Shown here: one piece after another, positions 1-64,000 of the stretch
Layout: the number at the start of each line of letters is the position of its first letter
How positions within the stretch are numbered: the first letter of the stretch is position 1
NCBI RefSeq assembly: GCF_018861045.1
Contig: NZ_JAHKQJ010000007.1
Span: forward strand, 961,511-1,025,510
Reading direction: 5' to 3'
Source of the DNA: Octadecabacter sp. B2R22
GTDB taxonomy: Bacteria > Pseudomonadota > Alphaproteobacteria > Rhodobacterales > Rhodobacteraceae
Length of the DNA stretch: 64,000 nt
Program-made: the position numbers and the translations under genes
The notes under the pieces: model-generated
Told to the model about the DNA's origin: nothing
What the model saw: only the letters and a program-made list of their open reading frames with translations
Databases searched by the model: none

Positions 1-507
1 CAGCAGGTCGGCGTAGTGATCGATCCAGTCGGCCTCGATCGCCTGTGCGGTTGCGTTCGCATCCTTCGCCAGTCCTGCGATAAGGTCACATCGCCCGTCG
101 ACGTCGCTGAACGCGTCATCAAACAGCAGATACTCAAGCGCATAGAACCCGCGCCCTGCTATAGACACATCCGCAATTGCAGGTGCATCATCCGACAACA
201 GCGTCGTCAACGCGGACGGAGTTGACCCACGCGGGTCAGGCCAAAACGCAAGTGAAAACGCACGGTTGTCGACCTCAGTCGGGCCAAACCGCAAATGAGA
301 CACGGCGATCCAGGCCTCGGTCGCTGCATCCCACTCAGCAACGACATCGCAATCTTCGGCGTTCGCGAGAGCGGCGGTCGCATCCGTAAGGGCGTGAAAC
401 CTTGGCAGGACATGTTGGTCCAGAACGGCATCGACACGCGGATCAGCGAACACCGCAAAAGGCGTCAAAAGAGTGGTTGCAAGCAAGACAGGGAATGCGA
501 ATTTCAT
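1..507 (-). CDS. Imelysin family protein (second copy), partial
   Basis: The reading frame is open from the ATG at 507 to the window edge, giving 169 codons; the C-terminus lies outside. It begins with a signal peptide ending near VFA (about residue 21), so the product is periplasmic. The imelysin (peptidase M75 / IrpA) fold is suggested by the N-terminal helical repeats and the segment GFYALEYLLF at 120-129, which sits where family members carry GxHxxE. Here the His position is Tyr (Y122) while Glu125 is kept. Its ATG directly abuts the TAG of the di-heme oxidoreductase gene, so the two are co-translated. Imelysins are iron-regulated periplasmic proteins of unclear chemistry; an iron-uptake role is inferred from family and operon. 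Confidence 0.8.
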   Translation of the reverse strand, partial: MKFAFPVLLATTLLTPFAVFADPRVDAVLDQHVLPRFHALTDATAALANAEDCDVVAEWDAATEAWIAVSHLRFGPTEVDNRAFSLAFWPDPRGSTPSALTTLLSDDAPAIADVSIAGRGFYALEYLLFDDAFSDVDGRCDLIAGLAKDANATAQAIEADWIDHYADLL

Positions 508-2043
508 CTACAGGCTTTCCAAAAATGTGATCAAAGCGGCGCGGTCTTCGGGCGGCATTTCGACCACGCGATCCCGCGCGCCTTGGGCCTCACCACCATG
601 CCATAACACCGCCTCTAACAAAGAGCGCGCGCGGCCGTCATGTAGAAATTGCGTGTGTCCGGAAACCTGTTCGGTCAACCCAATCCCCCAGAGCGGCGGT
701 GTGCGCCATTCCTGCCCATTGGCGACAGCTTCTGGTCGGTTATCAGCCAACCCTTCACCCATGTCGTGCAACAACATGTCGGTATATGGCCAGATAAGTT
801 GAAAGCTTTGGGCTGGGCGATCCGTCAGGCGTTGGGTCACATAAGACGGTCTGTGACAATCGATACAGCCCGTGGAATAAAACACCTCTTTGCCGCGTAA
901 AACCTGCGGATCATCCACGTCGCGCCGCGCAGGCACGCCAAGGTTGCGGCTGTAGAATGTCACCAGATCAAGACCCTCTTGGTCGACCTCAAGGCCGCGG
1001 ACATCGCCGTCACCGTGGGGCGCATTCTGACAGGCGGTTTGGGCCGGCGTGCAATCGCCTGCGGCAGAAGGATGCAAGGGATTGGAAATCCCGATGTCCC
1101 CGGCAAATGCACCTGCCGACTGCGACAACACAGTCGCTTCCCCAGCTTTCAGCCCGAAACGGCCCAGCATCGGGCGATCATATTCAAGCGACCAAACGAC
1201 ATTTGGCCGCCCCGAAATACCGTTCCCATCCGCGTCATCAGGATCAGCCCACGACAGGATATCAGCCGCGCCAATCGCCTCCAAAAGGCCAAGACCAATC
1301 ATCTGTGGCGCAATACGAGGGGACAACATGGCGTCAGGGTGCAGCGGACCGTATCCAAGATCGACGGCGGCGTAAGTCGGGGACCTTAAGCTTGCCCTCT
1401 CCCCGCCGTCTAAAAAGACTTCGATCTCTTCATAAGAAATCGAAAGACGGTTTTCCGCCGCGATTCCGGCCAAAGAAAAGTCCTGTAGTTGGCCGCCGTA
1501 ATTCGGGTCAGGCGCAGTTCCGTGATACCCTTCGATGCCCGCAATGGCAGCCGCATCATCGGGGATCGAAATCCGCAAAAACATTGAAATTGAATTGTCG
1601 TCATCGCCCTCGGGCACGTGCCCTCGCCCGTCTTTGATATGACACCGCTGGCAGGACCGCGCATTGAACAACGGCCCCAAACCATCCGAAGCAAGCGTTG
1701 AGGATGGCGAAGACACCCAGATCTTGCGAAACAGCCCGTTGCCCACCCGAAACGACAACTCGCCATCAAAGGACAGGTTTTCCGACGGTTGGCTGAAAGC
1801 ATTGGAATCGGGCACCACACGGACTGTTGCAGCACCAGCTGACAAATCCTCAAATCGCTGCGGAACGCTGAAATCATCCGGGAGCGCCAAGACATTCTCA
1901 ATGCGCGTTAGTTCCGCCGGCGTTCGGGCAACAACATTAAGATGAAAATCTTGCGAGATCGATGCGTAAAGGTCCGCTTCGGCCAAAGCAAAAGGTGCCG
2001 CCAAAACTGCCATGAAGGCAAAATAAAGAGAACGAGGTTTCAT
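508..2043 (-). CDS. Di-heme oxidoreductase family protein (DHOR, DUF1111 type)
   Basis: A 511-residue exported c-type cytochrome. An N-terminal signal peptide (cleavage likely after ALA, about residue 21) is followed by two heme-binding CxxCH motifs, CQRCH at 131-135 and CIDCH at 393-397, the spacing expected of the 'thiol oxidoreductase' DHOR family related to MauG. The protein should be periplasmic and redox active. It lies between two imelysin genes in a leftward operon, an arrangement typical of iron-limited marine bacteria, so a role in iron handling (for example redox release or oxidation of iron) is inferred, not shown. The gap to the upstream imelysin is 82 bp; the downstream gene starts immediately after the stop. 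Confidence 0.88.
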   Translation of the reverse strand: MKPRSLYFAFMAVLAAPFALAEADLYASISQDFHLNVVARTPAELTRIENVLALPDDFSVPQRFEDLSAGAATVRVVPDSNAFSQPSENLSFDGELSFRVGNGLFRKIWVSSPSSTLASDGLGPLFNARSCQRCHIKDGRGHVPEGDDDNSISMFLRISIPDDAAAIAGIEGYHGTAPDPNYGGQLQDFSLAGIAAENRLSISYEEIEVFLDGGERASLRSPTYAAVDLGYGPLHPDAMLSPRIAPQMIGLGLLEAIGAADILSWADPDDADGNGISGRPNVVWSLEYDRPMLGRFGLKAGEATVLSQSAGAFAGDIGISNPLHPSAAGDCTPAQTACQNAPHGDGDVRGLEVDQEGLDLVTFYSRNLGVPARRDVDDPQVLRGKEVFYSTGCIDCHRPSYVTQRLTDRPAQSFQLIWPYTDMLLHDMGEGLADNRPEAVANGQEWRTPPLWGIGLTEQVSGHTQFLHDGRARSLLEAVLWHGGEAQGARDRVVEMPPEDRAALITFLESL

Positions 2044-2125
2044 TTTAAGCGAGCATCCAAGTTAAAATTGGACATGCGCTACACCTAGATTCCGCGCATG
2101 TCCGTTCTGTAATCCAATCAGACGA

Positions 2126-3385
2126 TTACTGGAAGACAGCGTCCGGATCATCAAGGCTGTCTGACCCTTCAATGCCAAGCACATCAAGACCAACCGCAGC
2201 CACAATACGTTCGATTGTGCGGGTTTGATCGATGAAGGCATTCACACCGCCCATGATCAGATCCTCACCGGACGCATTGCCAGCCTCGAGCATCATGTCA
2301 TAGGAAAAACCTGCTTCCGCAGCGTGTTTGATGTCGCCCAGTTCTCGCATGGTTGCTGACAATTTTGTCTGCATTTCGCCGTCCAATGCGACGTCCTGTA
2401 CTGCCACGAAATCGGCCAAGGACGCACCAGACACGACGGACCCGTCGATGCGCGTGTAGCTGCCCAGATAAACGTTCTGAACGCCCAGACCATCATAGAA
2501 GTGATCGTTGTGCGTGTTGTCGGCAAAGCAGGAATGCTCTTCTTCGGGGTCGTTCAACATGACGCCAAGACGCATGCGTTCACCTGCGACTTCGCCGTAA
2601 GACAACGACCCCATGCCTGTCAGGATGATAGAGATACCAGTGTTATCATCAGCCAAAACAGCCGCGCGCGCCTCACCGCCCTCACTCCACTGGCCTACCA
2701 TCCACTCAAGATCGCCGACCAGAAGGTCTGTCGCGCCCTTTAGATAGTCCGCACGGCGATCACAGTTGCCGTTGGTGCAATCTTCGCCTGCTGCGTAATC
2801 TGTCCAAGGACGGTTGCCCGCGCCAGCGCTGTGACCGTTCAGGTCCTGCCCCCACAAAAGGAATTCAATCGCGTGGTAGCCAGTGGCAACGTTTGCTTCA
2901 ACGCCGTCGGCTTCATGAAGCTGACCTTCAAGGAAATCAGATGTGATTTCGGAGGCGTCGATGTCTTCACCAGACAATTTGAACATCGGGTTCGCGATGA
3001 CGTTTAGCACGGCATATTCATTGCCATCTGTTGGGCCACCGTAGGACGCATCAACGTAATCAATCAGCCCCTCATCCAGTGGCCATGCGTTCACTTTGCC
3101 TTCCCAGTCGTCAACGATGGCGTTGCCAAAACGGAAAACCTCGGTCTGTTGATACGGCACGCGCGCAGAAAGCCAAGCGGCTTTGGCTGCAGTCAGGTTC
3201 GCCTCGGAGGGATCCGCAATGAGAGCATCAACAGCCGCTTGCAGGGTCTGCGCAGTTGTAAGGCTGTCTTGATAACCGGCCTCCGCGATGTTGGAATAGG
3301 TCGTCAGCACATCCGCGGCGTGGGTTTCGGCGAAGACAGCTGGCGCAGTAACGCAAAGTGTCGTTGTCAGTAGGAAATTTTTCAT
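2126..3385 (-). CDS. irpA: Imelysin family periplasmic iron-regulated protein (IrpA-like)
   Basis: A 419-residue protein with a signal peptide (to about residue 20) and the full imelysin/M75 architecture. The hallmark GxHxxE motif is present as GYHAIE at 169-174, followed by FLLWGQDLNG. A Cys pair within EDCTNGNCD could form a disulfide. Family members (IrpA, ICMP, algal p19-like) are periplasmic or surface proteins induced by iron limitation; no peptidase activity is generally accepted. The start codon overlaps the TGA of the upstream Cys-rich gene by 4 bp (ATGA), so the two are translationally coupled. It is followed by the di-heme cytochrome and a second imelysin. Confidence 0.9.
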   Translation of the reverse strand: MKNFLLTTTLCVTAPAVFAETHAADVLTTYSNIAEAGYQDSLTTAQTLQAAVDALIADPSEANLTAAKAAWLSARVPYQQTEVFRFGNAIVDDWEGKVNAWPLDEGLIDYVDASYGGPTDGNEYAVLNVIANPMFKLSGEDIDASEITSDFLEGQLHEADGVEANVATGYHAIEFLLWGQDLNGHSAGAGNRPWTDYAAGEDCTNGNCDRRADYLKGATDLLVGDLEWMVGQWSEGGEARAAVLADDNTGISIILTGMGSLSYGEVAGERMRLGVMLNDPEEEHSCFADNTHNDHFYDGLGVQNVYLGSYTRIDGSVVSGASLADFVAVQDVALDGEMQTKLSATMRELGDIKHAAEAGFSYDMMLEAGNASGEDLIMGGVNAFIDQTRTIERIVAAVGLDVLGIEGSDSLDDPDAVFQ

Positions 3386-3876
3386 GTCAGTCCCTTAGTG
3401 GATCGTTTTTTTGTTTGTAAATCTTGAATTTCTGCCGCAGACGGCGGCGAAAGCGTGATCCGACGTAGCGCAAGGCCCAGCGTCTGCGCCATTGCAGCCA
3501 GCGGCATGCATAGGTTCGGATTAACCATCAACGACGCGAGCAAGGCCGCATCTTCGCTTTGGCATTCCGAAGCATAACCTATGAAGTTTGCCAGACAGCT
3601 TTCATCTGCGCCGATACATTTGCAGTCCAGATGGTGCCGCATAAGCGGGCGGCGACCATGACGGGCGCAAAGATCGAACATCTGCGCGAGGGCCTCAACG
3701 GCTTCAAACCCACCGCGTTCGCCCAAGGCAGTGTTAAAGTCAGACTGCACACGACGCTGCCCATCTGCGCCGCTTGCCCAGAGCCGCCAATAGATGATTG
3801 CACTGGCCTCAATCGTGCTGAGTTCGCCAAGATAGCCAACAGGTGCGCCGCCGCGTGGAATAGGTTCATGTTTCAT
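3382..3876 (-). CDS. Cys-rich conserved hypothetical protein, first gene of the imelysin operon
   Basis: I do not recognise a named family. The product is about 164 residues from the ATG at 3876, with no signal peptide or membrane segment, so it is probably cytoplasmic. The mid region holds clustered cysteines, including LDCKCIGADESC followed by another Cys 13 residues later (SEC) and a later NLC, suggestive of metal or cluster binding. An in-frame ATG at 3912 exists, but using it would place the CTGAC/GTCAG palindrome (3887-3903) inside the coding region, so the later start is preferred. Its stop overlaps the imelysin start by 4 bp. Leading an iron-type operon suggests a regulatory or iron-handling role, which is inference only. 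Confidence 0.75.
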   Translation of the reverse strand: MKHEPIPRGGAPVGYLGELSTIEASAIIYWRLWASGADGQRRVQSDFNTALGERGGFEAVEALAQMFDLCARHGRRPLMRHHLDCKCIGADESCLANFIGYASECQSEDAALLASLMVNPNLCMPLAAMAQTLGLALRRITLSPPSAAEIQDLQTKKRSTKGLT

Positions 3877-3886
3877 GCGGCAATAC

Positions 3887-3903
3887 CTGACAAATTTAGT
3901 CAG
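3887..3903 (-). promoter_or_regulatory. Near-perfect palindrome upstream of the imelysin operon (candidate iron-responsive operator)
   Basis: The 17-bp site reads CTGAC-AAATTTA-GTCAG, symmetric at 15 of 17 positions with 5-bp perfect arms. It lies 11 bp before the chosen ATG of the operon. Comparative work in Rhodobacterales describes an 'Iron-Rhodo box' palindrome in front of iron genes, linked to IscR; this site has the right type and genes, but I cannot verify the consensus here. Its position so close to the ATG would suit repression. Confidence 0.55.
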
Positions 3904-4010
3904 AACCGTCAATCCCGATAAAAAGACTCAACTAATAAAATCTAGCAACGCTTTCAAAAGGCGGGGCTTTTTCTCTCACCCTGCCCTACGCCCTTCGCCT
4001 AAACAAAGAA

Positions 4011-4038
4011 AAACGCCCGACCAAATGGCCGGGCGTTT
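4011..4038 (-). terminator. Rho-independent terminator of the OmpA-family gene
   Basis: Nine-base-pair GC-rich arms (AAACGCCCG / CGGGCGTTT) flank a short loop. Read on the minus strand the hairpin is followed by a T-rich stretch. It lies 26 bp past the stop of the leftward OmpA-family gene. Confidence 0.8.
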
Positions 4039-4063
4039 GAGCAGACCAACAAGGTTTGGTCCG

Positions 4064-5254
4064 CTATAATTCTTCGAGGATCACATCAAAATCGACGCGT
4101 GCATTGCTAAGACCTTCAACGTGTGTCGGCCCTGACGGCGCAACCATGATGATCTCGGACGTTTCAAAACCAGCACTGTCCATTGAAGAAATCAGCGCAA
4201 TCGCCCGTAAGCGGGCCGTCGCTGCATCCTCAACACCACCATACTCGTCCGCGTGCTGACCAATCACACGCAAACGTGCCTCAGGGCAGTCCATCGCCAT
4301 TTCGGCCAGAACGAAAGCAGCCCCCATCGCATCCGTGGACACAATAGCTGATCCGGGTGCATAGATGATCGACGTATCCTGTGCGGCTTTTTGCAAGGTG
4401 GTCACGCATTCTGTCACACGCGCCGTCACGATGCCCGCATTCGGCACCGGCTGTGCTCCAAAGGCTGTTTCGAGCGTATCAACGATGCGGAACTCGACAC
4501 GACGGTCATAATAGGCCGCATCTTCTGCCCCAGTCACACCAGACGGGAAACCGTCACCCATGCCGATGGCAACCATCTTGGATGTATCAATCCCAGCCGC
4601 TGCGACGCGGGTAATCACGGCCTCAGCCCGTTCTTGGCTCAGACGTAGGTTAATCACCGAGTCACCAGATGGATCGGAATGCCCTTCAACCTGAATGGTC
4701 ACACCGGGGCAGCGCTGCGCAATGGTCCCGATAAGGCGCGCCTGAGCGAGCCCTGCAGATTCACCACTCAAGGCCCCACTTGGGAAATACACCCGCGACT
4801 GGGATGCCAGATTGCGCAGATCGTTTGCGCAAGACGTTGCTTGGGCAAGGTTCTCTTGAGCGGCGGAAAAAAAGCTCGTTGTGACAGGCGCAAGCGGCGC
4901 TGCAACGGGCGTTACTTGCGTTTCCACCTCTTGCACCGCACTCAGATCCAAGCCCTGCGTCCGCGTAGCCTGAACATCTTCGCCATTGCCATCTTCGACC
5001 AGCATAGCGGCCAACGTATCGGACACGTTCTCTAGCTCTTCTAAAGGCGTTAGCGTTGTCGCCTCCGTCACCGCTGCCAGCGCGGCAATGGCAACGTCTT
5101 CCTGTTCTGTTGTCACAAATGGGGCGTCAGCCTGTGCGGATACATCGGCATCCTGACTACTGAACCCCAATCCGATTCGATCCATAAAACCGGATCCCAC
5201 AGCTAAAATCGCCACTGTCGGCGCAACCCAAGGTAGATGTTTCAATAAATTCAT
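4064..5254 (-). CDS. OmpA family protein with two OmpA-like domains, the second degenerate
   Basis: A 396-residue protein with an N-terminal hydrophobic segment (about residues 8-22) serving as signal or anchor, then an acidic, low-complexity linker to about residue 130. Residues about 140-255 form an OmpA/MotB peptidoglycan-binding domain, recognised by VEGHSDPSGD and the NLRLSQERAEAV segment that follows. Residues about 275-396 look like a second, diverged copy (IGQHADEYG in place of the canonical TGHTD segment, and RLRAIALISSM in place of LSxxRA). It probably tethers the envelope to peptidoglycan. The gene stands alone, with its own terminator. Its start has a GGGGGA-type ribosome site. 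Confidence 0.82.
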   Translation of the reverse strand: MNLLKHLPWVAPTVAILAVGSGFMDRIGLGFSSQDADVSAQADAPFVTTEQEDVAIAALAAVTEATTLTPLEELENVSDTLAAMLVEDGNGEDVQATRTQGLDLSAVQEVETQVTPVAAPLAPVTTSFFSAAQENLAQATSCANDLRNLASQSRVYFPSGALSGESAGLAQARLIGTIAQRCPGVTIQVEGHSDPSGDSVINLRLSQERAEAVITRVAAAGIDTSKMVAIGMGDGFPSGVTGAEDAAYYDRRVEFRIVDTLETAFGAQPVPNAGIVTARVTECVTTLQKAAQDTSIIYAPGSAIVSTDAMGAAFVLAEMAMDCPEARLRVIGQHADEYGGVEDAATARLRAIALISSMDSAGFETSEIIMVAPSGPTHVEGLSNARVDFDVILEEL

Positions 5255-5620
5255 GTCTTTCCCCCAAAAGACCTAGGGCCGTTATCTACGGCCAAAACGA
5301 AATCGCAGCGTGCAATATCTATATATGCGCTCTTAACACGGTATCTTGTGAATATTCCACCCATTCACACCAAATAAGCCTATTTTTGAGATTAGTTTAC
5401 GCCTTTTCGCAACAAATTGGTCTCAGAACAACGGACAGAACGCTGTCAAAGCGCCCCCCGCGCACCACTCGCCCCGCCTCATTTCCGCCACAATTGCGTC
5501 TCGTTGGTGCCGCAAACGCCAGCTTAGGTTTTCGTTAACCAAACCCGAATTCTCGCTCTGGGAGAGCGCAAACGCACTAAAGTGTGGACCACCAACCGAG
5601 GCAGACCAAGGAGCGGCCCC
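5255..5620. other. Intergenic region between OmpA-family gene and the 38-codon ORF
   Basis: About 366 bp without a convincing gene. The left part must hold the leftward promoter of the OmpA-family gene and the right part the rightward promoter of the small ORF/sRNA unit; I could not pick clear -35/-10 boxes for either. A minus-strand frame here (5423-5743) has no family resemblance and is treated as spurious. A 6-bp perfect hairpin (CGCTCT-GGG-AGAGCG) lies at 5554-5568, about 50 bp before the small ORF. Confidence 0.5.
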
Positions 5621-5737
5621 ATGCCGACCCAGACACCAGTAACACCGCCCGCGCCCCAGCAACCGACCCCCAACGGGACGCGACGACGCCCTGGGCCGCC
5701 AAAACCCGTCGTCTTCAAGGACTTCGCGAGCATCTAA
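5621..5737 (+). CDS. Small Pro-rich basic protein of 38 residues (unannotated size class)
   Basis: An ATG at 5621 follows an AAGGAG ribosome site with 8-nt spacing and opens a 38-codon frame ending in TAA. The product is Pro- and Arg-rich, with a basic GTRRRPGPPKP segment (19-29) and a hydrophobic tail VVFKDFASI. I do not recognise a family. It sits directly upstream of a cuckoo-like small RNA; in Rhodobacter such RNAs follow a small DUF1127 gene, and this ORF occupies that position although it is not DUF1127. A perfect ribosome site and a compact end support it as real, but conservation must be tested. Confidence 0.6.
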   Translation: MPTQTPVTPPAPQQPTPNGTRRRPGPPKPVVFKDFASI

Positions 5738-5740
5738 ACG

Positions 5741-5853
5741 CATACGACATACCGCGCCCTCTTCCTCCCCCCTCGGTGCGCGGTCTCAATGACCAGCGGC
5801 GCAGGCCCGTCGAAGTTGAAAGACTTCTCGCGTCGCACCTCTGGTCTTTTTTT
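5741..5853 (+). ncRNA. Cuckoo-like (CUYCCUCCC motif) small RNA with terminator
   Basis: Just after the 38-codon ORF, a 7-bp perfect stem ACCGCGC/GCGCGGT (5751-5757 with 5778-5784) presents a 20-nt loop containing CUUCCUCCC (5761-5769). This exact motif in a hairpin loop defines the 'cuckoo'/CcsR RNAs of alphaproteobacteria, known in Rhodobacter as stress-related RNAs processed from a transcript shared with a small ORF. The unit ends in a strong terminator: GACCAG (5791-5796) pairs with CTGGTC (5841-5846), with inner pairing GCGGCG/CGTCGC and GAAGT/ACTTC, then a run of seven T. The 5' end is probably made by processing, so the left boundary is approximate. Confidence 0.7.
5791..5853 (+). terminator. 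Rho-independent terminator of the small RNA unit
   Basis: A long hairpin closed by GACCAG/CTGGTC, with a small internal stem GAAGT/ACTTC at its tip, runs straight into TTTTTTT at 5847-5853. It separates the small ORF/sRNA unit from the TfoX-C gene that starts 22 bp later. Confidence 0.85.
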
Positions 5854-5875
5854 GTGCTCGGGCTAGAGTGGTGCA

Positions 5876-6202
5876 ATGGCTGCAATCTCAACCATTCGTA
5901 ATATCGGACCAGCATCCGAAGCGCTTTATAACGCGGCGGGCATCATGACCGCCGAGGCCCTCCACGAGATGGGGGCAGATGCCGCTTATGCAAAGCTGCT
6001 AAGTCACGGAAACCGTCCGCATTTCATCGGCTATTACGCGTTGCACATGGCCCTACAGGGCCGCCCTTGGAACGATTGCCAAGGCGAGGAAAAGAAGGCG
6101 CTCCGCAAGACATTCGACGCCCTTAAGGCGGCGCATTTCAATGTTGAGAAATCCGAAATCGACGCGTTCATGGATGAAATCGGGCTGATTGATCGGCGGT
6201 AA
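5876..6202 (+). CDS. TfoX C-terminal domain (helix-hairpin-helix) protein
   Basis: A 108-residue soluble protein that matches the TfoX/Sxy C-terminal domain. The N-terminus ISTIRNIGPASEALYNAAGI is the typical helix-hairpin-helix start, followed by YAKLLSHG and FIGYYALHMALQGRPW. Stand-alone copies of this domain are common in alphaproteobacteria; the full-length relative regulates competence in gammaproteobacteria, but the function of the isolated domain is unknown. DNA or protein binding is likely from the fold. It follows the sRNA terminator by 22 bp, so it needs read-through or its own promoter inside that gap. Confidence 0.82.
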   Translation: MAAISTIRNIGPASEALYNAAGIMTAEALHEMGADAAYAKLLSHGNRPHFIGYYALHMALQGRPWNDCQGEEKKALRKTFDALKAAHFNVEKSEIDAFMDEIGLIDRR

Positions 6203-6261
6203 GCCGCGTGTGTCGCCCTGCGCCGCTTTATCAAGAGCGTTGGCCGCGCTACCCCTGCCCT

Positions 6262-6759
6262 ATGAAACCTGTCGCGCTTACACTAATCCTCGTTTTGGCC
6301 GCGTGCGGAGCCACCCGCCAGTCCCCCCAGACTGAACCGGCACAGCACGCTGCCCAGCTTGCCCTCAACCCGGGCGAGACACCGCAAATGCGGGCACTGG
6401 TCGTCAAATACGCTGAAATCCACGACATCCCCGAAGCGTTGCTACATGCCGTCATTCAACGTGAAAGCGACTACCGCGCCGAAGCCCGTAACGGTCCCTA
6501 CTATGGTTTGATGCAAATCCTTCCGGAAACCGCGGGACAGATGGGGTTTTCGGGCCCACCAAACGGATTGCTCGATGCGGAGACGAGCCTGCTTTATGCG
6601 GGGCGCTATCTGCGCGGGGCGTGGTTGTTGTCGGATGGGAACATTCAGACCGCCGTCATGTGGTATGCGCGGGGCTACTACTATGAGGCCCGCGACCGTT
6701 GCATGTTGGTTAAAACGGGTCTTCGAGACCGCGAAGTCCGCCGCGACTGTCCCGCTTGA
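6262..6759 (+). CDS. Lytic transglycosylase (SLT domain) lipoprotein
   Basis: The product is 165 residues from the ATG at 6262; upstream in-frame codons lack a ribosome site and would hide the signal. The start MKPVALTLILVLAAC is a lipoprotein signal with the lipobox Cys at 15. The catalytic domain spans about 45-150, with the Glu of the IQRESDY segment (E68) as the general acid, then YYGLMQILPETA, the SLT signature, and a late MWYARGYYYEARD helix. It should cleave peptidoglycan between MurNAc and GlcNAc from an outer-membrane anchor. It is a small, single-domain member of the family. Confidence 0.88.
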   Translation: MKPVALTLILVLAACGATRQSPQTEPAQHAAQLALNPGETPQMRALVVKYAEIHDIPEALLHAVIQRESDYRAEARNGPYYGLMQILPETAGQMGFSGPPNGLLDAETSLLYAGRYLRGAWLLSDGNIQTAVMWYARGYYYEARDRCMLVKTGLRDREVRRDCPA

Positions 6760-6790
6760 AGCCTAACGCCAGCAGGCGTAAGTGTTTCCT

Positions 6791-7948
6791 ATGACACCTG
6801 AAATTGGCCTTCTCTCAATTGGCATTCTGTTCCTTGCGGGGCTTGCTCTCGACAAGGTTGGGCACATTGTTCATGTGCCGCGTGTTACATTATTGATCTT
6901 GCTCGGTGTCGTGCTTGGCCCGCCCGTGTTGGACATTCTGCCCTTTGACATCACTTCCGCCCATGAAATCGTAGCGCCCACGGCGCTTACGATGGTGGCC
7001 TTCTTGATGGGCGGCGCTTTGGACAAGACCACGCTGGCAGCTCAGGGGCGAGCTATAATGATTGTCTCTATCGTCATAGTCATCGTCACCGCGATCCTTG
7101 TCAGTGCAGGGCTTTGGTTGATCGGTGCGTCTGTTGTAACGGCGCTTTTGCTTGGCGGGATTGCGACCGCTACTGACCCCGCTGCAACCATGGATGTCGT
7201 CAATGAAAGTGGCCGCAATAACGCCTTTACTCGCCTGCTGACCGGTATCGTCGCGATTGATGACGCATGGGGCCTGCTGGCATTTTCCGCTATGATGGCG
7301 CTTGCCGGTCTGTTGACTGCAACGGACGGCAGCCATGCAATACTGGACGCGCTCTGGGAAACAGGTGGCGCGGTTGCCTTGGGCGTTTTGATCGGCGTCC
7401 CCGGCGCATATTTATCGGGCCGCATCAAACCAGGCGAGCCAACCCTGATCGAAGCGCTCGGATTGGTCTTTCTCGTGGCAGGCATCGGGTTGATGCTTGA
7501 TGTGTCCTATCTGATTGCAGGCATGACAACGGGTGCTGTGATAGCAAATTTCGCAACCCACCACACACGGGCTTTCCAAGCCATACATAGCATTGAATGG
7601 CCGTTCCTGTTGCTGTTCTTCGTGATGGCAGGCGCGTCCCTTGACGTGTCACAATTGCTCAAGGCGGGTCTTATCGGGGTCGCCTTTGTGATCCTGCGTT
7701 TCACGGCTCGCTTGGCCGCGGGGGCTTTGGGGGCCAAGCTTGCGGGGCTGCCCATTGAACAGGCCCGTCATATCGGGGCCGCTCTCATGCCGCAGGCTGG
7801 TGTGGCTGTGGGCATGGCGATTGTTGCCGCCGAACGTTTTCCGGACCACGGTGAGACCGTTCTGGCCATCACAGTGGCCTCGACCATCTTCTTTGAGATC
7901 ATCGGCCCGCCGCTGACACAAAGGGCCTTGTCCAAGGTCCCAGACTAG
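6791..7948 (+). CDS. Cation:proton antiporter (CPA family, Na+/H+ exchanger domain)
   Basis: A 385-residue integral membrane protein with about 12 hydrophobic helices and no long soluble C-terminal domain. Helix 5 carries ATATDPAAT near residues 128-136, containing the Asp pattern typical of Na+/H+ exchangers, and a second conserved Asp follows in GIVAIDDAWGLL, the ion-binding 'DD' segment. The last helices include GAALMPQAGVAVGMA. It should exchange Na+ or K+ for protons. The ATG at 6791 is preferred over a GTG at 6782. It sits alone between the transglycosylase and a convergent EamA transporter, 5 bp away at the 3' end. Confidence 0.85.
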   Translation: MTPEIGLLSIGILFLAGLALDKVGHIVHVPRVTLLILLGVVLGPPVLDILPFDITSAHEIVAPTALTMVAFLMGGALDKTTLAAQGRAIMIVSIVIVIVTAILVSAGLWLIGASVVTALLLGGIATATDPAATMDVVNESGRNNAFTRLLTGIVAIDDAWGLLAFSAMMALAGLLTATDGSHAILDALWETGGAVALGVLIGVPGAYLSGRIKPGEPTLIEALGLVFLVAGIGLMLDVSYLIAGMTTGAVIANFATHHTRAFQAIHSIEWPFLLLFFVMAGASLDVSQLLKAGLIGVAFVILRFTARLAAGALGAKLAGLPIEQARHIGAALMPQAGVAVGMAIVAAERFPDHGETVLAITVASTIFFEIIGPPLTQRALSKVPD

Positions 7949-7953
7949 GACCC

Positions 7954-8778
7954 CTATTGGCGCTTGAGCACTGCAACCGCGATGCCCGACAAAACAACAG
8001 CCGTCGCGCCAACCACACTCAGCGTGACGCCTTCACCCAACAGCATCGCTCCTGCAATCAACGCAATGACCGGAACGCTCAGCTGTGCCACAGCCCCCGT
8101 CGTCGCCGATATCTGCGGCAACACATGATACCAAAGCGCATAGCCAAGCCCCGACATCAACGCCCCGCTGACCACTGCCGTGACCACACCACCAAGTGAC
8201 CATCCGCCCCCGAAAACGATCAAGAGCACAGCCACAGGGAGGCAGAGCATGAAGCTTAGCGTCATGTCCCCCAGCGGATCTTTGGACCCGCGCCCGCGCA
8301 GGGAAAACACGCCCCAACCAAATCCAGACAAGATCATGAACATCACGCCAATAGGATCAAGCGTCAGCTGTTCTGACGGCCAAAGCAGCCACCCTAACCC
8401 GACCATCGCCAATACCATTCCGCCCCATTGGCGCGATGTCGGCAGGTTGCCCGCCAAACACGAGCCGGCAAACATCGTGATCTGAACGATCCCGAACAAT
8501 ACCAACGCCCCGACACCTGACGGCAAGGTGAGATAAGCGATGGAAAACGGGACCAGATACAACAACAGCGTCCCAGCCGAGATGACCCGCGCCCGACTAA
8601 CGGGAACCCAACCCCGACGAAGTGACATCAAAAGCGCCAACATAGCCGCCCCGCTGGCCAGCCTTAGCCCTGCAAACAACAGGGGCTCCATTTCGAACGT
8701 GTAGATACCCGCCCGCGCCAGCACAGAATTCGCCGCAAAGGCGCACATGGTTATCGCAATTAGCACGGCAATCTGCAT
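7954..8778 (-). CDS. EamA/DMT family transporter
   Basis: A 274-residue membrane protein with ten predicted helices in two EamA repeats (about 1-135 and 145-274). The start at 8778 is chosen because GGAAGG lies 7 nt upstream; an ATG 15 bp earlier lacks a site. The family exports amino acids, metabolites or drugs; the substrate cannot be read from sequence. It is convergent with the antiporter and shares no operon with it; a leftward gene for a Cys-containing membrane protein lies 56 bp upstream. Confidence 0.85.
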   Translation of the reverse strand: MQIAVLIAITMCAFAANSVLARAGIYTFEMEPLLFAGLRLASGAAMLALLMSLRRGWVPVSRARVISAGTLLLYLVPFSIAYLTLPSGVGALVLFGIVQITMFAGSCLAGNLPTSRQWGGMVLAMVGLGWLLWPSEQLTLDPIGVMFMILSGFGWGVFSLRGRGSKDPLGDMTLSFMLCLPVAVLLIVFGGGWSLGGVVTAVVSGALMSGLGYALWYHVLPQISATTGAVAQLSVPVIALIAGAMLLGEGVTLSVVGATAVVLSGIAVAVLKRQ

Positions 8779-8834
8779 TCTTTCGCCTTCCATAAAGGGT
8801 CGTACGGCCAGTCGTTCCGGCGTGATTTACGGTA

Positions 8835-9413
8835 TTATTTGGTGGAGGTGTGCAACTCTTGCTTGGTTTGCTGGTAGCCCTCGGCGTCACCATATTCGAG
8901 AAACTCCGGATAATGGGCATGTGTCGCCGCCATCCGTTTGGCGTGTTTGATCGGGCACCAGTGCTTTTCTGTCTTGCCCGCGATCTCGCTGGCATAGGCC
9001 AACAGCCCGTTGCCGTAACTGCAATAGATGCAGTTAAATTTCTCTAGCCCGTTGAGGTAGGACAGATGTTTGCGGTCAAACGTGATGAAGTCCCTGCGGC
9101 GCGCCTTTTCAATCCGGTAAACTGGAAAACAAATCGCCTGATAGATCGACAAGAAGATATCCAGAATGACGAACGGGATTATCATAGAATAAATGATAGG
9201 CGCCGTGAGAACGACCATCGGGCGGGCCTCGGCCAGATACGGCGCGAGCCGTTGCTTTAGGGCGGCATGCTGTTTCTTTACGCTCGCTTCAAAGACCACG
9301 CGCCTCTTGTGCAAGGTGTAACCCAAAGACGTGCGACTTCGTTCGAGTTCTGCCTCGAGCTCTTCTTGCGCGTGGCGTAGTTGGTCACGAAGTTGGGCAA
9401 TTCTATCCGTCAA
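8835..9413 (-). CDS. Conserved membrane protein with coiled coil and Cys-containing C-terminal domain
   Basis: I recognise no named family. The start is TTG at 9413, supported by AGGAG about 8 nt upstream. Residues 1-60 form a charged coiled coil; about 65-97 hold a long hydrophobic stretch (one or two membrane segments); the rest is soluble, with CIYCSYGNGLLAYASEIA near 128-145 and a third Cys in HWCPIKHAKR. The CxxC plus later Cys/His pattern could bind a metal. The C-terminus is hydrophilic. It is a solitary leftward gene with no clear partner. The function is unknown. Confidence 0.72.
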   Translation of the reverse strand: MTDRIAQLRDQLRHAQEELEAELERSRTSLGYTLHKRRVVFEASVKKQHAALKQRLAPYLAEARPMVVLTAPIIYSMIIPFVILDIFLSIYQAICFPVYRIEKARRRDFITFDRKHLSYLNGLEKFNCIYCSYGNGLLAYASEIAGKTEKHWCPIKHAKRMAATHAHYPEFLEYGDAEGYQQTKQELHTSTK

Positions 9414-9537
9414 CGAAAACTCTCCTAGGATGCTGTCACGAGATGAAACACTCTAGTGGGAAAACAACACGATGTTCAAAGGCCATTGAAGCCTGTTCAC
9501 CAAATTCTCATCGCTGGGCTGACCATCAAACAAAAAA

Positions 9538-9565
9538 GGCCCCGCCGGATCGCTCCGACGGGGCC
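9538..9565 (-). terminator. Rho-independent terminator after ndk
   Basis: The arms GGCCCCG-C-CGGA and TCCG-A-CGGGGCC pair around a TCGC loop, with a single mismatch. Read leftward the hairpin is followed by CCTTTTTT. It lies about 20 bp past the ndk stop. Confidence 0.9.
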
Positions 9566-9586
9566 TCAATTTGAAAGCCGTGTGGC

Positions 9587-10009
9587 TTAGCCAACCAGCT
9601 CAAGACCGGAGAAGAAGAATGCGATTTCTTCTGCAGCTGTCTCAGGAGCGTCGGACCCATGTACGGAGTTTTCGCCGATGGACAGTGCGAACTCTTTACG
9701 GATTGTGCCGTCTGCTGCGTCTGCTGGGTTCGTTGCGCCCATAACTTCGCGGTTTTTCGCGATTGCGTCTTCGCCTTCCAGAACCTGAACAACGATTGGC
9801 TCGGAGATCATGAATTCACACAGTTCGCCAAAGAATGGACGCTCGGAGTGAACACCGTAGAACTGCTGCGCCTGAGCCAATGTCAGCTGAATACGCTTGG
9901 ACGCGACGATGCGCAGGCCTGCTTCTTCGAACTTAGCTGCGATTTTACCAGTCAGGTTACGCTTAGTTGCGTCTGGTTTGATGATGGAGAAAGTACGCTG
10001 GATAGCCAT
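9587..10009 (-). CDS. ndk: Nucleoside diphosphate kinase
   Basis: The product is 140 residues, the usual family length. It starts [18 protein letters not shown], where Lys and the IKPD segment bind the nucleotide, and ends in the catalytic signature [12 protein letters not shown], whose His is phosphorylated during transfer of the gamma phosphate between nucleoside tri- and diphosphates. It is soluble and hexameric or tetrameric in relatives. It is transcribed alone with a strong terminator; the 162-bp gap upstream must contain its promoter. Confidence 0.97.
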
Positions 10010-10171
10010 TTGAGATACCTCATAAGAGTTGAATGATTTGGGGCGCTGCTAGCATGGGTGCGATGCGTTGAAAAGCCGTGTTCTGCGCAATAAAGCGCCA
10101 AGCCTAACAAGACATCTTGGAATCGCCGCCCTCGCCTGACGGGTGACGGATCGCCGTTACTCTGCAAACCT

Positions 10172-10609
10172 TTACTCACTATCTGGCAAGGCTCTCGGAT
10201 TGCCGCTCTCATCCAAAGCGACAAACACAAACTCTGCTTCTGTAACCTTGGCCCCGTCATTGGAAAACCGCGACCGCGCCCAAACATCCACGTGAATGCG
10301 CATGGACGTGCGGCCCACTTTTACCAAGGTGGCGTAAAGCGTCACTTCATCGCCCACCTTAACAGGTCGCAAGAACTGCATCCCCTCGACAGCGACCGTA
10401 GCCCCGCGCCCTTGCGACACGCGGCCCGCCAAATTCCCGGCTGCCAAATCCATCTGCGACATTAACCAGCCACCGAAAATATCCCCCGCCGGATTCGTAT
10501 CCGCTGGCATTGCAATCGTACGGATGACCAAAACGCCCTCGTCTTGTTGGCGACCATGGGACCCACGGCTTTTGGCTCGTGCAAGAATATCCGCGTCATC
10601 GTTGCTCAT
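10172..10609 (-). CDS. Acyl-CoA thioesterase, hotdog fold (YciA/BFIT type)
   Basis: A 145-residue single hotdog domain. The segment TNPAGDIFGGWLMSQMDLAAG (about 38-58) is the family's helix with the catalytic Asp and substrate-binding Gly/Trp, and VEGMQFLRPVKVGDEVTLYATL follows. It hydrolyses acyl-CoA thioesters in the cytoplasm. The start at 10609 gives MSNDDADILARAKSRGS; the variable N-terminus could begin slightly later. It is divergent from the ABC-F gene, with 162 bp between the starts. Confidence 0.88.
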   Translation of the reverse strand: MSNDDADILARAKSRGSHGRQQDEGVLVIRTIAMPADTNPAGDIFGGWLMSQMDLAAGNLAGRVSQGRGATVAVEGMQFLRPVKVGDEVTLYATLVKVGRTSMRIHVDVWARSRFSNDGAKVTEAEFVFVALDESGNPRALPDSE

Positions 10610-10771
10610 CGTGTTTTTCCCTTCGCCATAATGCCAAACTGTCGTCTAGGCGCACTTTCGTCACTGCATACACAGCACCACGCACCATTGCACGCATCGC
10701 AGGCAGATAATCGGTGCCCATTCACCCGCTACGCGATTGACGCCCCCCGCGCCCCGTGGCACTGCCCCCTT

Positions 10772-12634
10772 ATGTTACGCATTTCAGATATCACCTATTC
10801 GGTTTCCGGCCGCACGCTGCTGGAAAACACATCCGTCACCATTCCTGCAGGCCACAAGGTTGGTCTGGTGGGGCGCAACGGGACGGGTAAAACCACCCTG
10901 TTCAAAATCATCCGTGGCGAGATGGTGCTGGATACCGGCGATATCTCTCTGCCCAAGGGCTGGAAAATCGGCGGCGTCTCTCAGGAGGTTCCCGGAAATG
11001 AGGTTTCTCTCATCAACACGGTGCTTGCCGCTGACGTGGAACGCGTCAACCTGCTGGCCGAATCCGAAACCGCCACGGACCCAACCCGCATTGCCGACAT
11101 TCAGACCCGCCTGACCGATATCGATGCATGGTCCGCCGAAGCCCGCGCCTCTGCGATCCTGAAAGGCCTTGGCTTTACCGCCGCCGAACAGCTTGAGCCG
11201 TGCTCTGCATTCTCTGGCGGGTGGCGTATGCGTGTGGCTTTGGCCGCAGTGTTGTTCTCCGAACCTGATCTGCTGCTGCTCGATGAACCGACAAACTATC
11301 TTGACCTTGAAGGCGCACTTTGGCTTGAGGCGTATCTCGTCAAATATCCGCACACGGTTTTGATCGTGTCCCACGACCGCGAACTGTTGAACCGCTCGGT
11401 CGGTGGCATTCTGCACTTAGAGGACAAGGGCCTGATCTATTACACAGGCAACTACGACATGTTCGTCAAACAACGCGCCGAGAAACGCGCGCTTTTGGCG
11501 TCTGCTGCGAAGAAACAAGACGCCAAACGCGCTCACCTCGAGGCCTTTGTAAACCGCTTTAAGGCCAAAGCGTCTAAGGCCAAACAGGCGCAATCGCGTG
11601 TTAAGCAACTGGAAAAGATGGAAACAATCCGCGCGCCCGAAGATGCGGCACGCACGGTTTTCACATTCCCAACACCAGAAGAATTGTCGCCCCCTATTAT
11701 CGCCACCGAAGGCGTTTCTGTGGGCTACGGCGACACAATTGTTCTCGACAAGCTCGACCTGCGGATCGACCAAGACGACCGCATCGCCCTGCTGGGCCGC
11801 AACGGCGAAGGTAAATCCACGCTGTCCAAGCTGTTGTCGGGCCGTTTGGAAAAGATGGGCGGTAAATTCGCGTCGTCCAACAAATTGCGCATCGGGTTCT
11901 TTGCCCAACACCAAGTGGACGAACTTTACGTCGATGAGACCCCTCTCGATCACCTGTTCCGTGAACGCGGCAAAGAAGGTGGCGCAAAACTGCGGGCTCG
12001 TCTTGCTGGCTTTGGCCTTGGCGCGGACCAAGCCGAAACCGAAGTGGGCCGCCTGTCTGGTGGGCAAAAGGCGCGTCTGTCGCTGCTGCTGGCAACGCTC
12101 GACGCCCCGCACCTGCTGATCCTCGATGAGCCGACCAACCACCTTGATATCGAATCTCGCGAAGCCTTGGTTGAGGCGCTCACCGCCTATACGGGCGCTG
12201 TGATCCTTGTGTCTCACGATATGCACCTGCTCTCCCTCGTGGCGGATCGCCTTTGGCTGGTCAAAGACGGGCGCGTCAAAACCTACGACGACGATTTGCA
12301 AGCCTATCGCAAAATGCTGCTGACGCCCGACACACGCAAAGCCGACAAGGAAAAGGCTACCAAGCCAAAGCCTGTGAAGCCAAAAATCACCCGCGACCAG
12401 CTGTTGGCATTGAAGGCGGACGTGCGAAAATGCGAAGAGCGCGTCAACAAAATCAATGACATGGCCGAAAAACTGTCCAAGAAGCTCGCCGATCCTGTGC
12501 TGTACGAAGACGGACGTAAAGGTGAGCTTGATACGTGGAACGGTAAATATGCCGAGGTTCGTGCTGCATTGAAAAAGGCCGAAGGCCTTTGGATGGTCGC
12601 ACTCGAAAAGCTCGACCAAGCAGAAAAGGCGTAA
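10772..12634 (+). CDS. ABC-F family ATPase
   Basis: A 620-residue soluble protein with two ABC domains and no membrane segment. Domain 1 has Walker A GRNGTGKTT (about 36-44), signature SGGWRMR and Walker B LLLLDEPTNYLD; domain 2 has GRNGEGKST, SGGQKAR and LLILDEPTNHLD. A charged linker (about 230-310) separates them, and the C-terminal 100 residues are a Lys-rich segment plus coiled coil. ABC-F proteins act at the ribosome E site on stalled translation; the C-terminal coil resembles the YheS/Uup branch. The start is set at the ATG before LRISDIT, because a longer in-frame extension to 10544 runs into the divergent gene's 5' end. A second ABC-F lies at 30.8-32.6 kb. Confidence 0.93.
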   Translation: MLRISDITYSVSGRTLLENTSVTIPAGHKVGLVGRNGTGKTTLFKIIRGEMVLDTGDISLPKGWKIGGVSQEVPGNEVSLINTVLAADVERVNLLAESETATDPTRIADIQTRLTDIDAWSAEARASAILKGLGFTAAEQLEPCSAFSGGWRMRVALAAVLFSEPDLLLLDEPTNYLDLEGALWLEAYLVKYPHTVLIVSHDRELLNRSVGGILHLEDKGLIYYTGNYDMFVKQRAEKRALLASAAKKQDAKRAHLEAFVNRFKAKASKAKQAQSRVKQLEKMETIRAPEDAARTVFTFPTPEELSPPIIATEGVSVGYGDTIVLDKLDLRIDQDDRIALLGRNGEGKSTLSKLLSGRLEKMGGKFASSNKLRIGFFAQHQVDELYVDETPLDHLFRERGKEGGAKLRARLAGFGLGADQAETEVGRLSGGQKARLSLLLATLDAPHLLILDEPTNHLDIESREALVEALTAYTGAVILVSHDMHLLSLVADRLWLVKDGRVKTYDDDLQAYRKMLLTPDTRKADKEKATKPKPVKPKITRDQLLALKADVRKCEERVNKINDMAEKLSKKLADPVLYEDGRKGELDTWNGKYAEVRAALKKAEGLWMVALEKLDQAEKA

Positions 12635-12678
12635 ACGCCCTCTTGCGCTCTGTGGCACAGCCCTAAAGGATCGCCAAT

Positions 12679-13302
12679 ATGGATCCCAACTTCCTCATTA
12701 CCGCGTTCTTCGCGCTCTTTGTGGTCATCGACCCGATTGGACTGGCGCCCCTGTTTGTCGCCCTGACCGTCGGAATGTCCCCCGCCAAGCGCCGATCCAT
12801 CGCGATCCGCGCGTCTTTGGTGGCCATTGGCATCCTTTTGGTGTTTTCGCTGTTTGGCGAAGGTATCCTTGAATTCATTGGTATCTCAATGCCCGCCTTC
12901 CGCATTGCGGGCGGCATTTTGCTGTTTATCACGGCGCTGGATATGTTGTTTGAACGCCGTCAAAAGCGTCGTGAAGATCAGGCTGAAGAAGACGAACAAC
13001 ATGAGGATGATCCATCTGTGTTTCCGCTTGCGATCCCACTCATTGCGGGTCCAGGTTCGATTGCCACTATCATTCTTTTGGTCGGACAAACCGAAGGCAC
13101 AGCAGGTTACTTCGCCGTCATGGGCGTTTTATTGGCAGTCTTCGCGATGACATTTGTAATGTTCCTTGGTGCCAGCACAATCGAACGCTTGCTCGGCAAG
13201 ACAGGAATCACAGTTGTGACGCGACTGCTCGGGATGCTTCTGGCTGCGTTGTCCGTCCAATTCGTATTGGACGGACTTGCCTCTTTTGGTTTGGGCGGCT
13301 GA
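12679..13302 (+). CDS. marC: MarC family inner membrane protein
   Basis: A 207-residue membrane protein with six predicted helices, the standard MarC length. It has the conserved N-terminal segment FFALFVVIDPIGLAPLFVALT and the internal repeat motif PLIAGPGSIATIILL. A charged loop (about residues 93-113, rich in Glu/Asp) lies between helices 3 and 4. The family fold resembles a transporter, but its substrate is not known. AAAGGA lies before the ATG. The gene follows the ABC-F gene by 44 bp and precedes the aspartic protease by 15 bp, so the two are probably co-transcribed. Confidence 0.92.
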   Translation: MDPNFLITAFFALFVVIDPIGLAPLFVALTVGMSPAKRRSIAIRASLVAIGILLVFSLFGEGILEFIGISMPAFRIAGGILLFITALDMLFERRQKRREDQAEEDEQHEDDPSVFPLAIPLIAGPGSIATIILLVGQTEGTAGYFAVMGVLLAVFAMTFVMFLGASTIERLLGKTGITVVTRLLGMLLAALSVQFVLDGLASFGLGG

Positions 13303-13317
13303 CCCTATATTAGGGTC

Positions 13318-13881
13318 ATGGAAACCGAACAAATCATAGCAATCATTCTGCTGATCATCGTCGGCCTGCCCTTGCTGGCCTCAATGTTCAGTTCATCAAC
13401 ACAACTGCGCAATGCGCTGCTTTGGGTCGTGATATTCCTTGGCGGTATAGGCATCGCGAACAATTGGACCAGCATCCAAAGCAGTTTCGTCCAGCCGCAA
13501 GCCAGCTTTATCGGCGACCGCATTGAGGTGCCCAAAGGGCCTGACAACCATTTTCACCTGACCTTGATAATCAACTCGGTGCCAGTGGATTTTCTTGTCG
13601 ATACCGGAGCAAGCCAAATGGTGCTGACGCAAGAAGACGCTGCGCGTGTTGGACTTGATGCGGATGAACTGTCCTATATCGGCATCGCCTACACCGCCAA
13701 CGGAGAGGTCGCGACAGCGCCTGTTCGCCTTGATACCGTTGACTTGGGTGATATTCGGGATCGACGTGTTCGGGCGTCGGTAAATTCCGGTGACATGGAC
13801 AAGTCGCTTTTGGGGATGTCCTATCTGAGCCGGTTTGAAAGCATCGAAATTCGCCAGAACCTGTTGATATTAAACCGCTAG
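13318..13881 (+). CDS. Retropepsin-like aspartic protease (TIGR02281 family), membrane anchored
   Basis: A 187-residue protein with two N-terminal hydrophobic segments (about 6-24 and 32-47), then a single retropepsin domain. The active-site motif FLVDTGASQMVLT is at about 93-105, with Asp as the nucleophile, and a late hydrophobic-hydrophobic-Gly motif LLGMSYLSRF. Bacterial members form homodimers with the catalytic domain in the periplasm. Substrates are unknown. The stop codon shares a CTAG with the convergent holC, so the two genes overlap by 4 bp. Confidence 0.88.
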   Translation: METEQIIAIILLIIVGLPLLASMFSSSTQLRNALLWVVIFLGGIGIANNWTSIQSSFVQPQASFIGDRIEVPKGPDNHFHLTLIINSVPVDFLVDTGASQMVLTQEDAARVGLDADELSYIGIAYTANGEVATAPVRLDTVDLGDIRDRRVRASVNSGDMDKSLLGMSYLSRFESIEIRQNLLILNR

Positions 13882-14333
13882 GATTCGGCCTTCTTTTCCC
13901 AGCGCCCCGAGTCCTGAGACCAGTATTGCGCCGAACACCCCGCCCCCGTGAGCGCTTTCCATTGGCCGCGCGCCTTGTCCAACGCTTCACCATCATAACC
14001 GTCAAACAAGACGCAAACCCTGTCTGCGGCTTCTACTTCTTCAGGGGTGACATCAGCACCATGGACGGACATCACACAGGTTGCTGCGGTGCCGCCGCCC
14101 CCCGTGGTCAGTAAAATCGGTTGATCTGCATCATGATCTCCGCCCGCCATCCCGTGGGGCAAGAACCCCTCTGGCGGCCCGTTCCATAGCGCTTGATCCA
14201 GACGTTCCATGGCCGATTTGTCGACGCCGCGCACTTCTACCGCCCATCCAGCATCGCGGGATTTGCTCAGAAGCATCGGGAGCGTTTGCTCAAGCGATGC
14301 ACTGGTCAGATGGTAGAAATACGCGGCCCCCAC
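13878..14333 (-). CDS. holC: DNA polymerase III subunit chi
   Basis: A 151-residue protein starting at GTG (MGAAYFYHLTSASLEQTLPMLLSKS), the usual chi start. It contains the family segments WAVEVRG, LDQALW and PEGFLPHG (about 46-63). Chi links the clamp loader to single-stranded-DNA-binding protein. The gene lies 6 bp after pepA and is very likely co-transcribed with it, an arrangement common in proteobacteria. Its 3' end overlaps the convergent aspartic protease by 4 bp. Confidence 0.9.
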   Translation of the reverse strand: MGAAYFYHLTSASLEQTLPMLLSKSRDAGWAVEVRGVDKSAMERLDQALWNGPPEGFLPHGMAGGDHDADQPILLTTGGGGTAATCVMSVHGADVTPEEVEAADRVCVLFDGYDGEALDKARGQWKALTGAGCSAQYWSQDSGRWEKKAES

Positions 14334-14339
14334 TTAGGT

Positions 14340-15809
14340 TCACTCCGCCTCGTAAGTGTCTGCAATAAAACGATTCAGCGCGGCCACACCCCAGCCCGTC
14401 GCGCCCGCAGGTGCCAGTGCTGTTTCCGCCTTAACAGAAGCCACACCCGCAATGTCGAGGTGCATCCAAGGCATGCCGTCTTTGATGTAGCGCTGCAAGA
14501 ATTGCGCCGCGGTGATGCTGCCTGCATCACGCCCGCCGACGTTTTTCATGTCTGCGATCCGGCTTTTCAATTTAGCGTCATAAGCGGGCGAAAGTGGCAA
14601 GCGCCATGCGCCTTCATCTTCTGCATCCGCTGCCTTTAGGAAATCTTTGCTCAGCGTGTCATCGTTGGAAAATACTCCTGCGTTCTCATGGCCCAGCGCG
14701 ATGATGACCGCCCCTGTCAGCGTCGCAAGGTTGATCACGCCCGTAGGCTTGAACCGTTCTTGCGCATACCAAAGCACATCCGCGAGCACCAAACGCCCCT
14801 CAGCGTCGGTATTGATAACCTCGATCGTGTCGCCTTTCATGGACGTCACAACATCGCCCGGACGTGTAGCGCGATCAGACGGCATGTTTTCGACAAGACC
14901 AACCAGACCCACAACATTGGCCTTTGCTTTGCGCAGCGCCAGTGTCTTCATGACACCAGACACAACACCAGCACCGCCCATATCCATGGTCATGTCTTCC
15001 ATGCCAGCGGCGGGTTTCAATGAAATACCGCCTGTGTCGAACACAACGCCTTTCCCGACCAAAGCAAACGGCGCTTCGTCGCCGCCGCCGTTCCATTGCA
15101 TGACAACCACCTTGGAGGGCGATGCAGAGCCGTGACCAACACTCAGCAACGATCCCATGCCGAGCTTTTCAAGTTCGTCTTCTTCCAGCACTTCAACGCT
15201 CAGCCCAAGGCTTTCCATGTCTTTCAGACGATTGGCGAATTCAGTGGTTGTCAGGACGTTCGCAGGCTCATTCGTCAGATCACGGGTAAACACGACGCCT
15301 TCTGCAACTGCCATCAGCACATCTGCGGCGGCTTTCACCTCAGCGGTTTCATTCACCATGACTTCGATTGCACCCAATACGTCTTTGTCACCGGTTTTGT
15401 GCGGCGTAAACGTGTACCCACGCAGCACGCAGCCCAGTGCCACGTCGGCCATACGTTTGATGTTGCCCCCCAAGATCAGCACATCTGCTTCGCCACGGAC
15501 CTTCGCTATTGAGGCTCCTGCCTTGCGGGCTTGCGTAACAGACGGACGGCGCGCCAGTTTCACGACAATCACCTTGGACGCCGCAACACCGAACGGGTAG
15601 CTCATTACAACCGCGTCGCCCTCTTTGGCTTTAGCGAACTGCGGATTGTCGATGGTGCGCATCACGCCTTTTCGTGTCAGAGAATTGATTTTGCGGGCAC
15701 CTGCATCCAATGCACCGTCTGGCGTCGCAAAGACCACAATCGCGCCTTCGCGTTCAGCAAGCGTTGTCAGGTCTGTCTCGGTGATGGTCAGTTGTGCAAG
15801 ATCGGTCAT
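14340..15809 (-). CDS. pepA: Leucyl aminopeptidase (M17)
   Basis: A 489-residue cytosolic aminopeptidase. The start at 15809 is chosen because AGGTG lies about 8 nt upstream and MTDLAQLTI begins the N-terminal domain; a longer frame has no homology. The C-terminal catalytic domain shows VGKGVVFDTGGISLKPA (metal and active-site Lys/Asp) and the M17 signature NTDAEGRLVLAD, both complete. It cleaves N-terminal residues using two metal ions and usually forms hexamers. It is co-directional with holC and divergent from lptF. Confidence 0.95.
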   Translation of the reverse strand: MTDLAQLTITETDLTTLAEREGAIVVFATPDGALDAGARKINSLTRKGVMRTIDNPQFAKAKEGDAVVMSYPFGVAASKVIVVKLARRPSVTQARKAGASIAKVRGEADVLILGGNIKRMADVALGCVLRGYTFTPHKTGDKDVLGAIEVMVNETAEVKAAADVLMAVAEGVVFTRDLTNEPANVLTTTEFANRLKDMESLGLSVEVLEEDELEKLGMGSLLSVGHGSASPSKVVVMQWNGGGDEAPFALVGKGVVFDTGGISLKPAAGMEDMTMDMGGAGVVSGVMKTLALRKAKANVVGLVGLVENMPSDRATRPGDVVTSMKGDTIEVINTDAEGRLVLADVLWYAQERFKPTGVINLATLTGAVIIALGHENAGVFSNDDTLSKDFLKAADAEDEGAWRLPLSPAYDAKLKSRIADMKNVGGRDAGSITAAQFLQRYIKDGMPWMHLDIAGVASVKAETALAPAGATGWGVAALNRFIADTYEAE

Positions 15810-15953
15810 AGGGGCACCTTTGGGCTGTGTGTTTTCCTGTTCGGCAATAGCTAGCCTGCCGCTTTGGCAATGACCAGACAGCACTTGGGTCCGTGGTTCA
15901 AATGAGGTAGCAACACTCAACGCTTGGATCATCAAATAAGGGGGGATGCGCCG

Positions 15954-17087
15954 GTGGCTCGATTTGATCGTTATATGCTTGGCCAACTCCTTGTGTTGTT
16001 CGGATTCTTTTCGCTTATCTTGGTGATGATTTACTGGATCAATCGCGCGGTTCGCTTGTTTGATCAGCTGATCGCGGATGGTCAATCTGCTTGGGTCTTT
16101 CTAGAGCTGACGTCTTTGTCTTTGCCGGGACTGATCCGCATGGTGCTGCCCTTGTCTGCCTTTGTGGCGGCGGTCTATGTCACCAACCGCATGTCATCGG
16201 ACTCAGAACTGTCGGTCGTGCAGGCGACGGGTTATTCCCCCTACCGATTGGCACGGCCCGTCATCTATTTTGGCCTGATCGTGGCCACGATGATGTCGGT
16301 GCTCACGCATTTTCTGGTCCCAATGTCGACTGAACGGCTGGCCCAACGCTCCGGTGAGATTTCTCAAGATCTGACAGCAGCTCTACTGACGGCTGGTGAA
16401 TTCATGACACCTGCTGACGGGATCACCTTTTACATTCGTGAAATCTCGCAGGCCGGTGAAATGCTGGATGTCTTTATCTCCGAAGACGTCAGCCCGCAGC
16501 GACGGATCACATATACCGCAGCGCAGGCCTATCTGGTGCGCACAGACGGCGGGCCACAGCTGGTGATGGTCGATGGGTTGGCTCAAGATCTGAATATGCA
16601 AACAGATCGCTTAACGACCACCGGTTTTGACGACTTTGTTTATGATATCGGCTCCCTCATGAGCGATGAGGCAATTCGAGAGCGAACGATCAGCGGTCTA
16701 AACACCTGGGAACTGCTGAACCCCACGCAAGAGCTTCAGGATATAACCGGCAAGAACGCCGCTGACATGGCATTGCTTGCCCATGACAGGTTTGCGCAAT
16801 CCTTCTTGGGATTCATCGCAGGGCTTATCGGGTTTTCGTCTTTGGTGGCCGGCGGATTTAGCCGTTTCGGTTTGTGGCGCAACATCGCACTCGCTATCGG
16901 CTTGGTCATTGCGGTGAAGATCATCGAAGGTTTTGGCGCGGGCATCGCACGCAACGCCCCCGAACTGTGGCCGTTTGTCTATCTGGCGGGGTTTGCTGGC
17001 ATTGGCATGTCTTATGTCTTGTTGTGGATTGCAGCCCACCCCTACGCGCTAAAGCGACGGTCCCGTAGAACAGTGGGGGCAACATGA
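15954..17087 (+). CDS. lptF: LPS export ABC transporter permease LptF
   Basis: A 377-residue inner membrane protein of the YjgP/YjgQ family: an N-terminal membrane helix after MARFDRYMLGQLLVLF, two more helices, a beta-rich periplasmic domain (about 130-265), then three C-terminal helices. The start is GTG at 15954, preceded by AAGGGGGG with about 8-nt spacing. With LptG and LptB it extracts lipopolysaccharide from the inner membrane. It overlaps lptG by 4 bp (ATGA) and begins an operon running to rsmA. Confidence 0.94.
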   Translation: MARFDRYMLGQLLVLFGFFSLILVMIYWINRAVRLFDQLIADGQSAWVFLELTSLSLPGLIRMVLPLSAFVAAVYVTNRMSSDSELSVVQATGYSPYRLARPVIYFGLIVATMMSVLTHFLVPMSTERLAQRSGEISQDLTAALLTAGEFMTPADGITFYIREISQAGEMLDVFISEDVSPQRRITYTAAQAYLVRTDGGPQLVMVDGLAQDLNMQTDRLTTTGFDDFVYDIGSLMSDEAIRERTISGLNTWELLNPTQELQDITGKNAADMALLAHDRFAQSFLGFIAGLIGFSSLVAGGFSRFGLWRNIALAIGLVIAVKIIEGFGAGIARNAPELWPFVYLAGFAGIGMSYVLLWIAAHPYALKRRSRRTVGAT

Positions 17088-18178
17088 TCCTGCATCGTTA
17101 TTTTGCCCGTCGATTCACCTGGAGCTTTGCTGGCACTCTGGGAGCGTTCTTTGCCCTTATGATCCTTATCGATCTCGTGGAACAAATGCGTCGATTTGGA
17201 TCTATCGCGCCGTTCGGGGATTTGGTGCAGCTCAGCCTTCTGAACTTGCCTGCTGCGCTTTATACTATTCTGCCATTGATTATGGTGCTGGCGACAATCG
17301 CTATGTTCTTGGGCCTTGCGCGATCTTCAGAAATGGTTGTCACACGGGCGGCTGGCCGGTCCGCGTTAAAGGCACTTATCGCTCCTATGATAGTAACTCT
17401 TGTCATTGGAGCGATTGCCGTTGGCGTGTTTAACCCAATCGTGGCTGCCACGTCCAAAGAGTTCGAAACCCGCGAAACAGAGCTGCGATCCGGTGGGGCT
17501 TCGGTGCTGGCGATCTCGGACACGGGGCTATGGCTACGTCAGGGGAATGACTTTAGCCAAACGGTCATCCGTGCGGATCGCTCCAATTTGGACGGCACCC
17601 AACTGCAAAGCGTCACCTTTATCACATTCACCCCCGACGGCGGCCCCGTGCGCCGTATTGAATCTGCTTTCGCAACTCTAACCGATGGCGGCTGGAATTT
17701 GATCGACGCAAAGGCATGGCCTTTGAATGAAGGCATCATTTCGGAGCAGTTCGCGACGACACACCAAACCTTGCGAATTCCATCAACCCTAACCGCCGAC
17801 GAAATCCGAGACAGCTTTGGCGAACCGTCCTCAATCCCAATATGGGAACTCCCTGCCTTCATTGACCGCCTCGAAGTGGCGGGCTTCTCTGCCACACGCC
17901 ATGAGGTCTGGTTGCAAATGGAGCTAGCGCTTCCGGCGTTCTTACTGGCGATGGTCTTGATCGGGTCCGGCTTTACGATGCGCCACCAGCGCGGCGGCAA
18001 GACGGGCGTGATGGTGCTGATCGCCGTGATGCTTTGTTTTGCACTGTTCTTTTTGCGAAATTTCGCGCAAATCTTAGGTGAAAATGGCCAGATTCCCGCA
18101 GTGCTTGCAGCATGGGCCCCGCCCCTTGCTGCAATCGGTGCCTCGCTTGGCTTGCTGCTACACCTCGAGGACGGTTAA
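17084..18178 (+). CDS. lptG: LPS export ABC transporter permease LptG
   Basis: A 364-residue partner of LptF with the same layout: N-terminal helices (about 12-125), a periplasmic beta domain (about 130-265) and C-terminal helices. The N-terminus ILHRYFARRFTWSF and the segment FLGLARSSEMVVTRAAGRS (about 72-90), which forms the coupling region to LptB, are typical. The start overlaps lptF by 4 bp and the stop overlaps lptD by 1 bp (TAATG), so all three should be made in fixed ratio. Confidence 0.94.
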   Translation: MILHRYFARRFTWSFAGTLGAFFALMILIDLVEQMRRFGSIAPFGDLVQLSLLNLPAALYTILPLIMVLATIAMFLGLARSSEMVVTRAAGRSALKALIAPMIVTLVIGAIAVGVFNPIVAATSKEFETRETELRSGGASVLAISDTGLWLRQGNDFSQTVIRADRSNLDGTQLQSVTFITFTPDGGPVRRIESAFATLTDGGWNLIDAKAWPLNEGIISEQFATTHQTLRIPSTLTADEIRDSFGEPSSIPIWELPAFIDRLEVAGFSATRHEVWLQMELALPAFLLAMVLIGSGFTMRHQRGGKTGVMVLIAVMLCFALFFLRNFAQILGENGQIPAVLAAWAPPLAAIGASLGLLLHLEDG

Positions 18179-20292
18179 TGCGATTTCTTCTGGCCCTGTT
18201 TTTGATGTTCCTCCCCCTTGTGGCCTCTGCACAGGGAGCGGCGACGTTAGTGGCGGATAACGTCTATGTGCCAGCCGGTGGGCAAACTTTGGTGGCCGAA
18301 GGCAACGTCGAGGTCTTCTTTGACGGAACCCGTCTTTCGGCGCAGCGCGTCACCTTTGATCGGGCAAGCGACAGCCTGACAATTGATGGCCCGATCTTTA
18401 TTGTCGCAAGCGATGGTACGATCTTTACCGCCGATACCGCCTCTCTTGATCCGCAATTGCAAAACGGCATTCTGCGCGGTGCTCGTCTGGTCTTGGAAGA
18501 CCAGTTGCAACTGGCCGCGACCCAGATCGATCGAGTAGATGGCCGCTATACCCAACTTTATCGGGTTGCCGCGACCTCCTGCCAGATTTGCGAAGACGGA
18601 GAGACGCCGCTTTGGGAAATTCGCGCCCGTCGGGTCATCCATGACACAGAGAAACAACAGCTTTATTTTGACGACGCGTCTTTCCGCGTGGCTGGCGTTC
18701 CGATCTTCTGGTTGCCAAGGATGCGCCTGCCCGACCCGACCTTGGAGCGCGCATCGGGCCTTTTGGCGCCCAATTTGGAATCCACCGACAATTTGGGAAC
18801 GGGGATCAAACTACCCTATTTCATCCGATTGAACGATCATCGTGATCTGACCCTAACCCCGTATGTGTCGTCAGAAACCGCAACCTTGGAAGCCGCCTAT
18901 CGGCAAGCCTTCCTGCGTGGGGACATAACCGTTGACGCCGCCGTCACCCATGATGATCTTGTTGATGACAATCGCGCCTACGCCTTTGTCGATGGCATCT
19001 TCGATCTCGGAGATGAGGTGATCCTGCGCTTTGACATCGAATATGTCTCCGATGATTCCTACCTGCTGGAATATGATTATTCCGACAAAGACCGACTGGA
19101 CAGCGAGGTCTCTCTAGAACGGGTCCGTGATCGCGACCTGACGCAGGCGTCGCTGACCTATTACACGACCCTGCGCGATGGCGAAGTTCAACAAGAACTG
19201 CCCCCCCTTCATGCGGACGTCAGTTGGGAACGCCGTGTCACGCCGTCTTGGGGCGGCACGTTAACCATGACCACCGACATGCAAAGCCACTACCGCACCA
19301 CAAACACAACCCGCACAACTGTCGACGATTTTGAGGGGCGCGATGTGGCGCGCCTTGGACTTGGGGCGGCATGGCGCCGCGACCATGTTACGGGCTACGG
19401 TCTGGTGGTGGATGGCTCCGTTGGGTTTGATCTGGATTATTACAACGTCAGCGATGATGATGTTGTCGATGACACGCTGCGCACGACAACCTATGTGCAG
19501 ACGACCCTACGCTACCCGCTGATGCGCCGCACGGCGCTGGCCACGCATGTTTTGGAACCCATGGTCCAACTGGCCTGGTCGGATGTGCACGGCGACGACG
19601 TGACCAATGAAGACAGTACCGCTGTGGAATTTGACCAAGCCAATCTTTTGGCCGTGTCACGGTTTTCCGGCGAAGATGCTGTCGAAACCGGCCTAAGAGG
19701 GGCCGCGGGCCTGCGATGGACCCGCGTCGGCGATGGTGGCTGGGACAGCACATTGACCGTTGGTCGCGTCTTTCGTGCGGATGAGGATTCAAATTTCTCG
19801 TCCACCTCCAGCCTTGGCCAAACGCAATCTGACTGGTTAGTTGTGGGCCAATTGCGCACGCCTGCCGGTATCTATCTGGACAGCCGTGCCCTGATTGACG
19901 ACAGCCTTAGCTTTTCAAAACTGGAAACCCGTGCAGGCTGGTCCGGCACAAAACTGGATGTGACCGCCAGCTACATTTTCCTTCCAGAAGACGAGTCAGA
20001 ATCCCGCACAACAGATGCATCTGAGTGGGTCGTCGATTCCACCTACCAGTTTAACGACATGTGGTCGGTGGGCTTTGATGCCCGCTATGACGTTATCGCG
20101 AATTCCCCCTCCGAGACGGGTTTGGAAATCGGCTGGCAGAACGAATGCGTCTCCGTTGATTTTTCGGTGTCGCGCCGCTTCACGTCTTCCACTACAGTTA
20201 CTCCAAGCACGGACTTTGGTCTCTCGGTCGGGTTGCACGGCTTTAGCGCCGGAAACTCTGCTGGGGTTCCATCTCACCGCTGCACGAACTAG
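18178..20292 (+). CDS. lptD: LPS assembly outer membrane protein LptD
   Basis: A 704-residue protein with a signal peptide (MRFLLALFLMFLPLVASA), an OstA jellyroll domain (about 20-150, with VAEGNVEVFFDG), and a long beta-barrel C-terminal region rich in alternating Asp/Tyr/Thr. It has few cysteines; those seen (TSCQICED near 121-128 and an NECV/HRC pair near the end) could form the disulfides that link the N-terminal domain to the barrel in this family. It inserts lipopolysaccharide in the outer leaflet with LptE. It sits next to its periplasmic chaperone surA. Confidence 0.93.
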   Translation: MRFLLALFLMFLPLVASAQGAATLVADNVYVPAGGQTLVAEGNVEVFFDGTRLSAQRVTFDRASDSLTIDGPIFIVASDGTIFTADTASLDPQLQNGILRGARLVLEDQLQLAATQIDRVDGRYTQLYRVAATSCQICEDGETPLWEIRARRVIHDTEKQQLYFDDASFRVAGVPIFWLPRMRLPDPTLERASGLLAPNLESTDNLGTGIKLPYFIRLNDHRDLTLTPYVSSETATLEAAYRQAFLRGDITVDAAVTHDDLVDDNRAYAFVDGIFDLGDEVILRFDIEYVSDDSYLLEYDYSDKDRLDSEVSLERVRDRDLTQASLTYYTTLRDGEVQQELPPLHADVSWERRVTPSWGGTLTMTTDMQSHYRTTNTTRTTVDDFEGRDVARLGLGAAWRRDHVTGYGLVVDGSVGFDLDYYNVSDDDVVDDTLRTTTYVQTTLRYPLMRRTALATHVLEPMVQLAWSDVHGDDVTNEDSTAVEFDQANLLAVSRFSGEDAVETGLRGAAGLRWTRVGDGGWDSTLTVGRVFRADEDSNFSSTSSLGQTQSDWLVVGQLRTPAGIYLDSRALIDDSLSFSKLETRAGWSGTKLDVTASYIFLPEDESESRTTDASEWVVDSTYQFNDMWSVGFDARYDVIANSPSETGLEIGWQNECVSVDFSVSRRFTSSTTVTPSTDFGLSVGLHGFSAGNSAGVPSHRCTN

Positions 20293-20320
20293 ACCCGAGT
20301 AGAAAGAATTGAGGTTTTCT

Positions 20321-21538
20321 ATGCGCGCTTTGATCCCCGCTTTGATCTGTGTGATCACCACAACGACTGCCCTTTTGTCTCCAACGGTTGGCAGTGCACA
20401 GTTTGCGCCCGCCATTGTCGTCAATGACAGCGTCGTCAGCGAATTTGAGATCGACCAAAGGATTGCCATGCTGCGTGCCTTTCGCACGCCGGGCAATCTG
20501 GAACAAACCGCCCGCGATCAGCTCGTTGAGGACCGCCTCAAGCTAGAAGCGTTGAACGCCGCCGGCCTAAGCATCTCAAATGAAAGCCTGACAAGTGCGA
20601 TGGCGGAATTTGCGGGCCGCGCCAATCTTGAGCTTGACCAGTTTCTTACGCTGCTAAACCAGTCCGGCGTCGCCGAAGAAACCTTCCGCGATTTTGTCCG
20701 CGTGAACGTCAGTTGGCGCGACTACATCCGCAACCGCTATTCAAACCGTGCACAAGTCAGCGAAGCCGACATCGATCAGGCTTTGGGCCAATCTGGCGGC
20801 GCATCCAGCATCGAAGTGCTCTTGTCTGAAATCATCATTCCGGCACCACCCCCACGCGCCCAAGCCGCGATTGCCACGGCAAACCGCATCGCACAGACCA
20901 CATCCACCGCAACATTCGAGGCCGAAGCGCGCCGCGTTTCGGCACTGCCGTCCCGCGCCAATGGCGGACGCCTGGATTGGTTGCCAATCGCCAACTACCC
21001 CGCCGCCTTGCGTGGTCTCTTGCTGGACCTCGCCCCCGGCGAAGTCACCGCCCCGATCCCGATCACAAACGGCGTGGCCCTGTTCCAGATGCGCGGTGTG
21101 CGCGAAGTGCCCAGCCCTGCGGTCGAAGCCGCCGCAATCGAATATGCCGCATTCTACATCGCGGGCGGGTTGAGCGACCGCGGCCTTGCTGAGGCCCGTC
21201 GGGTAGACGCTCGTGTGGACACCTGTGATGACCTTTACGGCATTGCCCGTGGGTTGCCAGAAGAACAACTGCAACGGGACGTGCTGCCCCCCTCCGACAT
21301 CCCGCAAGATGTTGCAATGGAGCTCGCCAAGTTGGACGTGGGTGAAACATCATACGTGTTGACCCGCTCTGACGGTGAAACATTGGTGTTCTTGATGATG
21401 TGTGGCCGCACCCCTGTATTGGGCGAGGGCGTGGATCGTGAAACGATCCGCAATCAGATTCAAACCCAGCGCCTGACGACCTACGCAGATGCCCTATTGG
21501 CAGATCTGCGTGCAGCCGCCAACATCAGCTACCCATAG
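20321..21538 (+). CDS. surA: Peptidylprolyl isomerase / chaperone SurA
   Basis: A 405-residue periplasmic protein with a signal peptide ending near VGSAQ. The N-terminal chaperone domain shows the SurA hallmark IVVNDSVVSEFEIDQRIAML followed by LVEDRLKLEALNAAGL. One parvulin-like domain lies about 170-280; the C-terminal region is shorter than in enterobacteria, as usual in alphaproteobacteria. The ATG at 20321 is preceded by GAGG at 6 nt; a TTG 12 bp earlier is less likely. It helps fold outer membrane proteins, including LptD just upstream. Confidence 0.88.
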   Translation: MRALIPALICVITTTTALLSPTVGSAQFAPAIVVNDSVVSEFEIDQRIAMLRAFRTPGNLEQTARDQLVEDRLKLEALNAAGLSISNESLTSAMAEFAGRANLELDQFLTLLNQSGVAEETFRDFVRVNVSWRDYIRNRYSNRAQVSEADIDQALGQSGGASSIEVLLSEIIIPAPPPRAQAAIATANRIAQTTSTATFEAEARRVSALPSRANGGRLDWLPIANYPAALRGLLLDLAPGEVTAPIPITNGVALFQMRGVREVPSPAVEAAAIEYAAFYIAGGLSDRGLAEARRVDARVDTCDDLYGIARGLPEEQLQRDVLPPSDIPQDVAMELAKLDVGETSYVLTRSDGETLVFLMMCGRTPVLGEGVDRETIRNQIQTQRLTTYADALLADLRAAANISYP

Positions 21539-21540
21539 CC

Positions 21541-22500
21541 ATGCGCCCCATTGCCATCAGCTGCGGCGAACCGGCCGGTATCGGTCCTGAAATCGCCGTT
21601 GCGGCATGGAACGCAATCGGTGCAGATGTTCCGATGGTCTGGATCGGCGATCCGACCCACCTGCCAACGGGCACGCCGTGGCAGGCCATCACCAATGTTG
21701 CGGACGCGGCGGCAGCCACGCGCTTTCCTGTTCTGCAACGGGATTTTGGCCCCACCGCTGTCGCAGGCCAACCCAATCCTGCCCACGCTCAAGGTGTCAT
21801 TGATGCGATTGCCGATGCCGTGGCGCTGGTTCAATCCGGTGAGGCCTCTGCGGTCTGCACAGCCCCGATCCACAAACAGGCGCTGATTGACGGGGCGGGT
21901 TTCGCCTACCCCGGTCACACTGAATATCTGGCTGCATTGGCAGGGCGCGACAACGTCGTGATGATGCTCGCCTCGGACATGTTGCGCGTGGTTCCAACGA
22001 CGATCCACATTCCCGTTGCAGACGTTCCTGAACAACTGACGGCGGCCTTGCTGACGGACACGATCCTGATCACCCACGCGGCGCTGATCCGCGATTTCGC
22101 CATTGCTAAACCACGACTTGCCGTTGCGGGGCTAAACCCCCACGCAGGCGAAGGCGGCAAGATGGGCATGGAAGAGATCGAGATGATTACCCCGACCCTG
22201 AACGCCCTGCGCGCCGAAGGTCTGGACATCGCAGGACCACTGTCCGCCGATACGATGTTTCATGCAGGCGCACGCGCAACCTATGACGCTGCGATCTGCA
22301 TGTATCACGACCAAGCGCTGATCCCGATCAAGACACTGGATTTCTCAGGCGGCGTGAACGTGACCTTAGGCCTGCCGTTTGTGCGCACATCACCAGATCA
22401 CGGCACCGCCTTTGACATCGCAGGCACAGGGCAAGCCGACGCCACATCAATGATTGCCGCGCTGCGCATGGCTGCACAAATGGGTGAGGCCCGCACATGA
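21541..22500 (+). CDS. pdxA: 4-hydroxythreonine-4-phosphate dehydrogenase
   Basis: A 319-residue enzyme of pyridoxal phosphate synthesis, oxidising 4-phosphohydroxythreonine with NAD. Conserved parts are the N-terminal [12 protein letters not shown], the metal-binding His in PGHTEYLA, and [13 protein letters not shown], then [15 protein letters not shown] and [14 protein letters not shown]. All metal ligands are present. It starts 2 bp after surA and overlaps rsmA by 4 bp, the common surA-pdxA-rsmA order. Confidence 0.96.
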
Positions 22501-23336
22501 GCATCGACAACCTACCCCCACTGAAACACGTCATCGACACGCACGGGCTCGCCGCGAAAAAGTCGCTCGGGCAGAACTTTCTGCTCGATCTCAACCTCAC
22601 GGCCAAAATTGCGCGCTTGTCGGGCCGCAACGAAGATCATGACGTCCTGGAAATTGGCCCCGGCCCCGGCGGCCTCACACGTGGCCTATTGTCCGAAGGC
22701 GCCCGCCGCGTCCTAGCCATCGAAAAAGACGAACGCTGCCTGCCCGCATTGGCCGAGGTCGAGGCGGCCTACCCCGACCGCTTTTCGGTCATGTTGGGCG
22801 ACGCGTTGGACATCAATCCGCTTGACCACCTGACGCCCCCGATCCGCGTTGCGGCCAACCTGCCCTACAACATCGGAACCGAACTGCTGGTGCGCTGGCT
22901 TACGCCGCCAGAGTGGCCACCGTTCTGGGACAGCCTGACACTGATGTTCCAACGCGAAGTCGCGCAACGCATCACGGCCGAACCAGGGTCCAAAGCCTAC
23001 GGTCGCCTTGCGATTCTGTCTCAGTGGCGCACGGATGCGAAGATCGTGATGAACCTCCCACCGGAAGCATTCTCCCCTCCTCCGAAAGTGTCCAGCGCCG
23101 TGGTTCACCTGACCGCCCTGCCAGAACCGCGCTTTCCGGCGGACTCGAAGATGTTGCAACACGTCACCGCCACAGCGTTCAACCAACGTCGTAAGATGCT
23201 GCGTTCCTCGTTGAAGGGGCTCAGCGCGGATATCGAAGACCATCTTATCGCCGCTGATATCAAGCCAACAGATCGAGCAGAACAGATAGACGTGGAACGG
23301 TTCTGCGCCTTGGCACGCAGCCTCAAATCCGAATAG
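22497..23336 (+). CDS. rsmA: 16S rRNA dimethyladenosine transferase (KsgA)
   Basis: A 279-residue methyltransferase that dimethylates two adjacent adenosines near the 3' end of 16S rRNA. It starts with the family's [11 protein letters not shown], followed by the SAM-binding [16 protein letters not shown]-like segment ([12 protein letters not shown] at about 47-58) and the catalytic motif NLPYNIGT. It is the last gene of the lpt-surA-pdxA operon and is followed by a bidirectional terminator. Confidence 0.97.
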
Positions 23337-23372
23337 GCACAGCGGCCATTTTGAGCCTGCCCGCCCCCAACT

Positions 23373-23404
23373 AAAAAAGGCCCCCAGAAACTGAGGGCCT
23401 TTTT
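23373..23404. terminator. Bidirectional rho-independent terminator between rsmA and the DUF4167 gene
   Basis: AAAAAGGCCC and GGGCCTTTTT form a perfect 10-bp inverted repeat around CCAGAAACTGA-type loop sequence. T-runs occur on both strands, so it can serve rsma (rightward) and the convergent DUF4167 gene (leftward). Confidence 0.92.
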
Positions 23405-23405
23405 G

Positions 23406-23939
23406 CTATTCTGCGGCTTCCGGTGCGTCCGGCTGGGCATCGCTTACGGGAAGCTCGCCTTGCTCGGGCTTTGGTTTAGGCTTGCGCGTGCGGCGCCGTT
23501 TGGGTGCTTCTTCTGGTGTTTCGACCAGGCCCGCGTCTTCGACGGCCGGTTGTTCGCTGCCCTCTGCGGGCGCAGGCGCCGCGGCTGCGGCTTCTTCTTG
23601 GGCCTTCAAACGCTCATTGCGTTCACGGTCCCGTTCCACTTGGCGGTCACGGTTCTGCTTTTCTTGCTCTTCGCGCTTTGCGTCGATCTCTTTTTGAGCC
23701 TCGGCGAGCATGCGCGTATAGTGCTCAGCGTGCTGGGCGAAATTCTCGGCGTTCACACGGTCGTTTGACAGGATCGCATCGCGGTGCAACTGCGTATACT
23801 TCTCAACGATCTGCTGCGGCGTGCCGCGCACCTTCCCCTCAGGGCCGCTGCTGTCAAACACACGGTTGACGATATTGCCGCCTGACGGGCGATTGTTGTT
23901 GCGGTTCTTATTCCGCGAACGGGATCGAGAAGACTTCAT
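23406..23939 (-). CDS. DUF4167 domain-containing protein
   Basis: A 177-residue basic-then-acidic protein. The N-terminal 75 residues match DUF4167: SRSRSRNKNRNNNRP, NIVNRVFDSSGPEGKVRGT, and AENFAQHAEHYTRM. The middle is a Glu/Arg-rich coiled coil (about 78-115), and the rest an Ala/Glu/Pro-rich tail ending in a Lys/Arg stretch. The family is widespread in alphaproteobacteria, often next to prmC-prfA as here; an RNA-related role is suggested by the basic region but is not established. Confidence 0.9.
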   Translation of the reverse strand: MKSSRSRSRNKNRNNNRPSGGNIVNRVFDSSGPEGKVRGTPQQIVEKYTQLHRDAILSNDRVNAENFAQHAEHYTRMLAEAQKEIDAKREEQEKQNRDRQVERDRERNERLKAQEEAAAAAPAPAEGSEQPAVEDAGLVETPEEAPKRRRTRKPKPKPEQGELPVSDAQPDAPEAAE

Positions 23940-24126
23940 ACAGAAATTCCAGCTTATTCTCTGTCGCGGCCTGGTCTCACCTCATGTGAAACGCAATGAT
24001 GTGCCGGCGATGTTCTGGCTAAGTCCGAAAAGGGGCGAGCAGCCCAGCCCTTCGGACGCCTTTGACTATGCCCCACAAGGGGTTAATCGCAAGTAGATTC
24101 TTTGAATCTGGCAATATTTCCTGCGG
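23940..24126. other. Intergenic gap between DUF4167 gene and prmC
   Basis: About 190 bp, presumably holding the leftward promoter of the DUF4167 gene. Two small inverted repeats are seen (CCCC-ACAA-GGGG at 24071-24082 and AGATTC-TTT-GAATCT at 24095-24109). Neither has a T-run of terminator quality. No gene is seen. Confidence 0.4.
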
Positions 24127-24945
24127 TTAAAGCGGCTTTTGGCCCAAAATCACACGGTCACGGGCATCAAGGTCTTGGCGAATCTCTACGTTCAGCAATC
24201 CGGCGGCTCTAAACATCGCCATGACAGCCTCCGCCTGAGTCGGCCCGATCTCGACCATAAGCCAGCCACCAGCGTTCAAATGCTCCGGCGCTCCCGCTGC
24301 AATAGTCCGATAACAAGACAGCCCGTCGCCTTCGTCCGTCAGCGCCATGCGCGGCTCATAAGACAGCTCCGGCGACAGCCCCGCCATTTCGTCCGCCGCG
24401 ATATAGGGTGGATTAGACACAATCAGATCAAACGGTCCCTCCACATCACCATACCAGTCCGAAACGATCAAACTGGTCCGGTGATCCAACTCCAGCGATG
24501 CTGTATTGCGAGCGGCCACAACCAAGGCTTCGTCTGCTAGGTCTGATCCGACGCCTGTCGCCTGAGGCCGCGCGGCCAACAGGCTCAATAAAATGCAGCC
24601 CGACCCCGTGCCCATATCCAACACCCGTTCAAACGGCTGTTCCAAAGCGGCGATGACCAAACTTTCGGTGTCGGGGCGTGGGTCCAGCACGTTGGCATTG
24701 ACCTCAAACTGATGCTCGTAGAAATCGCGGCGCCCCGTAAGGTGCGACATCGGCTCACGCGCTGCGCGGCGTGCGACTAAATCTCGAAATGTCGCGATCC
24801 GCCCCCCAGCCATTGCGTCATCATAATCCTCGTATCGCTTTGGGAAGGAGGCCCGCCATAACAGGCGCGCTTCACGCAGAGGATCGCCGATGCCTGCGTC
24901 CTGCAAAACCTGCCTAGCCTCTGCAAGCAGCGCAGCTTCGTTCAC
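24127..24945 (-). CDS. prmC: Release factor glutamine methyltransferase
   Basis: A 272-residue enzyme that methylates the Gln of the GGQ motif in release factors. The start is GTG at 24945 ([14 protein letters not shown]). The N-terminal helical domain is followed by the SAM site [16 protein letters not shown] and the substrate-binding NPPY motif within [10 protein letters not shown]. Its start overlaps the stop of prfA by 4 bp (GTGA), so the modifying enzyme is coupled to its substrate. Confidence 0.96.
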
Positions 24946-25997
24946 CCGCCCATCTCCGCCAGCGCGGTGGCTTGCGCGTCTTGGATAAGCCCATCGATGA
25001 CTTCGTCCAGATCACCTTGCATCACGGCGTCCAGTTTATAGAGCGTCAGGTTTATCCGGTGGTCCGTCATGCGCCCCTGCGGAAAATTGTAGGTACGGAT
25101 GCGTTCAGAGCGATCCCCTGACCCCACCTGCGATGCGCGATCCGCGCTTCGTTCGTCATGCAGCTTTTGGCGCTCTGCATCATAAAGCCGTGTCTTAAGA
25201 ACCTGCATCGCGATCTCGCGGTTGCGGTGCTGGGATTTCTCGGATGACGTCACCACGATACCCGATGGTAAGTGGGTAATGCGCACGGCGGAATCGGTCG
25301 TGTTCACGTGCTGGCCGCCTGACCCAGATGCGCGCATTGTATCAATACGGATGTCATTTGCGTTGATCTGGATGTCCACATCTTCAGCTTCAGGCAGCAC
25401 CGCAACCGTCGCCGCCGATGTATGCACCCGGCCGCCGCTTTCGGTCTCAGGCACGCGCTGAACACGATGCACACCGCTTTCGTATTTCATCCGACCAAAG
25501 ACATTAGCCCCAGAAATGCGCGCGGTCGCTTCCTTGATGCCGCCCAATTCCGATTGGCTTTCTTCAATAATTTCAAACTTCCAACCACGGTTTTCAGCGT
25601 AGCGGTTGTACATTCTCAACAAATCGCCTGCAAACAGCGCCGCTTCGTCGCCGCCTGTTCCAGGGCGAATTTCAAGCAGCGCAGGCTTACCATCCGCGTC
25701 ATCTTTCGGGATCAACGCCAGCTTTACGGCCTGCTCAACCTCGGGCAACCGCTCACGTAGGTCCGGCAGTTCCATCTCTGCGAGCTCTTTCATCTCGGGG
25801 TCTGACAGCATTGCTTCTGCCCCCTCAATCTCGCTTGTCAGCGCCTGATATTCACGCACGACTTCAACCACGGGGCGCAATTCGGCGTACTCGCGGCTGA
25901 CGGCGACGAATTCATCCCCGCCGAGCCCCTCGCCCATGCGGGCTTCTAGGAATTCGAAACGTTCGGTGATTTGCAAGAGGCGTTCATTAGGTATCAT
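24942..25997 (-). CDS. prfA: Peptide chain release factor 1
   Basis: A 351-residue release factor reading UAA and UAG. The catalytic [15 protein letters not shown] motif is intact near 225-239 and the codon-recognition region lies in domain 2, preceded by RIGGKE-like conserved acidic helices. The start [14 protein letters not shown] is standard. It lies upstream of prmC with a 4-bp overlap, and 17 bp downstream of the DUF1499 gene. Confidence 0.97.
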
Positions 25998-26014
25998 AGC
26001 TTGGGTTTAGCGGT

Positions 26015-26461
26015 TCATCGCGTGGCGTCAAGCTGGGCCAACCACCCCTTAACCCGCGCAGCGTTAACGCCAAAATCCTTCTGCCCGAATTGCAGCCGCC
26101 CAAAAATCTGCAAGCTACTTGTCTGCGTGGCCGGAAGCTGAGCAAGCGTCACAGTCGTAAAATCTGGAAACCCAACAACGCGGCTGCGTGTGACATAAGT
26201 TATCTTGCCTTCAGCCACCTGCCCCGCGATGGCGTGGGTGCGTGGCGTTGCGCGAATGATTTCATCCAGCGCCGCCAGTGTCGCAAGACCATCGCCCTCC
26301 AAAGGGCGTTGCACGACAATGCCGCTGTCCTTTGGGTATTCACCGGGTTTCATGACAGGCAGTTTGGTGTCATGCCAAACCTCAGGCTTGATCCGTTTCA
26401 TACGAATGTAGATCACAGATCCAAGCAGGGCCCAGAGGAGCCCGAAGACAATCCATTTCAT
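26015..26461 (-). CDS. DUF1499 domain-containing protein
   Basis: A 148-residue protein with one N-terminal membrane helix (about 3-20) and a DUF1499 domain after it (DGLATLAALDEIIRATPRTHAIAG, then YVTRSRVVGFPDFTTV). The FPDFTTV and SLQIFGRLQFGQKDFGVNAARVKGWLAQL segments are the family core. The function is unknown; in relatives it is a membrane-bound protein with an extracytoplasmic domain. It follows the second ureohydrolase by 19 bp and precedes prfA, so it may be the link of one long leftward operon. Confidence 0.85.
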   Translation of the reverse strand: MKWIVFGLLWALLGSVIYIRMKRIKPEVWHDTKLPVMKPGEYPKDSGIVVQRPLEGDGLATLAALDEIIRATPRTHAIAGQVAEGKITYVTRSRVVGFPDFTTVTLAQLPATQTSSLQIFGRLQFGQKDFGVNAARVKGWLAQLDATR

Positions 26462-26480
26462 ATCGCCGTCCTTCGTAAAT

Positions 26481-27428
26481 CTAGCGGTACTTCACACCCG
26501 GTAGAATGCTGAGCATCTCGAACATGATATTGGCCCCCGTCAACGCGGTGTTGCCCGTCGTATCATAGGGGGGCGACACCTCAACCAGATCACCGCCGAC
26601 GATATTCAACCCCTTAAGGTTCCGGATCAATTGCATCGCCTGCATTGTCGTCAGCCCGCCGATTTCTGGCGTGCCTGTTCCGGGCGCAAAGCTAGGGTCG
26701 AGGCTGTCGATATCATAGGTGAAATAACACGGCTGGTCCCCGATCGACGCCACGATTTCGCGGCCCAACGTATCCAACGGCTTGTGCCAAAGATCCGCGG
26801 CAAGGCGTTGGTTAAAGCCCCAACCTGCAGCCTCGGTGAAATCCTCGGCGGTGTACCCCGTGCCACGTAGGCCGATTTGCCAGACCTTGTTGGGCACAAG
26901 GATACCTTCCTCATAGGCACGGCGAAACACTGTGCCGTGGGTTTCACGTTCGCCGAACATCTCGTCATTCACGTCAGCGTGTGCATCAACATGCACAAGC
27001 GCGAGTGGTCCGTGCTTTTTGGCCATCGCGCGCAGGATTGGCAGCGTCATAGAATGATCGCCACCCAGCCCCATAGGGATGACCGGATACTTTAGGATAT
27101 CTTCGTAAGTCTTTTGAATAATTGACAAACTATCCGCCAAAGAAAACGTATTGATCGCAATGTCGCCAAGGTCCGCGCACTGCAAACTGTCAAACGGAGC
27201 AGCCCCCGTCTGGATGTTATAAGGCCGGATCATCGCGCTTTCTTGGCGCAGTTGTTTGGGCCCAAACCGTGTGCCAGATCGCCAGCTTGTACCGATGTCC
27301 ATCGGAATGCCAACGAACCCGACATCCAGCCCTTCGGCGGTTTCGACTTCGGGCAATCGCATAAATGTTTGCGGCCCAGAAAACCGCGCAAGGTCATTAC
27401 CGCTTACAGGTTGATTGAATTCATTCAT
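26481..27428 (-). CDS. speB: Agmatinase family ureohydrolase (copy 2)
   Basis: A 315-residue binuclear-manganese hydrolase releasing urea from a guanidino compound. All metal ligands are visible: the His of LGGDHSMTLPIL, the Asp/His of VHVDAHADVND, and the Asp pair of TYDIDSLDPSFAPGTGTPE. The start at 27428 is set by the 4-bp ATGA overlap with the upstream copy; a longer frame to 27458 is less likely. Agmatine is the best guess for substrate, but guanidinobutyrate-type relatives share these motifs. Confidence 0.85.
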   Translation of the reverse strand: MNEFNQPVSGNDLARFSGPQTFMRLPEVETAEGLDVGFVGIPMDIGTSWRSGTRFGPKQLRQESAMIRPYNIQTGAAPFDSLQCADLGDIAINTFSLADSLSIIQKTYEDILKYPVIPMGLGGDHSMTLPILRAMAKKHGPLALVHVDAHADVNDEMFGERETHGTVFRRAYEEGILVPNKVWQIGLRGTGYTAEDFTEAAGWGFNQRLAADLWHKPLDTLGREIVASIGDQPCYFTYDIDSLDPSFAPGTGTPEIGGLTTMQAMQLIRNLKGLNIVGGDLVEVSPPYDTTGNTALTGANIMFEMLSILPGVKYR

Positions 27429-28387
27429 GTTCTTTTGTTCCACAAATTGAGACAACACAATTCAAATGCCACATGCGCCCCCGCCACGGCGGTGATGCCC
27501 GAGGGATCATAGGGCGGAGACACCTCAACAACATCGCCGCCCACCATGTTAATGCCAGCAAGGTCCCGCAAGATCGCGGCAGCCTGCCAGCTCGCCAATC
27601 CGCCCCAAACAGGCGTCCCCGTTCCGGGGGCAAATGCAGGGTCCAGACCGTCGATATCAAAAGTCACATAGGCCGCGCCGTCGCCTACGATATCCTTTGC
27701 CGTTTGCGCCACCCAATCAGTGCCTTTTTCGTGGCACGTTCGGGCATCAAGGTATCGAATACCAAGGTAGTCATCGCATTCCGTGCGAATGCCAATCTGC
27801 ACAGATCGCGCGGGGTCCACCAAACCCAATTTCACCGCCTTATACATGAACGTCCCATGATCGACGCGATCCATGTCGTCATCTGCCCAAAGGTCAGAAT
27901 GCGCATCAAACTGGATCACTCCAAGGGGGCCGTATTTCGCAGCGTAGGCTTTCAGGATTGGCAGGGTGATAAAGTGATCCCCGCCCAGCGTTACCGTACC
28001 CACATCTTGTGCCAAAATGCCGGCGATATGCGCCTCAATCGCGGCTGGCGTGCCCGCGACATTGGCATAATCAAACGCCAGATCGCCGTAATCCGCGATG
28101 GCGAATTCTGCTAGTGGATCAAAGCCCCAGCCATAGGGCGGATCATATGGCTGCAATGTGCTCGCCTCTCGGATCGCGCGCGGACCAAACCGCGTGCCGG
28201 GGCGGTTTGTGACCGCTTGATCAAACGGAATACCCGTCACCGCAAGGTCAGCGCCCTGCAAATCCTTGGTGTATTTGCGCCGCAGAAACGACGTCGCACC
28301 GCCAAATGTATTCTCGAACGCAGCACCCTTCAGATCATCGCGGGTGAACGCCAGATCAATCTGACCTTTCGCATCTTCCAAAGCCAA
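27425..28387 (-). CDS. Agmatinase family ureohydrolase (copy 1)
   Basis: A 320-residue paralogue of the next gene. The metal ligands are all present: LGGDHFITLPIL, VIQFDAHSDLWAD and VTFDIDGLDPAFAPGTGTP. The TTG start codon directly follows the TAA of the upstream M20 gene (TAATTG), a strongly coupled arrangement. It differs from copy 2 around the substrate pocket (GGDHF for GGDHS; WADDDMDRVDHGTFMYKA), so it probably takes another guanidino compound. Calling both 'agmatinase' is only a family assignment. Confidence 0.82.
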   Translation of the reverse strand: MALEDAKGQIDLAFTRDDLKGAAFENTFGGATSFLRRKYTKDLQGADLAVTGIPFDQAVTNRPGTRFGPRAIREASTLQPYDPPYGWGFDPLAEFAIADYGDLAFDYANVAGTPAAIEAHIAGILAQDVGTVTLGGDHFITLPILKAYAAKYGPLGVIQFDAHSDLWADDDMDRVDHGTFMYKAVKLGLVDPARSVQIGIRTECDDYLGIRYLDARTCHEKGTDWVAQTAKDIVGDGAAYVTFDIDGLDPAFAPGTGTPVWGGLASWQAAAILRDLAGINMVGGDVVEVSPPYDPSGITAVAGAHVAFELCCLNLWNKRT

Positions 28388-29557
28388 TTACGCACCCTCC
28401 AGCGGCAAAGCGCGTTCCGCAATGCGTGCAAAGAACGACGCACCGTAGGGCGCGGTCGCATCATCAAAATCAAAATCAGGCTGGTGCAGTCCCGCCGTGT
28501 CCCCGTTGCCGATAAACAAATAAGACCCCGGCGTTTTCTCAAGGAAATACGCGAAGTCCTCTGCGCCCATTTCCCGCGTGGCCGTATCGCAAACCTGCCC
28601 TTCTGCCGCGACCTCACGGGCCACCTCGGTCGCAAAGGCTGTCTGATCTGGCGCGTTAATCGTTGCCGGGTAGCCTTCGTCGTAGCGCAATGTGGCCTCA
28701 ACCTCGAAAGACGCCGCCTGCCCCGCAACAATTTCGCTCATGCGGTGTTTCACCATTGCTTTGACGTCTTTGTCGAACGTGCGAACGGTCCCGCCCAAAT
28801 AGGCGGTTTCTGGAATGATGTTATCGGCCGTCCCAGCATGAATCATCGTCACCGACACGACCAAATCATTGAGCGCATAGTGGTTCCGACTGACGATGGT
28901 GGACATCGCCTGCGCAATCGACAACGCAGCCGTGATCGGGTCGCGGGTTTCGTGCGGATAGGCCCCGTGCCCCCCGACGCCCTTGATGTCCACATGAAAC
29001 GTGTCAACGGACGCCATAATCGGCCCTGGCGTGGTGTAAAACTGGCCCACGGGCGTGCCTGGCATATTATGAAGCGCATAGACCTCGGAAATGTCAAAAC
29101 GCTCTAACACACCCTCTTCGACCATCAGTTCAGCGCCACCGCCGACTTCTTCGGCGGGTTGAAAGATCAGCGCAATGCGGCCTGCGAAATTGCGGGTTTC
29201 GGCCAAGTATTTCGCCGCACCAAGCAACATCGTGGTATGTCCATCATGGCCGCATGCGTGCATTTTACCGTCATTCACAGACGCCCATTCAGCCCCTGTG
29301 GTTTCGGTAATCGGCAGCGCATCCATATCCGCACGCAATCCAATAGTGCGCCCCTCAGAGCGCCCTTGGATAATCGCAACAACCCCCGAAATGGCGATCC
29401 CCTCGTGGATCTCCTCAATCCCGAATTCACGTAGCCGATCCACGACGTAAGCCGCGGTTTCATGGCATTGTTGTCCCAATTCGGGATGCTTGTGCAGGTG
29501 TCTGCGCCATTCAGTCATGTCTTCGGAAAAGGCGGAAATACGGTTGATGATGGGCAT
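28388..29557 (-). CDS. M20 family metallo-amidohydrolase (hippurate hydrolase/aminoacylase type)
   Basis: A 389-residue cytosolic zinc hydrolase removing an acyl group from an N-acyl amino acid or similar amide. The zinc-binding segments are clear: HACGHDGHTTMLLGAAKYL (about 98-116), PAEEVGGGAELMVEEG, and a later GAEDFAYFLEKTPGSYLFIGNG. The dimerisation domain lies about 180-290. The start is the ATG at 29557, where MPIINRISAF begins the conserved N-terminus. It heads a leftward set with two ureohydrolases, so its substrate may be an acylated guanidino compound; that is inference. Confidence 0.88.
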   Translation of the reverse strand: MPIINRISAFSEDMTEWRRHLHKHPELGQQCHETAAYVVDRLREFGIEEIHEGIAISGVVAIIQGRSEGRTIGLRADMDALPITETTGAEWASVNDGKMHACGHDGHTTMLLGAAKYLAETRNFAGRIALIFQPAEEVGGGAELMVEEGVLERFDISEVYALHNMPGTPVGQFYTTPGPIMASVDTFHVDIKGVGGHGAYPHETRDPITAALSIAQAMSTIVSRNHYALNDLVVSVTMIHAGTADNIIPETAYLGGTVRTFDKDVKAMVKHRMSEIVAGQAASFEVEATLRYDEGYPATINAPDQTAFATEVAREVAAEGQVCDTATREMGAEDFAYFLEKTPGSYLFIGNGDTAGLHQPDFDFDDATAPYGASFFARIAERALPLEGA

Positions 29558-29620
29558 GGGTGGACCTTCGTTCACGGGCTGGATAGCGTCACTCTGACAG
29601 TTATGGAGCGCACTCACAAT

Positions 29621-30439
29621 ATGGCCGACGACCTGATTTATTCGACCGATCCCGAACAGCAAATGGACCGCCTCTTGGCGATCATGCGCGCCCTGCGCGA
29701 CCCAGAAACAGGGTGCCCTTGGGACATCGAACAAACATTTCGAACCATCGCCCCCTACACGATTGAAGAAGCCTATGAGGTCGCGGATGCGATTGAGCGT
29801 GGCGACATGGATGATCTGCGCGGAGAGCTGGGGGATTTGCTGTTTCAGTCGGTGTTTCACGCCCAGATGGCGGATGATGCCGGTGCATTTAATTTCAGCG
29901 ATGTGGCCCGCACGATGTCTGACAAAATGGTCGCGCGTCACCCTCATGTGTTTGGCGACGAATCCCGCGATAAATCTGCCGACCAACAAACCGCCGATTG
30001 GGAAAAGATCAAAGCCGCAGAACGTGCAGATCGCAATGAGGACCGCACACTAGACGGTGTCGCTATCGGCCTGCCTGCGCTGCTGCGGGCGCTCAAGCTG
30101 CAAAAACGTGCGGCACGGGTTGGGTTTGACTGGCCTGATGTGGGGCATGTGATTGATAAAATCGCCGAAGAAGCCGCCGAAGTGGTCGAAGCGCGCGACA
30201 GCCTGACACACGAAGAAGTCACCGAAGAAGTCGGCGATTTGCTGTTCGTGATGGCCAACCTTGCCCGTCACCTCAACGTAAACCCCGAAGATGCCTTGCG
30301 CGCCGCCAATGCAAAATTCCAACGGCGGTTTGAAACCGTCGAAGATTTACTGGCCAAACGTGGGAAAACACCGTCAGAAAGTGACTTGGCTGAAATGGAT
30401 GCCCTCTGGGACGAGGCGAAACAGATCGAAAAGCAGTAG
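29621..30439 (+). CDS. mazG: Nucleoside triphosphate pyrophosphohydrolase
   Basis: A 272-residue all-alpha NTP pyrophosphatase with two MazG repeats. The first shows TGCPWDIEQTFRTIAPYTIEEAYEVADAI, the second IAEEAAEVVEARDS, with Glu/Asp metal ligands in both. It clears non-canonical nucleotides from the pool. The start was put at 29621 (MADDLIY); an ATG at 29603 is also possible, with a weak site for both. The gene is divergent from the M20 hydrolase; the two 5' ends are separated by about 60 bp. Confidence 0.92.
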   Translation: MADDLIYSTDPEQQMDRLLAIMRALRDPETGCPWDIEQTFRTIAPYTIEEAYEVADAIERGDMDDLRGELGDLLFQSVFHAQMADDAGAFNFSDVARTMSDKMVARHPHVFGDESRDKSADQQTADWEKIKAAERADRNEDRTLDGVAIGLPALLRALKLQKRAARVGFDWPDVGHVIDKIAEEAAEVVEARDSLTHEEVTEEVGDLLFVMANLARHLNVNPEDALRAANAKFQRRFETVEDLLAKRGKTPSESDLAEMDALWDEAKQIEKQ

Positions 30440-30491
30440 ATGCGGCGCCGCGCCGCATTCAACCTGTCGGATTTAAAGTTACATCCACGAT

Positions 30492-30758
30492 ATGAGTATT
30501 CTGACACCCCTCCCGCCCGCCTTGCCGTTCCACCAACGTGCCTTCTATTCAATCCCGCTGCTCGGATGGTTGGCCCGCGATGTCGCCTTTGGCGATGCGG
30601 ATAACATTTACTACTTCCTGATCATCCTCGCCACATTCATCGTTCTCGCGACCGCAACGTGGGGGCTTCCGGCACTGGTTATGATCTGCTTGGTATTCGT
30701 CCCGCTTTATATGACTTTGATGGTCATATTCGCAGCACCTTGGCAGCAAGGCGACTAA
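30492..30758 (+). CDS. Small conserved membrane protein
   Basis: An 88-residue protein with two closely spaced hydrophobic segments (about 41-58 and 61-81), preceded by a conserved-looking amphipathic N-terminus ending in FYSIPLLGWLARDVAFG. I do not recognise a family. It shares its TAA with the convergent ABC-F gene (4-bp overlap, CTAA). It lies 52 bp after mazG and may be co-transcribed with it. The hydrophobicity pattern and fit to the gap support it being real. Confidence 0.65.
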   Translation: MSILTPLPPALPFHQRAFYSIPLLGWLARDVAFGDADNIYYFLIILATFIVLATATWGLPALVMICLVFVPLYMTLMVIFAAPWQQGD

Positions 30759-32563
30759 CCCGCCTTCTCTTCCAGCTCTAACCACTCTTCCTCAGCGGCA
30801 TCCAGTTTCGCCTGACGTTCCAGCAAGGCATCCGTCGCCTTCTGGAACTTCACCGGATGATCCGTGAACAATGCCGGATCGGCCATCAGCTCGCCCAGCT
30901 TGCCGATTTCTGCCTCAAGGCGTGCGATTTCGGCTGGAAGCGCCTCAAGGCGGTGCTTTTCAGTAAAGCTTAGCCCCGTTGTTGGTTCTTCCTTGGCGGT
31001 CGTTTTCTCGGCCTTCGATTTGGACTTCGTCTCTTTGGGTGCGCTGGCTTCGATTTCGGCCTTTTGGTCCTGGTAATCGCTCCAACCACCAGCGTAAGTC
31101 ACGGCGCGCCCGTTGCCTTCCATCGCGATCGTGGTTGTCACCACGCGGTCGATAAAGTCACGATCGTGGCTGACCAGCATAACAGTGCCGTCATATTCGC
31201 CCAAAAGGTCTTGCAACAGGTCCAGTGTTTCGATGTCGAGGTCGTTGGTCGGTTCGTCCAAAACCAGCACATTTGACGGCTGTGCCATAAGTTTCGCCAA
31301 CAGCAACCGCGCCTTCTCACCACCGGACAAAGACCGTACAGGCGCCCGCACCTGACCTTCGTCAAACAGGAATTCCTTGAGGTAGCCAACAACGTGTTTG
31401 GGTTGGCCCCGCACCATAATCTGGTCCGACTTGCCGCTCACGGCCATGCTTGGATCGCTTGTCAGGTTGTCCCACAAGGATCGCTCGGTATCGAGTTGCG
31501 CGCGCGCCTGATCGAATACTGCGATTTCTAGGTTAGTACCCAGTTTGATGGTGCCTTCATCAGGCTCAACTTCACCTAACAACATCTTGATAAGTGTGGT
31601 TTTCCCCACACCGTTCGGCCCAACAAACGCAATCCGGTCGCCGCGCTGTATATCCAGATCGAACCCCTTCACGATCTGCTTTCCATCAAAGGATTTTGTC
31701 AGACCTTTTGCATCAATGACTTTCTTACCGGACTTCGCCCCACCCGCCAGCGCCATAGCCGCCGTGCCTTGGCGTTTGATCTGCGAAGACCGTTCCGCGC
31801 GCAAATCCTGCAACGCCCGAAGGCGCCCTTGGTTGCGGGTCCGGCGGGCTGAAATACCCTCAACCGCCCAGCGGGCCTCTTCTTTAATTTTACGGTTCAA
31901 CTTATGGCGCTGCATGTCTTCGTCTTCAAACGCCTTGTCGCGCCATTCCTCAAAGTGCTTAAAGCCCTTTTCCTGCCGGCGCACCTGCCCGCGATCAATC
32001 CAAAGCGTAGCGCGTGTCAGCGCATTCAGGAAGGCACGGTCGTGCGAAATCAGCACAAAACCGGTGCGGGTCTGGCTCAACTCGCGTTCCAGCCAGCGGA
32101 TCGCTTCGATGTCCATGTGGTTTGTCGGCTCGTCGAGCAACATCAAACCTGGCGCTTCTGCCATGAGTTTTGCCAAAGCAGCGCGACGGCGTTCCCCACC
32201 AGAGGCAACGTTCACATCACGAGCGGGGTCAAATTTAAGACCCTCGGCCACAGCATCCACCCGCCAAGAGTCAGTCGCATCCATACCGCTAGAGGCGTAA
32301 TCGCCCAACGTGGCATGCCCTTCCATCGTCGGGTCCTGTTCCATGTAGCCAACGGACATCCCCGGAGCGACAGTGACTGCGCCTTTGTCTGGTTCGACCA
32401 ATCCGGCCATCACTTTCAAAAGCGTGGACTTACCTGATCCGTTGCGCCCTACCAGAGCGACTCGGTCGCCAGGTTGAACGACCAAAGACAGGTCTTCAAA
32501 AACAGGATCGCCGCCATAGGTCAGGGCGATTTCGGAAAGCTGTAAAAGGGGTGCGCGTGCCAT
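30755..32563 (-). CDS. uup: ABC-F family ATPase, Uup type
   Basis: A 602-residue soluble protein with two ABC domains: GRNGSGKST, SGGERRRAALAKLM and LMLLDEPTNHMD in the first; GPNGVGKTT, SGGEKARLLLAKLM and VLVLDEPTNDLD in the second. A charged linker with many Arg/Lys lies between, and a C-terminal coiled coil (about 515-602) matches the Uup DNA/ribosome-binding tail. Uup acts on stalled ribosomes and affects precise transposon excision in relatives. The ATG at 32563 (MARAPLLQLSEI) is chosen over an upstream one. It is the second ABC-F gene of the window. Confidence 0.9.
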   Translation of the reverse strand: MARAPLLQLSEIALTYGGDPVFEDLSLVVQPGDRVALVGRNGSGKSTLLKVMAGLVEPDKGAVTVAPGMSVGYMEQDPTMEGHATLGDYASSGMDATDSWRVDAVAEGLKFDPARDVNVASGGERRRAALAKLMAEAPGLMLLDEPTNHMDIEAIRWLERELSQTRTGFVLISHDRAFLNALTRATLWIDRGQVRRQEKGFKHFEEWRDKAFEDEDMQRHKLNRKIKEEARWAVEGISARRTRNQGRLRALQDLRAERSSQIKRQGTAAMALAGGAKSGKKVIDAKGLTKSFDGKQIVKGFDLDIQRGDRIAFVGPNGVGKTTLIKMLLGEVEPDEGTIKLGTNLEIAVFDQARAQLDTERSLWDNLTSDPSMAVSGKSDQIMVRGQPKHVVGYLKEFLFDEGQVRAPVRSLSGGEKARLLLAKLMAQPSNVLVLDEPTNDLDIETLDLLQDLLGEYDGTVMLVSHDRDFIDRVVTTTIAMEGNGRAVTYAGGWSDYQDQKAEIEASAPKETKSKSKAEKTTAKEEPTTGLSFTEKHRLEALPAEIARLEAEIGKLGELMADPALFTDHPVKFQKATDALLERQAKLDAAEEEWLELEEKAG

Positions 32564-32633
32564 GGGGTTTGCTACCGCCGCGCCACGCGACACGCAAGGC
32601 CCAGTTCGGCATCATCTAACGGCTAATTATCGC

Positions 32634-33410
32634 CTACCCCAAAATCGCGCGCAGTGCTTTCGCCCGTGCTGGGGGAATCGATGCGATTTCAAGGCCGGTA
32701 AAGACGTGGGTGGTGTTCATCTCATGATCGATCACCGCGTGGTCACTGACCCAGCCGCCCATCGTCAGGTAAGTCTTTAACAAGGGCGGCAGTTGGCCGA
32801 GCGCCTTGCGTTGATCCTGAATAGGTTTTGCATCGTTGGCAAAGGACAATGTCTTAGGGGCATTGACCTTTGGCATTTGGTTAGCTGGCGCAAGGTAGTT
32901 GTCCGCCAGCAGATCAAACGCATCGCGATAGCGAGTGCCCTCAACCCCCTCAAAGGACGAACACCCAAACAACATCCCCGCCCCTTGTGCATCCACGAAA
33001 GCAGCCAACATGCCCCATGCCATGCGCACGACATTGCCATCCGTCGACGCGGGGTGAATGCAAAAACGGCCCAGTTCAACCATCGGCGCATCATAGGGAG
33101 ACAAGCGACCCAGATCATAATACTGCGAGGCATAGCAATCACCAAGCGCCGCACCCGACCCAAACACCTGCACCCGAAAACATCCCAAAACTTGGCCGTG
33201 CGAATCCTCAACCAGAACATGATCACAGGACGCATCAAAACCATCGGTGTCACGCCCATCAGCGCGGGCTGGCAAACCGGCTTGTTCAACAAAACATAGA
33301 TGTCGTAGCTTTTGGGCGGACCGCAAATCAGCGTCGCTTACGGCAAACCGAACAACATAACCGTTGCGCTCAAAAGCGGGCAGTAACGGTGTGGAGGACC
33401 GCTTTGTCAT
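32634..33410 (-). CDS. olsB: Ornithine N-acyltransferase OlsB (GNAT fold)
   Basis: A 258-residue acyltransferase that makes the first amide of ornithine lipids, transferring a 3-hydroxyacyl group from ACP to the alpha-amino group of ornithine. It shows the OlsB-type LRHLCFVEQAG at about 36-46, then CDHVLVEDSHGQVLGCFRVQ, ELGRFCIHP and GMLFGCSSFEG. No membrane segment is seen. Ornithine lipids are common membrane lipids of Rhodobacterales. olsA is not adjacent. The gene is leftward, 42 bp downstream of bamE. Confidence 0.87.
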   Translation of the reverse strand: MTKRSSTPLLPAFERNGYVVRFAVSDADLRSAQKLRHLCFVEQAGLPARADGRDTDGFDASCDHVLVEDSHGQVLGCFRVQVFGSGAALGDCYASQYYDLGRLSPYDAPMVELGRFCIHPASTDGNVVRMAWGMLAAFVDAQGAGMLFGCSSFEGVEGTRYRDAFDLLADNYLAPANQMPKVNAPKTLSFANDAKPIQDQRKALGQLPPLLKTYLTMGGWVSDHAVIDHEMNTTHVFTGLEIASIPPARAKALRAILG

Positions 33411-33452
33411 CTCACATGCGCCAAAACCGGACGCCGCTTCGGGCCACGGCCC

Positions 33453-33914
33453 TTAGCTGTCACCGAGGAAGTCACCGGCGTTAAAGCGGCCAAGTGATCC
33501 GAACAGCTGGCGAATAAAGGTGGTGTCGCGGATGTTGTCCTGTGTGACGCGCCGCGACAACGGAACAATGCGCCCGTTTTCGAGACCAAAGCGTTCTACA
33601 TTGCTGACAACGCCGTCTTCATCAAAACGGATCGCAACCACTTCACGGTCAATCTCTTTGGGTTCAAGCGGCCCGTACAGACGGAATCGGCTTTCAACGT
33701 AAAAGTACCCGCCACCGTTTGCGACTCCTGCCGCCGTGGGCGGGCCAACAACATCTGCCACGGTGTCGCGTGTGTCGACACCCACCAAAATTTCGGCCAA
33801 TTGCTCATCCGTTGGGACATAGCCATGATTGCGGTACAGCGTCGTGCAGCCGACCGACATCAGCAAAACACAGCCCGCCAATACTGCGCGCGTTTTGCGT
33901 GTTGTAATGCTCAT
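33453..33914 (-). CDS. bamE: Outer membrane assembly lipoprotein BamE
   Basis: A 153-residue lipoprotein. A signal peptide ends in a lipobox at LMSVGC (Cys at about 21). The SmpA/OmlA domain follows, with GVDTRDTVADVVGPPTAAG as the conserved N-terminal helix region and VAIRFDEDGVVSNVERFGLENGRIV as a beta-strand region. It stabilises the BAM complex that inserts outer membrane proteins. The ATG at 33914 is preferred since the upstream in-frame ATG precedes a poor signal peptide. It is divergent from the DUF177 gene. Confidence 0.9.
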   Translation of the reverse strand: MSITTRKTRAVLAGCVLLMSVGCTTLYRNHGYVPTDEQLAEILVGVDTRDTVADVVGPPTAAGVANGGGYFYVESRFRLYGPLEPKEIDREVVAIRFDEDGVVSNVERFGLENGRIVPLSRRVTQDNIRDTTFIRQLFGSLGRFNAGDFLGDS

Positions 33915-34003
33915 GATATTTCCCACCTGTGATCTCACCTTGGCTTCTATCGGCTTTTAACGCATTTACAGCCAACACGCGACGTTATTCAAGGGTTCAA
34001 CAC

Positions 34004-34567
34004 ATGACCGACCTTCCAAGGCACCCCATTCGATTTGCAGACCTACCTTCACGCAAGCGCACACAGTTCACTTTGACGCCTGATGCGGCAGAGCGCGAAG
34101 CACTGGCACAAACTTTGGATTTGCTGGCCCTGCGCAAGTTGCGTTTCGAAGGCGCCCTTATTCCAAAGGGCAAACGCGACTGGGCCCTTGAGGCGACCTT
34201 GGGCGCGACTGCCCATCAGGCCTGCGTTGTAACACTGGACCCTGTCACGACCCGCATCGACGAAGAAGTGATCCGCAGCTACACGGCTGAAATCGACATC
34301 CCCGATGAGGATGAAATTCAAATCTCAGAAGATGACACCGCCGATCCGCTGCCTGCGACTCTGGACCTTTATGACGTCGCACTCGAGGCACTCGCACTGT
34401 CCCTACCCGCATATCCGCGCAAAGACGGCGCTGAAACCGGCGTGGACGGGCGGGCGATGTTTACCGAACCAGGTAAAACCGCAATGACGGACGAACAAGC
34501 CCGCCCCTTTGCAGGCCTTGGTGCGCTGCGTGATAGCCTTGAAAAGAAGGCTGAAGACGACAGTTGA
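34004..34567 (+). CDS. YceD family protein (DUF177)
   Basis: A 187-residue protein of the DUF177/YceD family, which precedes rpmF in most proteobacteria, as here. It has the conserved central Cys region (TAHQACVVTLDPVTTRIDEEV) and an acidic stretch DEDEIQISEDDTADPL, then PAYPRKDGAE. The family is implicated in 23S rRNA processing and ribosome assembly. The ATG at 34004 begins MTDLPRHPIRFADLP. It is divergent from bamE, 90 bp apart. Confidence 0.9.
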   Translation: MTDLPRHPIRFADLPSRKRTQFTLTPDAAEREALAQTLDLLALRKLRFEGALIPKGKRDWALEATLGATAHQACVVTLDPVTTRIDEEVIRSYTAEIDIPDEDEIQISEDDTADPLPATLDLYDVALEALALSLPAYPRKDGAETGVDGRAMFTEPGKTAMTDEQARPFAGLGALRDSLEKKAEDDS

Positions 34568-34752
34568 ACCGCCACCTGCGCACCCGCGCAAAAGAACTTG
34601 CCAAATAATGGAATCGCAGTATGTTCGCGCCTTCCTTCAAATGACACTCGACAGGTTGCGCCATATGGCCTAAAGCCCGTCCGAACGTCATACGAAAACG
34701 AAATTCAAACGGGTCTATCCTTGATACGCCCCACTACTCCGAGGTTGTCACA
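34568..34752 (+). promoter_or_regulatory. Intergenic gap upstream of rpmF, probable promoter
   Basis: A 185-bp gap between DUF177 and rpmF. A weak sigma-70-like pair is seen at about 34650-34678 (TCGACA, 17-bp spacer, TAAAGC), but it is not strong. No gene is seen here. It may provide a separate promoter for rpmF-plsX-fabH. Confidence 0.35.
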
Positions 34753-34959
34753 ATGGCTGTCCCACAGAATAAAATCTCTACCTCCCGCCGCAACAATCGT
34801 CGGTCCCACCACGCTCTTGATGGTGCGAACCCGAACGAATGCACATCTTGCGGTGAACTGAAGCGCCCACACCACGTATGCCCATCCTGCGGGTCTTACG
34901 CTGATCGTGAAGTTATTGCGCAAGCAGACGAAATCGATCTGGACGACGACGCAGCATAA
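34753..34959 (+). CDS. rpmF: 50S ribosomal protein L32
   Basis: A 68-residue ribosomal protein. [22 protein letters not shown] is the universal L32 start, and a zinc ribbon with two CxxC motifs ([18 protein letters not shown]) follows at about 31-47. All four Cys are present, so this is a zinc-binding form. It lies next to plsX, a classic coupling of ribosome and lipid synthesis genes. Confidence 0.97.
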
Positions 34960-34989
34960 GCCATAGGCTTTGGTCAGAAAGGGATATCT

Positions 34990-36081
34990 ATGTCCGCCTC
35001 TGACAGCACGTCACCACTAGTATTATCAGTCGACGCCATGGGCGGCGACGAAGGGCCCGCGCCAGTAGTCGCGGGCCTTGCTAAGTTTTTGCGTAAGAAC
35101 CCTGACGTTGAAATCTTGCTGCACGGCCCGAAGCCACAGCTCAAACCTTTGGTATCCAAGCGAAAAATCTCAGACTCAGTGACCATCGTAGATGCGCCTG
35201 ATGTGGTTTCGATGACCGATAAGCCGTCCCACGTGATGCGCCACGGCAAAAAGACGTCAATGTGGTCCGCAATTGACGCCGTCCGCGATGGCGCGGCTTC
35301 TGTTTGTGTGTCCTGCGGCAACACCGGTGCGTTGATGGCGGTGTCGATGATCCGCCTGCGCAAAGCAGAAGGCGTGAACCGCCCTGCCATTGCCTGCCTA
35401 TGGCCTTCCACCAACAAAGTCGGCTTCAATGTGATGCTGGATGCGGGCGCTGACATTCGCGCCGACGAAGAAGACTTGTTGACTTACGCCTTGATGGGAG
35501 CCTCTTACGCGCGAAATGGCCTTGGCCTTGAAACGCCGAGAGTCGGTCTTTTGAACGTCGGAACCGAAGAACACAAAGGCCGCGCCGAGCTTAAAGTCGC
35601 GCATGAAATGATTGGCGACGCAGCACCGCGTGGTGAATTTGAATATGTGGGATTCGTTGAAGGCGGCGACTTGCCCAAAAACCGCGCCGATGTCATCGTG
35701 ACAGACGGGTTCACCGGCAATATTGCGCTCAAAACCGGCGAAGGAACAGCGAACTTTATTTCTGATTCCCTACGCTCCGCATTCAAAGCCACACCCTTTT
35801 CGCGCATTGCCGCCCTGCTCGCCGCAACGTCCTTGGGCCGATTGAAGAAGAAAATCGACCCGCGCCGTGTGAACGGTGGGGTTTTCCTGGGCCTGAACGG
35901 CACTGTCGTCAAAAGCCACGGAGGTGCCGATGCGACAGGCGTTGCCGCCGCTGTAACGCTTGCAGCACAACTCGGGCGGTCTGGATTTTCAGACAAGCTG
36001 GCCGCGCGGGTTGCATCAGCCGCTGTCCTTGCCCAAGATGCCGCTACGGAAGAAACCGCCCTGAGCGCGGCAAAGGACTGA
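34990..36081 (+). CDS. plsX: Phosphate acyltransferase PlsX
   Basis: A 363-residue enzyme that makes acyl-phosphate from acyl-ACP at the start of phospholipid synthesis. The N-terminal LSVDAMGGDEGPAPVVAGLAKFL and the internal SCGNTGALMAVSMIRL and TDGFTGNIALKTGEG segments are the family core. It is peripheral to the membrane. It follows rpmF by 30 bp and precedes fabH by 8 bp. Confidence 0.97.
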   Translation: MSASDSTSPLVLSVDAMGGDEGPAPVVAGLAKFLRKNPDVEILLHGPKPQLKPLVSKRKISDSVTIVDAPDVVSMTDKPSHVMRHGKKTSMWSAIDAVRDGAASVCVSCGNTGALMAVSMIRLRKAEGVNRPAIACLWPSTNKVGFNVMLDAGADIRADEEDLLTYALMGASYARNGLGLETPRVGLLNVGTEEHKGRAELKVAHEMIGDAAPRGEFEYVGFVEGGDLPKNRADVIVTDGFTGNIALKTGEGTANFISDSLRSAFKATPFSRIAALLAATSLGRLKKKIDPRRVNGGVFLGLNGTVVKSHGGADATGVAAAVTLAAQLGRSGFSDKLAARVASAAVLAQDAATEETALSAAKD

Positions 36082-36089
36082 CAAATACA

Positions 36090-37061
36090 ATGACCATCCG
36101 TGCAATCGTTCGTGGCGTAGGCCACTACCTGCCTGACCGCGTTGTTCCAAACAGCCATTTTGAAGACACGCTCGACACCACTGATGAATGGATCAAAACC
36201 CGTTCCGGTATTGAACGTCGCCATTTTGCAGCCGACGACGAATTCACGTCCGACCTTGGCACCAAAGCGGCTCAAAAAGCGCTAGAAATGGCGGGGCTTG
36301 AGCCCGACGACATAGACGCTGTAGTCGTCGCGACCTCTACGCCGGACCTGACATTCCCGTCTGCCGCCACGATGATTCAGCAAAAACTCGGGATGACCCA
36401 AGGGTTTGCCTACGACATTCAGGCCGTCTGTGCGGGTTTTGTGTACGCCTTGGCCAATGCCAACGGCATGATTATTTCCGGTCAGGCCAAACGCGTCTTG
36501 GTGATTGGTGCAGAAACGTTTTCTCGCATCTTGGACTTCACGGATCGCGGCACTTGTGTGCTGTTCGGGGATGGCGCTGGTGCGCTGATCCTCGAGGGTG
36601 TGTCAGGAACAGGCGATTCCAGCGACCGCGGCATCCTTGGCGTCGACCTCAACTCGGATGGGCGCTACCGCGATATGCTATATGTGGACGGTGGGATGGT
36701 GTCCAACCAGACCGGCTTCATCAAAATGCAAGGCAACGCCCTCTTCCGCCAAGCCGTTGAAAAGCTTGCATCAACTGCCGATACAGCCCTCACGAAAGCC
36801 GGGCTTGGCCACGATGACGTTGACTGGATCGTCCCGCATCAGGCAAACATCCGCATCATCCAAGGCACGGCTAAGAAGCTTGGCGTCTCCATGGATAAAG
36901 TCGTCGTCACAGTCCAAGATCACGGCAATACATCCGCTGCGTCTATCCCTCTCGCCATGTCGGTCGGGGTTGAGCGAGGCCAAATCAAACAGGGTGACCT
37001 GACCGTCGCCGAAGCCATCGGCGGTGGCTTGGCATGGGGCGCGGTCGTTCTACGCTGGTAA
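36090..37061 (+). CDS. fabH: 3-oxoacyl-ACP synthase III
   Basis: A 323-residue initiating condensing enzyme of fatty acid synthesis, joining acetyl-CoA and malonyl-ACP. The catalytic triad is complete: Cys114 in [10 protein letters not shown], His in VPHQANIRI, and Asn in [11 protein letters not shown]. It acts right after plsX in the same cluster. No unusual residue is seen. Confidence 0.97.
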
Positions 37062-37102
37062 GCAGATTTCCGATGTAACCAACATCAGGCAAGCCCCTGT
37101 TA

Positions 37103-37132
37103 TTGACTTATCTTTTCCCCTTAGCCTAATGT
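37103..37132 (+). promoter_or_regulatory. Sigma-70 type promoter of ihfA
   Basis: TTGACT (37103-37108), an 18-bp spacer and TAATGT (37127-37132) lie 24 bp before the ihfA ATG. The -35 hexamer differs from consensus at one position. AGGGGG just before the start serves as ribosome site. Confidence 0.6.
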
Positions 37133-37155
37133 TGCTGAAACATCAGGGGGACACG

Positions 37156-37455
37156 ATGACTGATAAGACACTTACGCGTATGGATCTTGCCGACGCCGTC
37201 CACGAAGAAGTAGGCCTGTCGCGCAACGAAAGCGCCGATCTGGTTGAAAGCGTTTTGACACATATGTCGGATGCACTCGCGAACGGCGACAGCGTAAAGA
37301 TTTCTTCGTTTGGAACATTCTCTATTCGCGACAAAGCTGCCCGCGTTGGTCGTAACCCAAAGACTGGTGAAGAGGTTCCAATCACACCACGCCGCGTGCT
37401 GAGTTTTCGCCCAAGCCACCTTATGAAAGACCGCGTCGCAGCGGGCAATAAGTAA
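37156..37455 (+). CDS. ihfA: Integration host factor subunit alpha
   Basis: A 99-residue DNA-bending protein. It has the HU/IHF signature [38 protein letters not shown], in which the Pro of RNPKTGEE inserts into the DNA minor groove. The length is standard for IHF-alpha. The start at 37156 is chosen by the AGGGGG site and the usual [11 protein letters not shown] beginning. It lies between fabH and a MerR gene, a conserved order in alphaproteobacteria. Confidence 0.95.
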
Positions 37456-37466
37456 GGGGCGCTGGG

Positions 37467-38234
37467 ATGTCTAAATCCCGCGACGCTTTTCGTACCATCT
37501 CCGAAGTATCTGATGCGCTGGACACCCCTGCGCATGTGCTGCGGTTTTGGGAAAGCAAATTCAGCCAAGTGAAACCCGTAAAGCGGGCGGGCGGGCGACG
37601 CTATTATCGCCCTGGTGATCTGCACCTGCTGGCTGGCATCAAAAAGCTGCTGCACGAAGATGGAATGACCATCAAAGGTGCGCAAAAAACTCTGCGTGAA
37701 CAGGGCGTTAAACACGTAACCGCTATCGGCGCAGACATCTTGGAAACCATCGAAGCCCAAAAAGAAGAAGACGTGGTCGATGTGACCCCCGTTGAGGCCG
37801 CTCCAGATAAACCGGCTCCCGTCGAAGACGCCGCTCCGGTTGAAGCTACGTCTGAAGACGACGCAAAGCCAGAAGCGACCCCTGAGCCCGAGAAGGCACA
37901 GGCAGAATCGAAGGACGTTGGAACCACCAATGTCGTAAGCCTGCCGCCCGCCGCCGAAGACACAAAAGGCCCAGCTTTGTCTCTGAACCTATCCGCGAGC
38001 ACACCAGCCAAAGCACAAGACGATGAACCAGCAGCGGATCCAGAGCCCACCCCTGTCCCTGTCGTCAAACTGGACATCCCGTCTGATCCGTCAGACAGCG
38101 ACAGCAAAGCGCCCGCGCGGATCTTCCATCTCCTGCAAAAGACCCAAGCTGATAGCCTGTCCAAACGCGCTGGTGAAATTGCGCCACTGCTTACACGGAT
38201 GCAGAAACTGCGCGACCGTATCGAGACGCGCTAG
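37467..38234 (+). CDS. MerR family transcriptional regulator with acidic tail
   Basis: A 255-residue regulator. Residues about 9-75 are a MerR winged helix ([43 protein letters not shown]). The remainder is a long Ala/Pro/Glu-rich, probably disordered segment, ending in a short helix [19 protein letters not shown]. Members of this type follow ihfA in many alphaproteobacteria. The ligand is unknown and no Cys metal site is seen. It lies 11 bp after ihfA. Confidence 0.85.
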
Positions 38235-38298
38235 GCGTGCGATTGGTGCGTTTTACGCCTTGCCCTACCGCACATATGCGATATGACGTGCTCCAAGT

Positions 38299-38375
38299 CG
38301 GGCTATGGCGCAGCCTGGTAGCGCGTCCGTCTGGGGGACGGAAGGTCGCAGGTTCGAGTCCTGCTAGCCCGACCA
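38299..38375 (+). tRNA. tRNA-Pro (anticodon GGG), CCA encoded
   Basis: A 77-nt cloverleaf. The acceptor stem CGGGCTA pairs with TAGCCCG; the D-arm is GCGCAGCCTGGTAGCGC, the anticodon loop CTGGGGG gives GGG, and the T-arm has the TTCGAGT loop flanked by GCAGG/CCTGC. The discriminator A is followed by an encoded CCA. It decodes CCC/CCT proline codons. A terminator follows directly. Confidence 0.97.
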
Positions 38376-38385
38376 ACTTCAAAAC

Positions 38386-38419
38386 CGCCCGCCACGCTTT
38401 TGCGTTGGTGGGCGTTTTT
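38386..38419 (+). terminator. Rho-independent terminator after tRNA-Pro
   Basis: CGCCCGCCACGC and GCGTTGGTGGGCG pair around a TTTT loop (one bulge, one G-T pair), followed by five T. It lies 10 bp after the tRNA and 22 bp before the dcd start. Confidence 0.85.
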
Positions 38420-38441
38420 GCACCAAGATCAAAGGTTTGAC

Positions 38442-39518
38442 ATGAAAACAGGCGTTCTTTCTGACACCCAAATCGAAATGCTCATGCAAACGGGCGCAAT
38501 TGGCGCGACCGACGTGTTTCAGACCGGTCAGGTGCAACCCGCGTCCCTTGATCTACGTCTTGGGACCCGCGCTTACCGTGTGCGCGCGTCTTTCCTTGCG
38601 GGGCGCGGCCACAATGTCAGCGAACGCCTTGAGCAATTCACCATGCACGAGATTGACCTGACAGATGGGGCGGTCCTTGAAAAAGGCTGCGTCTATGTCG
38701 TTCCCCTGATGGAACGCTTGTCCCTGCCCCAAGGCATGACCGCCGCCGCCAGCGCCAAATCCTCAATTGGGCGGCTCGATCTGTTGACGCGGATCATTAC
38801 GGACAACGGCGTTGAATTTGATCGCGTGCCAGAGGGCTATGACGGCCCGTTGTTCGTAGAAATCTGCCCCCGTTCGTTTTCTGTTTTGGTAAAACCCGGC
38901 TTGATGTTGAATCAGATCATCTTTCGTCAGGGCAAATCCTTTATGTCTGATGAAGAACTCGTCGCCTTGCACGCCAAGACCCCAATCGTAGACGGTGACG
39001 CCGTCATCTCCGACGGCCTCGGGTTTTCGGTCGACCTTTTGCCACACGAAGGGGACCTCGTCGGGTATCGCGCGAAACCCCACACAGGCGTCATCGATCT
39101 GTCGCAGCTGAACCACTATGACCCCGCAGATTTTTGGGAAGAAGTGCACACGACTGAGGGGCGCATCATCCTCGACCCCGGTGCGTTTTATATTCTGGTC
39201 AGCCGAGAATCCATCGCCATCCCACCAGATTGCGCAGCGGAAATGGCTCCCTATCTTGCGATGGTTGGTGAATTTCGCGTCCATTATGCGGGCTTCTTTG
39301 ACCCCGGCTTTGGATGGGACAGCGCCGGAGGATCCGGATCACGCGGCGTTCTTGAAGTCCGCTGCCATGAGGCGCCTTTTGTGTTGGAACACGGTCAGGT
39401 CGTCGGGCGTTTGGTCTATGAGCACATGTCTCAGACACCTGCGGCGCTTTATGGCCAAGACATCAAATCAAACTATCAAGGCCAGGGCCTAAAATTATCT
39501 AAACATTTCAAATCCTAA
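38442..39518 (+). CDS. dcd: 2'-deoxycytidine 5'-triphosphate deaminase, long alphaproteobacterial form
   Basis: A 358-residue protein about twice the length of E. coli Dcd, as is usual for the Rhodobacterales type. The N-terminal half shows QPASLDLRLGTRAYRVRAS and AAASAKSSIGRLDLLTRIITD, where Ser, Arg and Glu/Asp form the nucleotide site. The C-terminal half has a second dUTPase-like fold (PPDCAAEMAPYLAMVGEFRVHYAGFFDPGFGW). It makes dUTP from dCTP for thymidylate synthesis. The ATG at 38442 fits the family start MKTGVLSDTQI. Confidence 0.9.
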   Translation: MKTGVLSDTQIEMLMQTGAIGATDVFQTGQVQPASLDLRLGTRAYRVRASFLAGRGHNVSERLEQFTMHEIDLTDGAVLEKGCVYVVPLMERLSLPQGMTAAASAKSSIGRLDLLTRIITDNGVEFDRVPEGYDGPLFVEICPRSFSVLVKPGLMLNQIIFRQGKSFMSDEELVALHAKTPIVDGDAVISDGLGFSVDLLPHEGDLVGYRAKPHTGVIDLSQLNHYDPADFWEEVHTTEGRIILDPGAFYILVSRESIAIPPDCAAEMAPYLAMVGEFRVHYAGFFDPGFGWDSAGGSGSRGVLEVRCHEAPFVLEHGQVVGRLVYEHMSQTPAALYGQDIKSNYQGQGLKLSKHFKS

Positions 39519-39530
39519 CAAGACATTCTA

Positions 39531-40955
39531 TTAAGCAACTGCCGCGTGCGCGGTTGGCCGTTCGATCTGACGATCAAGAGCCTTATCACGCGCGTCTTTA
39601 GACCATGTAAGGGCAAGATCCGCACGGCTGACGGCGTCTGATGGTCCATGATCACTTTCAAGAATCTCGCTCACCCCGAAAGAGGCCGTGATCTGAGCTG
39701 GCATTCCATCAAGCCCCGCAGCAAACTGGCTTTCCATGTTTTCAATGGCGCGGCGCAAGCGTGTAACCACGATCTTAAGATCGCTTGGTTCCTTGATCTT
39801 GAGAAGAATCATGAACTCACCTTGCCCCCAACGCCCCATTGCATCGGTGTCACGCAGTTGCGGCAACAACGTCGCCGAGACCCGCGCAAGCGCGTCATCT
39901 GCTGTGTCATGTCCAAACGTGTCATTCAGGCGCTGAAAATAATCCAGGTCGACAAGAATGAGTCCAAACATCTCTCCGGCACTGCGATGGCTGAGCCACG
40001 CACCTTCCATGGTTTCCATCATCCCAAACCGATTCAACGCTTTGGTGAGCGGATCGATCCGGCTTTGCATGGCGATTTCGCGTTCAACGCGCCTGCGCCA
40101 TGCCGCTGTGCTTTCCAATCGCGCGGACGAGCCAAACAGGATCACCAACAGCGTCCATGTCACCGCGGACGTCATCGCGGCCTCAGCGGGAAACCCGTTT
40201 GTACCAATCGGCATGATGGCATGTAGAACAAAGCCGCCCAAAAGCGGAACCACCGTCGCTGCGGCTGCCATCATGCGGGTTTGACTGCCCAAATCCCCCA
40301 CCAAAAACGAGACGCGCACAAACGGGCGGTTTACATAAACGCTCAGCATTGCAATTGCGGCTGCGATCAACCCCAGCTGGGTAAACAAGCTGACCTCACC
40401 ACGGAAAAAGGTCACCCCATATGCGACCTCAACCACGGTGTTGTAAACCACACCCAAGCCGCAAATCAGAAACGCCATGCCAATACGGCCATGGTTGCGG
40501 CGCGCGAGGGCGGCTGCCGCAAAAGCCCCGAGTGCCATGGCGGCTTCGACGCTGAAATATCCACTAAAGGGCCCCGCGGGCCCGAAAACCGCAAGCGGAG
40601 GCGCGCCGGCCAAGGCCGAGAGTGCCGCGCTCATCACCCGCGCGGTGCAGAACATCAAAACCATCCCCGCGACAAGGTTGCGCCCAAACGAGACATGACC
40701 AAACCGTTTCATCCGCACAACCCAGTAGCCAAGCGCGAACAAACAATAGGCCGTCATGGGGTGGGTAGATGCCGCCCCGTCAAAAAAGCCGCCAAGGACA
40801 TTTGGTCCAAGTCGATTGACCACCAAACCAAGCCCTGCAAACGTCATCGCGGCAACGGCCAGCGGAATGCGCAGCCGTAATGCTTGACGGATCAGGGTAA
40901 CCGATCCATCGCACCGAGTTTTCGGATGTGAATTTGCAGTTTGAATGAACGGCAT
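39531..40955 (-). CDS. Membrane-bound GGDEF domain protein with altered active site
   Basis: A 474-residue protein. Residues about 22-280 hold eight or more hydrophobic segments (sensor region), and about 295-455 a GGDEF domain starting at RIDPLTKALNRFGMM. The signature GG(D/E)EF reads GQGEF at 377-381 (in RWGQGEFMILL), and the late ALYxAK-type helix is ALTWSKDARDKA. Loss of the metal/catalytic acidic residue at position three suggests no diguanylate cyclase activity; it may act as a GTP or c-di-GMP sensor. The metal-binding LVDLDYFQRLND segment is intact. An AGGAGG site lies 5 nt before the ATG. Confidence 0.85.
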   Translation of the reverse strand: MPFIQTANSHPKTRCDGSVTLIRQALRLRIPLAVAAMTFAGLGLVVNRLGPNVLGGFFDGAASTHPMTAYCLFALGYWVVRMKRFGHVSFGRNLVAGMVLMFCTARVMSAALSALAGAPPLAVFGPAGPFSGYFSVEAAMALGAFAAAALARRNHGRIGMAFLICGLGVVYNTVVEVAYGVTFFRGEVSLFTQLGLIAAAIAMLSVYVNRPFVRVSFLVGDLGSQTRMMAAAATVVPLLGGFVLHAIMPIGTNGFPAEAAMTSAVTWTLLVILFGSSARLESTAAWRRRVEREIAMQSRIDPLTKALNRFGMMETMEGAWLSHRSAGEMFGLILVDLDYFQRLNDTFGHDTADDALARVSATLLPQLRDTDAMGRWGQGEFMILLKIKEPSDLKIVVTRLRRAIENMESQFAAGLDGMPAQITASFGVSEILESDHGPSDAVSRADLALTWSKDARDKALDRQIERPTAHAAVA

Positions 40956-41023
40956 GGCAGCCTCCTGATTTCAATCAGGGGTTTTATGCAATGCCGATGC
41001 TGAAAAAATCACTAATGGCGCAA

Positions 41024-41221
41024 TTAGAACTTACTGATACGGCGCAACATGCGCGTCGCTTGGCGCAGTCCACGGGTGTTTTGCTGGCCTTGGCGGTTCA
41101 TTTTACGCGCCTCTTGGCTTTCATCACTGTCACTTTGTCCGCGCTTGGACATCGCCCGCATACCGCTGTTAATGCCCTTATTCATAAGGCGTCGCAGGAT
41201 CATATTCAGAAGTCGTTCCAT
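41024..41221 (-). CDS. Small basic conserved hypothetical protein
   Basis: A 65-residue very basic protein (Arg/Lys-rich ends, a Ser/Asp/Gln-rich middle), starting MERLLNMILRRLMNKG and ending LRQATRMLRRISKF. I do not recognise a named family, but the gene lies alone in a gap of about 360 bp between the GGDEF gene and scpB, with an amphipathic helix at each end. A membrane-peripheral or nucleic-acid-binding role would fit. Confidence is moderate because of its size. Confidence 0.55.
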   Translation of the reverse strand: MERLLNMILRRLMNKGINSGMRAMSKRGQSDSDESQEARKMNRQGQQNTRGLRQATRMLRRISKF

Positions 41222-41317
41222 GGATCATTCTCCGATCATTGGGACCTACATAGTCGTAATCAGCCCATTTCCCAAGTTTTCTCAGGAAATTTCGGCATTT
41301 TGAGGGCGACAGCCACC

Positions 41318-41989
41318 TTATGCCTCGTCAAACATCTCGGACTGGTTCTCATCGTCGTCCCCGTCTTCGCTTTCCTCGTCGGTTGCCAAGCTTGGTGCAG
41401 GGCGGCTTTCGAGCAAGCCAGCAGAGCGCAGTTCTTTCAATCCAGGCAAGTCGCGCGCGCTTTCCAGACCGAAGTGATCCAAGAAATCCTGCGTGACAAC
41501 AAAGGTCACAGGCCGTCCAGGTGTCATGCGCCGACGACCAAAGCGGATCCATTCCAATTCAATCAGCTGGTCTACGGTTCCGCGGCTCACGCTTACGCCG
41601 CGAATTTCTTCGATTTCTGCGCGGGTGACAGGCTGATGATAGGCCACAATCGCCAATGTTTCGACGGCCGCACGTGACAGTTTGCGGGTCTCAACCGTTT
41701 CCTTTTGCATCAAAAACCCAAGATCAGGCGCCGTTCGCATTGCCCAAGCATCGCCTACCTTAATAAGGGTCACACCGCGTCCCTCATAGCGTCTACGGAG
41801 ATGCACCAAGGCTTCTGCAGGGTCGCACCCATGGGGCATCCGCCCAGCAAGTTCTTTGACGGTCACAGGTTCCGCACTCGCAAACAAGATCGCTTCGACC
41901 ATGCGTTCTTGTTCGCCCATTGGCGGGGCTTCGAACAGGCTTTCTTCGGGCTGTTCCGCAATGTTGGCTGGCGTTTGATCTTCGCTCAT
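41318..41989 (-). CDS. scpB: Segregation and condensation protein B
   Basis: A 223-residue SMC partner with two winged helices. EQERMVEAILFASAEPVTVKELAGRM (about 26-51) is the first helix set and AAVETLAIVAYHQPVTRAEIEEIRGVSVSRGTVDQLIE is the hallmark segment. A C-terminal acidic tail (about 205-223) follows. With ScpA and SMC it compacts and segregates the chromosome. Its start overlaps the scpA stop by 4 bp. Confidence 0.94.
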   Translation of the reverse strand: MSEDQTPANIAEQPEESLFEAPPMGEQERMVEAILFASAEPVTVKELAGRMPHGCDPAEALVHLRRRYEGRGVTLIKVGDAWAMRTAPDLGFLMQKETVETRKLSRAAVETLAIVAYHQPVTRAEIEEIRGVSVSRGTVDQLIELEWIRFGRRRMTPGRPVTFVVTQDFLDHFGLESARDLPGLKELRSAGLLESRPAPSLATDEESEDGDDDENQSEMFDEA

Positions 41990-42768
41990 CGGTCTTTCTT
42001 TCTGATCTGGATCGGCGCGAACACATCGCCTTGCCGCAGTTCAATCTTGCCTTCTTTGGCCAATTCCAAGGACGCCGCAAACGTGCTGGCTGTGGCTGAA
42101 CGCCGTTTCACAGGGTCCATTTCCCAGCCTTCAGGCAGGTAGGATAGAATATCGGTCCAATCGCCCGCAAAGCCGATCAACCCGCGCATACGGCCCAATG
42201 CCTCTTCCATTGTGAACACGCGGTCGCGGTCCATCACGAAGGGGCGGAATTCGTCTTTGGTTCTGATCCGCGCATAACCTTGCATCAAATCCAACAGTGT
42301 CGCGGTATATGTCACACGGCGCGTTCGGGTCACGTCTTCGGTGATGCCGCGTGCGAAAAAGTCACGCCCCAATTGGTCGCGGGCCATCAGTTTTGCTGCG
42401 TGATCGCGCATCGCAGACAACCGTTCGAGCTGGAACGCCAAATGCGCGGCCAGTTCTTCGCCGCTTGGCCCCTCTTCGCTGGGATCGGGGGGCAACAACA
42501 AACGAGACTTAAGGAACGCCAGCCATGCCGCCATCACGAGGTAATCAGCCGCCAGTTCCAGTCGCAAATCCCGCGCTTTGTCGATAAACGCCAGATATTG
42601 CTGCGCCAAGGCCAGCACAGAGATTTGGCGCAGATCGACCTTTTGGGTCCGTGACAGCGTTAGCAATAGATCAAGCGGCCCTTCAAAGCCGTCCACGTCC
42701 ACAATCAGCGCTTCCGCTGCAAGGCGGTCGCTTACGTCCATGGTCAATTGGCCTGTGGTATCCGACAT
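41986..42768 (-). CDS. scpA: Segregation and condensation protein A
   Basis: A 260-residue kleisin. The N-terminal FEGPLDLLLTLSRTQKVDLRQISVLALAQQYL is the ScpA signature that binds the SMC neck; the C-terminal winged helix lies about 185-250 (DVFAPIQI end). It bridges the SMC heads. It is followed by scpB with an overlap and lies 51 bp after nagZ in the same direction. Confidence 0.94.
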   Translation of the reverse strand: MSDTTGQLTMDVSDRLAAEALIVDVDGFEGPLDLLLTLSRTQKVDLRQISVLALAQQYLAFIDKARDLRLELAADYLVMAAWLAFLKSRLLLPPDPSEEGPSGEELAAHLAFQLERLSAMRDHAAKLMARDQLGRDFFARGITEDVTRTRRVTYTATLLDLMQGYARIRTKDEFRPFVMDRDRVFTMEEALGRMRGLIGFAGDWTDILSYLPEGWEMDPVKRRSATASTFAASLELAKEGKIELRQGDVFAPIQIRKKDR

Positions 42769-42819
42769 AACGCCCCATATAAGGGCCTAACGCAGGCCCC
42801 AGCACCTCAAACTGGATGC

Positions 42820-43809
42820 TTAGTTCAATAGGTCGTCAAATTCCTCTGACAGGGCGTCAATGTCAACGGGCGTTGGTGATTTGCGCATCAACAAGGCCGC
42901 TTCTGCGCGGGCTTGTGCTGCATCAGTCATTTGACCCGCGGCTTCGCCGACCTGAACGATTTCTGCAGCATCACCACAGCAATGCAAAATCACGTCACAT
43001 CCCGCCGCGATAGATGCCGAAGATCGTTGTGCCACATCCCCTGACAGGGCTTCCATTCCGATGTCATCTGTCATCAACAACCCATTAAAACCAATGTCAT
43101 GGCGGATCACATCCATCATCACGCGGCTGGTTGTTGCAGGTGCGCTATCGTCGATGTCTTCGAACACGATATGCGCGGTCATTCCCAGTGGTAGATCGGC
43201 AAGCGCCTTGAATGGTGCGAAATCTTCGCGATCCAACTCTTCTCGGGTCGCTGTCACGGTCGGTAAGTTCTTATGGCTGTCCACCGTCGCACGGCCATGG
43301 CCCGGAATATGTTTGACGACAGGAAGAACCCCGCCTGCCAAATGCGCGTCCGCAACCGCCCGCGACGCATCCATCACCGTCACAGCATCGCCGCCATAGC
43401 AGCGGTTACGCAAAAACGGGTGTGTCAGCCGCGCCGTAATATCGGCACACGGTGCACAATTGCTATCGATGCCAACAGTGCGCAGTTCCTCTGCAATGAT
43501 CCTATAGCGCAGCCACATGGCGCGCATTGGATCGCTTGCCTGTTCCATTTGTTCAAGTGGCGGCAACCATTGGCGCCAATGAGGCGCACGCAGCCGCTGT
43601 ACGCGACCGCCTTCTTGGTCCACCAAAATAGGCGCATCATGCCCCGCCGCCTCGCGCAGGTCACCGCAAAGGCGTTTCAATTGATCTGGATTTTCCACAT
43701 TGCGGGCAAACAGGATAAAGCCAAACGGCTTATAGTCGCGAAAATACGCGCGTTCCCAATCAGTTATCTCTGGCCCTTCGGGGCCAAAGATCGCAGCTCC
43801 GAAGGTCAC
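42820..43809 (-). CDS. nagZ: Beta-N-acetylhexosaminidase NagZ (GH3)
   Basis: A 329-residue cytosolic enzyme of peptidoglycan recycling, removing GlcNAc from anhydro-muropeptides. The GTG start at 43809 directly follows the SPOR gene's TAA. VDQEGGRVQRLRAPHW, KHIPGHGRATVDSHKNLP (catalytic His on the histidine-containing loop) and LMTDDIGMEALSG (catalytic Asp nucleophile) are all intact. It shares an operon with argS, SPOR and scpAB. Confidence 0.94.
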   Translation of the reverse strand: MTFGAAIFGPEGPEITDWERAYFRDYKPFGFILFARNVENPDQLKRLCGDLREAAGHDAPILVDQEGGRVQRLRAPHWRQWLPPLEQMEQASDPMRAMWLRYRIIAEELRTVGIDSNCAPCADITARLTHPFLRNRCYGGDAVTVMDASRAVADAHLAGGVLPVVKHIPGHGRATVDSHKNLPTVTATREELDREDFAPFKALADLPLGMTAHIVFEDIDDSAPATTSRVMMDVIRHDIGFNGLLMTDDIGMEALSGDVAQRSSASIAAGCDVILHCCGDAAEIVQVGEAAGQMTDAAQARAEAALLMRKSPTPVDIDALSEEFDDLLN

Positions 43810-44880
43810 TTAACGCACCACAACCGGAATACAGGCAGCACCTTCAGCCGACATTGCCGCACAAAAGCGACGTGCATCGCTTAGGTCTGCAAACCCAGTT
43901 GCGCGCAAGCGGAAGAACGTCCGGCCACCAGACGTTGCCTGCTGGATAACTTGTTCCTTACCGTCAAAGAAGTCCGGGAAACGGCCCGTCATACGGACCC
44001 ACTCCGCGGCTGCGATATCAGCGCTGTCAAAGGCACCCAGCTGCACCAACTTCGTGCCAACAGGGATCGGTGTTGTTGTGACTTGGCCGGTTATGCCGCT
44101 GGCGGAGGCCACAACCGTAGTTGTCGGCGCCGCCGCTGTCGCGGTTGCGGCTGCAGGGATAACCGCCGCGGCCACTGGGCGGTTTGCAGGGCGCGATGTC
44201 GGACGCGGAGATCGGCGCACACCTGGCACCGCATCAGGAATAATGTCGGGATCAACAGTCACACCATTCACGGCGACTTCGATCGGGACATCCTGACCTT
44301 CGGCCAAATCTGTCATCGGGTTGGCCCCTGCCGCGATCTGGTCTGCCAGTGCCAAAATGTCATTGGCAGTCAACGGCGTCGACGGATCTACAGGCGTTGC
44401 CAAAGCAGCAATCTGTTCAGATTCCACTTCTGTTGTTTCGGTCAAGGTTGCGGGCACGGCTTGGGCCAGTGGGTCAACAGCTTCGGGTGCGTCGGCCACA
44501 ACGACTTCGCTTGCCTCTGCGATCGTCGGTGCGACGTCCATATCTTCGGCCTGAAGGTTTACGTTGCTCGGCGCGAGAACCAAACGATCCTCGGGTTCAG
44601 CGGCCCCCCCCTCTGCGGGGACGGAGTTAACAGACAATCCGACATGGCTGGCAATTTCACCGCCCGGATTTTCGGGCGCGACACGCATCTCGCCTTCCAT
44701 TGCACGAACAACCGGAACCCCGGTCACATCCCGCATCAAAAGCTTAAAACCCCAAACTCCAACGCCACCGATGAGAGCAACCGAAATCGCGGCGGCTGCC
44801 ACGTTTACGTATTTGCCTGCTCCAAAACCGGACGGAGTCCCTGAGCCTGCCCCATTTGGGCCCGCTGTAAAATCTGCCAT
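43810..44880 (-). CDS. SPOR domain-containing membrane protein
   Basis: A 356-residue protein: a short Gly-rich cytoplasmic start, one membrane helix (about 28-50), a long Ala/Pro/Thr-rich linker (about 60-265), and a C-terminal SPOR domain (about 277-352) starting KLVQLGAFDSADIAAAEWVRM and ending in FADLSDARRFCAAMSAEGAACIPV. SPOR domains bind denuded septal glycan, pointing to a role in division. Its neighbours argS and nagZ are typical. Confidence 0.9.
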   Translation of the reverse strand: MADFTAGPNGAGSGTPSGFGAGKYVNVAAAAISVALIGGVGVWGFKLLMRDVTGVPVVRAMEGEMRVAPENPGGEIASHVGLSVNSVPAEGGAAEPEDRLVLAPSNVNLQAEDMDVAPTIAEASEVVVADAPEAVDPLAQAVPATLTETTEVESEQIAALATPVDPSTPLTANDILALADQIAAGANPMTDLAEGQDVPIEVAVNGVTVDPDIIPDAVPGVRRSPRPTSRPANRPVAAAVIPAAATATAAAPTTTVVASASGITGQVTTTPIPVGTKLVQLGAFDSADIAAAEWVRMTGRFPDFFDGKEQVIQQATSGGRTFFRLRATGFADLSDARRFCAAMSAEGAACIPVVVR

Positions 44881-44947
44881 GTGTCTGCCTCACTGAACGG
44901 ATTTATCCGCTACTATTTAACGCCTCTTGGCCCCAGACACGTGCGCT

Positions 44948-46684
44948 TTAGCGCATCTCTTCCGCTGGAGTTACGCCCAAGATACCCAAACCGTGAGAAA
45001 TTACAACGCTGGCGGCACGAATGAGGGCGATTTTCGCCTGTGACGCCGGGACATCGTCTTCTTGCAGGAACCGCAAAGACACATCGTCGTTGCCACGATT
45101 CCAAAGTGCGTGCACCTCAGACGCCAGATCATACAGGTAGAATGCAATACGGTGCGGTTCGTGGCCCTTAGCCGCAATTTCCACCAAGCGCGGCCATTCC
45201 GCGATCTTCGCAGCAAGGGTCAACTCGGCCTCGGACGCCGCAAGCGCCATGTCAGCCGCCGCCAGATCAGACGTATCAATCCCCGCCTCAGCGGCTTTGC
45301 GCAGCACAGAATGAACCCGCGCGCTGGCGTATTGAACGTAGAAAACCGGGTTGTCTTTGGATTGTTCCGTGACTTTGTCGAAATCAAAATCAAGCGGCGC
45401 GTCGTTTTTGCGCGTCAGCATATGGAACCGCGTTACATCGCTGCCAACCTGTTCAACCAGATCGCGCAACATAATGAACGTGCCCGCCCGTTTGGACATT
45501 TTGAACGGCTCACCATTCTTGAACAACTTCACCAGTTGGGTGAGCTTGATATCCAGCGGAACGCTGTTGCCAGACAACGCAGCAACAGCCGCCTTCATCC
45601 GCTTAACGTATCCGCCGTGGTCGGCACCAAACACATCAATTAGTTCGTCGAAGCCTCTGGTAACTTTATCAAAATGGTACGCGATATCGGGTGCAAAATA
45701 GGTCCAAGCGCCGTCAGACTTTTGGATCGGACGATCGACATCATCGCCAAAATCAGTGGACTTGAACAGGGTCTGTTCACGCGCTTCCCAATCTTCTGGC
45801 AGCTTACCTTTTGGCGGCTCAAGCGTGCCGCGATAGATCAGGCCTTTGTCATCAAGATCCTTAATCGCAGCTTCGATCCGACCGGTGCCGTATAGTGATT
45901 TCTCGGAATAGAAGACGTCCATCTTCACACCGATAGACGCCAGATCATCGCGGATCATCTGCATCATTGCGTCGGTGCCGAACTCGCGTACGTCTTCCAA
46001 CCAATACTGTTCGCCCTTGTCGATATAAGCATCGCCAACCTTGGCTTTCAAAGCCTCGCCAGCCTCGATCAGATACTCACCAGGATATGTTCCATCTTCA
46101 AACGTCACCTCTTGGCCGTGGGCCTCAAGGTAGCGCAAATAGACGGAGCGCGCCAAAACATCGACCTGCGCGCCACCATCGTTGATGTAGTATTCGCGCG
46201 TGACGTCGTAGCCCGCGTAATCCAGCAGAGACGCCAAAGCATCGCCAAAAACCGCGCCGCGCGTGTGACCCACGTGCAACGGCCCTGTCGGGTTCGCACT
46301 TACGTATTCGACGTTAATTTTCTTATCCGCACCCAAAGTGGACTTGCCGAACGCAGGATCGCTCAACGCGGCCTTAACCACCCCCGCCCAAACGTTCGCA
46401 TTCAAACGCAGGTTCAAGAACCCTGGCCCTGCGACCTCGACACCCGCGATACGGGGGTCTGCGGCCAGCTTAGCGGCCAGCGCATCAGCAATGTCACGCG
46501 GTTTGGCTTTGGCAGGCTTGGCCAAAACCATCGCCGCATTGGTCGCCATATCACCATGACTTGCATCGCGTGGTGGTTCGACCGCAACGTTGGCAAAATC
46601 AAGCCCTTCGGGCAAAATGCCTTCGGCCGTCATAGCCTCAAGGCAGGTAATCACGGTGCTGCGGATATCGGCGAACAGGTTCAT
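44948..46684 (-). CDS. argS: Arginyl-tRNA synthetase
   Basis: A 578-residue class I synthetase. It has the N-terminal Add-1 domain, the HIGH motif as HVGH within [19 protein letters not shown] (about 128-146), the [20 protein letters not shown] region holding the KMSK motif, and the DALR anticodon domain with [16 protein letters not shown]. All catalytic parts are present. The start overlaps no other gene; the divergent COX1-like gene begins 62 bp away. A 67-bp gap separates it from the SPOR gene. Confidence 0.97.
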
Positions 46685-46746
46685 GGTGCTTCCTTTCTGG
46701 GAACTGTCCGTTTAGCACCATGGCAACAAACGTCAACGAGGCTTGC

Positions 46747-47841
46747 ATGACCCGTATCTTGTTCTCTCTATCTTGTTTGGCAGCTCTTGGTGTTGCGCTC
46801 ACCGCATTCGTCATCCGTTGGGAACTCGCATCCCCCGGTGCTTCGCTTTTTCTGACCCATGACGCACAGCCGGATGGATATCAGTACCTTGCCTTTGTAC
46901 AGGTCCACAGATTGACGTGTTTTCTGGCTGTAATGCTTGTCGGAACTGCATTGTCATCTGCATCGCGTGACAAAGGCGCGCTCTTATCAGCCCTGTTTAT
47001 GTGGTTGGGCCTTGTTCTTAGCGTCAGCCTTACCGTCTTGGTGATCTTACTCACATTACCGCCCATCGGACTGGAAACCGCTGAATCCCCCGGCGCAGGA
47101 GTGGGCTGGATCCTCTATCCGCCGCTCTATACACCCACGTCTTTATTGCTTCAGATGTTTCCCGGCCTCGACCCGTTCTTGCTCGGACATGTCGGGCAAA
47201 TGATCGCCCTGCCCGCAAATGCCATGCTGTACCTCGGGGTCTACGCGATGGCGTCGACACTCCCAAAATTCCGGTTCATGAGCGTCGTTGGCCTCGTGAC
47301 TGTCATTGCCGCCTTGCTGCTCACGACCCGCTCAATGCATATGATCACCGTGCCATATGCGTGGCTTTGGATTGCGGCCCTCGTGGTTCCATTTCTCGTT
47401 TGCGCCGCGCTGTCATTGATGGCCGAGCGCCGCCCTTGGCTGATTATTATGACCTTTGGCGTTGTCTTTATCACTGTAACGCCTGCCGCCCTCGCACAGA
47501 CAACCGATGGTCTTGCGCTGAACGGCACCATGGCAATTATCGCCATTCAGTACCTGTTCCCCATGGGGCTTGCATGGTTTGCCCTCCCCGCGCTCCTGCT
47601 GTTTACGAGAGATGCCCCCCTTCAACGGTGGAAGGTCTGGGCCATTCCAACAACTATCGTCACATCACTCTGTATTTGGGTAATACCGCTGTTTCACTTG
47701 GGCAGGATCGGAATGCCGGCGCACTACGTTGACTACCCGAGCGCCTTCGCACCTCTCAACCTTGAGGTCTCAATCGGCGTAGCCGTTTTCGCAATGATTT
47801 ATCTTACCGTCATCGCGGCGCTCCTGCGCCGCCGCGCCTAA
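46747..47841 (+). CDS. COX1-like membrane protein lacking the heme/copper ligands
   Basis: A 364-residue, ~10-helix membrane protein. Segments align in order with cytochrome oxidase subunit I: IRWELASPG (23-31) with the family's RLELAxPG; VQVHRLTCF (51-59) with the AHGLIM heme a ligand region; GAGVGWILYPPL (116-127) with GTGWTVYPPL; GRIGMPAHYVDYPSAFAPLN (319-338) with the GMPRRxxDYPxAFxxWN end. But the metal sites are broken: HPEVY reads HVGQM (148-152), the HH pair reads MH (197-198), and the HFH heme ligands read AIQ (266-268). The oxidase should be inactive. I know no named family for this; it has no coxB/C neighbour. Confidence 0.65.
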   Translation: MTRILFSLSCLAALGVALTAFVIRWELASPGASLFLTHDAQPDGYQYLAFVQVHRLTCFLAVMLVGTALSSASRDKGALLSALFMWLGLVLSVSLTVLVILLTLPPIGLETAESPGAGVGWILYPPLYTPTSLLLQMFPGLDPFLLGHVGQMIALPANAMLYLGVYAMASTLPKFRFMSVVGLVTVIAALLLTTRSMHMITVPYAWLWIAALVVPFLVCAALSLMAERRPWLIIMTFGVVFITVTPAALAQTTDGLALNGTMAIIAIQYLFPMGLAWFALPALLLFTRDAPLQRWKVWAIPTTIVTSLCIWVIPLFHLGRIGMPAHYVDYPSAFAPLNLEVSIGVAVFAMIYLTVIAALLRRRA

Positions 47842-48974
47842 CCCATCAGGCGCTCATGGGTCTCAATCGCGAAACGGTCTGTCATGCCCGAAATGTAATC
47901 AGACACGATCCGTGCCAAAGCAGTTTCATCCGCCGCCGCCGCCACGTCTTTGCGCCATTGTTTTGGCAGATGCTCGGGCTGGGTCATGAAAAGCGGGAAC
48001 AGGTCTTCGACAACTTGCGTCACGTCAGCCCGCATCTTCACCACGCTTGGTGCGCGATACATCTGTGTAAACAAGAACTTACGCACGACCTTAAGATCAG
48101 ACCATAATTCAGGTGAAAACTGCACCATCATCCGGCCCGCGCCGCGAATATCTGCGCAGGTTTGCGGGCCAAGCTCGGCAAGGTTGGCACGACTGACGTT
48201 GATCACATCCTCAACCAACACCCCAAAGAAGCGCCGCAAGGCTTCGTGACGACGGCGGTATTTATCAAGGCTCGGGTACTTTGCATCCACTTCACGAAAA
48301 CAGGCCCCGACGATGGGCAGGTGCAACAGATCATCCGTGCTGAACAATTCCGCCCGCAACCCGTCATGAATATCGTGGTGATTGTAGGCCACATCGTCCG
48401 CCAACGCCGCAACCTGTGCTTCGGCACTGGCATGGGTTTGCAGTTCCAGATTATGGCGTTCGTTATAATCGGCGAGCGCATAAGGCACCGGTTCGCCAAC
48501 AGGCCCGTTGTGTTTGGCGATCCCCTCTAAGGTCTCCCACGTCAGGTTCAGCCCGTCCCACTCGGCATAATGCCTTTCAAGCGACGTCACGATGCGGATC
48601 GCCTGCGCATTGTGATCAAAGCCACCGTAAGGCTTCATCAGCTCGCCCAACGCATCCTCGCCTGTGTGGCCAAACGGCGTGTGCCCAAGGTCGTGGGCCA
48701 AAGCGACGGCCTCGGTCAGTTCTCCGTTCAGACCCAAAGTGCCTGCAATAGTGCGGGCAACCTGAGCAACTTCGATCGAATGGGTCAGACGGGTGCGAAA
48801 ATAATCACCCTCATGTTCCACAAAAACTTGGGTTTTGTGCTTTAGCCGCCGAAATGCGGATGCATGAATGATCCGATCGCGATCCCTCTGAAACGGAGAG
48901 CGAAATTCACTTTCATCTTCAGGGTAAAGCCGCCCGCGCGTTTGCGCTGGACTGCAAGCGTAACTCGCCGTCAT
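47838..48974 (-). CDS. dgt: Deoxyguanosinetriphosphate triphosphohydrolase-like protein
   Basis: A 378-residue HD-domain hydrolase releasing triphosphate from dNTPs. It starts MTASYACSPAQTRGRLYPED and carries FRRLKHKTQVF, LTHSIEVAQVAR and the HD motif ALAHDLGHTPFGHTGED, with DDVAYNHHDIHDGLRA as the later metal ligand region. It is the short type 2 dGTPase-like form. The start at 48974 is chosen, since longer frames have no homology. It is convergent with the COX1-like gene, with a 4-bp overlap, and divergent from the A-type carrier. Confidence 0.92.
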   Translation of the reverse strand: MTASYACSPAQTRGRLYPEDESEFRSPFQRDRDRIIHASAFRRLKHKTQVFVEHEGDYFRTRLTHSIEVAQVARTIAGTLGLNGELTEAVALAHDLGHTPFGHTGEDALGELMKPYGGFDHNAQAIRIVTSLERHYAEWDGLNLTWETLEGIAKHNGPVGEPVPYALADYNERHNLELQTHASAEAQVAALADDVAYNHHDIHDGLRAELFSTDDLLHLPIVGACFREVDAKYPSLDKYRRRHEALRRFFGVLVEDVINVSRANLAELGPQTCADIRGAGRMMVQFSPELWSDLKVVRKFLFTQMYRAPSVVKMRADVTQVVEDLFPLFMTQPEHLPKQWRKDVAAAADETALARIVSDYISGMTDRFAIETHERLMG

Positions 48975-49071
48975 AATCTGTCCCAATCGTTGCGTCATGG
49001 ACGACACTGCCTTGTCGCCTCTGCCTGCCCCACCTATATTGAAACCATCATCCAACCTAAAGGCCGCAATC

Positions 49072-49398
49072 ATGCTGACTCTTCCCCCTAAAGTGACCTC
49101 GCGCGCCTTTGAGCGCCTGTCCGAGATCGGCGCGAATGCGGACGGCAAAGCCCTACGCATCGCAGTTGAGGGCGGCGGCTGTTCCGGCTTCCAATACGAG
49201 ATCGATCTGGACACCCCCAAAGACGATGATCTGGTTCTCGAAGGCGCCGGTGAAAAAGTCATTATCGACAGTATTTCCCTTCCCTTCCTGACCGATGCGA
49301 CCATCGATTTCACAGAAGAGTTGATCGGCGCACGCTTTGTCATCGAAAACCCCAACGCATCCAGCTCTTGTGGCTGTGGCGTCAGTTTCTCGATGTAG
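49072..49398 (+). CDS. erpA: A-type iron-sulfur cluster carrier (ErpA/IscA family)
   Basis: A 108-residue protein with the three conserved cysteines of the family: one in EGGGCSGFQYE (about 34-44) and two in SSCGCGVSFSM at the C-terminus. These bind a [2Fe-2S] or [4Fe-4S] cluster passed to apoproteins. The start at 49072 is MLTLPPKVTSRAFERL. It is divergent from dgt, 98 bp apart; this dgt-erpA pair is conserved in alphaproteobacteria. Confidence 0.9.
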   Translation: MLTLPPKVTSRAFERLSEIGANADGKALRIAVEGGGCSGFQYEIDLDTPKDDDLVLEGAGEKVIIDSISLPFLTDATIDFTEELIGARFVIENPNASSSCGCGVSFSM

Positions 49399-49453
49399 GT
49401 TGTGCCTTTGACGTGAGGCTGGCAAAACAGCGTCACAAACCGAGGGCTGCACC

Positions 49454-50254
49454 ATGAAAATCGCGACATTTAATATCAACGGCGTCAAGGCGCGCATCGG
49501 CGCGCTGACTGAATGGCTAGAAGGGTCGCAGCCAGACGTTGCCCTTTTGCAAGAAATCAAATCCGTCGACGAAGGCTTCCCGCGCGAACACTTTGAAAAC
49601 ATGGGATATACTGTCGAAACCCACGGCCAAAAGGGTTTCAACGGGGTCGCGATCCTGTCCAAACTCCCGCTCGAAGACGTCACCCGTGGATTGCCCGGTG
49701 GTGAGGGTGCAGGCCGCGAAGGCGTTGACGACATCGAAGCCCGCTACATCGAGGCGACGGTCATCGGCGACAAAGCCATCCGCATCTGCGGCCTGTACTT
49801 GCCCAACGGCAATCCAGCACCGGGACCGAAATACGACTACAAACTGCGCTGGATGGAACGCCTCAAGACGCGAGCAGAAGAGCTCATGAAACTTGAAGAG
49901 CCTTTCCTAATGGCCGGAGATTACAACATAATTCCGCAGCCAGAAGACGCCAAACGCCCCGAGGCATGGACGGATGATGCCCTGTTTCGACCAGACAGTC
50001 GCGCAGCCTTTCGCCGCTTGCTGAACCTTGGGCTGACAGAAGCCTTCCGCGCGTGCCACAGCGGCGCCGGGCACTACTCGTTCTGGGACTACCAAGCGGG
50101 CGCGTGGGATCGCAATGACGGCATCCGCATTGACCACTTTTTGTTGTCAAATCAGTGTGCTGACCTACTCAATGACTGTTGGATCGAATCCGAAGTACGG
50201 GGCCGAGAAAAGCCCTCTGACCACGTTCCTGTCTGGGTCGATCTCGACGCATAG
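49454..50254 (+). CDS. xthA: Exodeoxyribonuclease III
   Basis: A 266-residue AP endonuclease / 3'-5' exonuclease. MKIATFNINGVKARIGALTEWL, LLQEIKSVDEGFP, LMAGDYNIIPQPEDAK and the terminal SDHVPVWVDLD contain the metal-binding Asn, Glu, Asp and His residues of the family. It repairs abasic DNA. It stands alone after erpA (55 bp) and is convergent with the monooxygenase gene. Confidence 0.95.
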   Translation: MKIATFNINGVKARIGALTEWLEGSQPDVALLQEIKSVDEGFPREHFENMGYTVETHGQKGFNGVAILSKLPLEDVTRGLPGGEGAGREGVDDIEARYIEATVIGDKAIRICGLYLPNGNPAPGPKYDYKLRWMERLKTRAEELMKLEEPFLMAGDYNIIPQPEDAKRPEAWTDDALFRPDSRAAFRRLLNLGLTEAFRACHSGAGHYSFWDYQAGAWDRNDGIRIDHFLLSNQCADLLNDCWIESEVRGREKPSDHVPVWVDLDA

Positions 50255-50285
50255 GATGGGACGGTGGGCGGGGCGCAAGCGCAGC

Positions 50286-51443
50286 TTAGCGACGATCCGT
50301 CGTCACATCACACCCATAAAGCCAGTCCATCCGGTTTAGAAATGCATTCGGCGCAGTTTTCCCGATTATTTTCAAGGCAGTATGTGAAAGACCTCGCCTA
50401 ATTCCAGACAGGTGATAGTTCCGTGCATTGGCATTTGCAGCATCAATCGCACGGGAGACACGCGGCTTACGATCAGCCTGATACGTGGCAAGAGCACTGG
50501 CAATATCTGCCGCCTCATCACAGCATCGCGACAGAACAAACGCATCCTCGATCGCCATATTCGCGCCCTGCGCCAAAAACGGAAGTGTTGGATGCGCGGC
50601 ATCCCCAAGGATTGCGACGGTGTCGTTGTGCCATTGCTCGGCCACGGGATGGCGGAACAACCCCCACAGATGCACCTCGTCGACTTTCGACAATATGCCT
50701 TTCAATTCCGGTGCGCCGTCCCGAAAAACGTGGCGCAAATTGCCTGCATCATCGGGGTGTGCCCAGCCTTCGGGTGCCCATTGTTGGCGTTCTAGCACCG
50801 CCACGATATTCAGCAGCCCGCCCTTCAGCGGATAGGTCACGACATGACGGTTTGGCGCCATCCAGATCCGCGCAACCGCGTCTGCATCTGGCGCATCCAC
50901 CATGGCCCGCCACGCCACCTGCCCTGTAAAGAACGGCTCTTGTAGGCCATTCAACAGAGCGCGCGTTTGCGAATGAATGCCTTCTGCGCCCACGACCAGA
51001 TCACCGTCAACCTCATCAACGGTGATCTTTGAACCCAGATGGATCACCACGCCCGCGTCGCGACAAGCATCCAGTAGCAACCCAATCAAACTGGCACGGT
51101 GGTAGAACCGATATGCGGGTCCGTCCAGAGATGTCAGATCAAACCGAGTGATCTGTCGTCCCGTTAGCCCATCCATCGGCAGCACAGCCTTGGATTTTAT
51201 CGAAGCGGCCTCAACTGCGGCGCCGTCCAGCCCCAAGGCCTCAAACACGCGTGCGCCGTTGGGTGTGATCTGGATCCCTGCCCCGACTTCGCCAATCTCT
51301 GGCGCCTGTTCATGTACGTCCACCCGCGCCCCGCTGCGCGCAAAGGCCAGCGCGCAGGTCAGACCGCCAATGCCGCCCCCTACAATCGAAACATGGCGAC
51401 CCCGATTGAGGCCGCCATGCTGGTGTGTCGATAATTCTGTCAT
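50286..51443 (-). CDS. FAD-dependent aromatic monooxygenase (salicylate/3-hydroxybenzoate hydroxylase type)
   Basis: A 385-residue group A flavoprotein. It has the FAD site VSIVGGGIGGLTCALAFARSGARVDVHEQ (about 18-46), a middle DG motif in VVGAEGIHSQTRALL, and the late GDAAHPTLPFLAQGANMAIEDA. Such enzymes add a hydroxyl to an aromatic acid using NAD(P)H. The exact substrate cannot be read. The ATG at 51443 lies 7 bp after dksA, so they could share a transcript. Confidence 0.87.
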   Translation of the reverse strand: MTELSTHQHGGLNRGRHVSIVGGGIGGLTCALAFARSGARVDVHEQAPEIGEVGAGIQITPNGARVFEALGLDGAAVEAASIKSKAVLPMDGLTGRQITRFDLTSLDGPAYRFYHRASLIGLLLDACRDAGVVIHLGSKITVDEVDGDLVVGAEGIHSQTRALLNGLQEPFFTGQVAWRAMVDAPDADAVARIWMAPNRHVVTYPLKGGLLNIVAVLERQQWAPEGWAHPDDAGNLRHVFRDGAPELKGILSKVDEVHLWGLFRHPVAEQWHNDTVAILGDAAHPTLPFLAQGANMAIEDAFVLSRCCDEAADIASALATYQADRKPRVSRAIDAANANARNYHLSGIRRGLSHTALKIIGKTAPNAFLNRMDWLYGCDVTTDRR

Positions 51444-51450
51444 TAAAGGA

Positions 51451-51873
51451 TCAATCCGTCCGGTGGACCTTTTCGCGCCGCTCGTGGCGCTCTTGCGCCT
51501 CAAGGCTCATGGTCGCGATTGGACGGGCATCCAGACGTTTCAGGCTGATTGGCTCACCCGTAACGTCACAATAACCGAACTCGCCTTCGTCGATGCGGCG
51601 CAATGCACCATCGATTTTAGCAACCAGCTTGCGTTCGCGATCACGGGTCCGCAATTCCAACGCGCGATCGGTTTCTTCCGAAGCGCGATCTGCGACGTCG
51701 GGAATATTACGCGTGCCATCTTTCATAGATTCGATGGTGTCGCGGCTGTCTTCCATAATCTCGGAACGCCAGGTCAACAACTTGCGGCGGAAATATTCGA
51801 GCTGCTTATCGTTCATAAACGGCTCGTTTTCTGCTGGTTTATAATCGTCCGGCAGGAATGTTTCAGCTTTCAT
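51451..51873 (-). CDS. dksA: DksA, single-cysteine (zinc-independent) form
   Basis: A 140-residue RNA polymerase secondary-channel regulator that works with ppGpp. The coiled coil (about 20-95) carries the tip motif DVADRA at 59-64 (DxxDxA). Of the four zinc-finger cysteines of E. coli DksA only the first remains (C102); the others are T105, S123 and A126. DksA of Rhodobacter sphaeroides is known to lack the zinc finger yet be active, so this is a lineage trait. A GGGAG site lies 5-6 nt before the ATG at 51873; an upstream in-frame ATG is unlikely. Confidence 0.92.
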   Translation of the reverse strand: MKAETFLPDDYKPAENEPFMNDKQLEYFRRKLLTWRSEIMEDSRDTIESMKDGTRNIPDVADRASEETDRALELRTRDRERKLVAKIDGALRRIDEGEFGYCDVTGEPISLKRLDARPIATMSLEAQERHERREKVHRTD

Positions 51874-52065
51874 CTTGGCTCCCTTGGAGGTCGTCGATGT
51901 TGAGATATCTTGATCGTTTGACAATATATTGCCCTCTCTTCAAGCACCGTTTACTCCCTCACAGGCAGTGTGTCACCCCCTTGGCAATCAACTTTTCATG
52001 GGTTGAAGCCACCTGCTGAGATGTTACCGTGAACATTGCTGAAAATCAGGACAATTGAGCACCTT
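51874..52065. promoter_or_regulatory. Divergent promoter region of dksA and the MoxR gene
   Basis: A 192-bp gap between two divergent starts. I see no confident -35/-10 pair; AT-rich patches around 51900-51935 are plausible for dksA. No gene is seen. Confidence 0.4.
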
Positions 52066-52905
52066 ATGCGTTTTTCCGGAACCGAGACCTATGTTGCAAC
52101 CGATGATCTAACGGTCGCTGTCAACGCCGCTGTGACACTAGAGCGCCCCCTTCTTGTCAAAGGGGAACCCGGAACCGGCAAAACCGAACTCGCGCGACAG
52201 GTGAGTGCGGCCCTTGGTCTGCCGATGATCGAATGGCACATCAAGTCCACCACCAAAGCCCAACAAGGCCTATACGAATATGATGCCGTTAGCCGTCTGC
52301 GCGACAGTCAGCTTGGCGACGACAAGGTCAACGACGTATCCAACTACATCAAAAAGGGCAAACTCTGGCAGGCATTCCAGACCGAAGGCCGTGTGGTGCT
52401 TTTGATTGATGAAATCGACAAAGCTGATATCGAATTCCCCAATGACCTGCTGCAAGAGCTCGACCGGATGGAATTCCACGTCTATGAGACCGGCGAAACC
52501 GTGACCGCCACCCAGCGCCCGATCATCATCATTACGTCCAACAACGAAAAAGAACTGCCAGACGCTTTCCTGCGCCGCTGTTTCTTTCACTACATCCAGT
52601 TTCCGGACATGGACACAATGCGCAAGATCGTCGAAGTCCACCACCCCGGCATCAAGGATGCTTTGCTGACGGCTGCGCTGACACAATTCTACGAAATTCG
52701 TGAACAACAGGGCCTCAAGAAAAAGCCCAGCACATCCGAAGTTCTGGATTGGCTGAAACTTTTGTTGGCCGAAGACCTGACGGCAGAAGACCTCAAGAAA
52801 GACGGTGCCTCTGCGTTGCCGAAATTGCATGGCGCCTTGCTGAAGAACGAACAGGACGTGCACCTATTTGAACGCCTCGCGTTTATGGTGCGCGGCCAGC
52901 GTTAA
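52066..52905 (+). CDS. MoxR family AAA ATPase
   Basis: A 279-residue AAA+ ATPase of the MoxR/RavA type. Walker A is GEPGTGKTELARQ (about 38-50), Walker B VVLLIDEIDKADIEFPNDLLQEL, sensor 1 IIIITSNNEKELPDAFLRRC with an arginine finger in the following part. MoxR ATPases act as chaperones with a von Willebrand partner for maturation of metal centres or complexes. A CoxE-type partner lies 2 kb downstream. The ATG at 52066 is MRFSGTETYVATDD. Confidence 0.92.
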   Translation: MRFSGTETYVATDDLTVAVNAAVTLERPLLVKGEPGTGKTELARQVSAALGLPMIEWHIKSTTKAQQGLYEYDAVSRLRDSQLGDDKVNDVSNYIKKGKLWQAFQTEGRVVLLIDEIDKADIEFPNDLLQELDRMEFHVYETGETVTATQRPIIIITSNNEKELPDAFLRRCFFHYIQFPDMDTMRKIVEVHHPGIKDALLTAALTQFYEIREQQGLKKKPSTSEVLDWLKLLLAEDLTAEDLKKDGASALPKLHGALLKNEQDVHLFERLAFMVRGQR

Positions 52906-53183
52906 GGGCTCAAATTCTCCTCGAAAATATGCCGTCAGGCTTTCTGCGAAAGTCTGGCACCATATCTAGTGGTCACATCAAGAACACCCACTAACCTATT
53001 GAGTCTTTTGAATCACACACCGCCCCAATCTCGGCGCAACGCCCCGATTTTCGGTGAAAAGCCCCCCCTGTTTCCCCTTTAAATAAAGAGCCTGAGCATT
53101 TGGACGCGGAATTGCCCAATTTCGCCCCAACTCGGGCCTCAGTCCACTGGCAGGTTCCGGACTGAGCTAAAAGGAGAGCAGAG
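52906..53183. other. Gap between MoxR gene and the 59-codon ORF
   Basis: A 278-bp stretch that probably contains a promoter for the DUF2927 set. No gene is seen up to the TTG ORF. It contains an 8-bp perfect hairpin described separately. Confidence 0.45.
53138..53166 (+). promoter_or_regulatory. Hairpin just upstream of a ribosome binding site
   Basis: CTCAGTCC (53138-53145) and GGACTGAG (53159-53166) form a perfect 8-bp stem with a 13-nt loop. The AAGGAG site of the next ORF starts 5 nt later. It has no T-run, so it is not a terminator; it could control access to that site. Confidence 0.45.
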
Positions 53184-53363
53184 TTGACCAAGGCAAAAAT
53201 GCCGGTCGCAAAGCATCGCACGTCACGGGCCGAAGATGCCCGGACGGGACAGGTGTGGACCGAAGAACTGACCTTACATAAGGCCAGCGCCGTTGCGTTG
53301 GACCCTGCTGGAATCGATCCCTTCGCGCTGTCTGGCCGTCTTTCAAGAGTGGGGATTGTATGA
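53184..53363 (+). CDS. Small protein of 59 residues, coupled to the DUF2927 gene
   Basis: A TTG at 53184 follows AAGGAG with 7-nt spacing and opens a 59-codon frame that ends in TGA at 53361-53363. The stop overlaps the ATG of the DUF2927 gene by 4 bp (ATGA), the coupling used by many true neighbours here. The product is basic at the start (AKHRTSRAED) and has WTEELTLHKASAVALDPAGIDPF in the middle. No signal or membrane part and no family recognised. An internal ATG at 53199 is an alternative start. Confidence 0.6.
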   Translation: MTKAKMPVAKHRTSRAEDARTGQVWTEELTLHKASAVALDPAGIDPFALSGRLSRVGIV

Positions 53364-54733
53364 ACCGTACATTCCGTCGCCTGATGGCGCTGTCGGTCAT
53401 GTTCATGACCGCTTGTACCCCCGCCCCGCAATCACCAACGTTGCCCACCCGCACGATGGGTCTGCAAGACAGCTTACCGCCGATGCGATCCTTCGCAGGC
53501 AATACAGTTAACACGCCAACACGGTCTAACCGCGAAATCGGCAAAGATTTCATGGACCTCGCTTTTCAAATGGAAAGTGGCCGCCCAATTGCGCGCCTGA
53601 CCCGTTTTGAGGCTCCAATTACGGTCCGCGTCACCGGACAAATCCCGCCAAGCCTGACACCGGATCTGCGCGCCCTTTTGGGTCGATTCCGCAATGAGGC
53701 TGGCATCGACATCTTTATGACCGGTGCGGCTGATGCCTCTATTACTGTTGAGGCAATTCCACGTGCCGTTTTGAACGCCGCAGTGCCACGTGCCGCCTGT
53801 TTTGTCGTGCCGCGCGTGTCATCTTGGGAAGAATTCAAATCCGTGCGCCGCACTCCAACCGTGGATTGGACCACGCTTGAACGTCGTGACCGCGCCGCTG
53901 TTTTCGTGCCATCCGATGTGGCCCCACAAGAAATCCGCGATTGCCTGCACGAAGAACTGGCGCAGGCTCTTGGTCCGCTTAATGATCTCTACCGTCTGTC
54001 GGATTCCGTTTTCAACGACGACAACATCCACGCCGTCCTGACCAGCTTTGATATGTTGATCCTGCGGGCCTATTATGACCCGGCCCTTTCTAATGGCATG
54101 ACACGCGGTCAAGTCGCTGCACGTCTGAACGCTGTGCTCAGCCGCCAGAACCCCGCAGGTGACACCCGCCCCGCGCGACCGCAAAACGATACCACCCGCG
54201 ATTGGATCGAAAACATCGAGACAGCCCTAACAGGCGGGTCTTCTGGCAACAATCGTCGCAACGCGGCCCTCCAAGCAGTGAGCCTTGCAGGGGCCCATAA
54301 CTGGTCCGGCCCGCGCGATGGCTTTGCCCATTACGCCTTTGGCCGCCTGAATGTCGGCTATGACAGCGATATCGCCCTATCAGCCTTCAACGAATCCCTG
54401 CGCATCTACAACCGCTCCCCTGAAACACGTCTTCACGCAGCGCATGTTTCAGTACAGCTTGCCGCCTTTGCCCTTTCTACTGGGGACGGACAGGCCGTGT
54501 TGAACCTGACAGATAGTTCAATTCCGATCGCCCGCAGCCATGAAAACGCCGCCCTTCTGGCGACTTTGATGATGTTCAAGGCCGAAGCCCTCGAAATGCT
54601 GGGCCGTGCTCCAGAAGCACGCATTGTGCGCATGGACTCTCTGGGCTGGGCGCGTTACGGATTTGGCGCTGACGTGAATGTCCGCGCACGCCTGCGAGAA
54701 ATCGCATCGCTTAATCCACTAAAAGGGACGTAA
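53360..54733 (+). CDS. DUF2927 domain-containing lipoprotein
   Basis: A 457-residue exported protein. A signal peptide ends in a lipobox at FMTAC (Cys about 19). Residues about 60-260 match DUF2927, with the conserved CLHEELAQALGPLNDLYRLSDSVFNDDN segment, which resembles a metalloprotease-like HExxQ helix: here HEELAQALG. The C-terminal 180 residues are helical (TPR-like, with AALQAVSLAGAHNWS, YDSDIALSAFNESLRIY). The function is unknown. It is followed by a 56-residue membrane protein and CoxE. Confidence 0.85.
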   Translation: MNRTFRRLMALSVMFMTACTPAPQSPTLPTRTMGLQDSLPPMRSFAGNTVNTPTRSNREIGKDFMDLAFQMESGRPIARLTRFEAPITVRVTGQIPPSLTPDLRALLGRFRNEAGIDIFMTGAADASITVEAIPRAVLNAAVPRAACFVVPRVSSWEEFKSVRRTPTVDWTTLERRDRAAVFVPSDVAPQEIRDCLHEELAQALGPLNDLYRLSDSVFNDDNIHAVLTSFDMLILRAYYDPALSNGMTRGQVAARLNAVLSRQNPAGDTRPARPQNDTTRDWIENIETALTGGSSGNNRRNAALQAVSLAGAHNWSGPRDGFAHYAFGRLNVGYDSDIALSAFNESLRIYNRSPETRLHAAHVSVQLAAFALSTGDGQAVLNLTDSSIPIARSHENAALLATLMMFKAEALEMLGRAPEARIVRMDSLGWARYGFGADVNVRARLREIASLNPLKGT

Positions 54734-54736
54734 CCC

Positions 54737-54907
54737 ATGATTTATCCTCTCGGCGGTTTGTTTTTCGGAGCATTGCTGGGGGCCTATCGGGCAAAATCCA
54801 AGGGTGGGAAAGTGGCTGACATCGCGCAATGGGCCGCAGTCTTTGCTATGATCTTTGGCGTGATCGGCATGTTCATCGCGATCATCATCACCCGCAGCAC
54901 TGTCTAA
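54737..54907 (+). CDS. Small two-helix membrane protein, 56 residues
   Basis: The frame from the ATG at 54737 gives 56 residues with a short first hydrophobic stretch (about 3-16), a basic loop RAKSKGGKVAD, and a second strong membrane helix (about 30-51). It starts 3 bp after the DUF2927 stop, and its TAA overlaps the ATG of the CoxE gene by one base (TAATG). This tight packing on both sides argues for a real gene that is easily missed by length filters. I recognise no family. Confidence 0.7.
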   Translation: MIYPLGGLFFGALLGAYRAKSKGGKVADIAQWAAVFAMIFGVIGMFIAIIITRSTV

Positions 54908-56091
54908 TGTTTCTGCCCTTCTTCGATCAGCTTCGAAGAGGCGGTGTGCCAGTCTCCTTACGCGAATACCTGACATTTCTGGAAGGCATGGATGCGGGCA
55001 TTGCGACCTATGACATCGAAGCCTTCTACTACCTCGCCCGCACTTGCATGGTGAAAGACGAGCGCAACATCGACAAGTTCGATCGCGCCTTTGCCGCTGC
55101 CTTTGAGGGGCTCGACGCCATTACCTCAGATCAAGTGATGGAAGCTGTCGACATCCCGCAAGAGTGGCTGGAAAAGATGGCTGAAAAGCATCTGAGCGCT
55201 GAAGAAAAGGCCGAAATCGAGGCTTTGGGCGGGTTCGACAAGCTGATGGAAACGCTCAAGCAGCGGCTGGAAGAACAAAAAGGCCGCCACCAAGGTGGCA
55301 ACAAATGGGTCGGCACGGCTGGCACCTCGCCGTTCGGGGCTTACGGCTACAACCCCGAAGGCGTGCGCATCGGGCAAGACAAATCCCGCCACCAGCGTGC
55401 CGTCAAAGTCTGGGACAAACGCGAATTTCGTAACCTTGATGACACCGTTGAAATCGGAACCCGCAACATCAAAGTCGCCCTGAAACGCCTGCGCCGTTGG
55501 GCGCGCGACGGGGCGGCGGAAGAACTCGACCTCGACGGAACGATCCGCGCAACGGCGGAACACGGCTACTTGGACGTAAAAACAAGACCAGAACGGCGCA
55601 ACGCTGTGAAGGTATTGTTGTTCTTGGATGTCGGAGGGTCGATGGATCCGCATATCAAACTGGTGGAAGAGCTGTTCAGCGCGGCCAAGTCCGAGTTCAA
55701 ACACCTTGAACATTTCTATTTCCACAATTGCCTCTATGAGGGCGTTTGGCGGGACAATCGTCGTCGCTGGGATGCGCAAACCCCGACATGGGAAATCTTG
55801 CGCACCTACGGCCCTGACTACAAATGCATCTTTGTCGGTGACGCCAGCATGTCCCCTTACGAGGTCGCCTACCGTGGCGGGGCAAATGAACATTGGAATG
55901 AAGAAGCCGGACAGGTCTGGCTGGAACGCGCACGGGAACAATGGTCTAATAATCTTTGGCTTAACCCCCTGCCCGAACGCTATTGGCAATACACCCAATC
56001 CGTACAGATGATCCGAGAGATTTTTGGCGCAGACAGAATGGTCCCGATGACCCTGCAGGGGATCGAGCGCGGCATGAAGGTGCTCACATGA
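54907..56091 (+). CDS. VWA-domain CoxE-like protein
   Basis: A 394-residue protein of the CoxE-like group. The C-terminal half has a von Willebrand A fold; the MIDAS-type start is LFLDVGGSMDPHIKLVEELFSAA, where DxGxS replaces the usual DxSxS yet keeps Asp and Ser. The N-terminal half is helical, including a SAEEKAEIEALGGFDKLMETLKQRLEEQ coil. CoxE-like proteins act with MoxR ATPases; the MoxR gene is just upstream. The start is fixed by the one-base overlap with the small membrane protein gene. Confidence 0.88.
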   Translation: MFLPFFDQLRRGGVPVSLREYLTFLEGMDAGIATYDIEAFYYLARTCMVKDERNIDKFDRAFAAAFEGLDAITSDQVMEAVDIPQEWLEKMAEKHLSAEEKAEIEALGGFDKLMETLKQRLEEQKGRHQGGNKWVGTAGTSPFGAYGYNPEGVRIGQDKSRHQRAVKVWDKREFRNLDDTVEIGTRNIKVALKRLRRWARDGAAEELDLDGTIRATAEHGYLDVKTRPERRNAVKVLLFLDVGGSMDPHIKLVEELFSAAKSEFKHLEHFYFHNCLYEGVWRDNRRRWDAQTPTWEILRTYGPDYKCIFVGDASMSPYEVAYRGGANEHWNEEAGQVWLERAREQWSNNLWLNPLPERYWQYTQSVQMIREIFGADRMVPMTLQGIERGMKVLT

Positions 56092-56453
56092 TCAAACATC
56101 TTTGGCATACGCACCGTTTGGCCCTGCTCGCTTTTGCGGTTGCTGTAACGGCACTGGGATACTTTGGCGTCAAGACAGTGTCCTCGGCGATTTACTGGAA
56201 CGATCCCGCCCACCAGAACCAGCAGCTCGCGGGGTGGATGACACCGCGTTATGTGGCGCAGTCTTACCATCTCCCCCGTGAATACATGGTCGAAGCGCTG
56301 TTCATTGATCCTGACGCCCCGCCGCGCCGCATTTCTCTTGATGCAATCGCAAACGCAAATGGCGTGTCATTGGCGGATTTGCAGGCGCGCGTGGATGCGG
56401 CAGCAGCTCAACATGACGCCGACCGCGCCGCACGCGCCCCTGCGGGGAATTAA
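56088..56453 (+). CDS. Conserved hypothetical membrane-anchored protein
   Basis: A 121-residue protein with one N-terminal membrane helix (about 10-30) and a periplasmic domain with a SLHLP-type segment, AQSYHLPREYMVEALFIDPDAPPRRISLDAIANANGVSLADLQARVDAA. The latter resembles a small helix-turn DNA/peptidoglycan-type module, but I assign no family. It overlaps the CoxE gene by 4 bp and precedes a DedA gene by 6 bp, so it is part of that operon. Confidence 0.72.
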   Translation: MIKHLWHTHRLALLAFAVAVTALGYFGVKTVSSAIYWNDPAHQNQQLAGWMTPRYVAQSYHLPREYMVEALFIDPDAPPRRISLDAIANANGVSLADLQARVDAAAAQHDADRAARAPAGN

Positions 56454-56459
56454 TCGCCC

Positions 56460-57068
56460 ATGAGTGACTTTCTCCTGACACTGGTGGCGACCTACGGCAC
56501 CACAATCGTTCTGATCGCGACATTCCTAAGCTGTCTGGCCATCCCGATCCCTACATCGCTATTGATGCTGGCTTCGGGCGGGTTTGCTGCAACGGGTGAT
56601 CTCAGCCTTGTGACCGTTGCGGGGGCGGCATTCGGGGGGGCTGTTGCGGGGGATAATTCCGGTTACTGGATTGCGCGGGGTTTTGGCCAACGGGCCCATG
56701 ACTGGTTCCACAAGACGCCCAAACGTGCGTCGTTGATGACCAAAGCCAAAGATTTCTTGGACCGGCGCGGCAGCAGCTCTGTGTTCTTTTCCACATGGCT
56801 CGTGGCGCCGCTTGGACCATGGATGAATTACACCTGTGGAGTGACGAGGTTCAACTGGCCGCGCTTTGCGCTTTGGGCTTTTGTCGGAGAGATTTTCTGG
56901 GTCGGCATCTATGTCGGGCTTGGCTACGGCTTTGCAGACAACATTACTGCCGTTGCTGCCCTTCTGGGCAGTGCCAGCGGGTTCATCACGGCCCTTGTTG
57001 CGACACTTGCCCTCGGCTGGTGGTTGATGCGGGCCGCCAAGAAGAAACAGGCAAACGATACCGCTTGA
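56460..57068 (+). CDS. DedA family membrane protein
   Basis: A 202-residue membrane protein of the DedA/SNARE-associated family. It starts with the family's entry helix, FLSCLAIPIPTSLLMLASGGFAATGDLSL, then GDNSGYWIARGFGQRAHDWF. The usual FxxRFxPxxR motif is altered to FFSTWLVAPLGPWMNYTCGVTRFNWPRF, keeping the last Arg. DedA proteins act in lipid flipping and the proton-motive force. It may belong to the upstream operon. Confidence 0.87.
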   Translation: MSDFLLTLVATYGTTIVLIATFLSCLAIPIPTSLLMLASGGFAATGDLSLVTVAGAAFGGAVAGDNSGYWIARGFGQRAHDWFHKTPKRASLMTKAKDFLDRRGSSSVFFSTWLVAPLGPWMNYTCGVTRFNWPRFALWAFVGEIFWVGIYVGLGYGFADNITAVAALLGSASGFITALVATLALGWWLMRAAKKKQANDTA

Positions 57069-57099
57069 CCTTTGGGCCGGTGCTTTACAGGCTCGCCCT

Positions 57100-58245
57100 A
57101 TGACACTCCATTTTGACACCGCCGAATATGCCGCCCGCCAAGCCATTGCCACCAAAGCGGTGCAAGACGCGGGCCTTGATGCTTTGCTTATGTTTGCACC
57201 CGAAAGTCACCTGTGGCTAACTGGTTATGACACCTTTGGCTTTGCGATGTTTCAGGCAATGGTTTTGACCGCACAGGGCGATATTCACCTGCTGACACGG
57301 ATGCCCGACCTGCGCCAAGCCCGCTTCACGTCTACATTGGCAGACGATCACATCCACGTCTGGCCCGAGTACGAAGGCTGCGATCCGTCCAAAGACCTCG
57401 CTCGGCTATTGGCAGATCTTGGCGTCACCGGAGCAATCGGGTTTGAATCCGACACAGCCGGCCTGACGGATCGCAACGGCCAAGCCCTGCGCGCAACACT
57501 GCGCGACCTGCACGACCATTCTGACCTGATCCGCACTCTGCGGCGAGTCAAATCCCCCGCCGAAATCGCCTTGCACCGCCGCGCAGCGGCCCTCTCGGAT
57601 GATGCGTTGGACGCAGGCTTGGCCGCCACCCATGCGGGCGCGTTTGAGGGGGATATTCTTGCGGCCATGCAGGGGGCTGTCTTTAAAGGGGGCGGCGATT
57701 ATGCGGGCAACGAGTTTATCATCGGGTCCGGCGACGGAGCGTTGCTGTGCCGGTATTATTCAGGCCGCCGCCATCTGGACGCCCAAGACCAGCTGACGTT
57801 GGAATGGTCCGGCGCCTATGCCCGCTATCACGCCGCCATGATGCGCACTATTCTGACTGGCACGCCCACCGAGACCCACATCCGAATGCATGCAGCCGCC
57901 GCCGAGGCACTTACCGCCTGCGAGGCCGCTATAAAACCAAACGCGCCGATGGGTGATGTCTATGGGGCGCACGCAAAGGTGTTCGACGCCCACGGTCTAT
58001 CCCATGCGCGGTTACAGGCCTGCGGTTATGGCATGGGCGCGGTCTACAATCCGATCTGGGTGGATTTCCCTATGTTTTACGAAGGAAACCCGCTTTTGAT
58101 GCAGCAAGGCCAAGTCTTTTTCTTGCATATGATCCTGATGGACAGCGACGCTGGGGCAGCTATGACATTGGGCCATTCTGTGCTGGTCACAGAGACAGGC
58201 TGCGAAAGACTGTCCCGTCATCCTCTCGATCTGCTTGTCAGATAG
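57100..58245 (+). CDS. M24 peptidase-fold protein lacking the metal ligands (creatinase/ectoine-hydrolase-like)
   Basis: A 381-residue pita-bread protein: an N-terminal domain (about 1-140, with WLTGYDTFGFAMFQ) and a C-terminal domain (about 155-381). In methionine aminopeptidase the metal ligands are D, D, H, E, E; here the aligned positions read E235, A246, Y310 (GYGMG in place of GHGIG), H343 and G358. So it should not hold the dimetal site. Creatinase and ectoine hydrolase are metal-free members of the same fold that cleave C-N bonds, and the YNPIWVDFPMFYEGNP segment fits that branch better. The substrate is unknown. Confidence 0.8.
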   Translation: MTLHFDTAEYAARQAIATKAVQDAGLDALLMFAPESHLWLTGYDTFGFAMFQAMVLTAQGDIHLLTRMPDLRQARFTSTLADDHIHVWPEYEGCDPSKDLARLLADLGVTGAIGFESDTAGLTDRNGQALRATLRDLHDHSDLIRTLRRVKSPAEIALHRRAAALSDDALDAGLAATHAGAFEGDILAAMQGAVFKGGGDYAGNEFIIGSGDGALLCRYYSGRRHLDAQDQLTLEWSGAYARYHAAMMRTILTGTPTETHIRMHAAAAEALTACEAAIKPNAPMGDVYGAHAKVFDAHGLSHARLQACGYGMGAVYNPIWVDFPMFYEGNPLLMQQGQVFFLHMILMDSDAGAAMTLGHSVLVTETGCERLSRHPLDLLVR

Positions 58246-58269
58246 GGGCAACGGCCCCATATCTATTCC

Positions 58270-58953
58270 ATGCTCAAGTTTCTCCCCATTTTGTTCGCTA
58301 TTGGCTACGGCATCGTCATGTACCGTCTATCGTCATGGCGTCTGGCCAAGGAGCTGGATGCGAAGTCGACCGAACTTGCAGACGCTAAATTGCGCGATCT
58401 CACGGCCGAAATGGCCAAAGTCGTCGACCTGCCCCGCATCAAGGTGAACATCTACGAAGTGGACCCCGTGAATGGGTTGGCCGCACCAGATGGGCGTATT
58501 TTCATCACCCGTGGATTCTACAAAAAATATCAGGAAGGCGCAGTCACCGCCGAAGAAATGGCCAGCGTCATCGCCCATGAGTTGGGCCACGTGGCCTTGG
58601 GCCATTCGCGCCGCCGGATGATCGATTTTTCTGGGCAGAACGCCCTGCGCACAGCGCTTGCGATGGTTCTGTCACGTTTTATCCCTGGTCTTGGCCCGAT
58701 GATCGCCAATGCCGCGATGAGCATGTTGATGGCTCGGCTGTCCCGTTCTGATGAATACGAGGCCGATGCCTATGCAAGCGCGCTCCTGATCAAAACGGGG
58801 ATCGGCACACAGGCGCAAAAGGATTTGTTTACCAAGCTGGAACACCTCACTGGGGCGCACGGAGCAAGCCAACCTGCTTGGCTGCTGAGCCACCCCAAAA
58901 CCAATGAGCGTATCGCCGCGATTGAGGCCAATGAAATCAATTGGAACGCTTAA
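58270..58953 (+). CDS. M48 family metalloprotease
   Basis: A 227-residue protein with one N-terminal membrane helix (about 3-20) and an M48 domain. The zinc site HELGHVALGHSRRRM (HExxH, about 99-103) is intact and SDEYEADAYASALLIKTG supplies the third Glu ligand. The last residues contain LLSHPKTNERIAAIE. It is a HtpX/Oma1-type quality control protease. It overlaps the convergent PIN gene by 4 bp and lies 24 bp after the M24 gene. Confidence 0.92.
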   Translation: MLKFLPILFAIGYGIVMYRLSSWRLAKELDAKSTELADAKLRDLTAEMAKVVDLPRIKVNIYEVDPVNGLAAPDGRIFITRGFYKKYQEGAVTAEEMASVIAHELGHVALGHSRRRMIDFSGQNALRTALAMVLSRFIPGLGPMIANAAMSMLMARLSRSDEYEADAYASALLIKTGIGTQAQKDLFTKLEHLTGAHGASQPAWLLSHPKTNERIAAIEANEINWNA

Positions 58954-59492
58954 GCCGCCAGCAACTTTCCAAGTCGGGGCAAACGGGCTTTGCGCATCAG
59001 TTTACGCATTTCCCAATCTTCGCCTGACAAACGGCGCGCTTCGGCCAAGACAGCCTCACCGACACGTTGAACAGCATCGGGGTGATCCACCGCGAGACTG
59101 ACCAAGAACCCGTCAGGGTCCACGCGATCCAACCCCTGTTCGGCAAGTTCCCCGCGCGGGAAATCTTTGGCATTCACGGTCATGATCGCGTCTGCTGAAC
59201 AGCCAATAGCAGCCGCCAGAACGTGGATGTCATTTGGATCCGGCAGCCAAAGCCGCGCCTCGACCCCTTGTGGGATCTTAACCTCGGCACGCGGAAACCG
59301 CGCCTGAATTCCGGCTATTTCGCCCCGCGCTATGGTTTCGCCCTCGGGGCCGATTTTGCGGGCTGCGCGCGCCCATTCTTCCAAAATGCGCGGCGACCAG
59401 CGCGGGTCAAACAGACCCTCGCCGGCAACGCCTAAAACGACCTCCCGCATGACGGTCGGGTATAGAACACAGGCGTCGATCAGAACTCTCAT
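58950..59492 (-). CDS. PIN domain ribonuclease (RSP_2648 type)
   Basis: A 180-residue PIN-fold protein: MRVLIDACVLYPTVMREVVL with the first acidic residue, EEWARAA, then LPDPNDIHVLAAAIGCSADAIMTVNAKDF with the later Asp residues. It looks like the RSP_2648 family known from Rhodobacterales. No antitoxin lies next to it, so it may not be a toxin-antitoxin pair. The start overlaps the RlmI stop by 4 bp, so translation is coupled to an rRNA methyltransferase. Confidence 0.85.
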   Translation of the reverse strand: MRVLIDACVLYPTVMREVVLGVAGEGLFDPRWSPRILEEWARAARKIGPEGETIARGEIAGIQARFPRAEVKIPQGVEARLWLPDPNDIHVLAAAIGCSADAIMTVNAKDFPRGELAEQGLDRVDPDGFLVSLAVDHPDAVQRVGEAVLAEARRLSGEDWEMRKLMRKARLPRLGKLLAA

Positions 59493-60685
59493 AGACGGAA
59501 GGCAAGCGCCTTTAGATACCCGCTTTCGGCCAATTGCGGCAGCAGCGGATGATCCGGCCCCGCCTGCCCCGTGTAAACCAGTTGCGAGCGACGCCCACCA
59601 CGGCCAATGCCACGGGCCGACGCATCACGGAACCGTTTCAGGTCTGCGGCATGAGAACAGGAACACAGCACAAGATAGCCGCCTTCTTTGACCAAAGGGG
59701 CCGCCAGTCGCGCAACGCGCTCATAGGCTCGCAGGCCCTTTTCAGCGGTGGGTTTGCTCGGTGCGAAGGCTGGCGGATCACAGACGACAACATCAAAGGT
59801 CTCGCCGTCTTTGCCCAAGGCTTCGAGCACATCAAAGGCATCGCCCTTACGCGTTTCGAACTTGTCAGCAACGCCAGACGCCGCAGCCCCCGCCTCTGCC
59901 AGTTCCAATGCCGCAGCAGACCCATCAACCGCAATGCCGGACGTCGCGCCATTTGCCAAAGCGGCCAATGAGAAACCACCAACATGGCTGAAGACATCCA
60001 GAATACTACCACCCTTGGCCAGTTGCGCCGCAAATGCGTGGTTGGGGCGTTGATCAAAGAACAATCCCGTTTTCTGGCCACCCATGACATCTGCCATATA
60101 GGTCGCGCCATTCATCTGTACGGGCACGGGGCCAGTAGGTTCATCGCCATGTACGACGACCATCTCTTCTTCTAGCCCTTCAAGGCTGCGCGCGCGGCCT
60201 GTGCCGTTCTTGATAACGGTGCTGACCCCCGTCACCGCAACCAAAGCCGCAACAAGAGGCTCGATCATCCGTTCTGCATAAGCCGCGTTCGGCTGGATCA
60301 CGGCCACATCGCCGAAGCGGTCGATGATAACACCCGGCAACCCGTCTGCTTCGGCGTGCACCAAACGGTAGAACGGCGCATCATAAAGCGCATCTCGGTG
60401 CTGAAGCGCACGGGTCAACTTGGCGGCGAACCATGCTTCGTCAATCTCGGCCTCTGGATCGAAATCCAACATACGCACGGCGATTTTTGATTTCGGGTTG
60501 ATCGTACCAAGCCCGAGAGGGCGGCGATCTGCGTCTTCCAAAACGACCAAGCCACCGTGGTCCAGGCCCTTGGTGCGGCGGTCCATAACCAACTCATTGG
60601 CAAAGACCCACGGGAACCCGTGGCGAATGACTTGCGGTTTTGCTTTGGGAAGCAGGCGAACAATAGGTAAAGGGAGCTGTTTCAT
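59489..60685 (-). CDS. rlmI: 23S rRNA m5C methyltransferase RlmI-like
   Basis: A 398-residue SAM-dependent methyltransferase. A PUA domain at the N-terminus (about 5-85, VLEDADRRPLGLGTINPKSKIAVRML) is followed by a Rossmann domain with ILDVFSHVGGFSLAALANGA and the catalytic region VVCDPPAFAPSK and LVLCSCSHA, where Cys acts as nucleophile. It modifies 23S rRNA in the large subunit. It is coupled to the PIN gene downstream. Confidence 0.88.
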   Translation of the reverse strand: MKQLPLPIVRLLPKAKPQVIRHGFPWVFANELVMDRRTKGLDHGGLVVLEDADRRPLGLGTINPKSKIAVRMLDFDPEAEIDEAWFAAKLTRALQHRDALYDAPFYRLVHAEADGLPGVIIDRFGDVAVIQPNAAYAERMIEPLVAALVAVTGVSTVIKNGTGRARSLEGLEEEMVVVHGDEPTGPVPVQMNGATYMADVMGGQKTGLFFDQRPNHAFAAQLAKGGSILDVFSHVGGFSLAALANGATSGIAVDGSAAALELAEAGAAASGVADKFETRKGDAFDVLEALGKDGETFDVVVCDPPAFAPSKPTAEKGLRAYERVARLAAPLVKEGGYLVLCSCSHAADLKRFRDASARGIGRGGRRSQLVYTGQAGPDHPLLPQLAESGYLKALAFRL

Positions 60686-60726
60686 AACAGCCCCCTTACC
60701 GTGTTCATCTTAACTTGGAAAGCGGA

Positions 60727-61356
60727 TCAGCTACCAGCCAGTGTGGTTTGTCCCTGTCCGGTCATTCCTGTCATGTTTTGATAGAACAAGCTGGACAGGT
60801 GACGAATGATACGCACCTTCTGAGTTTCACCTGAGTTGTCCGCAGCCAGCGCCGCGTAGCCACCAAGGCCCGGAAGGTCACCGTTGATGCGGCGTGTAGG
60901 TTCAAGAACCTCACCGGTTTCCGCGTCACGGATTGTCAGATCAAACTTGATCGAGTGGACGCCGCCAACAGAATAGCGTGTGCGTTCTGTCAAGGAATGG
61001 AACCGCACGAGTTCAACGTCAGCAATCACAGGTGTCGCCCCTGTCAGGCCAAGGCCCGCTGCACGAATGGAAGACTGGAACATCTCTGAGATCTGCTCGG
61101 ATCGGTCGCCCAGCGGGTCACCGCGCCAAACGATGTCAGCGATCGGATAATAGGAATTGGCTTCGGACACGGTCATGTCAGCGGGAATAGCAAAACGAAC
61201 CGCATGAAGGGAATAATCCCGCAAAACTTGCGGAGCCGCTTCAGCGGCAAGTCGAGGCGTTTCCAGCGGTGTGTTCCGGGAAACGACATCAGCAGTGGAA
61301 CAGGCTGTCAGGGTGGCGGCGATGGCGCCGAATGCAACGATCTTAAGTAGTTTCAT
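60727..61356 (-). CDS. DUF6778 family lipoprotein
   Basis: A 209-residue protein with a lipoprotein signal (lipobox ending ATLTAC, Cys about 19). The mature part is SYYPIADIVWRGDPLGDRSEQISEMFQSS, followed by a beta-rich region with TRRINGDLPGLGGY. It matches DUF6778, a family of unknown function in Rhodobacterales. It probably sits in the outer membrane. It is leftward and alone, 42 bp from rlmI. Confidence 0.75.
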   Translation of the reverse strand: MKLLKIVAFGAIAATLTACSTADVVSRNTPLETPRLAAEAAPQVLRDYSLHAVRFAIPADMTVSEANSYYPIADIVWRGDPLGDRSEQISEMFQSSIRAAGLGLTGATPVIADVELVRFHSLTERTRYSVGGVHSIKFDLTIRDAETGEVLEPTRRINGDLPGLGGYAALAADNSGETQKVRIIRHLSSLFYQNMTGMTGQGQTTLAGS

Positions 61357-61611
61357 GTTATCCTCCAGAGCCCATTCTTTTCGAGGCCCAGTTGTTTGCC
61401 CCCACGAGGCAAGACCAATATGCCCACCGACTTGAGGCAGAAATGTGGTTAACTAAGGGTAATTGCGGGGAAGTTGGGTGTTTGAGGCATGGCACTTTCC
61501 GAAACCCACATGCGGCAAGAGCGGGATTGTTAGCGCTAACTTTTTGTGCTATGAGACCGCAACTTTCATAACGGGCCGACCACGTTAGCCCTCGCAATCT
61601 GGTAGGATTAC
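61357..61611. other. Divergent region between the DUF6778 gene and edd
   Basis: A 255-bp gap that holds the edd promoter and operator and presumably the leftward promoter of the lipoprotein gene. No gene is seen apart from these. Confidence 0.5.
61527..61555 (+). promoter_or_regulatory. edd promoter with overlapping LacI-type operator
   Basis: The perfect 12-bp palindrome GTTAGCGCTAAC lies at 61529-61540, with the central CG step typical of LacI/GalR operators. It covers the -35 (TTGTTA, 61527-61532) and part of the 17-bp spacer before TATGAG (61550-61555). A bound repressor would block the polymerase. edd and eda are the target genes. Confidence 0.65.
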
Positions 61612-63414
61612 ATGGCACTTAACTCGACAATCCAGCGCGTGACTGACCGCATTATTGAACGCAGCGCACCCACGCGGACCGCATACCTTGCGCGCATGGC
61701 CGCTGCCGCCGCCGATGGTCCGCGCCGCGCGCATTTGACCTGCGGTAATCAAGCCCACGCCTACGCCCCCATGGGCGATGACAAGGCTGCATTGGTCGCG
61801 GAAAAGGCCCCAAACATCGGAATCATCACGGCATACAACGATATGCTGTCGGCCCACCAACCCTTTGAAACTTATCCTGAAAAAATCCGCGCCGCCGCCC
61901 GTTCTGCTGGCGGCACAGCACAAGTGGCGGGTGGTGTTCCATCAATGTGTGATGGCGTAACCCAAGGCCAGACAGGGATGGAACTGTCCCTGTTCTCGCG
62001 CGATGTTATCGCGCTCGCTGCGGGAATCGGTCTGTCCCACAACGTCTTTGATGCGGCCCTCTATTTGGGTGTCTGCGATAAGATCGTTCCGGGCCTTATC
62101 ATGGCAGCAGCAACCTTTGGCTACATCCCGGGCATGTTTGTGCCTGCTGGCCCGATGACATCCGGCTTGCCCAACGACGAAAAAGCGAAAGTCCGTCAAG
62201 AATTTGCCAAAGGCAACATTGATCGCGCTGAACTGATGAAGGCCGAAATGGCCAGCTACCACGGTCCAGGCACCTGCACATTCTACGGCACCGCCAACAC
62301 CAACCAGATGCTGATGGAATTCATGGGTCTCCACTTGCCCGGTGCATCTTTCGTAAATCCTGACACGGACCTGCGCGAAGAACTGACCGTTCAGGCGACC
62401 AAACGCGCACTGCAGATCACTGCGATGGGCAACGAGTATACCCCTGTTAGCGACATCCTCGACGAAAAGGCCTTTGTGAACGGCCTTGTCGGGCTGATGG
62501 CAACGGGCGGCTCCACCAACCTTGTGTTACATTTGCCGGCCATGGCGCGTGCGGCTGGCGTAATCCTCGACCTAGAAGATTTCTCAGACATCTCGTCCGT
62601 GACGCCGCTGATGGCCAAAGTCTATCCAAACGGGTTGGCGGACGTGAACCACTTCCACGCCGCAGGTGGCTTGCAGTTCATGATCTCCAGCCTGCTCGAA
62701 AACGGGTTGATGCATGAAGATGTGAAAACCGTCGCTGGCGCTGGCATGTCGCATTACACTCAAGAACCCGAACTCACCAAAGAAGGGTTCGGCTACCGCC
62801 CTGGCCCGACAGAAACCCACAACGACCGCATTTTGAAACCTGCCTCTGATCCTTTCGCGCCTCAGGGTGGTTTGGTCCAACTCAGCGGCAATATCGGGCG
62901 CGGTGTGATCAAGGTGTCGGCCGTGGCCCCTGAACGCCACATCATCGAAGCCCCTGTTCGGATCTTCCATGAACAGCACGACTGTAAGGCAGCGTTCCAA
63001 GCCGGCGAGTTGACCGAGGACACAATCGTTGTCGTGCGCTTCCAAGGGCCTAAATCGAACGGCATGCCGGAATTGCATTCCCTGACACCGACATTGGCTG
63101 TTCTGCAAGATCGCGGACTTAAGGTCGCGTTGGTCACTGATGGCCGTATGTCTGGCGCATCCGGTAAGGTTCCCGCCGCGATCCACGTCGCACCGGAAGC
63201 CGCCGATGGCGGCCCGATCGCCCTATTGCGTGACGGCGACATCCTGCGTCTGGATGCCACCAACGGCACGCTGGAATGCCTAACGGACCTGACAGGCCGC
63301 ACCCCTGCGGTTGCTGACCTGACAGGCAACGGCACAGGCGTTGGTCGCGAATTGTTCGAAATGTTCCGCCAAACGGTTGGCCCTGCCACACACGGCGCGG
63401 GCGTGGTTCTTTAA
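61612..63414 (+). CDS. edd: Phosphogluconate dehydratase
   Basis: A 600-residue Fe-S dehydratase, first enzyme of the Entner-Doudoroff pathway, making KDPG from 6-phosphogluconate. The conserved IITAYNDMLSAHQPFE, PSMCDGVTQGQTGMELSLFSRD (cluster Cys) and TGGSTNLVLHLPAMARAAG segments are present, and GRMSGASGKVPAAIHV near the end. Length is standard. It is followed by eda in the same direction and preceded by a LacI-type operator. Confidence 0.96.
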   Translation: MALNSTIQRVTDRIIERSAPTRTAYLARMAAAAADGPRRAHLTCGNQAHAYAPMGDDKAALVAEKAPNIGIITAYNDMLSAHQPFETYPEKIRAAARSAGGTAQVAGGVPSMCDGVTQGQTGMELSLFSRDVIALAAGIGLSHNVFDAALYLGVCDKIVPGLIMAAATFGYIPGMFVPAGPMTSGLPNDEKAKVRQEFAKGNIDRAELMKAEMASYHGPGTCTFYGTANTNQMLMEFMGLHLPGASFVNPDTDLREELTVQATKRALQITAMGNEYTPVSDILDEKAFVNGLVGLMATGGSTNLVLHLPAMARAAGVILDLEDFSDISSVTPLMAKVYPNGLADVNHFHAAGGLQFMISSLLENGLMHEDVKTVAGAGMSHYTQEPELTKEGFGYRPGPTETHNDRILKPASDPFAPQGGLVQLSGNIGRGVIKVSAVAPERHIIEAPVRIFHEQHDCKAAFQAGELTEDTIVVVRFQGPKSNGMPELHSLTPTLAVLQDRGLKVALVTDGRMSGASGKVPAAIHVAPEAADGGPIALLRDGDILRLDATNGTLECLTDLTGRTPAVADLTGNGTGVGRELFEMFRQTVGPATHGAGVVL

Positions 63415-63500
63415 CGACCATTTCAATTTCTGTCGCAACCCGCTAAACGGAATGCGACATCTATCTTGTATACTAGTCTGCCCTGCAAAAGGAAATTGCT

Positions 63501-64000
63501 ATGACACCCGAACACGCTTCTCAATTGGCCGCTGACATCTGCGCGCTTGCCCCTGTTGTCCCCGTTCTGGTGGTCAAAGACGCCAGCAAAGCAGGTGATC
63601 TGGCCCGTGCTTTGGTCGCTGGTGGCCTGCCTGCCCTTGAAGTCACATTGCGCACCGATGCCGCACTCGACGTAATCCGCGAAATGGCCAAGGTCGAAGG
63701 CGGCGTTGTTGGCGCTGGCACATTGCTGACAGAAGCAGACGTCATCGCAGCAAAAGACGCCGGTGCTACGTTTGGTGTGTCGCCAGGCGCGACGGATCGT
63801 TTGCTGGATGCATGCGAAGCCAACGATCTGCCATTGCTGCCGGGTGCTGCAAGCGCCACCGAAGCCATGCGTCTTTTGGAACGCGGCTACACAACACAAA
63901 AGTTCTTCCCTGCCGAAGCAGCGGGCGGCGCGCCCTTGCTTAAAGGGCTGTCCTCACCGCTGCCGCAGATCAAGTTCTGCCCAACGGGCGGCGTTAGCCT
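63501..64000 (+). CDS. eda: KDPG aldolase, partial
   Basis: The frame runs from the ATG at 63501 to the window edge (166 codons); the C-terminus lies outside. It cleaves KDPG to pyruvate and glyceraldehyde 3-phosphate. The Glu in LPALEVTLRT, GAGTLL and the Schiff-base Lys in KFFPAEAAGG (about 134) are in place. AAAGGA lies about 9 nt before the start. It follows edd by 86 bp, probably under the same control. Confidence 0.94.
   Translation, partial: MTPEHASQLAADICALAPVVPVLVVKDASKAGDLARALVAGGLPALEVTLRTDAALDVIREMAKVEGGVVGAGTLLTEADVIAAKDAGATFGVSPGATDRLLDACEANDLPLLPGAASATEAMRLLERGYTTQKFFPAEAAGGAPLLKGLSSPLPQIKFCPTGGVS

Follow-up and report, generated by a model that had tools for sequence, protein, structure and literature searches.

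The 364-residue membrane protein encoded at 46747-47841 of the window (the whole 64,000-nucleotide stretch of Octadecabacter sp. B2R22 DNA that was analyzed) belongs to a family that, as profile searches and alignments establish, descends from cytochrome oxidase subunit I (COX1) and carries none of the ligands of the oxygen-reducing heme-a3/CuB centre. Nearly half of the aligned short members keep both His ligands of the low-spin heme, and the window's own protein keeps one. Below, we describe the gene and its relationship to COX1, the residues that are kept and lost, and the distribution of the family, and we weigh the roles that the protein may have.

The gene, its neighbors and its descent from COX1

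The gene comprises an intact frame on the forward strand, with an ATG at 46747 and a stop codon at 47839-47841. It lies 62 bases from argS, which runs in the opposite direction, and its 3' end overlaps that of the dgt frame by 4 bases. The first-pass annotation had described an intact frame packed against dgt and away from other cox genes; the start, the stop and the overlap agree with this, as does the finding that the neighbors are argS and dgt. No redox partner gene adjoining the gene appeared in the window's list of open reading frames. The features that we refer to are as follows.

44948..46684, minus strand: argS, the divergent neighbor, which also adjoins the gene in relatives
46747..47841, plus strand: COX1-derived, ligand-poor membrane protein (364 aa), from the open reading frame and homology searches
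46816..46818, plus strand: Arg24, counterpart of the conserved Arg that closes COX1 helix I (found in 17 of 20 members and in all 10 CtaD rows)
46906..46908, plus strand: His54, matching the helix-II low-spin heme ligand (His in 16 of 20 members and 7 of 7 of the genus)
47092..47127, plus strand: GAGVGWILYPPL, the COX1 helix III-IV loop motif, from a PDB phmmer alignment
47548..47550, plus strand: Gln268, in place of the helix-X low-spin His by HMMER and hhalign; MAFFT is one residue off
47710..47760, plus strand: GMPAHYVDYPSAFAPLN, the COX1 GMPRRYIDYPEAFAxWN motif, in which the alignments read the Arg pair as Ala-His
47838..48990, minus strand: dgt, the convergent neighbor (5' end approximate), which adjoins the gene in part of the relatives

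The sole tRNA found in the window, a tRNA-Pro (GGG), is located at 38299-38375. A sequencing or frame artefact appears unlikely, as 7 genomes of the genus carry an uninterrupted frame. In the 3.3-Mb source genome, PF00115 finds two full-length oxidase subunits besides this gene, one of them CtaD-type with HPEVY, HH and HFHY (L001) and the other CcoN-like by eye (L002); the gene at 46747-47841 is therefore an additional copy rather than the only oxidase subunit of the cell.

The similarity to COX1 is faint for the single sequence and, by profile, firm once relatives are included. With the 364-residue protein alone, a Pfam scan gave no family at E 10, PDB phmmer gave matches at E 2.3-8.8, and TIGR02891 matched residues 280-360 at 2.9e-5 with 22.9 bits, the cut-off being 670.75, so that the protein falls below the curated family cut-off for CtaD (TIGR02891/PF00115). 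A 7-row profile of the genus matched R. sphaeroides COX1 at 1.2e-5, and an 18-row profile of the family did so at 2.9e-16, which supports the similarity that the first-pass annotation had proposed to check by profile search. At E up to 1, PF00115 matched 1 of the 18 members (6.7e-15) and TIGR02891 matched 7 of the 18 (best 2.8e-16); in hhalign against ten CtaD rows, the genus scored 96.4% and seven members with both low-spin His scored 98.1%. Taken by themselves, the weak or absent single-sequence scores would allow that the resemblance arose by chance or through a shared membrane-helix composition, but the two profile values, the PF00115 match of one member and the colinear order of the motifs virtually rule this out. 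NnrS-like membrane proteins are also COX1-like; NnrS was absent from the 6 Pfam families that the 18 members hit between them (E up to 1).

The protein resembles CtaD of the R. sphaeroides aa3 oxidase in its colinear motifs, its helix-II His and its helix-I Arg, and differs from CtaD in that it is without the CuB and a3 ligands, is about 190 residues shorter, is encoded away from the other cox genes and is far less conserved. The match to COX1 had been described as running along the length of the protein; the similarity stands, but its extent does not, since CtaD is 557 residues long and the window's protein has a shorter middle part. A hydropathy scan identified 10 hydrophobic segments in the window's protein, and 10 in 12 of 18 members (range 8-12). 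CtaD has 12 transmembrane helices, and the same scan found 10-11 segments in 10 CtaD rows, so that it misses one helix. Between the third helix and the helix that precedes helix X, we counted 3 segments in the window's protein and 5 in the CtaD of the same genome. Together with the lengths of 364 and 557 residues, these counts suggest that two middle helices may have been lost from the window's protein.

Ligand residues in the family

We aligned 20 short members of the family, three of them near-copies, with 10 CtaD rows by MAFFT. The CuB His, the HH pair and the heme-a3 His were observed in 0 of the 20 members, and none of the 20 has a residue in the CuB column. Of the low-spin ligands, the helix-II His was found in 16 of the 20 and the helix-X His in 11, and both were found in 9, so that a loss of all heme ligands across the family had to be rejected. 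The helix-I Arg, which we take to be the formyl-group Arg of heme a, is kept as listed above; the ligand roles that we assign to aligned residues are those known from oxidase structures. These counts argue that the oxygen-reducing centre disappeared from the family while the low-spin site was initially retained. Orthologues with a full ligand set, which by the first-pass annotation would have marked this copy as a decaying oxidase, were not found among the 20 aligned short members, none of which has CuB or a3 ligands. Loss of ligands across the family thus holds for the CuB/a3 site, but it was not a single clean loss, since different lineages lost different ligands: 2 members (L072 and L073) keep the helix-X His and have lost the helix-II His, and 2 others (L081 and L121) have neither.

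In the Octadecabacter/Pseudooctadecabacter genus, all 7 copies have the helix-II His (His54) and none of the 7 has the helix-X His. Accordingly, the window's protein has one of the two low-spin ligands, His54, and Gln268 or Tyr269 at the helix-X position. Arg24 and His54 are invariant in the genus, the position of residue 268 is occupied by Q, L or T, and the GMPRRY motif has lost its Arg pair. A motif like GAGVGWILYPPL persists even in a decayed remnant of the gene (L270; GVGWTLYPPL stretch). Residues 271-282, just after the lost ligand, form a genus-specific and well-kept helix-X motif, F/Y-P-L/M-G-x-x-W/F-F-A-L-P-A.

Several residue assignments had been made from the window's sequence at the outset, and most of them agree with the alignments: H54 at the helix-II heme position, AIQ (A266-I267-Q268) in place of HFH, and MH (M197-H198) in place of the HH pair. 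The assignment of HVGQM (H148) to the HPEVY site is plausible in spacing, and HMMER pairs the helix after H148 with COX1 helix VI; the residue-level placement is not fixed, as the CuB column is empty in 20 members by MAFFT. Neither H148 nor H198 is invariant in the genus.

One reading of these patterns is that the protein is a working single-heme cytochrome or a gas or redox sensor; members with both His would carry one low-spin heme, and the genus would have acquired a new coordination by His54 and Tyr269 or an open site. The residues of the low-spin pocket are among the best-kept columns, His54 and Arg24 do not vary within the genus, and MAFFT sets Tyr269, which is Tyr in 6 of 7 copies, at the ligand column. 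However, in the HMMER and hhalign alignments the 'HY' of HFHY falls on Q268/Y269, so that the ligand column is taken by Gln268 and Tyr269 matches the ordinary Tyr, and one copy (L039) has Asn at the Tyr269 position; Tyr269 as a replacement ligand is thus contradicted by 2 of the 3 alignments. In view of these observations, and of the lack of an adjoining redox partner gene in the list of reading frames, we consider a cytochrome or sensor of this kind unlikely.

We also ranked columns by conservation among 11 members from outside the genus, taken regardless of their ligands and with the near-copies L069, L073 and L037 dropped. The Arg and the helix-X His shared 8th rank among 359 columns, and the helix-II His shared 18th; a helix-XI Trp ranked above the heme-pocket residues, and an adjacent His ranked equally high. 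By this measure, the heme pocket is among the best-kept sites of the family, but not alone. At residues 291-293 of L010 and their equivalents, the helix-XI Trp is present in 11 of the 11 members and a His two residues on in 9 of 11; both also occur in members without heme ligands, and the window's protein is without that His. It should be noted that an earlier estimate for invariant heme-pocket columns (P about 1e-5) was circular, its 8 rows having been picked for both His, and was discarded.

Distribution, divergence and loss

A single-protein search across the order matched 4 of 292 genomes, the window's own included, and full-length relatives were found in 7 of 19 genomes of the genus. In a class-wide search (289 genomes), the matches listed apart from the window's gene resembled those of CtaD in starting no earlier than profile position 162. 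When one genome per genus was searched by profile (394 genomes from 393 genera of Rhodobacteraceae), members appeared in at least 7 genera among the matches listed, with five candidates scored per genome and CtaD competing for places. These genera are those of G000/G061, G055, G385, G047, G229, G415 (partial, at a contig end) and G045; in the genus of G055, a relative is present in 7 of 7 genomes.

We also surveyed the region upstream of argS, for 119 of 149 genomes with argS, one locus (L213) being short. In 41 of the 119 loci, dgt lies within 450 bases of argS, too close for the gene to fit between them; in 71 loci a dgt motif occurs within 2.6 kb, and orientation was unsure in 19. The survey revealed at least one further likely short member by position, L121 (G420), and very divergent members may be missed by it. 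L121 scored E 0.055 by hmmsearch, and by hhalign 86.6% against members with both low-spin His, 0.1% against CtaD and 1.1% against the genus; it is counted as a member on position and these weak scores and was left out of the tree. Among 11 loci checked, argS adjoins the gene in all 11 and dgt does so in 5; at a further locus, L234, the order is argS-gene-dgt. We found no conserved neighbor that hints at oxidase biogenesis.

COX1 is among the most conserved enzymes, and CtaD dN/dS was 0 to 0.05 in three genome pairs. In close pairs of the family gene, dN/dS was 0.18 for L036/L037 (one His), 0.06 for L068/L069 (both His) and 0.15 for L072/L073 (one His); in the same three pairs, argS, and dgt where present, gave 0.02 to 0.12. 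These values show purifying selection in the three pairs of relatives, and the family is kept as a protein, under a constraint that is looser than that on CtaD. With the genus alignment, the close-pair values also support the earlier description of the gene as kept up and ligand-poor. The window's gene has no close pair: against L004, its dN/dS was 0.33 at a near-saturated dS of 1.8, and against L036, dS was saturated. In G587 and G588, dS between the copies (L036/L037) is 0.23, versus 1.17 for the flanking dgt and 1.02 for argS, and the gene thus seems to have been exchanged by itself.

Loss is frequent within the genus. Of its 19 genomes, 12 are without a full-length copy, 6 of these being at least 90% complete; argS was found in 12 of the 12 and a CtaD-like match in 10. 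Broken remnants lie between argS and dgt in G575, G576 and G580 (L266, L267 and L270) among 11 loci, L269 being left out; the weak matches L265, L271 and L272 (E 0.004-0.007) were not counted. In G581, the gap between argS and dgt is 77 bases. The nearest argS (97% over 200 aa) is that of G214, where neither the gene nor dgt occurs within 1.5 kb at the site; another frame of 360 aa stands there on the opposite strand, upstream of argS (L261). The gene is thus dispensable. Retention in some lineages and loss in others agrees more readily with an accessory than with a core function, and it is also compatible with slow decay.

The gene could be a relic, a redundant ctaD copy under weakening constraint that decays at lineage-specific speeds and has no present function worth naming. 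This is consistent with the variation of ligands by lineage, with the three remnants and the further genomes of the genus that have no gene, with the identity of only 40% between the G000 and G588 (L037) proteins when their CtaD proteins are 94.5% identical, and with the dN/dS of 0.33 against L004. On the other hand, the 7 copies in the genus are uninterrupted although the window's protein shares only 32-40% identity with the other six, the close pairs give dN/dS of 0.06-0.18, 12 of 18 members have the 10 hydrophobic segments, and the genus helix-X motif (FPLGxxWFALPA-like) is well kept. Decay without function accordingly seems to us a serious possibility, though short of probable.

One of the 119 surveyed loci carries a full oxidase gene at the family gene's site. 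In G407, which gave a single match in the family-wide survey, the argS survey identified (L191, E 7.6e-17) a complete ctaD of 581 aa (PF00115 5.4e-158) with HPEVY, WAHHM, VAHFHY, MRMEL and GMPRRYIDY. This ctaD and argS are divergent, with about 430 bases between their start codons (L191/L273). The ctaD occupies the same site as the family gene and has its orientation, and frames beyond argS resemble the window's SPOR-domain, nagZ, scpA order (names by eye). Adjoining cox genes are thus not diagnostic for CtaD, since this complete ctaD also stands by argS. When the G407 CtaD was ranked by blastp against five family members, it placed 7, 6, 9, 3 and 1 among 11 CtaD rows, rank 1 being for the window's protein at 25% identity; these comparisons show no particular closeness to the family. 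The arrangement in G407 may represent the family's starting state, or it may be a coincidence.

Possible history and role of the family

The following sequence of events would account for most of these observations. A copy of ctaD beside argS, in an ancestor within Rhodobacteraceae, would have lost the heme-a3/CuB centre along with a middle portion that probably held two helices, and would have persisted as a smaller membrane protein that kept the low-spin pocket (helix-I Arg, helix-II His and helix-X His). The family would then have evolved fast and often have been lost. In Octadecabacter/Pseudooctadecabacter, the helix-X His would have been lost as well, so that the window's copy would bind heme through His54 at most, or not at all; full heme ligation would no longer be needed in this genus. 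The order of losses is one that we infer from a tree with CtaD (L121 left out), in which 4 ligand-state changes occur and the genus forms one clade (100/100); as several forks are open and branches are long, that order is not fixed by the tree.

Members with both low-spin His would be expected to bind heme, and the window's protein to bind none or to bind it one-sidedly. We regard it as an evenly balanced proposition that the protein is a non-catalytic accessory, in which the oxidase fold holds heme a or docks on partners in aa3-oxidase biogenesis. A role in the oxidase or in heme-a handling would follow from this reading. The first-pass annotation had suggested a new role for the gene, which would fit the present observations, and had named an assembly factor, which the evidence allows. 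A more specific version, which appears somewhat doubtful to us, is that, once the oxygen-reducing centre had been shed, the family retained just the low-spin heme-a site and worked as a single-heme membrane protein in electron transfer or in the handling of heme a, with a later one-His or heme-free pocket in Octadecabacter, and perhaps with a whole ctaD beside argS as its beginning.

We are aware of two comparable cases. In the accessible part of its report, the 'deranged COX1-like protein' of Acetobacter is described as located with ctaB, without metal-cofactor-binding residues and retained in genomes, and a structural role is proposed for it (PMC10715153). Likened by that partial description only, the window's protein is also a retained COX1 relative that is short of metal-binding residues, and a ligand-less COX1 is thus not without precedent (PMC10715153). 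In contrast to the Acetobacter protein, for which the accessible part describes a location with ctaB and all such residues missing, the argS family stands beside argS and keeps low-spin pocket residues, and the window's gene is not located with ctaB (PMC10715153). The 'Degenerate B family oxidase' is a member of the heme-copper superfamily that, in the accessible part of its description, is regarded as having abandoned or altered O2 reduction; compared by that description, it is of family B, and the window's protein belongs to another family (PMC6431628). In the open-licence literature, we found no argS-linked family, no survival of the low-spin site only and no graded erosion of this kind.

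A family that retains part of the COX1 core, and in some members just the low-spin heme residues, would provide a natural series with which to ask which half of the heme-copper core is able to persist by itself. If the history outlined above is true, the argS-linked family would represent a stepwise natural series of an oxidase core dismantled and reused.
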